From contig JAAYLX010000039.1 of the NCBI GenBank assembly GCA_012521705.1, positions 24,975 to 88,974 of the forward strand: a stretch of 64,000 bases of DNA, in the 5' to 3' direction. Under the pieces are notes generated by a model. That model did no database searches. It was given only the letters and a program-made list of their open reading frames with translations, and was not told where the DNA came from. The translations under genes were made by a program, and so were the position numbers. The stretch is from Clostridiaceae bacterium (GTDB lineage Bacteria; Bacillota; Clostridia; DSM-8532). Below, one piece after another: positions 1 through 64,000 of the stretch (position 1 is its first letter; every line of letters begins with the position of its first letter).

Positions 1-956
1 AAACCAAACAGGTAAGTTACAACTGCGGTGAGGATTGCGAAGATCGCGGTTGTAACATAAGTGGAGCTGTTGAGAGCTTTGTTCGGGTCCCCGTTTTTAC
101 CGATACGTGCGGAGGAAACCCCTATGATGGAGGCCAAAAGACCTATTGCTGCATAGGCGAAAACCATTTTTACGTTATTTCCGGTTAAGCCTCCCAGGGA
201 TGTAGCCATAACAAGTGCTGCGGACATGGAAGCAACATTGGAATCGAACAAGTCGGCACCCATACCTGCAACGTCACCAACATTATCACCAACATTGTCG
301 GCAATAACAGCAGGGTTTCTTGGATCGTCCTCATCAATACCCATTTCAACCTTACCAACCAGATCTGCACTGATGTCTGCTGTCTTGGTAAAAATACCGC
401 CGCCTGCTTTAGCAAACAATGCAAGTGAGCTTGCTCCGAAGCTGAAACCCAAAACGGAGCTTGCGTCGCCGGTAAGCATCAGTACAAGTGAAACGCCCAG
501 TAAACTTGTTCCGACAACAGCCATACCCATAACAGCACCACCGCGGAAACCAGCCATAAAAGCGGGTTTGATTCCTTTTTTGGCAGCCTCTGCAGCTTTA
601 ATATTGGCTATTGTGGCAACCTGGATTCCAATTTTTCCTGCAAGAGCGGATAATACTGTACCGAATATATAAGAAACAGCCATCCATATATTCTCTGATA
701 CGTTGCCTGTCCAAATTGGTCTCGGAAGCAGGATCAATATCAGAACAGCCGCTATTGCTGTAAAACGTGCCAATACCTGGTATTCACGTTTTAAGAAGGT
801 ATTTGCCCCCTGACGAATATATTCGCCGATTTCTTTGATACGGGGATTGGAAGAAGGTTGAGCCTTGACCCATGTATACAACCATCCGGCAATACCAAGG
901 GACAACGCTGAAATGAAAATGGCAATTACTTGAAATGCCTGGACTGAGATTTCCAT
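1..956 (-). CDS. hppA: Membrane-bound (V-type) proton/sodium-translocating pyrophosphatase, N-terminal part, truncated by window start
   Basis: Minus-strand translation from 956: MEISVQAFQVIAIFISALSLGIAGWLYTWVKAQPSSNPRIKEIGEYIRQGANTFLKREYQVLARF...GGGIFTKTADISADLVGKVEMGIDEDDPRNPAVIADNVGDNVGDVAGMGADLFDS, the H+-PPase signature. Not in the ORF track because it runs off the edge. Confidence 0.95.
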   Translation of the reverse strand, partial: MEISVQAFQVIAIFISALSLGIAGWLYTWVKAQPSSNPRIKEIGEYIRQGANTFLKREYQVLARFTAIAAVLILILLPRPIWTGNVSENIWMAVSYIFGTVLSALAGKIGIQVATIANIKAAEAAKKGIKPAFMAGFRGGAVMGMAVVGTSLLGVSLVLMLTGDASSVLGFSFGASSLALFAKAGGGIFTKTADISADLVGKVEMGIDEDDPRNPAVIADNVGDNVGDVAGMGADLFDSNVASMSAALVMATSLGGLTGNNVKMVFAYAAIGLLASIIGVSSARIGKNGDPNKALNSSTYVTTAIFAILTAVVTYLFG

Positions 957-1221
957 TCAAGGACCCCCTTTAACTAAGTTTTAATATAGGTTTCATAGGC
1001 GTTTTCCCTCCAATTCTACACCTTTGAAAAAAAATATTCAACATTACTTATGTAACAAGTTACAATTTTTATTCGTATAATAATATATTTTCTGCACTTT
1101 TCACAAATCAATCGCGGGCATGGAGTGTTGATTTTTTTCGGATAAAGCAACATAATAAAATAATCAAAAGTAGAAAAAGGCTATGTATATACATTTTTTA
1201 TAAACAGAAAAGGAGATTTGT

Positions 1222-1983
1222 ATGTTGCATTCGTTCTCAAGAACAGAACTGTTGATAGGCAAAGAGGGCCTTGAAAAACTGGGAAAGAGCAAAGTGGCTG
1301 TTTTTGGTGTTGGGGGAGTAGGTTCATTTGTTGTCGAAGGACTTGTCAGAGCAGGTGTGGGACATTTTGTCCTCGTGGATGATGATTTGATTTGCCTTAC
1401 AAATATTAACCGCCAGCTTCATGCTACGCGGAAAACCATAGGAATGCCCAAAGTGGAAGTTATGAAGGAAAGAATCCTGTCTATCAATCCCAAGGCTGAA
1501 GTAGAGACACACAGAAAGTTTTACCTTCCAGAATGCGCCCATGAACTTATTAAGGAAGACTATGATTATATAGTTGATGCAATTGATACAGTTACAGCAA
1601 AGATTGACCTTGTGGTTCAGGCTAAAAAATTCAATATACCTATTATAAGCTGTATGGGTGCTGGAAATAAACTTGATCCGACACGGTTCCAGGTGTCGGA
1701 TATATATAAAACAACCGTGGATCCGCTTGCAAAAGTAATGAGAAAAGAGTTGAAACAGCGGGGAATTGACTCCCTAAAAGTTGTCTATTCCACCGAAACA
1801 CCCATAAAACCTGTTGAAACAGAGGATTCAAGCTGCTCTAAAAACTGTATATGTCCCAAGGGAACCGAAAGGAGCTGTACTGTAAAACATCAGATTCCGG
1901 GCAGCATATCCTTTGTACCGTCGGTGGCAGGGCTGATTATAGCCGGTGAAGTGATAAAGGATTTGATAGGATACAATAAGTAA
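1222..1983 (+). CDS. tcdA: tRNA threonylcarbamoyladenosine dehydratase (TcdA/YgdL, ThiF/E1-like)
   Basis: GVGGVGSFVVEGLVRAGVGHFVLVDDDLICLTNINRQLHA Rossmann/E1 signature. Confidence 0.85.
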   Translation: MLHSFSRTELLIGKEGLEKLGKSKVAVFGVGGVGSFVVEGLVRAGVGHFVLVDDDLICLTNINRQLHATRKTIGMPKVEVMKERILSINPKAEVETHRKFYLPECAHELIKEDYDYIVDAIDTVTAKIDLVVQAKKFNIPIISCMGAGNKLDPTRFQVSDIYKTTVDPLAKVMRKELKQRGIDSLKVVYSTETPIKPVETEDSSCSKNCICPKGTERSCTVKHQIPGSISFVPSVAGLIIAGEVIKDLIGYNK

Positions 1984-1989
1984 TAAGTA

Positions 1990-2018
1990 TTGACATATAT
2001 AAAGTATGATAATATATT
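1990..2018 (+). promoter_or_regulatory. Sigma-A type promoter for the Rrf2 gene
   Basis: TTGACA (1990-1995), 17 nt, TATATT (2013-2018). Confidence 0.6.
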
Positions 2019-2097
2019 ATTATATAAAACATATAGGATTACTCATACTTAATGTTCAACATAGTGAATATTAATTATTTAGAAGGTTGGGAGAGGT

Positions 2098-2544
2098 ATG
2101 AAAATTTCGACAAAAGGCCGCTACGGACTTAGGGCGATGGTGGATCTGGCAGTGCATTCAAACGGGGAACATGTTTCCCTCGGTTCGGTAGCGGAACGTC
2201 AGAAAATTTCCATGAACTATCTTGAGCAGGTTTTTGCCAACCTCAGAAAAGCAGGACTGGTAAAAAGCATTGAGGGAGCCCAGGGAGGATATATCCTCGC
2301 CCACGAGCCCTCGGCAATAAAGGTTGGAGATGTTCTGAGAGTTTTGGAAGGAAAACTTTCAGTTATTGATAGCGCGAAAATGAATAATATGGATCAGAAG
2401 AGCATCCAGTACTGCATAAAAACACTTGTATGGGACAAGATTGAAGAGAGCATCCAGCAAGTGGTGGATTCGGTTACACTGGAGGATCTTGTAAACGAGT
2501 ATAAACGCCTTAACGGGTCAGACACAGTAATGTATTTTATTTAA
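2098..2544 (+). CDS. Rrf2 family transcriptional regulator (CymR/IscR-like)
   Basis: MKISTKGRYGLRAMVDLAVH...GAQGGYILA; lacks the three-Cys IscR Fe-S motif (one Cys only). Confidence 0.9.
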   Translation: MKISTKGRYGLRAMVDLAVHSNGEHVSLGSVAERQKISMNYLEQVFANLRKAGLVKSIEGAQGGYILAHEPSAIKVGDVLRVLEGKLSVIDSAKMNNMDQKSIQYCIKTLVWDKIEESIQQVVDSVTLEDLVNEYKRLNGSDTVMYFI

Positions 2545-2665
2545 ATTCCTGTTTTGTTTAGGTTCAATTTATGCCCTTCCTTCAAACCATATTTTTCCTT
2601 GGTTATTATTTGTACACTCAAAATTACACCTATAAATCAGAATCGATACTGAAAGAGAGGGTTGA

Positions 2666-3952
<1,287 letters not shown>

Positions 3953-3969
3953 TTAGAAATGGAGTATTG

Positions 3970-5067
3970 ATGTCAACAAAGAAGAAAGTACTTGTTGGGA
4001 TGAGCGGCGGAGTGGATTCCAGCACCGCCGCTGCGATATTAAAAGACAGGGGATATGATGTTTACGGCGCCACCCTGAAACTATGGGACTCGCCTGTTGA
4101 TTCCTGCAACAGACACACCAGAACATGCTGTTCCCTTGAAGATGTTGAGGATGCCAGGGCTTCGGCTTTCAAACTTGGCATCCCATTCTATGTTCTTAAC
4201 ATGAAAGACCAGTTCAAAGAGAAAGTCGTGGACTATTTCGTGGAATCGTATTTAAAGGGGGAGACTCCAAATCCGTGCATAGCATGCAATAAATATATGA
4301 AATTCCATGGAATGCTCATAAAAGCTCTCTCTTTCGAAATGGATTATATTGCAACGGGTCATTATGCCCGTGTTGTTTATGATAAGCAAAAGGGAAGATA
4401 CCTTCTTAAGAAAGCTGTGGATTTGTCCAAGGACCAGAGTTACGTACTCTACATGTTAAACCAGCATCAGCTTGAGCACCTTCTTCTGCCTCTGGGCGAC
4501 TATCTGAAAACAGAAATCAGGAAGATAGCCGAAGAAAAAGGACTGATAAACGCCAGAAAACCTGACAGCCAGGATATTTGCTTTGTACAAAACGGAAACT
4601 ATGTGGATTTCATTAAACAGTACAAGGACATAGAAATTCCGGAGGGTACATTTATTGATAAAGAAGGCAATGTTATAGGTAAGAACAAGGGGATGATTCA
4701 CTACACCATAGGGCAGAGAAAAGGCCTTGGAATGAGTTTCCCCGAGCCCCGCTACGTTATAGATAAGGACGGCGGTAAAAATACGGTTACCCTGGGCACA
4801 AGGGAGGAGGCCATGGTGACAGGACTTATAGCCAGGGAGATGAACTATATTCTCTGTGACAAGCCTGAAAAAGAGATGAAAGTATTGGTCAGGACACGCT
4901 ATTCACAGAAGGAATCTCCTGCAAAAGTGATACCCATGGAAGACAACCAGGCACGGATAGTATTTGATGAACCCCAGCCATTTGTTGCCCCTGGTCAATC
5001 GGTAGTAATGTATCAGGAAGATTGCGTTGTGGGCGGAGGTATTATCCAGAGTTCCATCAGAGAATAA
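3970..5067 (+). CDS. mnmA: tRNA-specific 2-thiouridylase MnmA
   Basis: KVLVGMSGGVDSSTAA PP-loop; CIACNKYMKF; ATGHYAR; start chosen at the ATG after GGAG (ORF track start 3949). Confidence 0.95.
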   Translation: MSTKKKVLVGMSGGVDSSTAAAILKDRGYDVYGATLKLWDSPVDSCNRHTRTCCSLEDVEDARASAFKLGIPFYVLNMKDQFKEKVVDYFVESYLKGETPNPCIACNKYMKFHGMLIKALSFEMDYIATGHYARVVYDKQKGRYLLKKAVDLSKDQSYVLYMLNQHQLEHLLLPLGDYLKTEIRKIAEEKGLINARKPDSQDICFVQNGNYVDFIKQYKDIEIPEGTFIDKEGNVIGKNKGMIHYTIGQRKGLGMSFPEPRYVIDKDGGKNTVTLGTREEAMVTGLIAREMNYILCDKPEKEMKVLVRTRYSQKESPAKVIPMEDNQARIVFDEPQPFVAPGQSVVMYQEDCVVGGGIIQSSIRE

Positions 5068-5118
5068 CCGTGATTGTTTGCACATAATAGATCCGATATT
5101 CATATAAATAAAGTATAG

Positions 5119-5202
5119 TATTCTTATAGGAATAATATAAAAAACTATTGCAAACCTAAGAAAATTATTATATACTATTCTTAGAAAACTGATATGAATA
5201 GT
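5119..5202 (+). promoter_or_regulatory. cysK promoter with two inverted repeats (candidate Rrf2/CymR operators)
   Basis: TTGCAA (5148-5153), 17 nt, TATACT (5171-5176); IR TATTC-N6-GAATA (5119-5134) and ACTATTC-N15-GAATAGT (5174-5202). Confidence 0.5.
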
Positions 5203-5236
5203 AAGTTAACCCGATGGGTATCAGGAGGTATATATT

Positions 5237-6172
5237 ATGAAAATAGCAAAGAATCTCACGGATCTTATAGGTAATACACCTTTGTTGGAACTTTCAAACT
5301 ATGCTGAAAAGCAAGGTGCCGATGCCAGAATTATTGGCAAGCTGGAATACTTCAATCCGGCAGGCAGTGTCAAGGACAGAATTGGCTATGCCATGATAAA
5401 GGATGCTGAGGAAAGAGGACTTATAAACAAAGATACTGTTATTATTGAACCCACCAGCGGAAACACAGGAGTTGCCCTTTCATTTGTAGCAGCTGCAAGG
5501 GGTTACAGGCTTATTATCACTCTCCCGGATACATTCAGTGTTGAAAGAAGAATGCTTATGAAGGCTTTGGGAGCCGAACTTGTTCTTACTCCCGGCGCTG
5601 AGGGAATGCCCGGTGCTATTAAAAAAGCTCAGGAACTTGCAGCTGAAATCCCCAACTCCTTTATACCCCAACAGTTTGAAAACCCGGCAAACCCTGAAAT
5701 TCACAGAAAGACCACTGCAGAGGAAATCTGGAGGGATACAGACGGTAAAGTTGACATTTTCGTAGCAGGTGTAGGTACCGGCGGAACAATTACCGGTGTG
5801 GGAGAAGTATTGAAATCCAGAAACCCAAATATAAAAATTGTGGCTGTGGAACCCGCTGATTCTCCCGTTCTTTCGGGCGGACAAAAGGGACCTCACAAGA
5901 TTCAGGGCATAGGCGCAGGTTTTGTACCCAAGGTGCTTAATACAGAAGTTTATGATGAGGTTATCACAGTTAGGAATGAAGAAGCCTTCGAAGCTTCCCG
6001 CAATGTGGCGAAGACGGAAGGCTTGCTGGTTGGTATCTCCAGCGGCGCGGCATTGCATGCAGCTACCGTGCTTGCAAAAAGGCCTGAGAACAAAGGCAAG
6101 AATATTGTGGTTATCCTTCCCGATACCGGTGAAAGATATCTTTCAACTGTACTTTTCAATCCTGAAGCTTAA
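5237..6172 (+). CDS. cysK: Cysteine synthase A
   Basis: [13 protein letters not shown]...[15 protein letters not shown]...[13 protein letters not shown]. Confidence 0.96.
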
Positions 6173-6244
6173 GCTTGCCTAATCAAGATGTAATATATAT
6201 CGCTGAGAGTCATTTGTTTGAGGCTTTCTTCTATTAAAGGCAGA

Positions 6245-6270
6245 TCCATCGGCACACCTGTGCCGGTGGA
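6245..6270. terminator. Hairpin between convergent cysK and MurD-C gene
   Basis: TCCATCGGCAC-acct-GTGCCGGTGGA followed by ttttcctt. Confidence 0.7.
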
Positions 6271-6276
6271 TTTTCC

Positions 6277-6792
6277 TTATAAATTCATGACATACTCCTG
6301 GTATTGATTTTTGCACTCCTCAAAGTCACTGAACATATCATAGTCGAAGCTTACCGGTGACAGGAGGACTATGTCATCAGGCCTTGCAGAAAGATACGCA
6401 CAATCCACCCCTTGCTGCAAGGTGCTGCATTTGGTTATTCTAAGATCGATATTCCGGTATTTTCCTGACATAATCTTCAATACAGCTATTTCAATAAGTG
6501 AGGCGGTCCTGCCGACAAGTATAAGATGCCTTACTTTTTGCAAAAGTGTTTCACACAGGGAATCAGTTACAACATCTTTGTCATATCCCGCAGTAAGAAG
6601 GATAATCCTTCGATTGTAGGCGTTCAGGGTGCCAATTATCCTTTCCGCATTTGTGCCAGAATCAATGAAGTATTTTACTCCATTCAACTCCCGGATTAAT
6701 TTATTTCCATGTTCCATACCAGATTCGTTCAAAACAGTATCCTCCCCAAAGTTTACTTTCAGTGATCTATTCAGAACGAGATTTTCGGACAA
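6277..6792 (-). CDS. Stand-alone MurD-like C-terminal (Mur ligase C) domain protein
   Basis: GVKYFIDSGTNAERIIGTLNAYNRRIILLTAGYDKD...VRHLILVGRTASLIE...RPDDIVLLSPVSFDYDMFSDFEECKNQYQEYV resembles the MurD C-terminal motifs (DSKATN, LIAGGxDK, LLSPACASFDMFxxFExRG); no N-terminal or ATP-binding domains. Confidence 0.7.
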   Translation of the reverse strand: MSENLVLNRSLKVNFGEDTVLNESGMEHGNKLIRELNGVKYFIDSGTNAERIIGTLNAYNRRIILLTAGYDKDVVTDSLCETLLQKVRHLILVGRTASLIEIAVLKIMSGKYRNIDLRITKCSTLQQGVDCAYLSARPDDIVLLSPVSFDYDMFSDFEECKNQYQEYVMNL

Positions 6793-7183
6793 TCATCAAA
6801 GCCCCTGTCATAGGAGTTGAGACAGCAAAAACGTGAATATCAAGAATGACTGTCCTGATTGAATAAAATCCTGAGAATAATGTCTCCTAATAATATATAG
6901 GGAAGTTCATGCTGTTTATGCCGTAATTTAGCAGAGGTGGTTCTCCGACAGGTTCTCCGGTTTATTCTTGACCCCGTTTTATCCGGGCAACAAGGTGAGA
7001 TTGATAATTATGTAATTATATTTGATAAGTATGGTAAAAGAGGGTAAAATGTTTATGACTATGCTTGCATTCCCCTCATTACAGGAGTAATGATAAAATT
7101 CGGTATTCGATGGGAACTTTCCGCTGTAAGTGTTGAATGCGGGCAAAGAATACTATAAGAGAGTTAAAAATGGAGGTATAAAG

Positions 7184-8506
7184 GTGCCAAAACCCATAGT
7201 TGCAATTGTAGGCAGACCTAATGTGGGTAAGTCGACATTCTTTAATTATTTGATTGGACAGAGGATTTCAATAATAGAAGATACACCGGGTGTCACCCGT
7301 GACAGAATATATGGGGAAAGCGAATGGAGGGGCAGAAGTTTTACCATTATTGATACAGGTGGCCTTGAGCCCCATTCGGATGATTATATCAAGAAGCAAA
7401 TGCTCCAGCAGGCCCAGATCGCTATTGATACGGCAGATGTCATTCTTCTCATGGTGGATGCAAAATCGGGAATGACCGCTGCCGATCAGGATGTTGCCAC
7501 AATGCTCAGAAAAACCAAGAAGCCAGTACTGGTAGTTGTAAATAAGGTTGATAGTATCGGAGAATTACCGCCTGAGGTTTTTGAATTCTATAATCTGGGC
7601 ATGGGAGAAATTTTCCCGATCTCATCAATTCACGGCCTGGGTATGGGTGAGCTACTGGACGCAATTTATGAGAATTTCCCGGAAGAAAAGGAATCTGAAG
7701 AAGATGAAGATGTAATAAAGGTTGCCATAATCGGAAAACCCAATGTAGGCAAATCCTCAATAATAAACAGGATACTTGGTGAAAACCGTGTTATAGTGAG
7801 CAACATTCCCGGAACAACCAGGGATGCGATTGACACTTACTATGAAATTGACGGGAAAAGATATATGTTTATTGATACCGCAGGTATCAGAAGACAAAGC
7901 CGAATAAATGAAAACATTGAAAAGTATAGTATTATAAGGTCATGGGCTGCTGTGGACCGGGCAGATGTATGCATAATTATGATTGATGCCCAGGAAGGTG
8001 TGACTGAGCAGGATACCAAGATCGCAGGTTATGCCCATGAGAAGGGTAAGGCTTCAATAATTGCCATAAACAAATGGGACGCAGTAGAAAAGGAAACCGG
8101 CACATTGGAGAACTACCGAAAACAGGTGTACCAAGACCTTGAGTTCATGGATTATGCCCCTGTTGTCTTTGTATCTGCAAAAACCGGACAACGCATCAAC
8201 CGCTTACTTGAACTCATTGATTTTGTTTATGACCAGGCGGTTCTGAGAGTTCAGACCGGTGTGTTGAATGATGTGCTCAATGATGCCGTTGCAATGGTAC
8301 AGCCGCCGTCCGACAAGGGAAAACGCCTGAAAATATACTATATGACCCAGACCGGAGTTAAGCCCCCTACGTTTATTCTCTTTGTCAATAACAAAGAACT
8401 GCTTCATTTTTCCTATGAAAGATACTTGAAAAATACATTGAGAAATAATTTCGGATTTGAAGGTACTCCAATAAACTTTATAGTTAGAGAAAAGGGGGAA
8501 GAATAA
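7184..8506 (+). CDS. der: Ribosome biogenesis GTPase Der (EngA)
   Basis: Two G domains (GRPNVGKST, GKPNVGKSS, NKVD, NKWD); GTG start 7 nt after GGAGG (ORF track start 7130). Confidence 0.96.
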   Translation: MPKPIVAIVGRPNVGKSTFFNYLIGQRISIIEDTPGVTRDRIYGESEWRGRSFTIIDTGGLEPHSDDYIKKQMLQQAQIAIDTADVILLMVDAKSGMTAADQDVATMLRKTKKPVLVVVNKVDSIGELPPEVFEFYNLGMGEIFPISSIHGLGMGELLDAIYENFPEEKESEEDEDVIKVAIIGKPNVGKSSIINRILGENRVIVSNIPGTTRDAIDTYYEIDGKRYMFIDTAGIRRQSRINENIEKYSIIRSWAAVDRADVCIIMIDAQEGVTEQDTKIAGYAHEKGKASIIAINKWDAVEKETGTLENYRKQVYQDLEFMDYAPVVFVSAKTGQRINRLLELIDFVYDQAVLRVQTGVLNDVLNDAVAMVQPPSDKGKRLKIYYMTQTGVKPPTFILFVNNKELLHFSYERYLKNTLRNNFGFEGTPINFIVREKGEE

Positions 8507-9111
8507 TGGTCAAAATTATCTTATCTGCGATTATTGGCTATTTATTGGGAAGTATCAACACTTCCATTATTGTAGGAAAAGTATTCTTTAAGACAGATGT
8601 AAGAAATTACGGCAGTGGAAACGCCGGTGCAACCAACACATTAAGGACCCTGGGCAAAGGGGCAGCAATAGCAGTTGTCCTTGGGGACTTTCTTAAAGGT
8701 GTTTTAGCTTGTATAGTAGGCCGCTATCTTGCCGGTGAAATAACTCCCGGTGTATATGCAGGGGAATATATCGGTGGAATGTTTGCGGTAATAGGTCACA
8801 ACTGGCCGGTTTTCTTCGGTTTCAGGGGTGGTAAGGGAGTAATGACTTCCTTTGCGATTTCCCTGTTCTTTTCTCCTTTGGCTTCATTGATATGCCTTGC
8901 CAGCTTCATTGTCGTTGTCAGCATTACCAAATATGTTTCTTTAGGTTCCATGATAGGGGCGGCTCTTTTCCCTCTGACCGCATTCCTGCTGAATGAACCC
9001 CTGTTGATGGTATTGGTAGGTATTTTTCTCGCAACCTTGATTATTGCAAGGCATCACTCAAATATCAAAAGACTGATTGAAGGAAACGAAAAGAAAATAA
9101 AGTTTAAATAG
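8506..9111 (+). CDS. plsY: Glycerol-3-phosphate acyltransferase PlsY
   Basis: GYLLGSINTSIIVGK...RNYGSGNAGATNTLRTLGKG...FRGGKGVMT. Confidence 0.95.
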   Translation: MVKIILSAIIGYLLGSINTSIIVGKVFFKTDVRNYGSGNAGATNTLRTLGKGAAIAVVLGDFLKGVLACIVGRYLAGEITPGVYAGEYIGGMFAVIGHNWPVFFGFRGGKGVMTSFAISLFFSPLASLICLASFIVVVSITKYVSLGSMIGAALFPLTAFLLNEPLLMVLVGIFLATLIIARHHSNIKRLIEGNEKKIKFK

Positions 9112-9394
9112 TCTGTTTTTCCTTTATGATTAATTAAAACTTCTAAAGATTAATTAATTGTAAAGAGAAGCCTTTCATTATTTTAAATTATTAACTAAAT
9201 AATATTTTCAAAGATTAATCTTAATTAGTTTATAATTAATTTTAATCGATATTATTATGCCTGCACTTACAATTATTTTTATTAGGTACTGATTTTGTTC
9301 AGGAAATTATTAATTAATACTGTTTTCTATTATCATATTTTTGAAAAACAGTTCCATATTAAAATTTGAAAATACAAAAGAAAGGAATATTAAC

Positions 9395-10402
9395 ATGGCA
9401 GTTATTTCTATTATTGGCGCGGGCAGCTGGGGAACCGCCTTGTCAATACTGTTATCCAATAACGGGCATAAGGTCCGGGTTTGGTCTATTTACCAGAAAG
9501 AAGTGGATATGATTCTTGAAACAAGGGAGAATAAGGACAAGCTGCCCGGAGTCAGGGTGCCTGAATCCGTTGAATTTACAACCGATATTGAATATTGCCT
9601 TAAAGACCACGATTTTATTGTAGTTGTGGTTCCGTCCCAGACAGTCAGGGAAACCTGCAGACGCCTTTCTCCTTATGTTTCACGGGATGACATTATTGTT
9701 ATGTGTTCCAAGGGGCTCGAAGAAAAAACAGGTCAGAGGCTTAGTGAGGTAGTGTTAAGTGAGCTTCCCGGTGTTGGCTATGTCGCGCTTTACGGCCCGA
9801 GCCATGCAGAGGAAGTGGCTATAGGTACTCCCACTACTCTGGTGGCTTTTTCTGAGGATATTGAACTTGCAATGAAAGTTCAGGACGTATTTATGTCGCC
9901 AAATTTCAGGGTGTATACCGGTACGGATGTTATTGGAGCCGAGATAGGTTCCGCCCTTAAAAATGTTATCGCTCTTTGTGCCGGAATTTGTGACGGGCTC
10001 GGTTATGGTGACAACAGCAAAGCTGCCCTCATGACCCGCGGCATTACTGAAATTGCCCGTCTGGGAACTAAAATGGGAGCCAAGCCCAATACTTTTTCAG
10101 GTCTTACCGGAATAGGGGACCTTATTGTTACCTGTACCAGCAGACACAGCAGAAACAGGCGTGCAGGTTACCTTATCGGCCAGGGATACACACTTGAAGA
10201 AGCTCAGGAAGAAGTAAAAATGGTTGTGGAGGGAGTTTCGGCCTGCCGTGCAGCCAAGGAACTGGCTGATAAATATCAGGTGAATATGCCCATAATACAG
10301 GAAGCCTACAGTATCCTGTTTGAAAATAAGAACTGCCGTGATGCGGTTTATGAGCTCATGACCCGCAGCCGGAAACATGAGTCGGAAGATACGGGCTGGT
10401 AA
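9395..10402 (+). CDS. gpsA: NAD(P)H-dependent glycerol-3-phosphate dehydrogenase
   Basis: MAVISIIGAGSWGTALSILLSNNGH...GPSHAEEVA...LKNVIALCAGICDGLGYGDN; start at the conserved MAVIS (track start 9341). Confidence 0.95.
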   Translation: MAVISIIGAGSWGTALSILLSNNGHKVRVWSIYQKEVDMILETRENKDKLPGVRVPESVEFTTDIEYCLKDHDFIVVVVPSQTVRETCRRLSPYVSRDDIIVMCSKGLEEKTGQRLSEVVLSELPGVGYVALYGPSHAEEVAIGTPTTLVAFSEDIELAMKVQDVFMSPNFRVYTGTDVIGAEIGSALKNVIALCAGICDGLGYGDNSKAALMTRGITEIARLGTKMGAKPNTFSGLTGIGDLIVTCTSRHSRNRRAGYLIGQGYTLEEAQEEVKMVVEGVSACRAAKELADKYQVNMPIIQEAYSILFENKNCRDAVYELMTRSRKHESEDTGW

Positions 10403-10466
10403 ACTGGTCCGGCTTTTTGGTTTATTTTAGTTGGACTTAAAGTTTATTTAGTATAAGGGATATAAA

Positions 10467-10494
10467 AAGGGCAAGTGATTTTCCACTTGCCCTT
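10467..10494. terminator. Bidirectional terminator between gpsA and glgD
   Basis: AAGGGCAAGTG-loop-CACTTGCCCTT. Confidence 0.8.
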
Positions 10495-10508
10495 GATATT
10501 TATCCTGA

Positions 10509-11630
10509 TTATACCTTAACTTTTTTACCTACTATGAGCGGCCATTCCGAATCACCTTTCAGAACCTTGCCTGCAGAGATTTTCACGGCTTTATCCAGAA
10601 TGCAGTATTGCATGTCAACATCCGGTCCTACTTCAGAACCCTGCATGATAAGACAGTCTTTGATTTTAGCGCCCTTCATTACCCGTACTCCGCGGAAGAG
10701 GACTGAGTTTTCAACCTCGCCTTCAATTATGCATCCATCCGCAATTATTGAATTGCGTACTTTAGCTTCTGAATTGTATTTTGCAGGCGGCTCGTCCTTA
10801 ACTTTGGTAAATATCTTCCTGCGGTCCATCAGAAGCTCCTGCCTTACTTTGGGGTTGAGAAGCTCCATATTGGTTCTGTAGTACAACTGTATTGTACTGA
10901 ACGGACGCCAATATCCGTTGAACATATATGCATAGATCTTCAATGTGTCAAGCTGCCTCAAAATGATATCGGTTACAAATTCGGAATATCCCTTTGATAC
11001 GCTGTCCTGCAATAAATCAATAAGGAATGTGCGTTTTACAATATACACTCCCATGGAAGCGATACTGCTCTTAGGTTTGAGGGGTTTTTCCATAAAGTTG
11101 TAGATGCGCTTGTTTTCATCGAATTCCACAATGCCCATGCGCTTCTGGTCTTCTATTGAAAAATCACTCATATCTCTGCAGCATACTGTAATATCTGCTC
11201 CGGTTTCAATATGCTGTTCAAGCATGGGAGTATAGTCCATGTTGTAGATAGCATATCCCTGGCCGATAAGTACATATTCCTCATCGCTTCTCTCCAGGAA
11301 GGTTATATTGTTATACATGGCGTCGGCTGTGCCTTTATACCAACCGGTACCGAATTCGGAGAGATAGGGAGGGAAGATGAACAGGCCTTCATTTTTTCTG
11401 TCCAGGTCCCATTCTTTTCCTGAGCCCAGATGGTCCATCAAAGAACGGATATTGTATTGGGTTATTACACCTACATTTATGATTCCTGAATTAACCATAT
11501 TGGACAGAACAAAATCTATCGCCCTGTACTTTCCTCCGAAAGGCACTGCTGCTATGGATCTTTCCAGGGAAAGTTCCTTCAGCCTGTTGTTCATTCCGTC
11601 TGTCAAAATTATTCCCATTGTTGATTTCAT
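10509..11630 (-). CDS. glgD: Glucose-1-phosphate adenylyltransferase, GlgD subunit
   Basis: [46 protein letters not shown]; degenerate catalytic N-terminus typical of GlgD. Confidence 0.9.
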
Positions 11631-12907
11631 GAATTTTCATCCCCTTTCATCACAAACCCGCCGGAAGGTATTACATTGGTTGAGAAATCGTGGGGGGTAA
11701 TATAGTTGTCTATTACTACGTTCTTTCCTAATACCGTATTGTTGGGAACGACAGTATTCGAACCGATAACGGTTATGTCACAGTTATAGACTTTAGGATT
11801 ATATGTGCTCGGTGCAAACTCACCTTCCCCGGTCTTTACATTGTTGCCGATAACACTGTTTTCACCCACGATGGTGTACCTGATCTCGGAGTTGGCACCT
11901 ATCAGTGTATCAGACATTATTATGGAATTCTCAACAACGGTGTCTTTATTTATAGTTACACCGGGGAAAATAACTGAATTGCGCACTGTTCCGTAAATCA
12001 TACATCCTTCAGCGATAACCGATGTTTCCACATGGCCTGTGTCGCTGATGAAATGAGCTGGATATATGGGATTGGGAGAGAAGATTCTCCAGTAAGGATC
12101 GAACATATTGAAATCCGGAACACGCTCGGTAAGGTTCATTTGGGATTCCCAGAAGGTCTTTATGGTACCGACGTCTCTCCAATACCCTTCAAATCTGTAA
12201 GCGATAAGTTTCTTCCCGTCATCGAGCATGGCAGGTATTATGTTTCGACCGAAATCATGGTTTGAATCGCATTTTACATGGTCATTTATCAGGTATTCCC
12301 TTAAAAGCTCCCAGGTAAATATATAGATTCCCATTGAGGCAAGGGTGCTCTTTGGATTCTGGGGCTTTTCTTCGAACTCAATAATATTTCCCTCACCATC
12401 GGTGTTCATAATTCCATATCGACTGGCCTCTTCATAAGGTACATCAATTACTGAAATGGTGGCATCAGCTTTTCTGGCTTTGTGTTCTTCAAGCATTTTG
12501 GCATAATTCATCTTGTAAACGTGGTCACCTGAAAGGATGATTACATACTTGGGATTCATTTCGTCCACATAGTGAATGTTCTGGAAAACAGCATCTGCTG
12601 TGCCTGAATACCATTCGCCACGTTCAGTCTTCATGTAGGGGGCAAGAATTGTTACGCCGCCATTCATTCTATCCAGGTCCCAGGGTTTGCCTATTCCTAT
12701 ATGCTTATTCAGTTGCAGAGGCTGATACTGAGTAAGTACACCTATGGTGTCGATTCCTGAGTTGATGCAATTACTTAAAGTGAAATCAATAATGCGGTAT
12801 TTGCCGCCATAGAGCACGGCAGGCTTGGCGAGGTTCTTAGTGAGTACACCAAGACGGCTGCCTTGTCCGCCAGCAAGAAGAAGAGCGATAATTTCTTTAC
12901 GTATCAT
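11627..12907 (-). CDS. glgC: Glucose-1-phosphate adenylyltransferase GlgC
   Basis: [53 protein letters not shown]; start corrected from 12967 to the RBS-proximal ATG. Confidence 0.94.
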
Positions 12908-13023
12908 ACTCAATTCCTCCAAAAATTTCTTAATAATAATATACCTCCGAATCTCAGGATAAATCATAAGATTGGTGAAAAAATAACAGACTGAATATTT
13001 CTTGCATTTTTATGGATATATAG

Positions 13024-13056
13024 TATAATTAAAAAGAAAGGTCAAAGAAAGTCAAA
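13024..13056 (+). promoter_or_regulatory. Promoter -10 and CtsR operator
   Basis: TATAAT (13024-13029) followed by GGTCAAA-GAA-AGTCAAA (13040-13056), matching the CtsR heptad direct repeat RGTCAAANANRGTCAAA. Confidence 0.88.
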
Positions 13057-13080
13057 CAACTATTTCCGAGGAGGTATGCA

Positions 13081-14019
13081 ATGAAATATCGTGATTATTA
13101 CGAGGTTTTGGGTTTGAGCAAAGACGCTTCCCAAGAGCAGATTAAAAAAGCTTACCGCAAACTTGCCAAAGCATACCATCCTGATGCAAATCCGGGCAAT
13201 AAAGAGGCTGAAGAAAAGTTCAAGGAAATAAATGAGGCTTATGAAGTTCTGGGTGATCCCGAGAAGCGTCGGAAATATGACCAGCTTGGCAGCAGGTTTA
13301 ATTTTGCCAACGGGTATGATTTTGACCCTTCCCAGTTTGGATTCAATACCCGGAATGCCCGTTATGAATTCAGGGGCTCAAGCGGGTTCAGCGACTTTTT
13401 TGATATGTTTTTTGGAAGCGGCGGAATTAACCTGGATGATTTATTTGGGATGGGCGACGCAGGCTTTAAACATAGAGGCTTTTCTTCGGGACATGCCTTT
13501 GCCCAAAAGGGCGAGGACATAGAAACAGAAATAAAGATTTCTGTTGCCGACGGAATAATGGGAAATGAAAAGCAAATTTCCATCAGAACTCCTTCCGGGA
13601 TGAAAAAACTGGCCATTAAAATTCCCCGGGGAATACAGCCTAACGGGAAAATCCGTTTGAAAGGCCAGGGCGGAAAAGGGAGAAACGGAGGGCCAGACGG
13701 AGATTTGCTGCTTGTTGTAAATTTCAAAGACGAAGATATAACTATCAATGGTACTGACTTGATACAGAAATTCGAAATAAAACCATGGACTGCGGCAGTT
13801 GGCGGGAAAGAGACAGTCACTACTCCCGACGGCAGGATAATTGTGTCGGTTCCCGCTGGAATCAGAAGCGGTGAAAGTATCAGGATTCCGGGAAAGGGGT
13901 ACCCCAACAGTATCGGAGGGCGCGGGGATCTGTACTTAAAGGTATCAATCAACAATCCCCCACACTTGAATGAGAAGCAGCTTGAATTATTTCGTAAACT
14001 CAAGGAACTTGATGGCTGA
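13081..14019 (+). CDS. J-domain co-chaperone (DnaJ/CbpA-like, no zinc finger)
   Basis: [67 protein letters not shown]-terminal DnaJ substrate domain, no CxxCxGxG repeats. Confidence 0.92.
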
Positions 14020-14038
14020 AGACTTACTTGCATGAGAG

Positions 14039-16636
14039 GTGATAAAAATGAATCTGGATAGGTTTACAGAAAAGGCTCAGGAGTCGATTGTGCTGGCTCG
14101 TGAGCTTGCCATAAAAATGGATCAGCAGCAGGTTGATTCTGAACATCTGGCTTTGGCGCTGGTAGAACAGGAAGATGGCCTGATTCCCCGAATTTTATGG
14201 GTGCTGGGTGTTAATCCCGGCGATATCTCCCATCAGCTTAATCAGGAACTCGAACGCAGGCCGAAAATCTATGGAAGTGCTGCGACCGAAGTATACGCAA
14301 CCCGCCGCTTCAACCAGGCGCTTATTGTTGCCAAGGATGAAGCTAAGAAATTAAATGACGAGTATGTGAGCGTTGAACATATCTTCATGGCTTTAATAGC
14401 AGAGAGAAACGGATATACATCAAGCTTACTGAAAAACTATGGAGTAACTTATGATTCCTTTGTGGAAGCCGTGAAGAAAATTCGAGGCAATCAAAGGGTA
14501 ACAAGTCAGAACCCTGAAATGAATTACCAGGCTTTGGAGAAATACGGCCGTGATCTTGTGGAATTGGCAAGGCAGGGGAAACTTGATCCTGTAATAGGCA
14601 GGGATGCGGAAATAAGGCGTGTTATAAGAATATTATCCCGCAGGACCAAGAATAACCCTGTGCTTATCGGAGAACCCGGAGTAGGAAAAACCGCCATTGT
14701 TGAAGGACTTGCCCAGAGGATCCTTAAGGGGGATGTGCCCGACGGGCTGAAGAATAAAACTGTTTTTGCACTGGACATGGGAGCTTTGATTGCCGGAGCG
14801 AAATTCAGGGGTGAATTTGAAGAAAGGCTTAAAGCTGTCATCAAAGAAATTGAAGCTTCTGACGGTCAGATTATTCTTTTTATTGATGAAATTCATAATA
14901 TAGTCGGCGCGGGAAAGGCAGAAGGTGCCATGGACGCGGGCAACATACTGAAGCCAATGCTTGCCAGGGGTGAACTTCACTGCGTCGGGGCAACCACTTT
15001 GGATGAATACAGGAAGTATATCGAAAAGGACGCAGCCCTTGAAAGACGCTTCCAACCTGTCATGGTGGAACCGCCCACTGTTGAGGACACCATTTCCATT
15101 CTTCGCGGGCTCAAAGAGCGCTTTGAGATACACCACGGCGTTCGCATTACAGACGGAGCCATCATCGCCAGTGCTGTTCTTTCAAACAGGTATATCACAG
15201 ACAGATTTTTGCCTGACAAAGCAATTGACTTAATGGATGAGGCGGCAGCTATGTTAAGGACCGAAATAGACAGCATGCCTGCAGAGCTTGATGAAATAAT
15301 GCGACGAATCATGCAGCTTGAAATTGAACAGCAGGCTCTGAACAAGGAGAATGACAGGGGCTCCGAAGAACGACTTAAAGCCATAGAATCTGAATTGGCG
15401 CAGTTAAGGGATAAGGCCAATGAGATGAAAGCCCAGTGGGAACTTGAGAAAGAAAATATTAAGAAGGAGAAGGAACTAAAAGAAGAACTTGAAAATGTCA
15501 AACTCCAGATCCAGGAGGCTGAGAGAAACTACGACCTTGAAACACTCGCCAAGCTGAAATATGGAAAACTGCCCGCCCTTGAAGCATCTCTTGCGAAAGA
15601 AAAACAAATCCAGGCAAGGGACAGAATGCTTAAAGAGGCGGTTACCGAAAATGAAATAACAGAAATAATATCCAAGTGGACAGGCATACCTGTTACTAAA
15701 CTCCAGCAGGAAGAAAAGGAGAAGCTGTTGAATCTGGAGAAAATACTTCATGAGCGGGTTATAGGCCAGGATGAAGCCGTAACTGCCGTCTCGGATGCCG
15801 TCCTAAGGGCAAGGGCAGGATTGAAGGATATCAAGCGTCCCGTTGGTTCTTTTATTTTCCTGGGCCCCACAGGCGTAGGAAAGACTGAGCTTGCAAGAGC
15901 TTTGACAGAAGCCCTGTTTGATACCGAAGAAAATATGATCCGTTTTGACATGAGCGAATATATGGAAAAGCATTCTGTCGCAAAGCTTATCGGCGCGCCT
16001 CCCGGGTATGTGGGCTATGAAGAAGGCGGATTACTTACAGAGGCAGTCCGAAGAAGGCCATACAGCGTTATTCTGTTTGACGAAATAGAAAAAGCCCATC
16101 CGGATGTATTCAACATATTGCTCCAGATTATGGATGACGGAAGGCTTACAGACAGCAAGGGCAGGGTTGTCAACTTCAAGAATACTGTAATTATCATGAC
16201 CTCTAATATCGGAAGCCAATACCTCCTTGAAAAGGTTGGGGAAAAGGGGGTAATTGATGATGACGTCCGGGAAAATGTTCAAAGCGAGCTTCGTTATGTG
16301 TTCAGGCCTGAATTCCTTAACCGTACCGACGATATAGTCCTCTTTAAACCCCTGACCAGGCAGGAGGTAAAAGAAATAGTCAAGCTTGTATTAAAGTCAT
16401 TGTCATCAAGACTCGCAGAAAAAGATATGGACATCGAATACACTGATAAAGCGCTGGATTATATTGTTGACGAAGGATGGAATCCGGAATTTGGAGCAAG
16501 GCCAATTAAGCGATTCGTGCAAAAGCATGTGGAGACCGAATTGGGCAGGCTGCTTATTAAAGGTGACATTGAAACAGGTGACACGGTGCTGGTGGACGCG
16601 GATGAGAACGGTCTTGTTATAAGCAGGAAGGCGTGA
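14039..16636 (+). CDS. clpB: ATP-dependent disaggregase ClpB
   Basis: Two AAA+ modules ([37 protein letters not shown]), coiled-coil middle domain, [10 protein letters not shown]. Confidence 0.96.
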
Positions 16637-16731
16637 TACGGTATTGGGCAGCGAAACATGCCATTTTAGAAAAAGCAGGAGATACCTGAGCCGGGTGATG
16701 GCTTACCGAATTCGCAAAAAAGGCAAATTAA

Positions 16732-16752
16732 AAGGAGAGCCAAGCTCTCCTT
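16732..16752. terminator. Hairpin terminator between clpB and the zinc-ribbon gene
   Basis: AAGGAGAGC-caa-GCTCTCCTT. Confidence 0.7.
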
Positions 16753-16761
16753 AAATTTTAA

Positions 16762-16932
16762 TTAATAATTCTGCCCTCTGAAATTATTCCTGCGCTGTTT
16801 TCTTGCTTTTCTGCAAGCTGGGCATCTCTGTGGTTCGTTTTCAAACCCTTTTTCCTTGTAGAATTCCTGTTCACCAGTGGTGAAAACAAATTCTGCGCCG
16901 CAATCTTTACATGATAAAGTTTTGTCAGCCAT
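16762..16932 (-). CDS. Small zinc-ribbon protein (56 aa), missing from the ORF track
   Basis: Minus-strand translation MADKTLSCKDCGAEFVFTTGEQEFYKEKGFENEPQRCPACRKARKQRRNNFRGQNY*; CxxC...CxxC ribbon; RBS aaggaaat upstream. Confidence 0.85.
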   Translation of the reverse strand: MADKTLSCKDCGAEFVFTTGEQEFYKEKGFENEPQRCPACRKARKQRRNNFRGQNY

Positions 16933-17265
16933 GATTTCCTTAATCCTCCCTTAGTTTTCTGGATATACATATCTTGACTTGACCCTTGATCCTGAAAACC
17001 GGAGAGGGTATAAGGCAAATAGTATAATCCATTGGAAATTACTTATCTGTAGTATAGCATGAATAAATAAAAAAACAAGTATACATAGAAAATTTTGTAT
17101 AAAAATCATTTGTGAACCGGGTTTGCCGATATTTTATACGGGAAATATAATACTGTACAACCTTATTTGTTTGTCTTCGAACCATATAGTTATAGATGGT
17201 TCTACTTTTCCAATTCATGAGTGCATGGTAGAATTAGGTTAGAAAAAGATATGGAGGTTGGCTCG

Positions 17266-17691
17266 ATGCCGAAAAACAGCGATATGGGTCCATATAGTCC
17301 TGAGGAACTAATAAAATTGGCTTTAAAAGCAAAGGATAATGCTTATGTACCATATTCCCAATTCCATGTCGGGGCAGCCCTTGTTGCAGATGACGGCAAA
17401 GTATATACGGGATGCAATGTGGAGAATTCGTCCTACGGTGCTACCATATGCGCAGAACGCTCTGCAATTGTAAAGGCTGTGTCTGAAGGGGCAAAGAAAA
17501 TCAGGGAAATTGCAGTGGTAAGTGACAGTGACAAGTATACAATACCCTGTGCAATATGTCTTCAGGTCATGAGTGAATTCTGCGAAGCGGATATGAAATT
17601 GCATCTGGCAAATAACAAAGGCGAGTACAGAACTTATGACTTCAAGGATCTTCTTCCGACTCCTTTCAATTTGTCGGAGCAGACTCACTGA
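17266..17691 (+). CDS. cdd: Cytidine deaminase
   Basis: AYVPYSQFHVGAAL...GCNVENSSYGATICAERSAI...PCAICLQVM. Confidence 0.94.
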   Translation: MPKNSDMGPYSPEELIKLALKAKDNAYVPYSQFHVGAALVADDGKVYTGCNVENSSYGATICAERSAIVKAVSEGAKKIREIAVVSDSDKYTIPCAICLQVMSEFCEADMKLHLANNKGEYRTYDFKDLLPTPFNLSEQTH

Positions 17692-17768
17692 ACCAGGGAA
17701 ACAAGGTTAAGCTAAGTATTATGAAACTTGCGAAATTTATATAAAGAAACAGAGGGAGTAAGAAAAAT

Positions 17769-18674
17769 ATGGCATTTAAGTCCGGATTTGTTACTATTAT
17801 AGGCAGGCCAAATGTCGGGAAATCTACTTTATTAAACCTTCTGACAGGAGAAAAAATTGCTATCATTTCGAAGAAACCGCAAACCACCCGGCATAATATC
17901 CGCACCATAGTAACCACCGACAATTATCAGATGGTTTTTGTGGACACACCCGGCATACACAAACCCAGGAACAAACTGGGTCAGTATATGATGCAGCAGG
18001 CATACAGTGCTTTTGAAGACATGGACGTGATAGTTTACCTTGTGGATGCAAAGGACAAGAGCATTGGTCCGGTTGATTCCATGATTATAGAAGAGCTCGG
18101 CAAAACATCAACTCCTGTAATTTTGCTTATCAACAAGGTTGATCTGGTTGAAAAGGAGAGAATACTTCCTTTGATAGCCGAGTACAGCCAGGCATACGAT
18201 TTCAAAGAGATTATTCCCATAAGTGCCATAAAGGGTGAAGACAAGGATAAAGTCCTGTCCGCTATTGAGAAGTATTTGCCTGAAGGTGAGAAGTTTTATC
18301 CCGATGATATGTTGACCGACCAGACCGAAAAAGTACTTGCCCAGGAACTTATACGGGAAAAACTCCTTAATCTTCTGGATGAGGAAGTTCCCCATGGCAT
18401 CGGCGTTGAGGTAATCGGCTTCAAGGAGCAGGAGGAGAAAAATCTTCTGGAGATTGACGCCAACATTTACTGCGAAAAGGAATCCCATAAAGGTATTGTA
18501 ATTGGAAAAGGCGGATCAATGCTTAAAAAAGCAGGTACCATGGCCCGGGAGGACATGGAACGTCTTTTTGGCGCAAAAGTTAACCTGAAGCTATGGGTGA
18601 AAGTCAAGGACGACTGGAGAAACAGCGATTTCATGCTCAACGAGCTTGGATATAAGAAGAATTCACGGGATTAA
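17769..18674 (+). CDS. era: GTPase Era
   Basis: GRPNVGKSTLLN...TPGIHKPRNKLG; C-terminal KH domain GKGGSMLKKAG. Confidence 0.96.
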   Translation: MAFKSGFVTIIGRPNVGKSTLLNLLTGEKIAIISKKPQTTRHNIRTIVTTDNYQMVFVDTPGIHKPRNKLGQYMMQQAYSAFEDMDVIVYLVDAKDKSIGPVDSMIIEELGKTSTPVILLINKVDLVEKERILPLIAEYSQAYDFKEIIPISAIKGEDKDKVLSAIEKYLPEGEKFYPDDMLTDQTEKVLAQELIREKLLNLLDEEVPHGIGVEVIGFKEQEEKNLLEIDANIYCEKESHKGIVIGKGGSMLKKAGTMAREDMERLFGAKVNLKLWVKVKDDWRNSDFMLNELGYKKNSRD

Positions 18675-18677
18675 GGT

Positions 18678-19415
18678 ATGGCTATTATTAAAACAAAAGG
18701 TCTCATTATCAGAGAAAATCCTTACAACGATACCGACAAAATGCTGACCATTCTGACAGAAAATCTGGGCAAAGTTTCAGTATCGGCCAGAAACTCAAGA
18801 AAAGGCGGGAGCCGTTCTTCCTACGGGACACAGGTATTGACTTATGGCGAATATGTTCTGTTCAGGGGAAAAGATTTTTACTTTTTGAATGGTTGTGATG
18901 TAATAACTAACTTTTATGATCTTTCCTCTGATATTGAGACTTTTACATACGCTGCCCATATGATTGACATGGCTGAAGATGCCTGCATTGATTCCAGTTC
19001 GGCGGAACAGGTCCTGATTCTTCTGCTTCATGGCCTTAACGCTCTTAGAAAAAAGAGAAATCCCCTTCTGATTTCTTCAATTTTTGCTTTAAAGCTTACG
19101 CATATTATAGGATACCCTCCTTATGTCTCAAGTTGCGTATCCTGCAATACCAGAGAAATGGAAGAAATCAGCTTTAGTTTTGATAAATGTGGTTTTGTGT
19201 GTGAAAAGTGCGCAAAGGGTGACAGCCAGAGCATAAAAATCGGAAACGGCGTAGCCAAAGCAATATTGTACGTTTTATGTACCGATAGCGGCGGAGTTTA
19301 TAATTTTAATCTTTCAGAAGAGAATCTGAAGATTTTTTCAAAAATTACGTTAAAATATATTGAACAGCGTATGGAGAAGCAATACAAAAAACTTGAATTC
19401 TTAAATGAACTTTAA
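18678..19415 (+). CDS. recO: DNA repair protein RecO
   Basis: KTKGLIIRENPYNDTDKMLTILTENLGKVSVSARNSRK; four-Cys zinc motif. Confidence 0.93.
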   Translation: MAIIKTKGLIIRENPYNDTDKMLTILTENLGKVSVSARNSRKGGSRSSYGTQVLTYGEYVLFRGKDFYFLNGCDVITNFYDLSSDIETFTYAAHMIDMAEDACIDSSSAEQVLILLLHGLNALRKKRNPLLISSIFALKLTHIIGYPPYVSSCVSCNTREMEEISFSFDKCGFVCEKCAKGDSQSIKIGNGVAKAILYVLCTDSGGVYNFNLSEENLKIFSKITLKYIEQRMEKQYKKLEFLNEL

Positions 19416-19427
19416 CGGGGGTCTAAG

Positions 19428-19709
19428 ATGGAGCATTTATTCAGTTCAGGGGAAGTACTCTACAAGAAGAACCAAAAAGAGTTGAAAGAAGGGCTTTTCA
19501 TTGGAGAAAAGCTGAAACATCCGGATGAAATATCACCTGATTCCTGGTATGTATGCAAAGGAACTTTGAATGGTGAGAATTCCGAACTCAGGTTTACGGT
19601 GCATGAAGATGAATTGGAGAGTATTAAATTGCGCCATAGATTGGGCATTTTGATGCAATCCGATGTATTTCAGGCCAGATGGGGAAAATATGAAATCTCT
19701 CTGGCATAG
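19428..19709 (+). CDS. Conserved hypothetical protein (93 aa)
   Basis: ORF directly after recO; no recognised domain. Confidence 0.7.
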   Translation: MEHLFSSGEVLYKKNQKELKEGLFIGEKLKHPDEISPDSWYVCKGTLNGENSELRFTVHEDELESIKLRHRLGILMQSDVFQARWGKYEISLA

Positions 19710-19740
19710 AATATAAAGAGCCAATACTGGGGGCATTTTA

Positions 19741-20865
19741 GTGGATGTTCAGAAACTGAAGCAGCTTCTCAATCAGGAAGAATGCGAAAAGCTTGATTTC
19801 AAGGCAGAGTTGCATATTTCAACAGAGGGTGAAAAGAAAGAACTGGTGAAAGATGTCACTGCCATGGCAAATACCAGGGGAGGTCGCGGGCATATTGTCT
19901 TCGGTGTGGAAGACAAGACGAAACGTATTATTGGTATTGATCCCAATGACTTTCATGAGGAGCAGATACAGCAGATAATATACAGCCGCTCAGATCCTCC
20001 GGTGCCTGTAAAACTTGACTTTGTAAACATTAAGGATAAAACTGTCGCTGTACTGACCGTATTCAGAAGCAGGCACGCGCCCCATCAAATGCTTCAGACA
20101 GGCGCCTTCTATATCAGACGGGGCTCTACAACCGATTTTGTAAGAAGAGCTGAACTGGCATCCATAATGCAGGAAAACGGGCTTATGACATTTGAAACCG
20201 TACCGGTAAACGACGCATCAATGGATGATCTTGATATGGAAAGGATCAATAAGTTTTTTTCCAGTATGAATGTGTCTGTGGATCAGCCCCAGTATATTCT
20301 GATGGAAGCCTTCGGATTTATCAGAGAAAAAGGAAATGGGGACTATTGTCCTACTATTGGAGGCCTTTTGCTTTTCGGGAAAAATCCTCATGTATTCCTG
20401 CCCCAATGCTATGTGAGAATAACACATGGCGAAAACTCGGAAATCATTCTGGGAAACATACCGGAACTTTTGGAGAAGGTAACCTGCCAGATTCAAAATA
20501 TAATCAATCAGCAGGATTATCCTTTTGAAGCTGTTGAAGAAGCCCTGGCAAATGCACTTATACACAGGGATTACCTGGATTTGTCAAGGGGAGTATCTGT
20601 TGTCATTAAAGACAGGACCATTGAAATAAGCAATCCGGGTGCATTTACAGGAGAGAGTAAAACTTACATGCACCTGAAAGACTGGGTGCCCCACCGCCGT
20701 AATGCATGGCTTTACCAGCGCCTGATTACGATAGATGAAAAAAGGCGTTTGCTGAGGACGGGGGTTGGTATCGGCAGAATCAGAGAATCCATGAAGCGGT
20801 TTGGTACAGTTAAGTTTATCAATCTTGGGAAGCAAAACAGCTTCAAAGTTGTATTGCCCAGATAG
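19741..20865 (+). CDS. AlbA_2/Schlafen-type ATP-binding domain protein (putative transcriptional regulator)
   Basis: EECEKLDFKAELHISTEGEKKELVKDVTAMANTRGGRGHIVFGVED...EALANALIHRDY; GTG start. Confidence 0.85.
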   Translation: MDVQKLKQLLNQEECEKLDFKAELHISTEGEKKELVKDVTAMANTRGGRGHIVFGVEDKTKRIIGIDPNDFHEEQIQQIIYSRSDPPVPVKLDFVNIKDKTVAVLTVFRSRHAPHQMLQTGAFYIRRGSTTDFVRRAELASIMQENGLMTFETVPVNDASMDDLDMERINKFFSSMNVSVDQPQYILMEAFGFIREKGNGDYCPTIGGLLLFGKNPHVFLPQCYVRITHGENSEIILGNIPELLEKVTCQIQNIINQQDYPFEAVEEALANALIHRDYLDLSRGVSVVIKDRTIEISNPGAFTGESKTYMHLKDWVPHRRNAWLYQRLITIDEKRRLLRTGVGIGRIRESMKRFGTVKFINLGKQNSFKVVLPR

Positions 20866-20897
20866 GGGCTTTATAAAGACTTTCCGGTCGTTGTTCT

Positions 20898-21533
20898 TTA
20901 TTTGGATTTATTTTTCTTTCTGGAGCCTTCTTTCTTCTTGGATCCTTCGGATTCCGCTTTATTTTCCTGTTCTTCCACTCTGCGTTCCATGAGCGTGTTG
21001 AGAATTTTTCGTGCAGCATGACGATACGCATTGGCTTCGAGGGCAAGCTTCAGCGCCAGATTGCTGAGGCTTTTTTCAACCTCTTCTTCCCCCGATTTGT
21101 CATCCATGTCTTTCAACTGGTCAAGCACACGGGAAGAGACCTGTTTAAAGGATTCCGTCTTCATATCATTCAATTTGTCATAAAGAATATCTACAGAGGT
21201 ATCCCTGATTACATTTGAAATGAGCCAGGTGATGTCTGTAAGCGAAAGCACCTGCTTCAGGCTCAGAACCAGCATCAAATATGTCAGATGCTCTCTGCCA
21301 TACTTCTTTTTTTCCGGTTTTGGAATAACCCGATTCTTGACGTAATTATTAATCATTGACGGGGTAATCATTTTTTCATCTTCCAGTGTGGGGGAGATAT
21401 CCAATTGCCTTTCCAGCCAGGTTATTACCTGATCCATGTAGAGGTATATGTCAGGCAGGGAATCCCATTCAGAAGCCTTGAAATTATCAAGTTCATCGGT
21501 CCAATTTTTTAATTCATCTTTCAGGCAGGACAT
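20898..21533 (-). CDS. DUF1836 domain protein
   Basis: MITPSMINNYVKNRVIPKPEKKKYGREHLTYLMLVLSLKQVLSLTDI, MerR-like DUF1836 pattern. Confidence 0.8.
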   Translation of the reverse strand: MSCLKDELKNWTDELDNFKASEWDSLPDIYLYMDQVITWLERQLDISPTLEDEKMITPSMINNYVKNRVIPKPEKKKYGREHLTYLMLVLSLKQVLSLTDITWLISNVIRDTSVDILYDKLNDMKTESFKQVSSRVLDQLKDMDDKSGEEEVEKSLSNLALKLALEANAYRHAARKILNTLMERRVEEQENKAESEGSKKKEGSRKKNKSK

Positions 21534-21727
21534 AATCTTCTCCTTGGTTTACTCATGTTATTTTTTGCAAATAATATACATGTCACTTTCATCCTTAATT
21601 TGATTATATGATAAAGTCAAATACTATTCAACATATGAATAAATACTGTTGACATAATAAATAATAGGATATAATATAGTATTAAATACCAGATAAAACA
21701 GTATTGAAAAGTATAGGACGTGATATT

Positions 21728-22444
21728 ATGTTTGATGTAGTAAGAAAAGTTCAGGTATGGGGCGACTCGGTTCTCAAAGGTATAATTTATGACGAAAAAC
21801 GTGACAGATATAAGAGGCTTGAAGAGAAAACCGCTATTGATAAAATTGCCGAACTGGGTATGGACGTGGTAAATAAAACAAAGTTCGGGATGACGGCTCC
21901 GAAGGCCAGAGAATTGATGATGAAGGAGCTCGGGAAAGGTGTTGACGCCCAGTTGGCCATAATAGAATTTGGTGGCAACGATTGTGATTTTAAATGGAGG
22001 GAAGTCTCCGAATTCCCCGAAAAAGAACATAAACCAAATACAACGCTGGAAGAATTCAGGGAATGTATAACCGACATGGTCAAGGCGCTCAGGGAGTGCA
22101 ATATAAGACCGGTTCTGGTAAATCTTCCGCCCATCCATTCCCGAAAATATTTTAACTGGATTTCCAGAGGATTAAACAGGAATGCCATATACAACTGGCT
22201 TGGAGATATAGAGCTGATATACAGACATCACGAATGTTACAGCATGGCAATTATGAGTATAGCCAGAAGCCTTATGTGCGATCTTATAGATGTTAGAAGC
22301 CCTTTTCTTCAGATAAGGGATTATTCTGATTATCTTTGTGAAGACGGGATTCATCCCAATGTAAAAGGACATAATTTGATAAATCAAATTATCTCCGATT
22401 ACATTTTAAAAGTGAGTCCGGCAAGAACTATGATTTCTCTATAA
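21728..22444 (+). CDS. SGNH/GDSL hydrolase family protein
   Basis: VQVWGDSVLKG (block I), EFGGNDCDF (block III), EDGIHPNVKGH (block V). Confidence 0.85.
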   Translation: MFDVVRKVQVWGDSVLKGIIYDEKRDRYKRLEEKTAIDKIAELGMDVVNKTKFGMTAPKARELMMKELGKGVDAQLAIIEFGGNDCDFKWREVSEFPEKEHKPNTTLEEFRECITDMVKALRECNIRPVLVNLPPIHSRKYFNWISRGLNRNAIYNWLGDIELIYRHHECYSMAIMSIARSLMCDLIDVRSPFLQIRDYSDYLCEDGIHPNVKGHNLINQIISDYILKVSPARTMISL

Positions 22445-23741
22445 TGCGCTTTATAAGAAGAAGCGCCTCCGCTTTATTGACAGGCCTTTGGGGAGTAAAA
22501 CCCGGAACCTGATATAGGCCGTCAATTAAACCGGAAACAAACAATTTTGCAAATTTGTCGGTGTCCTGGGAAGTGTCGAACTGGGAGACAGAGTCATGCA
22601 CATTATTAAACTCTTTATTGGTAACAGATATTTCACCAAATCCTCCGTACAGTTCCTTGAAACTGAAAATACTTACGGCAGCCATGTCATAAGTAAGGAC
22701 GCCTTCTTTTCCACAATCAAGTGTTGAATTAATTTTGGCTGTGTCAACACCCATGGCCTGGTCAAGAATTTGCAACCAGCTTTTCAATGTCAATGGGCCC
22801 TGTGATGAGGAATTATCGGCAAAAATTATTTCTTCCGCTTTTTTATAGGTCTCAAGCTTTTTGGCTGATTTTTTGTTATTTGATTTATTCATTTCGTTTA
22901 CCCAAAGGTAACATTCATTGAAAATGCTTTCAACCGAATATGCAGCCTGTGGATTTTCGCCTGCAAAAGGCTCATTGCTGACAGCGGAAGTCTCAAGAGC
23001 CGGATATCCGTAATTGGTCAAGATTCGGCAAAGCGTTGATATGGCTTCACTTCTGCTCAGATAATCTTTCGGACGGAAAAAATTGTTTTCATCAAGGGTA
23101 TAGTCCGTAAATCCTGAATAATATGCTTTGAGAATAAGACTTTTTTCATTTTGACCTACAGAATCAAGGTCAATAATTACATTTGAAGCGTCTGATGCTG
23201 TTTGTTCCTTTTCAGGAGTATAGCGTTCCGATAAAAGTTCCATCAGGATTGAAATCGCGAACTGCCTTTCGATATATCCGTCAGTATTGGTCGGGGTATA
23301 TTTTTTGAAAATATTATCATGCTTCTTTTCAGGTTTGAAAAGAAGCTGAATCAGTTTTGTCCATTCATCCCAGGCAACAGGTCCATGCGCGTTGTCCGGA
23401 CTTAAAAGTATAGTTCTTATAAAATCCGCTTCAGCGTCGCCTACATAATAAGAATTATCAGGATCAAGGTAAGGAATTAAAAGTTCACCCAATACATTTG
23501 TCTCGTTGTTAATTGGTGATGGTTCCGGAGTAAATCCGTCAGACGCTAAAGTTATGGGAGATGATATTAAGTTGGCAGAATGGCTTTTAGTATTGGATGA
23601 CTCATCAATCTCAATATATTTCCCACTGTCTGTTTCTGCACTGAACACTTGATTGTCTGATTTATTGTGGCATGATACAAGGAAGGCAGCACTTAAGATA
23701 AAGCCCATAATTACGATCGCCCTTAAAGTACCAGATCTCAT
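22428..23741 (-). CDS. Lipoprotein with degenerate S-layer-homology (SLH)-like repeats
   Basis: Lipobox AAFLVSC; SLH-like segments DENNFFRPKDYLSRSEAISTLCRIL and PGFTPQRPVNKAEALLLIKRIIE. Confidence 0.65.
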   Translation of the reverse strand: MRSGTLRAIVIMGFILSAAFLVSCHNKSDNQVFSAETDSGKYIEIDESSNTKSHSANLISSPITLASDGFTPEPSPINNETNVLGELLIPYLDPDNSYYVGDAEADFIRTILLSPDNAHGPVAWDEWTKLIQLLFKPEKKHDNIFKKYTPTNTDGYIERQFAISILMELLSERYTPEKEQTASDASNVIIDLDSVGQNEKSLILKAYYSGFTDYTLDENNFFRPKDYLSRSEAISTLCRILTNYGYPALETSAVSNEPFAGENPQAAYSVESIFNECYLWVNEMNKSNNKKSAKKLETYKKAEEIIFADNSSSQGPLTLKSWLQILDQAMGVDTAKINSTLDCGKEGVLTYDMAAVSIFSFKELYGGFGEISVTNKEFNNVHDSVSQFDTSQDTDKFAKLFVSGLIDGLYQVPGFTPQRPVNKAEALLLIKRIIEKS

Positions 23742-24035
23742 GTGTATTACTCCCGTAACTTATTGCCACATAATATTTATCGGCATCTTTTAACTAATCA
23801 TGATGTCATAACCAACATAATTACTGCACTGTCGATTAACTCCAAAGCCGGACGCCGTCAATATCTCAGGCATTGAAGCTCTAACTGGGAATTATGGATT
23901 TTAAATCGGTTATACTCTATTATACAACATGTTGAAGTATTTTGTTAAGAAAAGTGTTTTTTTGTGCAAAAAGACAATGCTATAATTCTGGTATAATGTA
24001 AAATGTAAATGCATATATGATTACATATCATCAGC

Positions 24036-24461
24036 ATGCAAAAAATCACAGACAGGAGAATAATAATGAACTACAGAATCAGGCGATTCATGGAAGGAAG
24101 ATACGGAGGGGACCATCTCTCCGTTGCACTTATAATTTTGTCAGTACTTCTGACTTTTGCGGGAAGCGTTTCGAAACTCATTTCACTGACTTTATTGAGT
24201 TACATTCCCATGGGGATTGTAGTTTGCAGGATGTTTTCAAGAAATATCGCAAAAAGGCAGAGGGAGAACTATAAATTTTACATGCTGATGCGCCCGGTTT
24301 ATATGTATTATAATAGAATAAAAAACCGGCTGAGAGATTCAAGGACTCACAGGATTTTCAGATGTCCTGACTGCAAGGCAAAATTAAGAGTTCCCAAGGG
24401 CAAGGGTAAGATAGCAATCACTTGCTCGGTATGCAGAACGGAGTTTATCAGAAAGACATAA
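24036..24461 (+). CDS. Small membrane protein with C-terminal zinc ribbon
   Basis: Two hydrophobic segments; FRCPDCKAKLRVPKGKGKIAITCSVCRTEF; likely start at 24066 (MNYRIRRFMEG). Confidence 0.7.
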   Translation: MQKITDRRIIMNYRIRRFMEGRYGGDHLSVALIILSVLLTFAGSVSKLISLTLLSYIPMGIVVCRMFSRNIAKRQRENYKFYMLMRPVYMYYNRIKNRLRDSRTHRIFRCPDCKAKLRVPKGKGKIAITCSVCRTEFIRKT

Positions 24462-24518
24462 GTATTACATTTCTTATTAATAGACCTGAATTAAGAATAA
24501 AATATAATAGTATATAAT

Positions 24519-24552
24519 AAAACAAGGCAGGAAATTAATCCTGCCTTGTTTT
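24519..24552. terminator. Bidirectional terminator
   Basis: AAAACAAGGCAGGA-aattaa-TCCTGCCTTGTTTT. Confidence 0.85.
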
Positions 24553-24553
24553 A

Positions 24554-25276
24554 TTATAATACTCTTCTTGAGCCTATATAATGTTCAGTATAATAACTTG
24601 AAGTGAGGCTTGAGATAATTACCTTGCCCGAGCCTGAACTTGCATGGATAAACTCGTTATTGCCAAGGTATATACCTACGTGGGACGGACCTGCCTTATA
24701 TGTCTCAAAGAAAACCAGATCCCCTGGCTTCAGGTTAGCCTTTGAAACGCCCGAGCCTGCATTGTACTGGTCCGAAGTTACTCTTGGAAGAGTAATTCCG
24801 TTCTTGCCATACACATAACTGATAAATCCGGAACAGTCAAACCCTGAAGGTGATGTTCCACCCCAAACATAGGGCACTCCAAGATAGCTCTTTGCGGTAT
24901 TTGTTATGGCAGTGGCTTTACTTGAAAACGGTGCTGATGTCGTTGTAGCTTTGGGAGTAGTCTTGGGAGTGGCTTTGGTGGTGGCTTTAGGAGTGGTTGT
25001 AGCCTTTGCAGCAACCTTAGATTTTGTCTGCGGGGTAGCTGTCGAGGTTGGTTTGGGTGTTGCCTTTTGTTCAACTTCCGGCGTGGCTGTATTTTCTGCG
25101 GCCACGTTATTTTCCTCAGACTTTACCTGAATATCAGCCAAAACTGAAGGTGATTCGGACGGTAGTGCCACCTCACTCAGTCCTGCAGTATCTTTTGACC
25201 CTGCATACATGTTTGTTGTGTATATTGTCAATATAAATAAAAGAGCTGACGCTCCAACAGTATACCATTTTTTCAT
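24554..25276 (-). CDS. Secreted NlpC/P60 (C40) peptidoglycan endopeptidase
   Basis: AKSYLGVPYVWGGTSPSGFDCSGFISYVYGKNG...GDLVFFETYKAGPSHVGIYLGNNEFIHAS; signal peptide; T/K/P/A-rich linker. Confidence 0.93.
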   Translation of the reverse strand: MKKWYTVGASALLFILTIYTTNMYAGSKDTAGLSEVALPSESPSVLADIQVKSEENNVAAENTATPEVEQKATPKPTSTATPQTKSKVAAKATTTPKATTKATPKTTPKATTTSAPFSSKATAITNTAKSYLGVPYVWGGTSPSGFDCSGFISYVYGKNGITLPRVTSDQYNAGSGVSKANLKPGDLVFFETYKAGPSHVGIYLGNNEFIHASSGSGKVIISSLTSSYYTEHYIGSRRVL

Positions 25277-25299
25277 AGCTTTACTCCTTTCTGTAGTAC

Positions 25300-25420
25300 A
25301 TGCTTACGCCGACATTGGAAAAGAGGTCGACCCGTTTGTACGGTTTTTGGCCTTAAGGCCATACCCCTTATGGGAATTCCCTTACTCACATAGTGAATTA
25401 AGTGTTTTTCGGGGCACGCC
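25300..25420 (-). promoter_or_regulatory. Structured 5' leader (candidate riboswitch/attenuator) of the NlpC/P60 gene
   Basis: Promoter TTGAAC (25446-25451), 18 nt, TACAAT (25422-25427) on minus strand; leader with closing helix UGCCCCGA/UCGGCGUA and several internal hairpins. Confidence 0.6.
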
Positions 25421-25668
25421 CATTGTAAATGAGAAACCTGTTATGGTTCAACCAGTAAATATTGTAAATATCTTATAATTCACTGATGACGCACCTTAAC
25501 ACGGGGAAAAATTATTGAAAATAATCTGAAAATAATACACAGACTAAGAAAAATGAGATTTATTTTTGTAAATATAAAAATAAATCTGTATTTTAATTGA
25601 TTAATCCATATGTTTTTTGTATAATCGTTCTCACAAACAAGCATTATAAAAGTCGAGGGGTTGGTTAA

Positions 25669-26868
25669 ATGGGTAAAGCATTAATTATTGGCGCTGGCGG
25701 CGTTGGAAGTGTTGTTGTACACAAATGCGTCCAAAACTCTGAGGTTTTCAGTGAAATTTGTATTGCCAGCAGGTCCATAGAAAAATGTAATGCATTAAAA
25801 AATAAACTGGACGGCGGACCGGTGAAAATTCAAACTGCACAGGTTGATGCCGATGATACAAATCAGGTTATTGCTTTAATTGAGAAATTTAAGCCTGAGG
25901 TTGTTATCAACGTTGCTCTGCCCTATCAGGATTTAAGCATAATGGATGCTTGTCTTGCGACAGGTGTGCATTATCTGGATACAGCCAATTATGAGCCACC
26001 CGAAACTCCCAAGTTCGAATACAAGTGGCAATGGGCTTACAAAGAAAAGTATGAAAAGGCTGGAATTACCGCGGTATTGGGCAGCGGATTCGACCCGGGT
26101 GTAACCGGCGTTTTCTGCGCATACGCACAAAAACATTATTTTGATGAAATACATTATATCGATATTTTGGATTGCAACGCGGGAGACCATGGATATCCCT
26201 TTGCAACCAATTTCAATCCCGAAATTAATATCAGGGAAGTAACCGCCAAGGGCAGATACTACGAAAATGGCAAATGGGTGGAAACCGAGCCGCTGGAGTT
26301 TAAGAGGGTTTATGATTTTCCCGAAGTTGGGCCCAAAGACATGTATCTGTTATATCATGAAGAACTTGAATCCCTCGCAGTAAATATAAAAGGTGTAAAG
26401 AGAATAAGATTCTGGATGACATTCTCGGAGAGATATCTCACTCACCTCCGGGTTCTTCAGAACGTAGGCATGACTTCAATTGAGCCAATTGAATTCGAAG
26501 GCAAGATGATTCAGCCCTTGCAGTTTCTGAAGGCTGTTCTTCCTGACCCTGCGTCACTGGGACCCAGAACAAAAGGAAAAACCAATATCGGATGCATAAT
26601 CCAGGGTATCAAGGATGGAAAACCAAGAACCTACTATGTTTACAATGTCTGCGACCATGAAGAGTGCTACAGGGAGGTAGGTTCCCAGGCAGTCTCCTAT
26701 ACAACAGGAGTTCCTGCAATGATTGGTGCATCACTCATTTTGCAGGGTAAATGGAGAAAACCCGGTGTATATAATGTGGAAGAATTTGATCCCGATCCGT
26801 TTATGGAAGCACTCAATAAATTTGGTCTGCCATGGAAAGAAGATTTTTCACCAACACTTGTAGATTGA
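25669..26868 (+). CDS. Carboxynorspermidine dehydrogenase (saccharopine dehydrogenase family)
   Basis: KALIIGAGGVGSVVVHKC...LGSGFDPGVTGVFCAYAQKHYFDEI; adjacent to nspC. Confidence 0.88.
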   Translation: MGKALIIGAGGVGSVVVHKCVQNSEVFSEICIASRSIEKCNALKNKLDGGPVKIQTAQVDADDTNQVIALIEKFKPEVVINVALPYQDLSIMDACLATGVHYLDTANYEPPETPKFEYKWQWAYKEKYEKAGITAVLGSGFDPGVTGVFCAYAQKHYFDEIHYIDILDCNAGDHGYPFATNFNPEINIREVTAKGRYYENGKWVETEPLEFKRVYDFPEVGPKDMYLLYHEELESLAVNIKGVKRIRFWMTFSERYLTHLRVLQNVGMTSIEPIEFEGKMIQPLQFLKAVLPDPASLGPRTKGKTNIGCIIQGIKDGKPRTYYVYNVCDHEECYREVGSQAVSYTTGVPAMIGASLILQGKWRKPGVYNVEEFDPDPFMEALNKFGLPWKEDFSPTLVD

Positions 26869-26877
26869 GGTAGATAG

Positions 26878-28014
26878 ATGAACTCAGCGTTTAAATCATG
26901 TCCCACGCCATGCTATGTTGTGGATGAAGGATTACTCGAAAAGAATCTGAAAATACTGCATTCTGTACAGGAACGTACAGGATGCAGTATTCTGCTTGCT
27001 TTAAAGGGCTTTTCCATGTTTTCTACTTTCCCGCTGATAGGAAAGTATCTTAAAGGAATTACTGCAAGCTCTCTTTTTGAAGCAAGACTTGGCTATGAAA
27101 AAATGGGCAAGGAAGTTCATATATACGCACCTGCCTATATTGAAGAAGACTTTGATGATATCGTAAAATACTGTGACCATATAGTATTTAATTCCTTTGA
27201 TCAGTGGAGAAAATACAAGGATAAGGTAAAGAATTCCGGCAAAAAGATCGAATGCGGAATTCGTGTCAACCCCGAATATTCTGAAATAAAAACTCCTATC
27301 TATAACCCGTGTTATAAGAATTCGAGACTGGGTGTCACCCTGTCAAACTTCAGACCGGATGAACTGGACGGAATTGACGGTCTCCACTTCCATACCATGT
27401 GTGAACAGAACTCGGACACACTTGAAAGGACAATCAAAATAGTTGATGAGAAGTTTGGAGAATACATCAAAAAGATGAAGTGGATTAACATGGGAGGAGG
27501 ACACCATATTACCCGCCCGGACTACGACATTGAGACCCTTATTCGCTGCATTATGTTTTTCAGGGACAAGTACGGAGTTGATGTATATCTCGAACCCGGA
27601 GAAGCAATAGCTCTGAATACCGGATTCCTTGTGGCAAAGGTCCTTGACATTGTGAATAATGGCATGGACATTGCGATACTGGATACATCCGCTGCGTGCC
27701 ACATGCCAGATGTTCTGGAAATGCCATACAGACCTGAAATAATCGGCGCCGGTAAGCCTGATGAGAAAAAGTATACATACAGACTTGGAGGACTGACCTG
27801 TCTTGCAGGAGACGTCATAGGAGACTACTCCTTTGATGAACCATTAAAACCAGGAGACAGGCTGGTATTTTGCGATATGGCTCATTATACAATGGTTAAG
27901 AACAATATGTTCAATGGTGTCAACCTGCCTTCAATAGCTCTTTACAATGAGAAAGACGGGTTAAGGGTAGTCAGGAAATTCGGCTACGAAGATTATTGTT
28001 CAAGACTCTCATAA
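26878..28014 (+). CDS. nspC: Carboxynorspermidine decarboxylase
   Basis: PCYVVDEGLLEKNLKIL...ALKGFSMFSTFPLIGKYLKGITASSLFEARLG; HTMCEQNSDTLERT; alanine-racemase fold type III PLP decarboxylase. Confidence 0.9.
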   Translation: MNSAFKSCPTPCYVVDEGLLEKNLKILHSVQERTGCSILLALKGFSMFSTFPLIGKYLKGITASSLFEARLGYEKMGKEVHIYAPAYIEEDFDDIVKYCDHIVFNSFDQWRKYKDKVKNSGKKIECGIRVNPEYSEIKTPIYNPCYKNSRLGVTLSNFRPDELDGIDGLHFHTMCEQNSDTLERTIKIVDEKFGEYIKKMKWINMGGGHHITRPDYDIETLIRCIMFFRDKYGVDVYLEPGEAIALNTGFLVAKVLDIVNNGMDIAILDTSAACHMPDVLEMPYRPEIIGAGKPDEKKYTYRLGGLTCLAGDVIGDYSFDEPLKPGDRLVFCDMAHYTMVKNNMFNGVNLPSIALYNEKDGLRVVRKFGYEDYCSRLS

Positions 28015-28051
28015 ATTTCACTGTAAAACAGCAACATTTCAATGAAGTGAT

Positions 28052-28072
28052 ACCCCCTCATTTTGAGGGGGT
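28052..28072 (+). terminator. Terminator after nspC
   Basis: ACCCCCTCA-ttt-TGAGGGGGT then T-rich. Confidence 0.75.
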
Positions 28073-28210
28073 TAATTATTTGAGGCATCTGTGAATATCA
28101 AATAAAGAATTTATAAGTTTGTCGCTGTACTTCAATATGCAATGAAGAGTAAGGATCAATCAGGAAATTAAATCCCGGCGAACAGGAGGGTCGCGTTCTT
28201 CATAACTTGT

Positions 28211-28990
28211 ATGGGAATACTTTTTGTGGTGAGTAAAATGCACCCTTATTCAAATGGACTCATTCTGTACACAATACGGCCGAATGATACACTATATACG
28301 CTCTCACAACGCTTTGGAACTACTGTTCAGGCAATAATCGCCGCAAATCCCGGTGTAGATCTTAGAATACTTTATATAGGACAAAAGATTTATATTCCAT
28401 ATAATTACAATAACCCCAATCCTAATAACTACAACCAACAACCCATGATAACCGAGGCTGAATTTGCATTCAGCAATCTTATACGCATGCTGTGGGAACA
28501 GCATATTACCTGGACGAGACTGGCAATCATCAGCATGGTTTTTGATTTGCCGGATGTTGACCTTGTGATAAACCGCCTTTTGAGGAATCCCAGTGATTTT
28601 GCGGCAGCCTTTCAACCTTATTTTGGGGAGGAGACAGCTTCAAGGTTTGCCGATTTATTGAGACGGCACCTGGTGCTTGCCGCCCAGCTTGTGAATCAGG
28701 CCAAAGCTGGAGACAGCATGGCTGCAGCAGAAACTGAAAGAATCTGGTATGACAATGCACGAGAAATTGCAGCTTTTTTAGCAAGCATAAACCCGTACTG
28801 GTCCAGGCAGGAATGGGAGGACATGTACTTTGACCATCTGAGTCTTGTAAAAGCCGAAGCGGTAGAAATGCTCAATCAGAATTATTTATCTGAAATAAAC
28901 CTTTATGATGAAATGGAAAGACAGGCTTTAACCATGGCTGATGTAATGACGAGAGGCTTTGTCATGCTGTTCCCGGAACGATTCAGATAA
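28211..28990 (+). CDS. LysM-domain protein with C-terminal helical domain of unknown function
   Basis: YTIRPNDTLYTLSQRFGTTVQAIIAANPGVDLRILYIGQKIYIP is one LysM; the remainder is unassigned; start uncertain. Confidence 0.8.
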   Translation: MGILFVVSKMHPYSNGLILYTIRPNDTLYTLSQRFGTTVQAIIAANPGVDLRILYIGQKIYIPYNYNNPNPNNYNQQPMITEAEFAFSNLIRMLWEQHITWTRLAIISMVFDLPDVDLVINRLLRNPSDFAAAFQPYFGEETASRFADLLRRHLVLAAQLVNQAKAGDSMAAAETERIWYDNAREIAAFLASINPYWSRQEWEDMYFDHLSLVKAEAVEMLNQNYLSEINLYDEMERQALTMADVMTRGFVMLFPERFR

Positions 28991-29104
28991 AATTTCCAAT
29001 AATAACCATGGCTTTCATAGTAAATTTTTTTCTGACTACTTTAATTTAAATCTACAGAAAATAATGTTGAATTATATCGAAGAAGAAAGGAGGAAAGAAT
29101 TACT

Positions 29105-29542
29105 ATGAAAGTCAGAGATATAATGACAAAAGAAGTGGCCTGCGTTAGTCCTGACTGTAAAGTAATTGAGGCTGCACAGCTTATGCAGAAACACAATGTG
29201 GGTTCAATACCTGTGTGCGATCAGTCCGGAGTCGTTGGAATTGTTACTGACAGAGATATTGTTGTGCGCAATATTGCTCATGGCAAGAGTCCTCAGGAAA
29301 CTCCTGTGCGGGATGTAATGACCGGACAGGTGAATACTGCCACCCCTGATATGGATGTGAATGATGTAACCAAAATGATGGCTAACCATAAAATCAGAAG
29401 GATTCCGGTTGTTGAAAACAACAAGATAGTCGGGATGGTAGCATTGGGTGATATAGCAACCCAGAATCAGTTTAATTTTGAAGCTTCCGAAGCACTTTCA
29501 GAGATTTCAACACCTGCAAAACCCGAGCAATTGAACAAATAA
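29105..29542 (+). CDS. CBS-pair domain protein
   Basis: VRDIMTKEVACVSPDCKVIEAAQLMQKHNVGSIPVCD...VRDVMTGQVNTATPDMDVNDVTKMMANHKIRRIPVVE. Confidence 0.92.
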   Translation: MKVRDIMTKEVACVSPDCKVIEAAQLMQKHNVGSIPVCDQSGVVGIVTDRDIVVRNIAHGKSPQETPVRDVMTGQVNTATPDMDVNDVTKMMANHKIRRIPVVENNKIVGMVALGDIATQNQFNFEASEALSEISTPAKPEQLNK

Positions 29543-29558
29543 CATATCAATAAGTAGG

Positions 29559-29585
29559 GCAGGAAAAGTAAAAAACTTTTCCTGC
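29559..29585 (+). terminator. Terminator after CBS gene
   Basis: GCAGGAAAAGT-loop-ACTTTTCCTGC + T7. Confidence 0.85.
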
Positions 29586-29723
29586 TTTTTTTGTACATGT
29601 ACCTAACCACCAAAATCCACAGAAGCCCTTCGTTGAACCATATTACGTTCACCTAAAATTCAGATAACGACAAAATTTGACAAATTTCTACAAATTTTTA
29701 TCGAAATGATTGCATGTAAGTTG

Positions 29724-29754
29724 TTGACATTGACGCAACGTAAAGCTTTACCAT
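29724..29754 (+). promoter_or_regulatory. MerR-type promoter with long (19 bp) spacer
   Basis: TTGACA (29724-29729), 19 nt containing GTAAAGCTTTAC overlap, TACCAT (29749-29754). Confidence 0.6.
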
Positions 29755-29775
29755 AGAGTCAGGAGGGGTGAGAAC

Positions 29776-30546
29776 ATGGAATACACAGTGCAAAAGCTCG
29801 CAAATATGGCGGGGATAAGCACAAGAACACTGAGATACTATGACGAAATTGGAATTCTTAAGCCGGCAAGAATCAATTCGTCAGGTTACAGGATTTATGG
29901 CAAGGATGAAGTTGACCGTCTTCAGCAAATTTTGTTCTACAGGGAATTAGGATTGGGACTTGACGAAATAAAAAGTATCGTTACCTCACCTGCCTTCGAC
30001 AGAGCAAAGGCGCTTAAGGAGCACAGAGTCAAACTTCTTGCAAAGCGCAGCCAGCTGGATTTGCTTATAAAAAATGTTGAGAAAACAATAGCTGAAACAG
30101 AAGGGAGAATGAAAATGAGTGACAAAGAAAAATTTGAAGGCTTCAAGCAAAAGCTTATTGATGAAAATGAAAGAAAATATGGGACCGAAATACGGGAGAA
30201 ATATGGTGAAGACACAGTTGAAAAATCCAATGAACATTTCAGGAACATGACCAAAGAAGAGTACGACCGTATGGTAAACCTGGAAAAAGAAATGCGGAAG
30301 ACTCTGGCAGAAGCTATCAAGACCAATGACCCGGCAGGGGAACTTGCACAGAAGGCCGCAGATCTTCACAGACAGTGGATCACATGCTGCTGGGGACAAT
30401 ATAATCCGGAGGCTCATGCTGGAGTTGCCCAGATGTATGTGGATGATGAAAGATTCACTCAATACTATGACAAGGATCAGCCAGGAACAGCAAAGTTTTT
30501 AAGAGATGCCGTTCTTGTCTATACATCAAATTACAGGAACAACTAA
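29776..30546 (+). CDS. MerR family regulator with TipAS-like effector domain
   Basis: YTVQKLANMAGISTRTLRYYDEIGILKPARINSSGYRIYG; C-terminal QWITCCWGQYNPEAHAGVAQMYVDDERFTQYYD (TipAS). Confidence 0.9.
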   Translation: MEYTVQKLANMAGISTRTLRYYDEIGILKPARINSSGYRIYGKDEVDRLQQILFYRELGLGLDEIKSIVTSPAFDRAKALKEHRVKLLAKRSQLDLLIKNVEKTIAETEGRMKMSDKEKFEGFKQKLIDENERKYGTEIREKYGEDTVEKSNEHFRNMTKEEYDRMVNLEKEMRKTLAEAIKTNDPAGELAQKAADLHRQWITCCWGQYNPEAHAGVAQMYVDDERFTQYYDKDQPGTAKFLRDAVLVYTSNYRNN

Positions 30547-30591
30547 TATAAGCAATAATCAAACGGATGAAAAATAAATTCAGCAAAATAA

Positions 30592-30631
30592 AGGGCTGCC
30601 TCTTGAATAGTATTTGGTTCAGGACAGCCCT
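30592..30631. terminator. Hairpin between convergent tipA-like gene and small lipoprotein
   Basis: AGGGCTG...CAGCCCT inverted repeat. Confidence 0.5.
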
Positions 30632-30659
30632 GACTTTATTATTAGGTTTTTTAGTTATG

Positions 30660-30908
30660 TCATGGCGTCTCCATAGGCTCTCCAGTTGTTTCAGGAGTTA
30701 CTGTAGGCAAAATGTCCTCTGTCGGCATCGGACTTGTCTCCGGCGGTGTTTCCAGAGGTTCCATTGTCTCTCCGGGTGTTTCTGTCGCCGGTGGGGTTGG
30801 AGAAGGGCTTTTTTTATCTTTGTCGGGGTTGCAGCCAACAGCTATTGATATGATAAGAATTAAAGAGAATATTAAGGTTACTGTTTTAAAACAACCTTTC
30901 ATACGCAT
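30660..30908 (-). CDS. Small putative lipoprotein with Pro/Thr/Glu-rich tail
   Basis: MKGCFKTVTLIFSLILIISIAVGCNPDKDKKSPSPTPPATETPGETMEP; lipobox ISIAVGC. Confidence 0.7.
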   Translation of the reverse strand: MRMKGCFKTVTLIFSLILIISIAVGCNPDKDKKSPSPTPPATETPGETMEPLETPPETSPMPTEDILPTVTPETTGEPMETP

Positions 30909-31118
30909 TCCTCCATGATAAGTAGTTTAAGTCTCTATAGATTATTTCCTGAAAACCTATAATTAACTCATAAAGGAAATTTCCTTTTTATGGTATCTAA
31001 TAATTCTTTTCTTTCTTTTATTACTTTTATTAACTGTGATTGTATTAATTTTTAGGTGCGGCAAGGCTTTTGCCCGTTGCATAGAATAGTATGAGAAAAA
31101 AGTTTTGAAGGAGATACC

Positions 31119-31736
31119 ATGCATCATAACAATTGGAATACTTTATCCCGCATGCCAACTTCACTTTCTGTAAATAACCCGTATGCCTATTCAGAAAATT
31201 TCTATATTCCAGTCCATAACATGCCGAACCATATGCCGCATGTTGATCCGCAGATGGGCTTCACCCCGTATACATCTCCCATTCCGGTCCAGTTGCAGGA
31301 GATTTATTCATATCCCCAGAATTTGCAGACAGCTTTGGAAATGATAGAAGAAGCTGTCCAGGGTGAAGGTGAAGACAGGGTGTTCTATCAGCATTTAATA
31401 AGTATGGCGCCCTCTGAGCAGGACAAGGAAATAATACGGGGAATCAGAGACGATGAAGTAAAGCATGCAGAGCTGTTCAGGCAGATTTACAGTCAGCTTA
31501 CAGGAAGACTGCTTCCTTATCCGGAGGATGTATCAGTCAAGCCTCCCGCTTCATATTGTGACGGCCTCAAAAAGGCTATAACAGGTGAACAAAGTGCAGT
31601 TGAAAGGTATCGCAGAATTTTATACGCCATGGAAAACAGAATCCATGTAAATATGATGACAGAGATTATCACAGATGAACTGCGGCACGGGATCCTGTAC
31701 AATTATCTATATGCCAAAAATAACTGCAGGGTATAG
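31119..31736 (+). CDS. Ferritin-like domain protein
   Basis: Repeated helix motifs IEEAVQGEGEDRVFYQHLISMAPSEQDKEIIRGIRDDEVKHAELF and ITGEQSAVERYRRILYAMENRIHVNMMTEIITDELRHGILY. Confidence 0.75.
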   Translation: MHHNNWNTLSRMPTSLSVNNPYAYSENFYIPVHNMPNHMPHVDPQMGFTPYTSPIPVQLQEIYSYPQNLQTALEMIEEAVQGEGEDRVFYQHLISMAPSEQDKEIIRGIRDDEVKHAELFRQIYSQLTGRLLPYPEDVSVKPPASYCDGLKKAITGEQSAVERYRRILYAMENRIHVNMMTEIITDELRHGILYNYLYAKNNCRV

Positions 31737-31863
31737 ACTAAGGCTATTATGGTTGTTTGATAAATGGTTAAGTCATTTGAAGCTATAAAGGCTTCTTTTT
31801 TTATTTCAGACTACATTAATTAAGACCATTTAACATATTTGCGGCGTCCTTCGGACCTTTATA

Positions 31864-32655
31864 TTATCTGAACAAATAATTGTTGACCATTACTCCAAAC
31901 AGCCCCCAGGCCGTCCCCAGCATGGATCCGCCAATTACATCCCTCGGGTAATGCATTCCCACATACATTCTTGTCACACCAACCGCCAGGGCAAGGATAT
32001 ATAATATTAGAATATCAATCAGGTCAAGCTGGAAGTAATGAGAAAAAAGAGAAGCCATGAAAAATGCCTGGCTTGTATGTCCACTGGGAAAGGAATGCCC
32101 ACCTGCCCGGTTTCCAACAATTCGTATGTTTTTTAGGCTCACGTATGGCCTTGGCCTTCGGATAAGAAATTTCAGGGATTCTACCACCAGCCATAAGGAT
32201 AAAGTGCCCAATGCAATTTCATAGGCAAAAATACGGTTGCCGCTCAAGTAGAAATAAACTGCGACCAAAAATGAAAAGACTCCGCTGCCTATTTGCGTCA
32301 TGGCCAGCATCGTCCAGTCAACCCAGGGGGGACGGTCTCCCCATACATTAAAAACAGTGAATATCCAGACGTCAATTTTCTCTCCTGTTTTCCAGACAAG
32401 AGAGACCGAGACGACACAAAAAGTGGTTATCAGAACTGTGAGAAAAACGTTGGACTTTATCCGGTGCCATAATATTTCACGTGCGTCCTGCGGCATGAAA
32501 ATGAGTAAAAGGATAAGAAGACTTGCGGTCCCAATTATCCAGAAGGTGATTGGGATTTTTCTTATGCAACTGATAAAGTTTTTGCATCTGCCATTTACGC
32601 TGAAATCGGACAAGTGCCGTATTTCTACTGAATCATCGCTTCTCAATAATGCCAT
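31864..32655 (-). CDS. PAP2 family phosphatase
   Basis: KFLIRRPRPY...GGHSFPSGHTSQAFFMA...VGVTRMYVGMHYPRDVIGG. Confidence 0.93.
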   Translation of the reverse strand: MALLRSDDSVEIRHLSDFSVNGRCKNFISCIRKIPITFWIIGTASLLILLLIFMPQDAREILWHRIKSNVFLTVLITTFCVVSVSLVWKTGEKIDVWIFTVFNVWGDRPPWVDWTMLAMTQIGSGVFSFLVAVYFYLSGNRIFAYEIALGTLSLWLVVESLKFLIRRPRPYVSLKNIRIVGNRAGGHSFPSGHTSQAFFMASLFSHYFQLDLIDILILYILALAVGVTRMYVGMHYPRDVIGGSMLGTAWGLFGVMVNNYLFR

Positions 32656-33619
32656 TCAATTCACCTGAAATCTCTTTTGTTTCCGGAACCAACACAGTAG
32701 TTGTGTGACGTCTTATTTCAATGGTCACTGAGCCTTCACCCAATGATACTCCGTCAGCCATAACCGGCATTGGAGGTTGTGTTTCAATTAATATTTTCTT
32801 TACCCTGAAATTCATAATGCGGGAATCATCGAAAATAACATTTTGCAGCTTCATAATAAATCCTACCATTAAGTTTATTTTAGATGTATCTGTGCAAAAA
32901 AGCACATCCAAAAATCCATCTTTGTAGGATTCTGGTTCCCCAACTTCAAGGCGGCGGCCAACAAAAGGCATGTTGGATACCATCACAACATGACCGGTAT
33001 TTGTGATTTCGTGCTTGTCGTTCAGTATCAGACGAATTTTTGAGGGAGGGGAAGAAGAAAGAGTGGAGATTAATTCCCGGATCCCAGTGATATCGCCATG
33101 CTGAATTTTGTCGCCGGGGTCAAAAAGGGCGGAAAAAAGGCCCACTGAACATACCTCAAAAAAAGGCATGCTGATATTTCCGCATGTTGCAATTCCATTA
33201 TCTATTTTTATCCGCTTTCCGGTCGTGAGGACCGATATTGATTCAATAATGTCTTCTGGTATTCCCAGGCTGTGGGCGATATTGTTCTGGGTGCCGGTGG
33301 GAATTATTCCAAGTGTTCCATTGGTACCTGTCAGTGCTCTGGCAACAGCCGAAACAGTTCCGTCACCGCCGCAAACTACAAATGTATTCATTCCCTGTTC
33401 CATGGCTTCTCTCACAATTTTGGCGTAATCCGATGAAGGTTCGGTGAGATAAGGCTCGGGGACAAGGTTCCATTCCTGCAGTTCTTTAATTATGTCCATT
33501 AGTTGGACAGGGGATTCCCTGTTTGACCCTGAAACAGGATTGAATATTAACTTGATTCTTTTGTGAGGTTGTTTGGCAGCAAGATCTATCATCATTCTTC
33601 CTCTTAATCCTTTGTGCAT
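32633..33619 (-). CDS. Diacylglycerol/lipid kinase family protein (YegS/DgkB-like)
   Basis: RIKLIFNPVSGS...VVCGGDGTVSAVARAL...GIIPTGTQNNIAHSLGIP. Confidence 0.92.
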   Translation of the reverse strand: MHKGLRGRMMIDLAAKQPHKRIKLIFNPVSGSNRESPVQLMDIIKELQEWNLVPEPYLTEPSSDYAKIVREAMEQGMNTFVVCGGDGTVSAVARALTGTNGTLGIIPTGTQNNIAHSLGIPEDIIESISVLTTGKRIKIDNGIATCGNISMPFFEVCSVGLFSALFDPGDKIQHGDITGIRELISTLSSSPPSKIRLILNDKHEITNTGHVVMVSNMPFVGRRLEVGEPESYKDGFLDVLFCTDTSKINLMVGFIMKLQNVIFDDSRIMNFRVKKILIETQPPMPVMADGVSLGEGSVTIEIRRHTTTVLVPETKEISGELNGIIEKR

Positions 33620-33777
33620 TTAAATAGTATAACCAACCGCAAGGATTATTTGCGATTTTTCTTATATTCTGACTTGTGGCTATTCAACAGAAAATCAGTT
33701 ATAATTAATAATATTAAAAAGTTCTGACATTTTTTTAGTTGTACATAATCAAGTAAATTGAAAAGGATGAAAAGTTA

Positions 33778-34491
33778 GTGAACAAAACTATTTGCGGTTG
33801 TAATAAATGCAATCATAAGCTCTGCACCCAAAGGGTATCCATATTTTCTTCCCTAAATATTGAGCAGCTTGAAAAGGTTGGAGAGCTAATCAACCACAAA
33901 GAATATAAAAAAGGAGACCTTCTTATTATGGAAGGGGAAAGCAGTGAAAGTCTTGTCATTATAAATGAAGGACAGGTCAAAGCTTTCAAGACCACCCAGG
34001 ATGGGCGGGAGCAAATACTCTACATTTTCTCCGAAGGGGATTTCTTCGGTGAAAGGAACCTCTTGCGCGACTTTGCATCGCCCTACAGCGTGGAAGCTCT
34101 GGAAGAAACCCATGTATGTTTAATACATAAAAGTGATTTCCAAATACTCGTGAAATCTTTCCCCGACATTGCGGTTAAAATCATGGAAGAATTATGCCAG
34201 CGCCTGGACAGGCTCGAACACGCACTGGAAACCATGGGGGCCCGTACGGTTGAGGCAAGGGTAAGTTCAGTTATTCTGGAATTTGCAGAGAAGTATGGAA
34301 AGGAGCACCCCAAGGGAATCCTGATAGAGCTTCCGCTGAGCAGGGAAGGCATAGCAAACTACATTGGCCTTACCCGCGAAACAGTGAGCCGGAAGATGAG
34401 TCTTTTACAAAGCGAAGGAATCCTTGAGATGATTGGAAACAAGAAAATACTTCTTCTGGACAGGGTAGCACTGGAGAAAAACATCGAATAA
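33778..34491 (+). CDS. Crp/Fnr family regulator with N-terminal Cys cluster
   Basis: CGCNKCNHKLC N-terminus; cNMP-binding fold; HTH LPLSREGIANYIGLTRETVSRKMSLLQSEGIL; GTG start. Confidence 0.92.
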   Translation: MNKTICGCNKCNHKLCTQRVSIFSSLNIEQLEKVGELINHKEYKKGDLLIMEGESSESLVIINEGQVKAFKTTQDGREQILYIFSEGDFFGERNLLRDFASPYSVEALEETHVCLIHKSDFQILVKSFPDIAVKIMEELCQRLDRLEHALETMGARTVEARVSSVILEFAEKYGKEHPKGILIELPLSREGIANYIGLTRETVSRKMSLLQSEGILEMIGNKKILLLDRVALEKNIE

Positions 34492-34705
34492 ATTAATGTA
34501 AATATTTTATGGTATAAAAGCCCTCTGTAAAAGAAGGCTTTTATTTTTTTTATAAAAAATTTACGGCTTTTTTATTATTATGAACCACGTCACAGTTTTT
34601 CCCTTTTTACTGATTTACTATAAAGACAGAGCAAAAAATTATTAAGCATATCGGATTAATTATATTGAATAAAAACATTTAATGATATTTACAGGAGGTA
34701 CGAAG

Positions 34706-35929
34706 ATGAAAAATATAGATATCGCAAACAAGATAAAATGGGTCGGTAAGGTTGACAACCGCAAGGTTCCTTTTCACCGCCTGATACTTGAAAAGGGGAC
34801 AACATATAACAGCTATCTTTTAATGACCGAAAAGCCAACAGTAATTGACACAGTAGATATTGAATTTGGCAAGGAGTATGTTGAAAACCTCAGAGAGGTA
34901 ATCGACCCTGAAAGTCTGGCATATATAGTAATTAATCATGTAGAGCCGGACCATTCGGGTGCGTTGCCAGCCCTGGCGTCAAAAGCCAAAAATGCCGTGA
35001 TAGTAACCTCATCAAAAGGTGAAGTGCTCTTAAAAGAGATGTACCGCCTTTACAACAGGGAATTCCTGGTGGTCAAAGACGGGGATACCCTTGATATTGG
35101 AGGCGCTACCCTGAAGTTTTTCGAGACCCCTTACCTTCATACCGAAGAAACAATGGTTACTTATGCGGTCGAAGAAAAAATTCTTTTCCCATGCGACATT
35201 TTCAGTACCCACATTGCTAATGACGTGTTGTTCAATGATTTGGCAAATGAACCCTATGAGGAAGACTTCAAAACATATTATGACCTTATAATGTCACCGC
35301 ACAGGCCTTATGTCCAGGATATGATAAAAAAAATCAACAATCTGGATATTCGTTTGATTGCTCCATCCCATGGGTATATTTTAAGAAACAATGTCAAAGA
35401 CTTCATTAATAATTACGATCAATGGAGCAGAATTTCAAGTGAAAACAAACCCCGTGTCGCATTGGTTTACAGCAGCATGACCGGCAATACTGCCAAAATT
35501 GCAAAGGCAATGGCACAGGGGCTTGAAAAGTCAGGCGTCGAGGCAGCCATAATCAATTTAAAAAATGTTTCAGAAGAAGAGGTTCTCAATACCGTCACCA
35601 ACGCAGACGGACTACTTGTAGGAAGCTCGACAAGGTACGGGGATATGGTAGGGAAAACAGAAAGTTTTCTTGACGCCTTAAGTGAGATTCCTGCAAAGAG
35701 ACCTGCCGCAGCCTTCGGTTCCTATGGCTGGAGCGGAGAAGCGATTTTTCATGTGGAAAACAAGCTCAAAAAAACAGGTTTCAATGTTGTGGACAGTAAT
35801 TATCTTATTTCCCACAGGGGTGTTGACACAAATCTTTTCCCATTAAGATTGCGTTTTGCAACCGAAGATGGGCTCAGACTTGCCGAAGAGGCAGGACGGG
35901 CCTTCGGTGAAATTGTGCTGACACAGTAA
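34706..35929 (+). CDS. A-type flavoprotein / flavodiiron protein
   Basis: HVEPDHSGALP (H-x-E-x-D-H diiron), lactamase fold, C-terminal flavodoxin YSSMTGNTAKIAKAMAQGL; RBS ggaggt. Confidence 0.93.
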   Translation: MKNIDIANKIKWVGKVDNRKVPFHRLILEKGTTYNSYLLMTEKPTVIDTVDIEFGKEYVENLREVIDPESLAYIVINHVEPDHSGALPALASKAKNAVIVTSSKGEVLLKEMYRLYNREFLVVKDGDTLDIGGATLKFFETPYLHTEETMVTYAVEEKILFPCDIFSTHIANDVLFNDLANEPYEEDFKTYYDLIMSPHRPYVQDMIKKINNLDIRLIAPSHGYILRNNVKDFINNYDQWSRISSENKPRVALVYSSMTGNTAKIAKAMAQGLEKSGVEAAIINLKNVSEEEVLNTVTNADGLLVGSSTRYGDMVGKTESFLDALSEIPAKRPAAAFGSYGWSGEAIFHVENKLKKTGFNVVDSNYLISHRGVDTNLFPLRLRFATEDGLRLAEEAGRAFGEIVLTQ

Positions 35930-35947
35930 AAGAAAGTGGGTGTATCT

Positions 35948-36175
35948 ATGTCAAAGGTTATAGATTTGAATAAGCCTGTCAGGGATTTGATTGAGGAATA
36001 TCCCGAAGCAGCCCGGATAATGAAGGAATTAGGGTTTGAAAGTATAACAAATCCGGCCATGCTGAATACAGCCGGCCGGTTTATGACTCTGAAAAAGGGT
36101 TCGGTAATGAAAAAAATTGATTTGGAAACAATAAAAAAACATTTTGAAGCTGAAGGCTTCGAAATAAAGGATTAA
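35948..36175 (+). CDS. DUF1858 domain protein
   Basis: SKVIDLNKPVRDLIEEYPEAARIMKELGFESITNPAMLNTAGRFMTLKKGSVMKKIDLE. Confidence 0.85.
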   Translation: MSKVIDLNKPVRDLIEEYPEAARIMKELGFESITNPAMLNTAGRFMTLKKGSVMKKIDLETIKKHFEAEGFEIKD

Positions 36176-36191
36176 TATGGAGGTGAATTAC

Positions 36192-37421
36192 ATGAGTGAG
36201 CTTATCAATAACCGGGAGTACAGAAAACAAGTTCTTAAAGAATTAATTGGCGAGCTTCATAAAGGAAAAACCATTGATGAGGTGAAATCAAGGTTTGAGG
36301 AGCTTATTGAAGGTGGAGTCACAACTGCTGAAATCACCGAGATGGAAGCTGCACTTGTTGCCGAAGGTTTGCCTGTTGAGGAAATTCAGAGACTGTGCGA
36401 TGTACATGCTGCTGTCTTTAAAGGCTCCATAGAAGACATTCATAAGAGTGCAAATCCTGCAGAAATTCCCGGACATCCAGTTAATATATTCTTCCTTGAA
36501 AACAGGGCAATAGAAGATCTCATTGTTACTATCGAGGATAATCTGGCACTTTTTAAGTCAGAGGACTCGAAAGCTGTTGTCAAAAACTTAAAGGAAAACT
36601 TTGACAAACTGTGGGAAATTGACAAACACTATGCAAGAAAAGAAAATCTGCTGTTCCCGTATTTGGAGAAATACGGTATTTCCACACCTCCAAAGGTAAT
36701 GTGGGGCGTAGATGATGACATCAGAGACGATATCAAGGCAGTAATGAACCTTCTGAAGGATTACAGCGGAAACAAAGAAGAGGTAATAGAAAAAGCGGAG
36801 TACGCACTGGAACGTGTAAATGAAATGATATTCAAGGAAGAGAGCATTCTGTTCCCTCTTGCCATTGATACTCTTTCAGAGGATGAATGGCTCCAGGTTC
36901 ATAAATCCAGTAAGGAAATCGGCTATACACTTATTAAGCCAAGAGCCAAATGGGTTCCAGCAAGGGTTGATGTTGAAGAAAAGGCACGGGAAGAGGGAGA
37001 AGAACCTTCCAATGACGGATATGTTGATTTCGATGCAGGAATTATGACTCCTGAGGAAATTAACGCAGTACTGAATACTATTCCCATTGATTTGACCTTT
37101 GTGGACAAGGATGGCATAGTAAAATGGTTTTCCATGGGCAAGGAAAGGATATTCGCAAGACCCAAGACTGTTTTGGGCCGCAGGGTGGAAAACTGCCATC
37201 CGCCTGCCAGTGTGCATGTAGTGGAAAAAATCGTTGAGGACTTAAAGTCGGGCAAAAAAGACCATGAAGATTTCTGGATAAGAATGGGAGAGCGTTTTGT
37301 CTATATCAGGTATTTTGCAGTGAGGGACAAGAAAGGAAAATTCCTTGGTGTGCTTGAGGTAACGCAGGATATTAAACCCATCCAGGAGATAACCGGAGAA
37401 AAACGACTATTATCGGAATAA
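36192..37421 (+). CDS. DUF438/hemerythrin-like plus PAS domain protein
   Basis: N-terminal DUF438-like; hemerythrin-like HYARKENLLFPYLEKYG / FKEESILFPLA; C-terminal PAS GIVKWFSMGKERIFARPKTVLGRRVENCHPP. Confidence 0.88.
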   Translation: MSELINNREYRKQVLKELIGELHKGKTIDEVKSRFEELIEGGVTTAEITEMEAALVAEGLPVEEIQRLCDVHAAVFKGSIEDIHKSANPAEIPGHPVNIFFLENRAIEDLIVTIEDNLALFKSEDSKAVVKNLKENFDKLWEIDKHYARKENLLFPYLEKYGISTPPKVMWGVDDDIRDDIKAVMNLLKDYSGNKEEVIEKAEYALERVNEMIFKEESILFPLAIDTLSEDEWLQVHKSSKEIGYTLIKPRAKWVPARVDVEEKAREEGEEPSNDGYVDFDAGIMTPEEINAVLNTIPIDLTFVDKDGIVKWFSMGKERIFARPKTVLGRRVENCHPPASVHVVEKIVEDLKSGKKDHEDFWIRMGERFVYIRYFAVRDKKGKFLGVLEVTQDIKPIQEITGEKRLLSE

Positions 37422-37426
37422 ATAAC

Positions 37427-37461
37427 AAAAAGAGCTACCCTTAAAAAGGATAGCTCTTTTT
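37427..37461. terminator. Terminator
   Basis: AAAAAGAGCTA...TAGCTCTTTTT. Confidence 0.8.
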
Positions 37462-37474
37462 GAATCAGGAAATA

Positions 37475-37675
37475 CTATTTAGATTCATCATAAGCACTGT
37501 GCTCTTCTTCGTCCCTGTCTCTGCGCCTTCCAAAAATCAGACTAACGACAAAGAATGCGATGAATATATAGAACAGGACTTTTGCAATTCCAAACGAAAG
37601 ATTGGCAATCAGACCGAAACCAAACAAACCGGAGAGCAGAGCAAGTACTAAAAATGTTACTGCCCATTTTATCAT
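37475..37675 (-). CDS. DUF1328 small membrane protein (YtjA-like)
   Basis: MIKWAVTFLVLALLSGLFGFGLIANLSFGIAKVLFYIFIAFFVVSLIFGRRRDRDEEE; start reset from 37738. Confidence 0.8.
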   Translation of the reverse strand: MIKWAVTFLVLALLSGLFGFGLIANLSFGIAKVLFYIFIAFFVVSLIFGRRRDRDEEEHSAYDESK

Positions 37676-37924
37676 AACTTTGCTTCCTCCTTTTTTGTCT
37701 TTGTATATAGTTTGTTTAATACGCCTAAACTTATACAATGACCATTAATAACCAGCATTCTTTTAAAATAAGGTTGAATTTCTGCGGTTTGCAGATATTT
37801 TAACTTATTGCGCGCATCTTTAAACTGAGCTATAATTAGAACCGTGTACTTTTAGAAGAAATTTTTTTATGCATGCAATTATTCCTATAATTTATAAAAA
37901 GTTTAAACACAACGAGGTGAAAAA

Positions 37925-39475
37925 ATGGCAACGTTTGACAAGTTGAATGATTTACGAATTAGAAAAGAAAACCTCAAACAAGGCGGGGGCTCAAGCAGGA
38001 TAGATAAACAGCATGAAGCCGGAAAGAAGACTGCCCGTGAAAGACTGGCAATATTGCTGGATGAAGGCAGTTTTGTTGAGGTTGATGCCTTTGTGGAAAC
38101 CCGCGGAATTGACTTCGACATGCAAAAAAAGAAGATTCCCGGTGATGGCGTGGTTACAGGTTACGGTACAATTGACGGAAGACTGGTGTTTGTATCAGCC
38201 CAGGATTTTACCGTAATCGGTGGCTCTCTTGGCGAAATGCACGCTAAGAAAATTACAAAAGTAATGGATATGGCAATGAAAATGGGTGCTCCCTTTATCA
38301 GCATCAATGATTCAGGCGGTGCAAGAATTGAAGAAGGCATTGATGCGTTGAGCGGCTTCGGCGATATCTTCCTCAGAAATACTCTCGCATCAGGTGTTAT
38401 TCCTCAGATTTCAGTTATCATGGGACCATGTGCCGGCGGTGCCGTTTATTCACCAGCTATAACAGATTTCGTTTTCATGGTTGATAAAACGAGCCACATG
38501 TTTATCACCGGCCCACAGGTTATTAAAGCAGTTACAGGTGAAGATGTAAGCTTTGATGAACTTGGCGGAGCCAGAACACATAATACAATAAGCGGGGTTG
38601 CTCATTTCGAATGTCCTGATGAAGAAACTTGTTTTTCACAGCTTAAACAGCTTATCTCCTATCTGCCCGAAAACAATCTCTGTGATCCTGAAGAGATATT
38701 TACTCAGGATGACATAAACAGACTTGATTCTGAATTGAATTCCATTATTCCGGATGATCCCAATAAACCTTACGATATGTATGACATAATAAAAAGAGTT
38801 GCTGATGGTGGCGAATTCTTCGAGATCCAGGCAGGATTTGCGAAGAACATCATTATCGGTTTTGCACGCTTCGGCGGAAAGACTGCCGGAATTATTGCCA
38901 ATCAGCCCAAGGTATCCGCAGGTGCACTGGATGTCAACGCATCGGACAAAGCTGCGAGATTCATCAGGTTCTGTGATGCCTTCAATATTCCTCTTGTTAC
39001 CTTTACAGATGTACCGGGATATCTGCCCGGCGTCAATCAGGAATATAACGGAATAATCCGTCATGGGGCAAAATTGCTGTACGCATTCTCTGAAGCTACC
39101 GTTCCCAAAGTAAATGTAATTATCAGAAAAGCTTATGGTGGAGCCTATATTGCCATGAACAGCAAACACCTCGGTGCTGACATGGTATTTGCATGGCCTA
39201 CAGCCGAAATTGCTGTCATGGGCCCTGAAGGTGCCGCCAATATTATATTCAAGAAAGAAATTGGCCAGGCTGCCGATCCTATAGCATTCAGACAGGAAAA
39301 GATTCAGGAGTACAGGGATAAGCTGGCCAATCCGTATGTAGCTGCAGCAAGAGGTTATGTGGATGATGTGATTGAACCTGCTACGACAAGGCAACGCATC
39401 ATTAGCGCGCTGGATATGCTGGCTGGAAAGAGAGAATCAAGACCTTCCAGGAAGCATGGAAATATACCTCTCTGA
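37925..39475 (+). CDS. Acyl-CoA carboxylase/transcarboxylase carboxyltransferase subunit (MmdA/12S-like)
   Basis: [35 protein letters not shown]...[16 protein letters not shown]...[28 protein letters not shown]. Confidence 0.93.
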
Positions 39476-39527
39476 TAAACAGAATTAATGTATTGATAAT
39501 AAAAGAAATACACTGGAGGTTCATATT

Positions 39528-39932
39528 ATGAGAAAGTTCGTAGTAAATGTAAATGGAAATAGATACGAAGTTGAAGTTGAAGAAGTTGGTGGAGTTGCAG
39601 CAAGTGCGCCGGTAGCTGCTCCGGCTGCTCCATCTGCACCCGCTGTATCCGCTGCGCCCGCCGCTCCGGCTAAGGCAGCGCCGGCTCCGGCTCCGGCACC
39701 TGCTCAGGGTCCTGCCGGTTCAGTCAAGATTACTGCTCCGATGCCCGGAACAATATTGGATGTCAAAGTTGCACCTGGTCAGAAGATTCAGCAGGGAGCC
39801 CTGCTTGCAATACTTGAAGCAATGAAAATGGAAAATGAGATTCTTGCTCCCCAGGAAGCAACTGTTGCCACTGTTAATGTAAGCAAAGGCCAGCAGGTTA
39901 ATACCGGAGATCTTCTTTTTACATTAAATTAA
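39528..39932 (+). CDS. Biotin carboxyl carrier protein
   Basis: Ala/Pro-rich linker and biotinylation motif EAMKMENE. Confidence 0.94.
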   Translation: MRKFVVNVNGNRYEVEVEEVGGVAASAPVAAPAAPSAPAVSAAPAAPAKAAPAPAPAPAQGPAGSVKITAPMPGTILDVKVAPGQKIQQGALLAILEAMKMENEILAPQEATVATVNVSKGQQVNTGDLLFTLN

Positions 39933-39956
39933 GTGGGAGAGGAGGGCTTTTAAGCC

Positions 39957-41354
39957 ATGGGAATAAAAATAACTGATACGACTTTGAGAGACTCGCATCA
40001 GTCCCTCATTGCTACCCGCATGAGTACGGACGAGATGCTGCCCATTGTCGAAAAGATTGACAAAGTTGGATATCATTCATTGGAATGCTGGGGTGGCGCG
40101 ACATTTGACGCCTGCATGAGATTCCTGAATGAGGATCCCTGGGAAAGACTGAGAAAAATAAAGGATAAGGCCAAGAATACAAAGCTTCAGATGCTTTTAA
40201 GAGGGCAAAACCTCTTAGGATACAAACATTATGCAGATGATGTTGTGGACTACTTTGTTCAGAAAGCCATTGCCAACGGTATGGATATTATCCGTATCTT
40301 TGACGCCCTGAATGATCCACGAAATGTGGAAAGGTCAATTAAAGCATGTAAGAGAGAGGGCGGGCATGCCCAGGCATGTTTCTCATATACAATAAGTCCG
40401 TTCCACAGCCTTGAGCAGTTTGTAAAGGACGCGAAAACATTTGAAGAGATGGGTGCCGACTCCATCTGTATCAAGGACATGGCAGGACTTTTGATTCCTT
40501 ACACCGCTTATGAGCTGGTTAAAGCATTGAAAGAGAATATCAAGGTGCCCATTCAGCTGCATACACACTATACCAGCGGTGTTGCATCCATGACTTACCT
40601 AAAGGCCATTGAAGCAGGTGTGGATGTGGTTGACTGTGCTATTTCACCTATGGCAATGGGTACATCCCAGCCGCCGGTTGAGCCATTGGTTGCAACCCTT
40701 AAAGGTACACAGTATGATACAGGTTATGATCTTAACCTCTTGAGTGAAATTGCTGCTTACTTCAGTAAACTTCGTGATAAATATCTTGCAAGCGGTCTTA
40801 TGAATACCAAGGTTATGGGTGTTGATATTAATACCCTCATCTACCAGGTTCCTGGAGGAATGCTTTCAAACCTTGTATCCCAGCTTAAGCAGGCAGGTAA
40901 GGAAGATAAACTCCTTGACGTTCTTCAGGAAGTGCCCAGAGTAAGAGAAGACTTAGGTTTCCCGCCGCTTGTAACTCCCAGCAGCCAGATTGTAGGTACC
41001 CAGGCAGTTATGAATGTTATTATGGGCGAACGCTACAAAATGGTTCCCAAGGAGACTAAGGGCCTTGTCAAGGGAGAGTATGGTAAAACACCGGCTCCCA
41101 TTAAGGATGAAATTGTCAAGAAGATTATTGGCGATGAAGAAAGAATTACATGCAGACCTGCGGATCTCATTCCCAATGAGCTTGATAAGATAAGGGAAGA
41201 AGCTGCCGAATACATTGAGCAGGAAGAAGACGTACTCACTTATGCAATGTTCCCACAGGTAGCAAAGAAATTCTTTGAATACCGCAAAGCTCAGAAGTAT
41301 AAAATAGATCCTGACATGGTTGATTATGAAAACAGGGTTCATCCTCTTGGATAA
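39957..41354 (+). CDS. Oxaloacetate decarboxylase alpha / pyruvate carboxylase subunit B (5S-like)
   Basis: GIKITDTTLRDSHQSLIATRMSTDEMLPI...ECWGGATFDACMRFLNEDPWERLR. Confidence 0.94.
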   Translation: MGIKITDTTLRDSHQSLIATRMSTDEMLPIVEKIDKVGYHSLECWGGATFDACMRFLNEDPWERLRKIKDKAKNTKLQMLLRGQNLLGYKHYADDVVDYFVQKAIANGMDIIRIFDALNDPRNVERSIKACKREGGHAQACFSYTISPFHSLEQFVKDAKTFEEMGADSICIKDMAGLLIPYTAYELVKALKENIKVPIQLHTHYTSGVASMTYLKAIEAGVDVVDCAISPMAMGTSQPPVEPLVATLKGTQYDTGYDLNLLSEIAAYFSKLRDKYLASGLMNTKVMGVDINTLIYQVPGGMLSNLVSQLKQAGKEDKLLDVLQEVPRVREDLGFPPLVTPSSQIVGTQAVMNVIMGERYKMVPKETKGLVKGEYGKTPAPIKDEIVKKIIGDEERITCRPADLIPNELDKIREEAAEYIEQEEDVLTYAMFPQVAKKFFEYRKAQKYKIDPDMVDYENRVHPLG

Positions 41355-41562
41355 CCTATTGCATGGAGAATCAGAGATAAAGAATTTAAAGGGGTGTTTT
41401 CCTGACGGGAAATCATCCCTTTATTTTAATGTCGTAAAACCATTGCTCTGGTTTATACATACCTGGCGAATAATATTATTAAGGTGCAAAAAGTGGAAAA
41501 ATATGATACAATATTTTCCGCTTACATGGTAAACTATTTACAATCCGTAATAAAGAGAGGTT

Positions 41563-42912
41563 TTGATAATGGCGAAAATAGCATTCGATTACAAAAACGC
41601 TTTGGATTTTATCAGGGAACATGAAATTGATTACCTTAAAAACCAGGTTGAAGATGCTCATAAAAAATTACACGAAAGAACAGGCCCCGGCAGTGACTTT
41701 TTAGGTTGGGTGGAACTTCCCAACAATTACGATAAGGAAGAATTCGCGAGGATTATCAAAGCTGCAAGAAAAATCAGAGAAGACTCTGATGTTCTTATAG
41801 TTGTAGGTATCGGAGGCTCCTATCTTGGCGCCCGCGCTGCAATAGAATCACTTTCCCACTCTTTTTACAATATGCTTCCCAGGGACAAGCGCAATGGTCC
41901 TGAAATATATTTTGCAGGACACAATATCAGTTCAACATATCTTGCTGAATTGCTTGAGTATGTGGACGGAAAAGATATTTCAGTAAATGTTATTTCCAAA
42001 TCCGGAACCACAACCGAGCCGGCAATTGCTTTCAGAATACTTAAGGAATACATGGAGAAGAAGTACGGAAAGGACGGAGCCAAAGACAGGATCTATGCCA
42101 CCACCGACAAGGCAAGGGGCGCTCTCAGGACTCTTGCTCAGTCTGAAGGTTATGAAACCTTTGTGATTCCTGACGATGTAGGTGGCCGTTATTCGGTACT
42201 GACCGCAGTTGGCCTTCTTCCGATTGCCGTTGCAGGCATAGACATTGCTCAGATGATGAAAGGTGCTCAGGATGCGTACAATGATTGCAAAAAGCCCTAT
42301 GCGGAAAATGACTGCTACAAATATGCAGCAGTCAGGAATATTCTTTACAGAAAAGGCAAAACAATAGAGATACTGGTCAATTATGAGCCTTCCCTCCACT
42401 TTATCAATGAATGGTGGAAACAGCTTTACGGCGAAAGTGAAGGCAAGGACCACAAGGGAATTTTCCCTGCAGGGGTGGATTTCTCAACCGACCTCCACTC
42501 CATGGGACAGTATATTCAGGACGGAATGAGGAATATATTCGAAACAGTGCTCAATGTAGAAAAGAGCAGAAAGGCTCTTACACTCAAAGCCACAGATGAC
42601 AATCTGGATAATCTGAATTACCTTGAAGGTAAGGAACTTGACTATGTAAACAAAATGGCAATGAAGGGTACAATACTGGCACATAATGACGGTGGAGTGC
42701 CCAACCTTGTAATAAATATTCCCGAAATGACAGCCTACTGGTTCGGCTACATGGTATATTTCTTTGAAAAGGCTTGCGGCATCAGCGGGCATCTCATGGG
42801 AATAAATCCGTTTGACCAGCCGGGAGTTGAAGCATATAAGAAGAATATGTTTGCACTTCTTGGCAAACCGGGTTACGAGAAAGACAAGGAGGCACTGGAA
42901 AAGCGTTTGTAA
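41563..42912 (+). CDS. pgi: Glucose-6-phosphate isomerase
   Basis: [15 protein letters not shown]...[16 protein letters not shown]...[22 protein letters not shown]. Confidence 0.95.
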
Positions 42913-43008
42913 TTGTACTTGCCTTAATGCTTTTCATGTGCTAAAATCGTCTTTGTGCGGTGCAGTCAGAATCAGGACGCAGTATATAGATTTTTGGAGG
43001 TTTGAACT

Positions 43009-43251
43009 ATGGATGCCCTGACAGTAGTTGTAAATATAATATATTTACTGGTTTGTGTAGTTATTATTGCGATTGTTCTTTTTCAGACCGGTCGTTCAGC
43101 AGGAATGGGCGGAGCAATATCCGGAGGCGCGGAAACATTTTTCGGAAAGAATAAGGGTCGCGCTTATGACGAAATGTTGAAAAAGTATACCGGATGGGTT
43201 GCATTGTTTTTTGTGGTAATATCGGTAGCTCTTGTATTAATGTTAAAATAA
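43009..43251 (+). CDS. secG: Preprotein translocase subunit SecG
   Basis: IVLFQTGRSAGMGGAISGGAETFFGKNKGRAYDEMLKKYT. Confidence 0.93.
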   Translation: MDALTVVVNIIYLLVCVVIIAIVLFQTGRSAGMGGAISGGAETFFGKNKGRAYDEMLKKYTGWVALFFVVISVALVLMLK

Positions 43252-43272
43252 TACAGCAAGATAATAGTCTTC

Positions 43273-43302
43273 AGGCTATACATGCGACCGCGTGTATGGC
43301 CT
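43273..43302 (+). terminator. Terminator after secG
   Basis: aggcTATACATGCGaccGCGTGTATggcct + ttttgattttt. Confidence 0.65.
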
Positions 43303-43336
43303 TTTGATTTTTGAAGTGCTTTTTGGGAGGTGAATC

Positions 43337-45322
43337 ATGCCTGAATTCAAACTGAAATCGGATTACAAGCCAACGGGGGATCAGCCTGAAGCCATTGAAG
43401 AGCTTGTTTCTCTAATAAAAAGCGGAAGCAGGCACCAGACTCTTTTGGGTGTTACAGGTTCAGGAAAGACCTATACAATAGCGAATGTCATTGAAAGGGT
43501 CCAGAAACCTACCCTTGTAATTGCTCATAATAAAACGCTTGCGGCCCAGCTTTGCAATGAGTTCTCCGAATTCTTTCCCGATAACGCTGTTGAATACTTT
43601 GTAAGCTATTATGATTACTATCAGCCGGAGGCCTATATTCCCTCCACAGATACCTATATAGAAAAAGACTCGTCAATCAACGACGAAATTGATAAGTTAC
43701 GCCACTCGGCGACGGCAGCGCTTTTTGAAAGAAGGGACGTCATTATTGTGGCAAGTGTGTCCTGCATTTATGGTCTGGGTGATCCGGAGGACTACACTGA
43801 TTTGATGCTGTCTTTGAGGCCGGGCATGATAAAGGACAGAGATGAGATAATAAGAAAACTGGTGGATATTCAATATAACAGGAATCAGCTGGATTTCAAA
43901 CGAGGCACATTCCGGGTAATGGGAGATGTATTGGATATTTTCCCGGCTTCTTCATCGAATACTGCTTTAAGGGTGGAATTCTTCGGCGATGAGATAGAGA
44001 GAATTTCAGAGATAGATGTACTGACCGGTGAAATCAAAGGCATACGAAATCATATTGCCGTTTTCCCAGCGTCCCACTTTGCCACCAAGCGTGAAAAAAT
44101 GGAACGGGCCATTCTGTCAATTGAAGAGGAGCTTGAAGAAAGACTGGCATATTTTAAAGCCAACGGTAAATTCCTTGAAGCCCAGAGACTGGAGCAGCGT
44201 ACCCGTTATGATATTGAAATGATGAGAGAGATAGGTTTTTGTCAGGGAATAGAGAACTATTCAAGGCATATAAGCGGACGAAAACCCGGAAGCGCTCCTT
44301 TTACACTGATAGATTATTTCCCGAAAGATTTTCTGCTGGTTATTGACGAATCCCATGTTACCGTACCTCAGATTGGGGCCATGTACAATGGCGACCGCTC
44401 CAGAAAGGAGTCCCTTGTTGAGTACGGTTTCAGGCTTCCTTCTGCTTTTGACAACAGACCGCTTACTTTTGAGGAGTTCAGCCAGAGGATAAACCAGGTG
44501 ATTTATGTCAGCGCAACTCCGGCAGATTATGAGCGCAATCTTTCCACAAAAGTTGTTGAGCAGATTATCCGTCCTACAGGTCTTATAGATCCTGAAATTA
44601 TTGTGCGGCCGGTAAAAGGACAGATAGACGATCTTCTCCATGAGATAAACCAGACCACTGAGAAAGGCTTCAGAACCCTGGTCACTACCCTTACAAAAAG
44701 GATGGCTGAAGATCTCACAAAATATCTGGATGATATGGGCGTGAAGGTAAGATATCTTCACTCGGACATAGATACACTGGAACGCCTTGAAATAATTCGC
44801 GATCTTCGCATAGGAAAATTTGACGTTCTTGTCGGAATCAACCTGCTAAGGGAAGGTCTCGACTTGCCTGAAGTTGCACTTGTAGCAATACTTGACGCAG
44901 ACAAGCAAGGTTTCCTCCGGTCCGAGACATCGCTTATCCAGACAATAGGCCGTGCTGCAAGAAATGTCAACGGCAGAGTTATAATGTATGCCGATACAAT
45001 AACCTCAGCCATGGACAGGGCTATAACCGAGACAAACCGAAGACGTGAAATTCAGCGCAGGTATAATGAAGAACATAATATTACTCCCCGCTCTGTTCAG
45101 AAGACGGTTCACGATGTCATTGAGGCTACCAAAGCCGCGGAAGATGCGGATAAGTATAAGAAGCACAGAAGGTCGGATGCGGAAATACTTGACCGGGATA
45201 CTATTAAAAATCTGATAGAAAGCCTGACCAAGGAAATGAAGAAGGCTGCAAGGGAACTGGAGTTTGAGCATGCAGCCGCAATACGCGACCGGATTGCTGA
45301 GTTGAAACAATTATTAAAATAA
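43337..45322 (+). CDS. uvrB: UvrABC system protein B
   Basis: [18 protein letters not shown]...[12 protein letters not shown]...[13 protein letters not shown]-terminal UVR domain. Confidence 0.97.
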
Positions 45323-45476
45323 TTATATCCTCCAGTTTCCCTTCTGAGTGACTACGGTATGGTTAAGATTTTGAATAGGCTTTTTTAGGATATTCTTTAT
45401 TGGATTAGCATTTTCTTTTGATTATTTTATATTAAAATGGCTCTAATTAAATTGCTTTACCCGGAAAGGTGTTCGA

Positions 45477-46142
45477 ATGTTTGGAAACGGTTGGGATTCC
45501 TTGTTGAAGGATGAATGCAGCAAGGAATATTTTCTTGAATTGCAGAAATGGATTGAGGGGGAATACAGGACAAAGTCCATCCTTCCCCCTCAAAATGAAA
45601 TATTCAACGCATTTAAGTACACTGATTATGAGAATGTAAAATGCCTTGTGCTGGGGCAGGATCCGTACCCTACAAAAGGTTTTGCCCACGGCCTTGCCTT
45701 TTCAGCCAAAGGTCTGACAATCCCCCAATCCCTCAAAAATATTTTTAAGGAACTGGAAAGTGACCTGGGCTGTTTTGTGCCGAATAACGGTTACCTGAAA
45801 AAATGGGCGGATCAGGGGGTGCTGCTTCTTAACGCAGTGCTTACCGTTGAAGAAGGCAGGCCTGATTCCCATAAAGGAAAAGGGTGGGAGAAATTCACCG
45901 ATGCGGTAATTTCCCTTGTAGACATGAAGGATACCCCGGTAGTGTTTATTCTGTGGGGAAACAACGCGAGAAAGAAAAAGAGTCTTATAAAAAATCCCAT
46001 ACATCTTATTATCGAATCTGCCCATCCGAGTCCGCTTTCAGCAAGCAGGGGGTTCTTCGGTTCAAAACCATTTTCCAGAGCGAACAAGTTTTTGGAAGAG
46101 AAGGGACTTGTGCCAATTGACTGGCAGATTGAAAACATATAA
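45477..46142 (+). CDS. ung: Uracil-DNA glycosylase, family 1
   Basis: VLGQDPYPTKGFAHGLAFS...LLLNAVLTVEEGRPDSHKGKGWE...SAHPSPLSA. Confidence 0.95.
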   Translation: MFGNGWDSLLKDECSKEYFLELQKWIEGEYRTKSILPPQNEIFNAFKYTDYENVKCLVLGQDPYPTKGFAHGLAFSAKGLTIPQSLKNIFKELESDLGCFVPNNGYLKKWADQGVLLLNAVLTVEEGRPDSHKGKGWEKFTDAVISLVDMKDTPVVFILWGNNARKKKSLIKNPIHLIIESAHPSPLSASRGFFGSKPFSRANKFLEEKGLVPIDWQIENI

Positions 46143-46178
46143 TCCACAGAATGCTTATATGCAGGAAAGGTGTTATTA

Positions 46179-46598
46179 ATGTATATATTCTCAATTGTTA
46201 TAGTAGTAGTGTCCAACATGATATATCACGTATGCCAGAAATCCGCACCTCAGAACGCAAATCCTTTTACTGCTTTGTTTGCTGCGTATTTAACCGCAAT
46301 TGTCATGTCATTTATCGCTTTTTATTGTTACAAAACTGATGAGAGCTTTATCCAGTCCTTTAAACACCTCAATTGGACAAGCATTATTTTGGGATTGTCC
46401 ATAGTTGGACTTGAACTGGGATATTTTCTGGCTTACAGGGCAGGATGGAACCTGAGTACCGGCTCCCTTGTGGCCAATATAACATTGGCTGTCTTGCTTG
46501 TACCCATAGGAATAATCTTTTTCAAAGAAAGCTTTGACTTAACCAAAGTTCTTGGTGCAATATTTTGCATTATTGGTTTATTTTTAATCAATAAATAA
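46179..46598 (+). CDS. Single-repeat EamA/DMT-type small transporter-like membrane protein
   Basis: About four hydrophobic segments; TGSLVANITLAVLLVPIGIIFFKESFDLTKVLGAIFCIIGLFLINK typical EamA end. Confidence 0.75.
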   Translation: MYIFSIVIVVVSNMIYHVCQKSAPQNANPFTALFAAYLTAIVMSFIAFYCYKTDESFIQSFKHLNWTSIILGLSIVGLELGYFLAYRAGWNLSTGSLVANITLAVLLVPIGIIFFKESFDLTKVLGAIFCIIGLFLINK

Positions 46599-46746
46599 AT
46601 TAATCTTTTGTTCCAGAAAATACATAAGCGGCTGACAGCTGATTTGCTTCCAAAAATAAGCATCTGAATCTCAATACTATACTTTTGTTTCAGTCAATAT
46701 AAGGTTTTAGTTTTTTTACCCTGTTTTGTTTACACAATAAGGATTA

Positions 46747-46762
46747 CTTATGCAAGCATAAG
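46747..46762. repeat. Perfect inverted repeat upstream of spoIVB
   Basis: CTTATGC-aa-GCATAAG. Confidence 0.6.
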
Positions 46763-46800
46763 AGTTCCACATGCAGGTTAACTTATGAAAGTGACAATGC

Positions 46801-48099
46801 ATGATGGAGCGTGATTTTTTTGTGAGAAAGGTGCTAAAACCGTCATTTATTTTTTCATTACTCTTACTTATATTTGTTGTTTCGTATATTGTGACTCTAT
46901 TAATATTGCCAAACCATATTACATTATTTAAGGGTGAAGACTATAATTTATCCATTGTTTCACCTTTATTCCTGCAGGCACGGTCGAAAAGTGATTTTCT
47001 CGTAGTAAGCGACAGCCAGGAAAAAGTAACGACCGCCTTTGAAAGTCCATATACTCTGACTGCCACTGATGAAGGACATGCGGAACTGGATCTCAGAATG
47101 TTCGGGATTATTCCTGTGAAAACCGTTCAGGTTCGATCCATTTTAAAGCAACAGGTTCTCGCCAGCGGTAGTCCGATAGGAATAAAACTCAAGACAAACG
47201 GTGTGGTTATTATAAATGTTTCCAGTGTAATTCTGGAAGATGGAAGTAAAACCTCTCCTGCTGAAATGGCGGGACTTCTGACAGGGGATGTTTTGCTGAA
47301 AGCAGGAGGAAAAGAGCTGAACAGCATACGTGACTTACTTAATGTGGTTGAGAATTCCGGTGGAGTTCCCCTTGAGATCATTTATAAGAGGCAGAATACC
47401 CAGCATAGCACCACTATAACTCCCGTCAAATCAGGAGAAGACGAAAAATATCGTTTGGGGATTTGGGTCAGGGACAGTTCGGCAGGTATAGGAACCCTTA
47501 CTTTTATAGATCCTGTTAACAAAGTATATGGTGCTTTGGGACATGGAATAAATGACATAGACACAGGTTCCCTGCTCCAGGTAGGCTCCGGTCAACTGCT
47601 TGTATCAAATATCCAGGGAGTGAAAAAAGGTTCCAAAGGAGCTCCGGGAGAGCTGGAGGGGGACTTCCTTTCAAACCCGAGGATAATAGGTGATATACAA
47701 TTAAACTGCGATTTTGGAGTATTCGGGAAGTTCGAGGACAAGAACCTGGAAAAATGGGGAAGGCCAATGCAAATTGGTTCCCACAGCCTGGTTCACGAGG
47801 GTGAAGCCTCCATCCTTGCATGTGTCAAGAATGATGAAGTTAAAGAGTATAAAATTGAGATACAGAAAATATCCAAAATGGACTTGAACAGTACTAAAAA
47901 TATGGTTATCTGCATTACCGACAAGGAGCTGCTAAACGCGACAGGCGGTATTGTACAGGGGATGAGCGGAAGCCCAATTATTCAGGACGGCAAATTGATA
48001 GGAGCAGTTACCCATGTGTTTATTAATGATCCGACCCGCGGTTATGGGGTATTTATCGAATCCATGCTGGACAGATCCAATGCCATTGCAAGAAAGTAA
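46801..48099 (+). CDS. spoIVB: SpoIVB serine peptidase (PDZ + S55)
   Basis: PDZ segment; GIGTLTFIDPVNKVYGALGHGINDIDTG...GGIVQGMSGSPIIQDGKLIGAVTHVFINDPTRGYGVFIESML. Confidence 0.95.
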   Translation: MMERDFFVRKVLKPSFIFSLLLLIFVVSYIVTLLILPNHITLFKGEDYNLSIVSPLFLQARSKSDFLVVSDSQEKVTTAFESPYTLTATDEGHAELDLRMFGIIPVKTVQVRSILKQQVLASGSPIGIKLKTNGVVIINVSSVILEDGSKTSPAEMAGLLTGDVLLKAGGKELNSIRDLLNVVENSGGVPLEIIYKRQNTQHSTTITPVKSGEDEKYRLGIWVRDSSAGIGTLTFIDPVNKVYGALGHGINDIDTGSLLQVGSGQLLVSNIQGVKKGSKGAPGELEGDFLSNPRIIGDIQLNCDFGVFGKFEDKNLEKWGRPMQIGSHSLVHEGEASILACVKNDEVKEYKIEIQKISKMDLNSTKNMVICITDKELLNATGGIVQGMSGSPIIQDGKLIGAVTHVFINDPTRGYGVFIESMLDRSNAIARK

Positions 48100-48390
48100 T
48101 TCAGGTATTGCCGGAGGCAGAGGGGAAATGAAGCTAAGTGCTTGATTATTCCATTTGCCCCGGCAAATTTTATTATGGAGGGATAATTAATTTTTATCCC
48201 GCCCGGCAATAGTGTGTAAAATCAAGGAAACAAAACTATCATCCCGCTTGATTCTGGTATGTACAACGTTTGATGATACAAGGTTTGACACTGTATGAAA
48301 TAAGTCTGCTATAATACTAATACCAAATGAAATAAAAGGCTGAAACTCATATTTTTGATTAATCAATAATTACATATCAGGGAGGATTAT

Positions 48391-48801
48391 ATGCGCATAG
48401 CTGTTGTAGATGGTCAAGGGGGCGGAATTGGCAAACTCATAGTTGAAAAATTAAAAGCAAGCTTCAATGAGCAGGCTGAAATCATTGTTCTGGGCACCAA
48501 TGCCCTTGCGACTGCCGCGATGCTGAAAGCAGGCGGAGATGAGGGAGCGACAGGGGAAAACGCAATTATAGTCAATGTCCCCAAGGTAGATCTTATTGTA
48601 GGTACTGTGGGAATAATCGCAGCCAATTCAATGATGGGAGAGCTCACCCCCAACATGGCAAGGGCAATTGCTGAGAGCCCGGCAAAGAAAATACTTATTC
48701 CACTTAACAGATGCAATCTCTATATTGCCGGAACAATCAATGAACCATTGTCGCAGTCCATAGATGCTTTGGTTGAGGCTGTTCGCCAACATATGGTATA
48801 A
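48391..48801 (+). CDS. DUF3842 family protein
   Basis: MRIAVVDGQGGGIGKLIVEKLK...GTNALATAAMLKAGGDEGATGENAI. Confidence 0.88.
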   Translation: MRIAVVDGQGGGIGKLIVEKLKASFNEQAEIIVLGTNALATAAMLKAGGDEGATGENAIIVNVPKVDLIVGTVGIIAANSMMGELTPNMARAIAESPAKKILIPLNRCNLYIAGTINEPLSQSIDALVEAVRQHMV

Positions 48802-48839
48802 TAATTTGGTCAGAGGAAACTTACTGTGAGGAAGGCAAA

Positions 48840-49676
48840 GTGAAAAATAATTCGGACTTCGTTAAACTGTCGGATGTCAAATCTGCAGGTTTACGGTATA
48901 TTGAAATTCCAGTGTTTTCGGATTTTTCAGACATTGTTGCCGGGTTTACTACCAGATTTGGCGGCGTAAGCGAAGGGGATTATGCGACTCTTAATCTCAA
49001 CTTCAACAGGCCTGATCCCCGGGAAAATGTTTTGGAAAATTTCAGGCGGTTAAGTGTTGACCTTGGTATACCACTTGAAAACATGGTTGTTTCGCACCAG
49101 ACTCATACAAAAAATGTTATGCATGTATCAGCAGCGCATGCCGGTATGGGAATTACAAGAGACAGAAGCTACACCAATATTGACGGTCTTTTGACCAGTG
49201 AAAAGAATCTCCTTCTTGTAACCCATTATGCGGATTGTGTGCCGCTGTATTTTTATGATCCTGCAAAAAGTGTCATTGCTCTTGTTCATTCCGGATGGAG
49301 AGGAACTCTTATGGACATTGGGGGCGAAACAGTCCGGGAACTGAAGAGAATCTATGGTTCCAATGCCGGAGATTTGATTGTAGCCTTCGGCCCCCACATC
49401 AGAAATTGCTGCTTTGAAGTGGACCGGGATGTTGCAGATGCATTTAAGGATAAGTTTATTTTTGCGCAGGAATACATGAGCCATAGAAGTGATGGAAAAT
49501 GGCTCATTGACCTGGAAGGGTTAATTTCGGAAAATCTGGAACGACAGGGAGTCAACTCCGATAATATTTACGGATGCAGTATCTGTACCAAATGCCACAA
49601 TGATATTTTCTTTTCCCACCGGGGAAGCAATGGCAGGACGGGGACTGCTGCAGCTTTTATGATGATTAAAGGATAA
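48840..49676 (+). CDS. pgeF: Peptidoglycan editing factor PgeF (laccase-domain)
   Basis: TTRFGGVSEGDYATLNLNF...HYADCVPLYFYDP...VHSGWRGTLMDI...SHRGSNGRTGTAAAF. Confidence 0.93.
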   Translation: MKNNSDFVKLSDVKSAGLRYIEIPVFSDFSDIVAGFTTRFGGVSEGDYATLNLNFNRPDPRENVLENFRRLSVDLGIPLENMVVSHQTHTKNVMHVSAAHAGMGITRDRSYTNIDGLLTSEKNLLLVTHYADCVPLYFYDPAKSVIALVHSGWRGTLMDIGGETVRELKRIYGSNAGDLIVAFGPHIRNCCFEVDRDVADAFKDKFIFAQEYMSHRSDGKWLIDLEGLISENLERQGVNSDNIYGCSICTKCHNDIFFSHRGSNGRTGTAAAFMMIKG

Positions 49677-49683
49677 GTGTACT

Positions 49684-51240
49684 ATGAAGAAATCAATCAT
49701 TGTTTATGTCCTTATTATAATCACGTTGATTTTGACAGGCTGTAACAAGTATTTGGGAAGAACTGATTCAGTGGACTCCGATACGGAGGCCAATGACAGC
49801 ACGCCGGTAAGCCTCGAAGACAAAGGCCCATCCCAGGGCGGCATCCTTAATTTATTCATGTACAAACCGGATACTTTGAATCCTATATATACGAAAAACA
49901 AAACTGTTAAACATCTGTCTCTTTTTGTATTTGACCCGCTAATTTGTGAAAGTAAGGACGAAGAGCTGAAAAACTGTCTTGTTGAGAATCATACCGCAAG
50001 TGAGGACGGCCTTACATATGATTTTGAACTCAAAGACAATATTTACTTTCATGACAGGCAGGGTTTAAAAGCCGAGGATGCGGTCTTTACAATTGAGGAG
50101 ATAATCAAAGCCGGTGACAAATCCCCGTATTCAAATAACGTTTCCAATATAGAATCAGTTACAGCCGTAGACAGGCTCAGATTCCGGATAATCCTTAAAG
50201 AACCAGATCAAGACTTTCTTAGAAAGCTGAACTTTCCTGTACTGCCGGAGCATGTTTTTAAGGATTGGCCCATAGAAGGCCATAATGACAAACTTAAACT
50301 GGTAGGAACAGGTCCTTTTACATACGATTCATTCAATGAAAATGAAATATTGCTTCTCAGAAACGATTCCTACTGGAATGTCAACAGACCGGAAGGAATC
50401 CAGCATCCAATCTGGCTGGACGGTATCAGATTCAAAATTTACCTGAATGAATCCGATATGATGATTGCTTTTCAGAAGAAGGAAATAGATATCGCATATT
50501 TTGAAGTCGGCAATCTCAGCGCTTACTCACAGCGGTCGGATATTTTCTATAATGAATTTGAGAGCAATGTTATTGAATTTCTTGTGCTTTCGCCCCAGGG
50601 CAAGAATCAGGGGGCACTAAACTCCCCCATATCCCGGGAAGATTTCAGAAAGGCGATTATTGAATATCTTTGCTGGTATTCGGAAGAAAGCCCACTGGAG
50701 AGTGAAAGGGTGAGCCTGAACGCAATTTTCAGCATGGATGTCGGGCAGAAAAAAACTGACCGTTCAGGTACCATTGCCGCTTTGGAATCAGCAGGCTTTA
50801 AATATCAGAAAGATAAAAACGTTCTCGCTTATACCAGAAACGGAATCGAGCACCAGGTAGTACTGTCACTGCTCCATAATGGCATTGACGAAAACAGAGT
50901 CTTGTTCAGCGATTGGATAACCAGGGCACTGATGGAAATCGGGATAAAAGCAATACCTGAGAATGCTTCTTATGAAATGCTGCAACAAGCCGCGGCCAAC
51001 GGCAAATTTGACATGATGCTTTTGGGATGCCGTTTCCCAATGTCGAATGCCAGGAGTGAACTTGCAGAACTAATCAAAGACAGTCTTAATATCAGCGGGC
51101 AGAATTATGTCCTGCTTCCGTTATACAGGAAAAATGGCGTTGTACTGTATAACATCAACGTTCGAGGCCCCAGGGAACCTATATGGAACAATGTATATAA
51201 TGGATGGCAGGACTGGTATCTGGTGCAGTCCCAGTCCTGA
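49684..51240 (+). CDS. ABC transporter substrate-binding lipoprotein, family 5 (peptide/nickel type)
   Basis: Lipobox LILTGC; GGILNLFMYKPDTLNPIYTKN...GTGPFTYDSFNENEILLLRNDSYW. Confidence 0.9.
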   Translation: MKKSIIVYVLIIITLILTGCNKYLGRTDSVDSDTEANDSTPVSLEDKGPSQGGILNLFMYKPDTLNPIYTKNKTVKHLSLFVFDPLICESKDEELKNCLVENHTASEDGLTYDFELKDNIYFHDRQGLKAEDAVFTIEEIIKAGDKSPYSNNVSNIESVTAVDRLRFRIILKEPDQDFLRKLNFPVLPEHVFKDWPIEGHNDKLKLVGTGPFTYDSFNENEILLLRNDSYWNVNRPEGIQHPIWLDGIRFKIYLNESDMMIAFQKKEIDIAYFEVGNLSAYSQRSDIFYNEFESNVIEFLVLSPQGKNQGALNSPISREDFRKAIIEYLCWYSEESPLESERVSLNAIFSMDVGQKKTDRSGTIAALESAGFKYQKDKNVLAYTRNGIEHQVVLSLLHNGIDENRVLFSDWITRALMEIGIKAIPENASYEMLQQAAANGKFDMMLLGCRFPMSNARSELAELIKDSLNISGQNYVLLPLYRKNGVVLYNINVRGPREPIWNNVYNGWQDWYLVQSQS

Positions 51241-51289
51241 TACTTCAGGATACCGGGTCATGTAAAAATCAAAACTGTGAGTTGATAAT

Positions 51290-51766
51290 ATGAAGAGTCT
51301 TGTCTTCAGAGCATTTGAGAAAAAAGACATTCCTTTGCTTGAGAAATGGTATGAAATGACTGATATCTTTGGTTATGCAACAGGGTTTAAAAGTATTTCC
51401 GAACTGGAAAAGCTTCTTGAAAATGATATACATGACAAGATTGCATGGATGATTGAAGATGGAAATGAAACCATTGGATTTATCTTTGCCGAAATTTATG
51501 ACAAAGAACATAAACCTGTGTTGTGGATTTACATCCTGATTATTGAAAGCAATCACCAACATCAGGGTTATGGTTCCAGCGCAGTAAGGAAATTAATAGA
51601 TGAAGTAAAGCTAAAATACGGTTCAATAACATGTGTAGCATCAGTTTCAAAAGAGAACAAACAGGGACTGTCTTTCTGGGAGAAAGTCGGTTTTATGCGT
51701 TCTCCCGCCCTTGAAAATACTCTTGACGACAGCAAGAATGTGGCTATTTTCCAAAAAAGTTTTTAG
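51290..51766 (+). CDS. GNAT family N-acetyltransferase
   Basis: IESNHQHQGYGSSAVRKLIDEVK; SKENKQGLSFWEKVGF. Confidence 0.88.
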   Translation: MKSLVFRAFEKKDIPLLEKWYEMTDIFGYATGFKSISELEKLLENDIHDKIAWMIEDGNETIGFIFAEIYDKEHKPVLWIYILIIESNHQHQGYGSSAVRKLIDEVKLKYGSITCVASVSKENKQGLSFWEKVGFMRSPALENTLDDSKNVAIFQKSF

Positions 51767-51772
51767 TAACAG

Positions 51773-54145
51773 GTGTATGTTATGAAAAGGCCTTTGGTAA
51801 TTGCTGCTATGGCCATGATTTGGGGTATTGTGCTCAGTGATGTAAGTATTTCTCATTTATGGGGTATTATGCTTGTAATACTTAGCCTTCTGGTGCTGAT
51901 TTTTTTCTACTGGCCTATGAAAAATATCAGTTCCTCTTTCGTTCTCCTTGCAATCCCATTTCTTGTAATCGGCTATGTGGTACATAGTTATAACAAATTT
52001 CGTTTTGAAAATGTTTTTCTATCCGGTATTGACGATGAAATAACTGTCACAGGCAGGATAACCGACGATCCGCAACCTGAAAAAGGCAAGACAGTTTTTA
52101 CCCTGAAAGCAGATAAAATAAATGATACAAGAGTAGACAAAAATGCTTTATTACGGGTTTCAGTATATGATGAAGACCTTGCGGAAACTCTGAAATACGG
52201 TTCATTTATCCGAATCAATGGGCGGATAAAAATCCCCCAGGGAAGACGCAATATTGGGGGATTTGATTATAAAAAATATCTTGCCGCCCGAAACATATCA
52301 GGCACAATGAGCATATCCGAAGAATCATTGTTGATTTTGGAAGACCGAGAGGCCTTTTGGCCAAAACAAGCAGGGTACACGGCGCGAAGACATATTATAA
52401 AAGGGCTTCAAAAGTGCCTTTCACCTGAAGAGGCCTCTGTTATGGCAGGGATGCTGATTGGCTATACATCCGACATGCCCGACGAAATGGAGGAAAATTT
52501 CCGAAGGGCGGGCTTAAGCCATGTCCTGGCAGTATCGGGAGCCAATATTGCCTTTCTGCTGTTTCCATTGTTATGGTTTCTTCAGTTGCTGGGATTGAGC
52601 CGAAAATTGGCATCTGCCATTTCATTTCCCGTTTTGTTACTCTATATCTTTGCTGCAGGTATGGAAGCATCGGTGGTGAGAGCTGCCATAATGGCAGGGA
52701 TCATGCTTGCAGGAAACATATTTTGGAGGAAAAATGATATCTACTGTTCCCTGGCATTGTCGGCAATAATTATTCTCCTTTACAACAGTTTTATGCTTTT
52801 TGATATCGGTTTTCTGCTTTCCTTTGCCGCTACAATATCTTTGGCCGTCTTTTCAAAGCCTGTTTCAGACAGAATTCCGGAGAAAATACCTAAGTCCATT
52901 AAAGAAGTAGTCTCAAGTACCATTGCCGCCCAGATTGGGGTACTGCCCATTATTGCTTATAATTTCAATACCATTTCAACTGTTTCCCTCATATCAAATT
53001 TGCTGGTGGTACCACTTACCGGTCTTATAACCATAATGGGGGCTTTAATTGCAGTTACAGGGAATTTATTCTTGCCTGCCGGAATTATTCTGGGCAGGAT
53101 AGCAGGCTTATTTCTTAAGGTGTTTTTCCTCCTGACCAATGGCCTTTCATCAATACCCTGGGCCGAAATCAGAACAGTAACTCCGCCCCTGACGTTAATA
53201 GCTATGTATTATTTATTTTTGATTTACATAAGATTTTTCCACGAAAGAATTGAAAAAAGTGTTTCCAGACCGCTTCTGGCAGGGATCATTGTTTTAATCG
53301 GAACATCTTCTATAATAGCCGGAACACCTGAAAAGAACCTCAGAATTTATTTCGCAGATGTGGGCCAGGGGGATTGTATTTTAATAAGAACTCCTAAAGG
53401 CAAAAATATTATTATTGACGGCGGAGGAGATTTAAGGGACGAAAAGAGTTCTTATGCGGGAGACAGAATTGTTGTTCCACTGCTCTATGATTTTAATATG
53501 ACAAAGATTGATCTTATGATTGCCTCCCACGGCCATGCCGACCATATCAACGGCCTGAAAAGTGTTATTGAAAAGGTGAGGGTTGAGAAACTGGCCATTG
53601 CGGATGCAGACGATCCGGGGCTTATGGAACTTGTAAGCCAGGCACGTCAAAAGAAGGTTCCTGTTGAAAGGTTTGATGAAGGGGATTTGCTTTTTGATGA
53701 CGGAGAAGTAATGCTTGAAACCATCTATCCTTTAGAAGAAAAAGAACTTATGCCCGACGGAAACAAGGAGAGCGCCAATGAACTGTCCATGGTTGTAAAA
53801 CTTAAATTTGGAGAGTTCAGCGCACTTTTCACAGGTGATATAGGCGAAGATACAGAAAGGCTTATAATAAACGATGGAGCTATGCTCCGGTGTGATTTAC
53901 TGAAAGTTGCCCATCATGGCTCAAAGTATTCTTCAGGGGAGGAATTCCTGAAACACGCCTTGCCGAGTCTGGCAGTAATATCGGTAGGTCAGAACAGATA
54001 TGGACATCCCAGCCCTGAAGCCATGGAAAGGATAAAAAGCAATGGAGCACTATGCTACCAGACCCTTGAAAATGGAGGAATAATGGTCAAGATAAACAGG
54101 GGCGGAAGGCACATGGCCGTAACTACTGCAATTAATAATCATTGA
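51773..54145 (+). CDS. comEC: ComEC/Rec2 DNA internalization channel protein
   Basis: Competence membrane domain (HVLAVSGANIAFLL) plus C-terminal metallo-beta-lactamase domain (ASHGHADHINGLK). Confidence 0.94.
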   Translation: MYVMKRPLVIAAMAMIWGIVLSDVSISHLWGIMLVILSLLVLIFFYWPMKNISSSFVLLAIPFLVIGYVVHSYNKFRFENVFLSGIDDEITVTGRITDDPQPEKGKTVFTLKADKINDTRVDKNALLRVSVYDEDLAETLKYGSFIRINGRIKIPQGRRNIGGFDYKKYLAARNISGTMSISEESLLILEDREAFWPKQAGYTARRHIIKGLQKCLSPEEASVMAGMLIGYTSDMPDEMEENFRRAGLSHVLAVSGANIAFLLFPLLWFLQLLGLSRKLASAISFPVLLLYIFAAGMEASVVRAAIMAGIMLAGNIFWRKNDIYCSLALSAIIILLYNSFMLFDIGFLLSFAATISLAVFSKPVSDRIPEKIPKSIKEVVSSTIAAQIGVLPIIAYNFNTISTVSLISNLLVVPLTGLITIMGALIAVTGNLFLPAGIILGRIAGLFLKVFFLLTNGLSSIPWAEIRTVTPPLTLIAMYYLFLIYIRFFHERIEKSVSRPLLAGIIVLIGTSSIIAGTPEKNLRIYFADVGQGDCILIRTPKGKNIIIDGGGDLRDEKSSYAGDRIVVPLLYDFNMTKIDLMIASHGHADHINGLKSVIEKVRVEKLAIADADDPGLMELVSQARQKKVPVERFDEGDLLFDDGEVMLETIYPLEEKELMPDGNKESANELSMVVKLKFGEFSALFTGDIGEDTERLIINDGAMLRCDLLKVAHHGSKYSSGEEFLKHALPSLAVISVGQNRYGHPSPEAMERIKSNGALCYQTLENGGIMVKINRGGRHMAVTTAINNH

Positions 54146-54223
54146 GAGTTGACGGAATATAAAGAGTTTCAATTCATAAACCGTCAACGGCTTGTATTTG
54201 ACCTTGACTTTGAAAGCAACAAC

Positions 54224-54250
54224 AAAACCGCAGTATAACACTGCGGTTTT
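54224..54250. terminator. Terminator between comEC and speB
   Basis: AAAACCGCAG-tataaca-CTGCGGTTTT. Confidence 0.8.
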
Positions 54251-54329
54251 ATTTGTATTACAGGTACCAGAATATTCAGTTCGCAATCGTTCGCCCCGAG
54301 AACGCCGAAGCTGATTGTACTCAAGAATT

Positions 54330-55220
54330 CTATGAATTGGTATTTATCTTTTGCACTACATACTGATCCCGGGCGGTAACTGCAAGGGCTACTTCACGCA
54401 GAAGTTTGCAGGCAGCCGCGGTCGATATGCCACTGGCGTCGTAATGGGGAGCCAGTTCAACAAGATCTGCCCCGACAATAAAAGTTCCGCGGAGTTTTAC
54501 AATAAACTCCAGAAGCTCCTTAAAGCTTACCCCTCCGTGTTCAGGGGTACCTGTGCCGGGGAACACCGACGGATCAAGCACATCCATGTCTATGGTCAGG
54601 TAAACCGGCCTTTTTCCTATTATTTCAAGTGCCTTTTCAATACCGTCAAGATTGAAAGGTGTCAGGAAAGTATGATCCCGTGCCCATTCAAATTCATATT
54701 TTTCTCCTGAACGGATTCCGAATTGCCATATCCTTTTGTCTCCGACTTTTTCCCAGATACGACGCATTACAGTCGCATGTGAAAGCTTGATGCCAAGATA
54801 ATCGTCACGAAGGTCGGTATGTGCATCCAAATGAATAATGCAAAGATCCGGATATTTTTCAAGCACAGCTTCGACGGCAGGAAGTGTCACCAGATGTTCT
54901 CCACCAAGCATTATGGGGATTTTATTTTCATGGACTAAATCCCGGCAAAAATCCCTTATCATGTTCAGCGCACTTACTGTATTGCCGAATGGGAGAGGAA
55001 GATCCCCCGCATCCGAACCTTTGATATCCATCAGGTCGGCATTCTGATAAGGACTGTAAGTTTCAATTCCATAGGATTCATTTCGGATTGCGGAAGGGCC
55101 GAAACGTGAGCCAGGCCTGTAGGATACAGTTCCATCAAAAGGCGCTCCGAAAACAACTATATTTGAATCTTCATAAGGATTTTCAAAGCCTAAAATGTTT
55201 AATTCAGGATTTTGCTTCAT
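54330..55220 (-). CDS. speB: Agmatinase (arginase/ureohydrolase family)
   Basis: GGEHLVTLP...IIHLDAHTDLRDDY...YLTIDMDVLDPSVFPGTGTPEHGG; start reset from 55268. Confidence 0.93.
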   Translation of the reverse strand: MKQNPELNILGFENPYEDSNIVVFGAPFDGTVSYRPGSRFGPSAIRNESYGIETYSPYQNADLMDIKGSDAGDLPLPFGNTVSALNMIRDFCRDLVHENKIPIMLGGEHLVTLPAVEAVLEKYPDLCIIHLDAHTDLRDDYLGIKLSHATVMRRIWEKVGDKRIWQFGIRSGEKYEFEWARDHTFLTPFNLDGIEKALEIIGKRPVYLTIDMDVLDPSVFPGTGTPEHGGVSFKELLEFIVKLRGTFIVGADLVELAPHYDASGISTAAACKLLREVALAVTARDQYVVQKINTNS

Positions 55221-55245
55221 GGTTTTTCTCCTTATACCAAAACTT

Positions 55246-55263
55246 TGGTCACAATTGTGACCA
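55246..55263. promoter_or_regulatory. Perfect 18-bp palindrome in the speB upstream region
   Basis: TGGTCACAATTGTGACCA. Confidence 0.75.
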
Positions 55264-55442
55264 GTCAAGTCAAAAATAATATATCATAAAGAATATTTTC
55301 TGCATATCCTCCAATTCCATGCCCGTTTTTCATAGAAGCTTGTAATTGTATCTTTGTTGGGATATATTATTTCTTAAGTAACTGACAACCTATTGTTCCC
55401 ATTTCTTATATTTTGAATATAACCCTGTGAAGGAGCATTGAA

Positions 55443-56273
55443 ATGAGTAAGGCGGATTTAATATTTATCGATATGTGTAAAGATATTCTTGACAATGGTT
55501 TTTCAGATGAAGGCTATGATGTAAGACCAAGATGGGAGGATGGCAAACCTGCCCACACCAAAAAGAAATTCGGTGTTGTCAACCGCTATGACCTGTCTGA
55601 AGAGTTTCCCATTCTTACTTTAAGGCCCACAAATTTAAGGGCTGCCATAGATGAAATCCTCTGGATATGGCAAAAAAAGTCCAACAATATTAAGGATCTG
55701 AACAGCCACATCTGGGATTCCTGGGCTGATGAAACCGGTTCAATAGGAAAAGCATACGGATATCAACTTGGTATAAAGCACAAGTATAAAGAAGGTGAAT
55801 TTGACCAGGTAGACAGAGTGTTGTATGACCTGAAGCATAACCCTTTAAGCCGCAGGATAATGACAAATATATATAACCATGCTGATCTTCACGAGATGAA
55901 TCTTTACCCTTGCGCATACAGTATGACTTTCAATGTTACCGGGGACAAGCTTAACGGTATTCTGAACCAGCGCTCCCAGGATGTACTTGTGGCAAATAAC
56001 TGGAATGTTGTTCAGTACGCGGTGCTGCTGCATATGTTTGCCCAGGTGAGCGGACTGAAGGCAGGGGAATTGGTCCATGTAATCGCAGATGCTCATATTT
56101 ATGACAGGCATGAGCCTCTGGTAAGAGAACTTATTGAAAGGGAACCAAAACCTGCTCCCAAGCTGATTATTAATACCGATGTTACTAATTTCTACGATTT
56201 CAAAGTTTCTGATTTTGTTCTGGAAGGTTATGAACCGGGACCGCAGATAAAGAATATTCCGGTAGCAGTTTAA
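55443..56273 (+). CDS. thyA: Thymidylate synthase
   Basis: LNGILNQRSQDVLVANNWNVVQYAVLLHMFAQ...IADAHIYDRHEPL; PCAYSMTFNV. Confidence 0.94.
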   Translation: MSKADLIFIDMCKDILDNGFSDEGYDVRPRWEDGKPAHTKKKFGVVNRYDLSEEFPILTLRPTNLRAAIDEILWIWQKKSNNIKDLNSHIWDSWADETGSIGKAYGYQLGIKHKYKEGEFDQVDRVLYDLKHNPLSRRIMTNIYNHADLHEMNLYPCAYSMTFNVTGDKLNGILNQRSQDVLVANNWNVVQYAVLLHMFAQVSGLKAGELVHVIADAHIYDRHEPLVRELIEREPKPAPKLIINTDVTNFYDFKVSDFVLEGYEPGPQIKNIPVAV

Positions 56274-56357
56274 CAGAATGCTCCTTATAGCAAAACAGGC
56301 AAGACCTGTACTCCTGAAATGATTAGGAAGATATTATCTAAGGATAAGGAAGATATT

Positions 56358-56876
56358 ATGCGAAAAGATCTTGTACTTATAGCTGCAGTGGATAAGAATT
56401 GGGGTATCGGCAAGGACAATAAACTCTTGAAGCCCGTTCCTGAAGACCTGAAGCGCTTTTCAGGGTTCACAAGAGGGAATATGATAATTGTGGGAAGAAA
56501 GACTTTGGAATCATTCAAGGATAAGAAACCTTTGCCGGATCGAATCAATGTAGTATTGACAAGAGACATTAAGTTTAATCGCGAAGGTACTGTTGTAGCC
56601 CATGATATAAAGGAACTGGAATCAATAACAGAAAACTACAGCGGAGAAATATATGTATGCGGAGGGGCAAGTATTTATTCTTTACTGTTGCCTTACTGCA
56701 GCAAAGCCTTTATTACACAAATTGACGAAGAGTTCGATGCGGATACGCATCTGGTCAATTTGGACAAGGAAGACGACTGGATAATAAAAGATGCGGGCGA
56801 ATGGCAGGAAAGCCGTGCGGGAGTGCGGTTCAGGTATGTGGAGTATATTAATAAAAAACATACTATACAGGGTTGA
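56358..56876 (+). CDS. folA: Dihydrofolate reductase
   Basis: LVLIAAVDKNWGIGKDNKLL...MIIVGRKTLESF...EIYVCGGASIY. Confidence 0.95.
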   Translation: MRKDLVLIAAVDKNWGIGKDNKLLKPVPEDLKRFSGFTRGNMIIVGRKTLESFKDKKPLPDRINVVLTRDIKFNREGTVVAHDIKELESITENYSGEIYVCGGASIYSLLLPYCSKAFITQIDEEFDADTHLVNLDKEDDWIIKDAGEWQESRAGVRFRYVEYINKKHTIQG

Positions 56877-56921
56877 ACAGATAAAATAATCAGAAAAAAG
56901 CTGACACGGAATAAACCCATG

Positions 56922-57968
56922 TCAGCTTTTTAAAACCCTATGATTTATCTTTTTCCTGTTTTTGCCGGTAATGAATAATATGGATGCAAAGGCTGCCGAA
57001 AGAACCATTGCTGTCATTATCAGCTTTTCTGTGCTCTTTTCGTTATTATTGCTGAGTTTTCTTAAGTCTGATAATTTAATTTTCTGGTCAATTTTTATTT
57101 TGATTGGTTTTTCAAAGCCCTTATAACTTTCGATTGTCTCATCCTGAACAGATACTTTCCAGATCTTATCAAAGTCCCTGTTTACAGCTATGTACACACA
57201 GTTTGTTTCCGGTTCAAACAGAAAAGAACCCAATGTGTAAAAGCTGTTATCTGCGCATTTCATAGCCTCAAGCATTTGTAGCCCGTTATCCAAATCGAAA
57301 TTTCCGATGTTATGGATGGCATATTCATATCCTGAAATATATCTGTCTGCACCTTTATCATTAATCTCTCTGTACGGTGTGCCTTTATAATAGTAACTCG
57401 TAAAATTAGACATAATCAGAAATTTTTCCTCTATAGGAGAAATGATATTTTGATCTCTTCCCACTTCTACAATTTGTGCATGCCCGTTCATATCTGCAAA
57501 CATATCATGGAGCTTTGTCTGGGAATAGATTATTCTTTTATCTTTCAGATAATCATTTACCTCATCAATGCTTGAAAAATTATAAAGAGCTTTTCTGAAT
57601 ACATCTTTCATCTCGATTCTCCGGAGCTTGTTATCCCCTGTTTCATGGAAGAGCCCGAAATCCTCTGCAGGGTATTCCATAATTTTTGAGGCAAAAAGTC
57701 CTTTTGTATTCATGCCGGTAAAATCATTGCCATCCTGGTCATATACCACGAATATTTTCATTTCATTTACTTTTTGAATTTGGATAGTCGCATCATAATG
57801 TGCGTAATAGTCCCAATTCATTCCATAGTATGTTTTATCTCCATATACAGCAAAAGAGCTGCAGGCATTTGCCTGTACGCAGCCACATATCATGATGCAG
57901 CTTAAGAGTAAGATCACAATTATACTTTTGCAGCAGTCTCTCCTGCTGAATATTGACATACTAAGCAC
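56922..57968 (-). CDS. Secreted linear-amide C-N hydrolase (choloylglycine hydrolase-like Ntn hydrolase)
   Basis: Signal peptide then ACSSFAVYGDKTYYGMNWDYYAH (Cys nucleophile after cleavage), NFTSYYYKGTPY; C-terminal TM segment. Confidence 0.75.
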   Translation of the reverse strand: MLSMSIFSRRDCCKSIIVILLLSCIMICGCVQANACSSFAVYGDKTYYGMNWDYYAHYDATIQIQKVNEMKIFVVYDQDGNDFTGMNTKGLFASKIMEYPAEDFGLFHETGDNKLRRIEMKDVFRKALYNFSSIDEVNDYLKDKRIIYSQTKLHDMFADMNGHAQIVEVGRDQNIISPIEEKFLIMSNFTSYYYKGTPYREINDKGADRYISGYEYAIHNIGNFDLDNGLQMLEAMKCADNSFYTLGSFLFEPETNCVYIAVNRDFDKIWKVSVQDETIESYKGFEKPIKIKIDQKIKLSDLRKLSNNNEKSTEKLIMTAMVLSAAFASILFITGKNRKKINHRVLKS

Positions 57969-58189
57969 TCCTTTTGTGTTTAAAAGGCATTATGATTTAT
58001 TTTCACATTGCCTGTCATACATGTCAACCATATTCTGCTAATATTTCAATTAAAAAGACAATATAATCATGATCAGAACCTGACAATTATTAGCTCATAT
58101 CATGTTCTATGATGTGATGAACAGCCTTTATGGTATCTTGACATTTTTATAGACATATTTTAATATCAATGATATACGCAAATGCTATG

Positions 58190-58431
58190 ACGGAGAGGAG
58201 TAGGCGAAAAAACCTTTTAGAGAGGAGATGCCGGCAGGCTGAAAGCGTCTCCAGGGCAATTTTTGCTGAAGGTCGCTCCTGAGTATGTACAGCTGAACAA
58301 CAAAAATGGATTTGTTTAAGTAGGTTGTACCGGTTGAGAACCGTTAACTTCTTTCAAAGTGCCCGCAAAGGGAATTTTGGTGGTACCGCGGAAGTCAGCT
58401 TTCGTCCAATTTTTGGATGAAAGCTTTTATT
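58190..58431 (+). ncRNA. T-box leader (Val specifier) upstream of small membrane protein and valS
   Basis: T-box TGGTGGTACCGCGG (58378-58391); Stem I AGGAGTA/..GAAG-GTC-G-CTCCT with GTC at 58272-58274; terminator AGCTTTCGTCCA-loop-TGGATGAAAGCT + T-run. Confidence 0.92.
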
Positions 58432-58476
58432 TTTTAAAAAAACTGTATCACCAGCGTTTTGGAGGAGCATAATTCA

Positions 58477-58710
58477 ATGAAAATGTTAGCGCTATTGATA
58501 ATGGTTTCAGGAGCTTTTGTAATTTACGGAGCCAGAATGTTTGCAAACATCTATAACTTCGCTGAAAAGATTATTGTTAATAATTTAGCGGACTTTTCAG
58601 ATGAGGAGCTTAAAAACTATCGGTTTACAAAAGCAGTTGTAAGAGTCAGGATAGTGGGTTTCTTAATAGTATTTGCGGGGACGTTGCTGCTTTATTATCT
58701 GTGCAGGTAG
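58477..58710 (+). CDS. Small two-TM membrane protein between T-box and valS
   Basis: MKMLALLIMVSGAFVIYGARMFANIYNF...VGFLIVFAGTLLLYYLCR; RBS ggagga. Confidence 0.75.
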   Translation: MKMLALLIMVSGAFVIYGARMFANIYNFAEKIIVNNLADFSDEELKNYRFTKAVVRVRIVGFLIVFAGTLLLYYLCR

Positions 58711-58777
58711 TTGATTGATTCCTTTATTATAAATTGTTTTACAGAATTGGATAAGATATTTTTGAGTTTAGAAAGGA

Positions 58778-61435
58778 ATGAGTATATTGAAAAAGGAGAT
58801 AGCCAAGACTTATGATCCTAAACAGGTAGAAGATAAGCTTTATGCCAACTGGATGGAAAAAGACTATTTCCATGCAGTCATAGACCCGGACAAAGAGCCT
58901 TTTACTATTGTGATACCACCACCGAATATTACCGGTCAGCTCCATATGGGTCATGCCCTTGACAATACCATGCAGGATATTCTGATCCGTATGAAACGTA
59001 TGCAGGGTTACTGCACCCTCTGGCTTCCTGGTACCGACCATGCCAGTATTGCCACAGAGGTCAAAATTGTGGAGAAGATGGCTGAAGAAGGCATTACCAA
59101 AGAGGATATCGGCAGGGAAGGCTTTTTGGAGCGCGCCTGGGAATGGAAGAAGCAGTACGGGGGAAGAATTGTTGAACAGCTGAAAAAGCTGGGCAGCTCC
59201 TGTGACTGGAAACGTGAAAGATTTACTATGGATGAGGGCCTTTCAAGAGCCGTTCTTGAAGTATTTGTACGTCTCTATGAAAAAGGGCTTATATACAGAG
59301 GCGAAAGGATTATTAACTGGTGCCCCACATGCGGAACCACCATTTCTGACGCAGAGGTTGAGTATGAAGAACAGCATGGCCATTTCTGGCATATCCGCTA
59401 TCCTGTAAAAGATTCGGATGAATTTGTTGAGGTTGCTACAACCCGTCCCGAAACCATGCTGGGCGATACTGCAGTTGCTGTTCATCCTGAAGATGAGAGA
59501 TATCAGCATTTAATCGGGAAAACAGTAATATTGCCTCTTATGAACCGTGAGATACCTGTTGTTGCTGATACTTATGTTGACAGGGAATTCGGTACAGGTG
59601 TTGTTAAAATCACTCCTGCCCACGATCCCAATGACTTTGAAGTTGGTCTGCGTCATAACCTTGAAGTTATCAATGTTATGAACGAAGATGCCACCATTAA
59701 TGAAAACGGAGGAAAATATGCAGGTCTTGACCGCTATGAGGCAAGAAAACAGGTTGTCAAAGACCTTGAAGAGCAGGGCTTCCTCGTAAAAGTAAAGGAA
59801 CATGTTCATAATGTAGGTTCATGCTATCGTTGTTCCACTACCATAGAACCAAGAGTATCCTACCAGTGGTTCGTAAAAATGAAGCCTCTGGCTGAACCTG
59901 CAATTGAAGCTGTAAGAAACGGAACCATCAAGTTTGTTCCCGAGAGATTCTCCAAGATTTATTTTAACTGGATGGAGAATATTCAGGACTGGTGTATTTC
60001 AAGACAGCTCTGGTGGGGTCATCGTATACCGGCATATTATTGTGATGACTGTGGCGAAATAACCGTATCCAGAACAGAACCCGGCGAGTGCCCAAAATGT
60101 CATTCCAAAAAGATAAGACAGGATGAGGATGTACTGGATACCTGGTTCTCATCCGCTTTGTGGCCTTTCTCGACGCTGGGCTGGCCGGATGTTACCGAAG
60201 ACCTGAAGTATTTCTATCCCACAAGCGTCCTTGTTACAGGTTACGATATTATTTTCTTCTGGGTTGCCAGAATGATTTTCTCAGGTCTGGAACAAATGGG
60301 CAAAGAACCATTTAAATATGTTCTTATACATGGCCTTGTACGCGACAGCCTGGGCAGAAAAATGTCCAAATCCCTGGGCAATGGTATTGACCCGTTGGAT
60401 GTGATTGACAAGTACGGTACCGATGCTCTGAGGTATGCTTTGACCATTGGTACTTCTCCAGGAAATGACATGCGCTTCTCCGAAGAGAAACTTGAAGCAA
60501 GCCGCAACTTTGCAAATAAGATCTGGAACGCTTTCAGGTTCGTCATGATGAATTTTGACGAGGACATTGATTTCAGCAAAGTTGATGAGAATAACTATAC
60601 TGTAGCTGACAAATGGATTCTGAGCCGCATCAACACCATTGCAAAAGAGGTTACTGAGAACCTTGAGAGGTTTGAACTTGGTATTGCCCTGCAAAAGATC
60701 TATGAGTTCATCTGGGAAGAATTCTGCGACTGGTATATTGAACTTGTTAAGCCAAGACTTTATGACCGCGAGGCGCAGGGAAGACTGGAAGCTTTGTATG
60801 TGCTCAATAAGGTTCTGACTGATGCAATGAAACTGCTGCATCCGTTTATGCCGTTTATTACTGAAGAAATATACAGCCACCTTATTACAGATTCAGAGAG
60901 TATCATGATATCAAGCTGGCCCACTTACTCTGATAAGGTTCTCTATCCCGAGGAAGAGAAAATGATGGGCTTTATCATGGAATCTGTAAGAGGAATAAGA
61001 AACATCAGAGCGGAAATGAATGTGCCTGTCAACAGAAAGGCCAAAGCCATATTTGTCACTCAGGATGAACTGATTGGCAGAGTAGTGGAGAACGAAAAAT
61101 CCACATTCGGAAGACTGGCATCCATTTCTGACGCTGTGGTACAACAGGATAAGACAGGTATCTCAAATGACGCGGTTGCAGTTGTTGTAAATGGCGCTGA
61201 AATATACTTGCCCCTGGAAGACCTAATCGATCTGGAAAAAGAGATAGAAAGGTTGGAAAAAGAAAAGGAATCCCTTATAATGGAACTTGACAGGGTTAAT
61301 AAGAAACTCGGTAATGAAAGCTTTGTCTCCAAAGCACCGGCAGCAGTTGTTGAGCAGGAGAGGGAAAAACTCAAGAAGTATACCGAAATGTACGAAAAAG
61401 TTATTGAGCGTATTGAGACACTTAAAGGACACTGA
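58778..61435 (+). CDS. valS: Valyl-tRNA synthetase
   Basis: [25 protein letters not shown]-terminal coiled coil. Confidence 0.97.
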
Positions 61436-61442
61436 TAATAAA

Positions 61443-61462
61443 GGCCGGGAGAAATCCCGGCC
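61443..61462 (+). terminator. Terminator after valS
   Basis: GGCCGGGA-gaaa-TCCCGGCC. Confidence 0.7.
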
Positions 61463-61579
61463 GGTGTTTCTGCCGATAAACGCTGTTATGTAAAAATTAA
61501 CAGTAGAGGATGTACTTATTCTTATCAAAACGTGATATGCTATTTATGAGTTTCCCTTATCCAATATGGGGGTGATTTT

Positions 61580-62647
61580 ATTTTCTCAACCAAAAGGGCA
61601 AGAATTCTTAAAGCATTTTTCTCCACCATATTTGCAATATTCTTCAGCATTATTGCATTTCAACACCTCTATGCGGGTTCCAACAACGACGAAGCGGAAG
61701 ATCCTATTGTGACAAATACCCCCTTACCGACATACGAAAGTGAACCGGAGGATGAACCCGAGGAACCCACTTTTATTCTGACAAATTCGCAGAGATATTT
61801 TGAAGATCTGGTGAGTAAGAACAGTACCAATATCCTTCTCCTTGGAACAGAGCCAACCGGATTTAATTTTGATACCATTATTGTTCTGAGCATAGATGAT
61901 GACAATAAGGAAGTTAAAATCATCAGTTTTCCAAGGGATATATATATAGATTATAACGATGAAGTGTTGGGCGCATTAAAGAAAGCAAAGCCTTCGTATC
62001 TGAAAGAGAAAGGTATGCACAGGATAAATGCTGCCCCGTCCATTGGCGATGCCATCGGTTACCAGAAGAATTCAGGCAGGTTTAACAAGCCCTATGTGGA
62101 CTTTATCGCGGATATAATACATGAAGTATTCGGCATCTATATTCAGGATTATGCTTATGTAAAAACTAAGGGATTCAGAAACATTGTTGATTATTTTGGC
62201 GGGGTTACGGTCTATGTACCTGTCTTAATGAATTATAATGATCCCGAACAGAACCTTTATATTTATCTTGAAAAGGGCACACAACATCTCAATGGGCAAC
62301 AAGCGGAAGGTTATGTGCGTTTCAGGCAGGGATATGATGAAAACGGCAAATTCCGGAATTATGGCGATATCTTCAGAAAGCAGAACCAAAGCCGTTTTAT
62401 CCAGGCCTTTATATCACAGCACGTTACCCTGAAGAACCTGACCAAGTTAGGGGATATTGCCAATATTATAAGTTCAAATGTCATAACAAGCGTAAAGGGA
62501 TGGAATTCCATAGTCGAATATGGAGCTATGGCAGAAAGAGCTTTAAAGGAAAACTACAAAATGGTGACAGCTGAACTTGAAGTGAATGAAAAGAACATTG
62601 ACGGCTCTTCGTATGTAATTATTAAGACTAAACCAGTTGGTAACTAA
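61580..62647 (+). CDS. LytR-CpsA-Psr (LCP) family protein, probable ATT start
   Basis: ILLLGTEPTGFNFDTIIVLSIDDDNKEVKIISFPRDIYI...GFRNIVDYFGGVTVYVP...YVRFRQGYDENG; in-frame N-terminal TM IFSTKRARILKAFFSTIFAIFFSIIAFQHLYAG lies upstream of the track start at 61709. Confidence 0.85.
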   Translation: MFSTKRARILKAFFSTIFAIFFSIIAFQHLYAGSNNDEAEDPIVTNTPLPTYESEPEDEPEEPTFILTNSQRYFEDLVSKNSTNILLLGTEPTGFNFDTIIVLSIDDDNKEVKIISFPRDIYIDYNDEVLGALKKAKPSYLKEKGMHRINAAPSIGDAIGYQKNSGRFNKPYVDFIADIIHEVFGIYIQDYAYVKTKGFRNIVDYFGGVTVYVPVLMNYNDPEQNLYIYLEKGTQHLNGQQAEGYVRFRQGYDENGKFRNYGDIFRKQNQSRFIQAFISQHVTLKNLTKLGDIANIISSNVITSVKGWNSIVEYGAMAERALKENYKMVTAELEVNEKNIDGSSYVIIKTKPVGN

Positions 62648-62715
62648 CAGAAGAACGACTGAGGGACAAATGTCAGGATGAAAAATTCTGTGCAAGATGT
62701 AAAGTTTTTTAGCAG

Positions 62716-62745
62716 GCTGTGCCGTACAAGAGGCACAGCTTTTTC
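62716..62745 (+). terminator. Terminator downstream of LCP gene
   Basis: GCTGTGCC-gtacaaga-GGCACAGC + TTTTT on plus strand. Confidence 0.8.
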
Positions 62746-62771
62746 GCGTTCTCTGCTCAGGAAAGGTGTAA

Positions 62772-62878
62772 GGCTCAATACTTGCTCTCTTGGGGTACGC
62801 GGGAGAACTTGTCATCCGGGCAAGCGCCGCTCGCCCGACGTCCTGTCGACCGTCCCCAATCGAGCTTAGTATTTCGCC
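62772..62878 (-). ncRNA. Candidate structured non-coding RNA (minus strand)
   Basis: Nested complementary arms GGC/GCC, AATACT/AGTATT, GCTC/GAGC, TTGGGG/CCCCAA, ACG/CGT enclosing hairpins; on the minus strand the two internal loops are tandem GA/GA and the GGGCGAGC/GCUUGCCC stem has a G.U pair where plus would have A.C. Confidence 0.65.
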
Positions 62879-63001
62879 AACAACTTTAATCTTAGCTTGC
62901 GGACCGCTCAAAGACTTTGCCGCTTGAACTTAATAGTTTGAACTTCAATAAAGTAATTTTGTAAAGCAGCTTCTTAATTCCACGTCCATAACTTGCGTCG
63001 A

Positions 63002-63487
63002 TTATTGTTTGCTTATTAACTTGCTTATGCTTGATTTTTTCAATCCAGTTCTAATCAGTATTTTTATATTGAACCCTGACTTTCCATAGCTTAGCCTGTA
63101 CCAGTAGTAGTTTATATACTCAATAATTCCGAATAACAGTATACCTGCGGAAACTATCAAATCTGTAACGCTGCTTTTAATGATTGGCATAGCTGCACTA
63201 ACAGCCACCAATATAATCACATTTATCCATCTTAACAACCTGAGGAGTTTTTCAGCCGTAATACCGCTACTTCTCTTTCTGGCTATCAATACATATCTGT
63301 AAAACCAATACAAGCTTCCTTGCAGCAATATGAGCAACAGATACAGAAATGCAATCCGGCATGCATTCCCGGGGTTAGACAATCTGTATAGAACATAAAA
63401 AGTACACAGAGCGGCAAATTCTCCTATGGCCAGGTTTAGCAACCGGCCCTTCAGTTTGTTCAATTCATCACCTCTAAGCTTTGGCAT
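63002..63487 (-). CDS. Hypothetical multi-TM membrane protein (161 aa)
   Basis: Four hydrophobic segments, plausible start and no competing ORF. Confidence 0.65.
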   Translation of the reverse strand: MPKLRGDELNKLKGRLLNLAIGEFAALCTFYVLYRLSNPGNACRIAFLYLLLILLQGSLYWFYRYVLIARKRSSGITAEKLLRLLRWINVIILVAVSAAMPIIKSSVTDLIVSAGILLFGIIEYINYYWYRLSYGKSGFNIKILIRTGLKKSSISKLISKQ

Positions 63488-63656
63488 ACTCCCGTCAGGT
63501 ATGAGATTGTATCAGTAAGATTATATCATACTCAAAGCTACCACAGAGAGTTATATATATCATATAAAGCATATTAAGTCATTCTATATAAAAGTCAGGT
63601 TCTAACTGCCTGTCCCCTTGCATATATTCGGAGGGGACAAAAAATAATATTCGGTG

Positions 63657-63870
63657 TTGACAATACACCATACCCTGTTGTAAGATAATAAAGCCACTGA
63701 TGCGGCGCTGAAAGAGCGCTTGTATAAACGAAAAGAGAGAAAAAAGTGCTTGACATAATCGAGCCGCGGTGGTAAGATGAAGAAACCGTCTTGAGGCGGT
63801 CAGGAAAAAAGAAAACAGCTCGAAAAAAGTTGAAAAAACTCTTGACAGAAAAGCCTGACGGTGATAAGAT
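63657..63870 (+). promoter_or_regulatory. Three tandem strong sigma-A promoters, probable rRNA operon promoter region
   Basis: P1 TTGACA 63657-63662 / TAAGAT 63681-63686 (18 bp); P2 TTGACA 63750-63755 / TAAGAT 63773-63778 (17 bp); P3 TTGACA 63842-63847 / TAAGAT 63865-63870 (17 bp). Confidence 0.85.
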
Positions 63871-64000
63871 AATAAAGCTGTCGCCACTGCCGATGCTAAA
63901 GCGCGAAAGTGAGACAGCGAGCCAAAAAGGCGATGGACATTGAAAATTGAACAGTGTGTGAAGCATCATGTAAATGATGAGGAACTCGTTAAAATGCTTA

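Follow-up and report, generated by a model that had tools for sequence, protein, structure and literature searches.

A diverged, repetitive relative of TwoAYGGAY RNA with two conserved GGA-tipped hairpins as a candidate CsrA binder in Clostridia

What kind of element separates the LCP (LytR-CpsA-Psr) gene (61709-62647, plus strand, PF03816) from a 161-aa frame without assignment (63002-63487, minus strand) in this Clostridiaceae bacterium? These convergent genes flank a compact stretch (62772-62878) that an initial annotation of the window (the whole 64,000-nucleotide stretch of DNA analyzed here) had described as a conserved structured noncoding RNA on the minus strand. The minus-strand sequence of this stretch is exactly as written there, and a compact fold is supported by a predicted free energy of −51.4 kcal/mol (z −5.2), with none of 200 shuffles as good.

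Using the element of the window as a blastn query, we found 25 matching stretches in the host genome, mostly with E < 1e-33. A covariance model built from the copies (R1) identified 22. By aligning the copies plus their flanks we could delimit an element of approximately 206 bp with 20-bp terminal inverted repeats (GTGCAAGTGGCACAGTCTTT...AAAGACTGTGCCACTTGCAC) that are perfect in the best copies. In the window, the whole element, one of about 22 copies, occupies 62724-62929 on the minus strand, as defined by blastn and the alignment of copies. The same alignment places its 5' terminal inverted repeat GTTCAAGCGGCAAAGTCTTT (consensus GTGCAAGTGGCACAGTCTTT) at 62910-62929 and its 3' terminal inverted repeat AAAAGCTGTGCCTCTTGTAC (consensus AAAGACTGTGCCACTTGCAC) at 62724-62743, both on the minus strand. 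The expectation that the 5' end reaches into 62880-62950 was correct, in that the element stops near 62929; the 3' end, which had been left in place, extends as well, to 62724. The consensus fold comprises the terminal inverted repeats, a long arm with GA-type internal loops, and an apical three-way junction. The core, which is the interval first described (62772-62878, minus) and the region covered by R1 and a second covariance model (R2), contains 37 base pairs and scores 118.7 bits with R1 and 112 bits with R2. By R1 score the window copy ranks 17th of 22; it has a broken pair in hairpin P3 (one C.A mismatch, in addition to one G-to-U change) and several changes in its repeats, and is probably a decayed copy. 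Remnants of a second copy precede or follow several copies, and partial and nested copies occur. Folded along its full extent, one copy (L009) forms a single arm (−118.8 kcal/mol, z −11). An internally deleted derivative (L182, G000:C2:78312-78470), located beside other repeat fragments, retains a short pair of the element's terminal repeats but lacks the RNA core. An FMN riboswitch (L010, 1794-1921, minus) and a SAM riboswitch (L017, 3665-3766, minus) lie near two other copies with no evident connection to them.

The structure of this element is under selection. RNAalifold applied to 20 full own-genome copies returned a consensus fold of 60 pairs, 14 of which show compensatory changes. With relatives included (alignment A6, 33 sequences), 22 of the 37 core pairs are changed on both sides, a count that leans towards the model because A6 is a model-guided alignment fitted to it. 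This alignment replaced a MAFFT alignment of both subfamilies in which the basal helix was misaligned. Cells of A6 are paired in 96.8% of cases; sliding the partner by 1-3 columns lowers this to 31-40%, and none of the shuffles attained the covariation score of A6. The slid controls and a MAFFT alignment of own-genome copies (A2) agree with the A6 structure. Compensatory changes in A6 affect four of the five inner pairs and both outer pairs of hairpin P2 (62832-62852, minus), as well as six of the 12 pairs of hairpin P3 (62799-62830, minus). The outer arms GGC/GCC, AAUACU/AGUAUU, GCUC/GAGC and UUGGGG/CCCCAA and the hairpin CGAC-AGGAC-GUCG, all drawn from the window copy by the initial annotation, match this covariation-supported structure, while its arm ACG/CGU corresponds to no conserved helix. 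The second hairpin proposed there, GGGCGAGC-GGC-GCUUGCCC, is an alternative fold possible in the window copy: the conserved pairing at this site is P3, GCGGCG-CUUGCC-[CGGAU]-GGCAAG-UU-CGCCCGC, with 98% of cells paired in A2 columns 50-81.

Of the 33 copies, 31 retain one of the two symmetric GA/GA loops and 32 the other, and one-sided changes lead to G.U more often than to A.C (41 versus 19 cells in the 33 copies; 38 versus 13 in own-genome copies). Since G.U is commoner than A.C and the GA/GA loops persist, the evidence supports a minus-strand RNA, the strand that had been chosen from the window copy by the same kind of reasoning. With strong covariation and homologues in several bacterial families, the finding is a real, conserved structured RNA on the minus strand. 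Strand-specific structure and multiple copies would also be expected of a single-stranded DNA hairpin recognized by a transposase or recombinase, as in IS200/IS605 or attC sites. We consider this explanation very improbable, since IS200/IS605 lack the terminal inverted repeats that the element has, an autonomous partner was not seen, and GGA-tipped loops and co-occurrence with csrA (see below) would go unexplained.

The element occurs in eight of 32 genomes of the host family, the host and seven others, with 22, 16, 9, 7, 6, 4, 3 and 1 copies. The relatives differ from the host in the ends of the element: in G007, G005, G011 and, for part of the copies, G004, the elements are mostly 256-265 bp long and enclosed by an outer repeat of 15 bp (GGGGCTGTCTCAAAA/TTTTGAGACAGCCCC), and by direct reading the flanks in G028 and G031 are GCGGCAATCTC...GAGATTGCCGC. 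The pattern of the 3' arm also matched metagenome-assembled "Clostridiaceae bacterium" genomes (AS02, AS04, AS08, AS09, AS24) and a Bacillota genome (FC6). In the class as a whole (392 genomes), R2 matches outside the host family came from G046, G382 and G314, which belong to two other families. The copies in these three genomes carry a P3 loop of the type CUGGAUG or CACGGAUG, except L089, in which P3 is degenerate; the copy in G382 lies between GGGGCTGTCGCAAAA-type ends. The flanks of L090 and L056 hold further palindromic repeats, of the type GGGGACGGTTCC...GGAACCGTCCCC, which surround the RNA or lie close to it.

The terminal inverted repeats, the short length, the absence of coding capacity and the multiple dispersed, intergenic copies are shared with MITEs and REP-like repeats. 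Could the element be purely selfish, that is, the body of a non-autonomous transposon in which quasipalindrome correction generates compensatory changes without any RNA function? Copies in both orientations, partial and nested copies, the near-constant length of about 260 bp between the GGGGCTGTCTCAAAA ends of relatives, and ends of the same type paired without RNA all fit this idea. Correction would erase mismatches, but the mismatched GA/GA loops are kept together with the GGA tips, and G.U exceeds A.C two- to threefold. In contrast to MITEs and REP-like repeats, the element shows an RNA structure that is conserved across families whose outer ends differ completely, and this core matches an RNA class discovered without regard to transposons. 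Target-site duplications, another MITE feature, were not detectable beyond chance (mean flank matches of 1.79 versus 1.75 in shuffled flanks, own-genome copies). No autonomous or longer element with the same ends was seen in the host draft genome, where IS copies often break contigs, and a search for longer elements with GGGCTGTCTCAAAA ends in four relatives, with contigs often broken in the same way, returned only short pairs. A purely selfish repeat is rather unlikely. An origin from a plasmid or phage was rejected, as neither collection contained similar DNA.

Gene context bears on a further possibility, namely a cis-acting 3'-UTR element that terminates or stabilizes transcripts of upstream genes in a REP-like manner, with or without CsrA. 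Nearly every copy is located downstream of at least one gene, and with gene calls taken as simple longest frames, nine of the 19 scorable own-genome copies lie between convergent genes and one between divergent genes. In the window, the plus strand at 62716-62744 reads GCTGTGCC-gtacaaga-GGCACAGC-TTTTT (by direct reading; absent from the pattern-scan list). This segment is likely the intrinsic terminator of the LCP gene, with the terminal repeat of the element forming part of it, and the repeat may serve as a donor of terminators to convergent genes. On the other hand, copies between tandem genes show no strand preference (four sense, five antisense in the host genome), so that many would be antisense, and a 3'-UTR function leaves the conserved GGA loops unexplained. 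A mostly convergent or tandem context without strand preference is more readily explained by a mobile repeat inserting away from promoters than by a dedicated 3'-UTR device, which we judge to be quite improbable.

The feature that the initial annotation missed, along with the repeat-family nature, is the pair of GGA loop tips. P2 (loop AGGAC, GGA at 62841-62843) and P3 (loop CGGAU, GGA at 62815-62817) both end in N-GGA-N closed by a C-G pair, and only GGA is fixed. It is found in 32 of 33 P2 loops (AGGAC, AGGAU, AGGAA, CGGAU, CGGAC, CGGAA; the exception is one AGGGC) and in all 33 P3 loops (CGGAU, UGGAU, CGGAC, UGGAC, CGGAA). The two GGA sites are about 26 nt apart at the three-way junction, an arrangement that would suit a single CsrA dimer. 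In one host-family copy (L054, 1501-1652 in G004:C21), GGA of the P3 loop is interrupted by a hairpin-like insert of about 44 nt.

These loops recall the binding sites of CsrA. P2 of the own-genome copies reads CAGGA(C/U/A)G (CAGGACG in the window), which is identical letter for letter to the repeat of CsrB, CAGGA(U/A/C)G (PMC7652899). In distant homologues, whose stems are unrelated, P2 retains ACAGGAUGU, close to the CsrA SELEX consensus RUACARGGAUGU, in which GGA mostly lies in a hairpin loop (PMC7652899). Like CsrA-binding sponge sRNAs (PMC7652899, PMC4333381), the element has GGA motifs paired in the loops of its hairpins. Judging from sequence, both of the conserved tips resemble sites at which CsrA would dock. 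Two properties argue against CsrA binding: SELEX favoured 6-nt loops and ligands avoided very stable stems (PMC7652899), whereas the loops of the element have 5 nt and the P3 stem is very stable.

Does the element belong to a known RNA class? A cmscan of the window yielded no Rfam match in the element region even at E 5, four chance matches elsewhere, and only a T-box leader at the curated cut-off. Neither the window nor ten loci with other own-genome copies matched TwoAYGGAY, raiA, 6S or tmRNA. The latter three were the families that the initial annotation had named for checking, with raiA as the suggested candidate. This suggestion is the one point in favour of a curated family, to which we assign virtually no weight; raiA RNA (RF03072) resembles the element in being a clostridial structured RNA, but its model does not match. 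The broader suggestion of a clostridial class held up by another route, a bridge to TwoAYGGAY (RF01731; Weinberg 2010, PMC2864571). R2 finds four intermediates, of which L091 (45.0 bits) and L090 (43.2 bits) pass the Rfam gathering cut-off of 43 bits for RF01731, while L089 (38.8 bits) and L092 (38.2 bits) fall below it; a host-family copy (L053) scores 32.4 bits. In the reverse direction, R2 finds the RF01731 members L158 (best, E 3e-9), L164, L159, L160 and L161 at the same coordinates, these members having come from an independent class search; 15 of the 20 RF01731 loci tried gave no R2 match. Since intermediates pass the RF01731 model and R2 finds RF01731 members, the element is a diverged TwoAYGGAY relative below the detection of the Rfam model.

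The architecture agrees with this assignment. Like TwoAYGGAY, the element carries two neighbouring hairpins, each with GGA in its terminal loop, atop a long outer stem (A6), contains tandem GA pairs in this stem, and occurs in multiple copies in Clostridia. TwoAYGGAY itself generally appears to be multi-copy, since many genomes reach about 7-9 scored candidates in the class search, a lower bound because no more than about that number of candidates was scored per genome. Unlike TwoAYGGAY, the element is GC-rich and bounded by MITE-like ends, and literal AYGGAY loops are missing from the window copy: its P2 loop is CAGGAC, which lacks one base relative to the Rfam model, and its P3 loop is CCGGAU, with ACGGAU occurring in P3 of the G028 and G031 copies. 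As neither the literal loops nor the Rfam score conform, we file the element as a sister subfamily instead of a plain TwoAYGGAY member. By these model and motif comparisons, it is a diverged, repetitive and previously unrecognized TwoAYGGAY subfamily. The tandem GAs of TwoAYGGAY had been noted before, together with the proposal that it is a CsrA-binding sRNA of Clostridia (PMC4333381), so the CsrA idea is not new. New here is the subfamily itself, together with the findings that it is spread on MITE-like repeats and that the RNA class as a whole co-occurs with csrA. In the literature we found no paper linking TwoAYGGAY to transposable elements and no experimental follow-up of the 2014 computational proposal.

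RF01731 is present in 36 of the 392 class genomes. Of these, 31 encode csrA, as compared to 96 of the 356 others (Fisher 3.5e-12), and adding carriers of the subfamily gives 36 of 42 versus 91 of 350 (4.8e-14), although heavily sampled families inflate such genome counts and phylogeny was handled through genus and family counts only. By genus, csrA accompanies the RNA in 23 of 24 cases versus 77 of 222 overall; by family, in 12 of 12 versus 37 of 87 (P 1e-5). Inside the host family, csrA was rejected as a separator of carriers, being present in six of eight carriers and 16 of 24 non-carriers. Seven RNA carriers, including G005, G011 and G029, yielded neither csrA nor fliW; four of them are less than 90% complete, and G011, G029 and G298 are 94-98% complete. 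The host genome encodes csrA at G000 C5:11982-12134 with fliW adjacent, next to a flgL-like gene (named by eye from sequence), and host CsrA has a VHRKEI stretch around the RNA-binding arginine.

CsrA is a flagellar and carbon regulator. To our knowledge, FliW is its only recognized antagonist in such bacteria, and we know of CsrA sponge RNAs as established only in Gammaproteobacteria. We conclude, with a probability of roughly 0.6, that the window contains a degraded MITE-like copy of a diverged TwoAYGGAY subfamily that would act by two-loop CsrA binding, through titration or transcript marking. The analysis establishes the repeat family, its covariation, the GGA loops, the TwoAYGGAY link and the csrA-fliW pair of the host; transcription, CsrA binding and a sponge effect are inferred, as follows. 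A pattern scan found no promoter at the window copy; read-through from neighbouring genes would produce an RNA of about 205 nt. This RNA would fold into the long GA/GA arm carrying two hairpins at the three-way junction, each with an N-GGA-N loop, and one CsrA dimer could bind both loops of one RNA. Dispersed copies might jointly titrate CsrA or mark the carrier transcript for CsrA binding. Because the hairpin tips resemble CsrA docking sites, the copies could serve as sponges for CsrA, and a role as candidate CsrA binder or sponge is plausible. The broader idea, that a transposable repeat spreads a two-site sponge in Clostridia and that the level of free CsrA is set, alongside FliW, by how many copies of a mobile RNA are present and not by a dedicated sRNA gene, is tentative, with the odds against it.

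The CsrB, CsrC and RsmX/Y/Z sRNAs of Gammaproteobacteria, which sequester CsrA, likewise have hairpins whose loops contain CAGGA(U/A/C)G or NGGAN (PMC7652899). Unlike these sRNAs, to which no sequence homology was detected, the element has no identified promoter or terminator of its own, and offers two sites per RNA in many dispersed copies instead of gathering many sites on a single RNA. The survival of the GGA loops in a diverged subfamily amid near-total change, together with the csrA association across the class, strengthens the proposal of a clostridial CsrA-RNA. Copies multiplying on transposon-like ends would tie regulator dosage to a mobile element, and this mode of spread may explain why searches for single-copy sRNA genes miss such RNAs.

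Two other features of the window lie outside the element. The T-box leader (RF00230, 113 bits; 58178-58412, plus) is located upstream of the valyl-tRNA synthetase gene (58778-61435). At 63640-64000 (plus), near the contig end, promoter-like TTGACA/TAAGATAATAAAG repeats form an array that ends in GAAAATTGAACA and resembles the leader of an rRNA operon.
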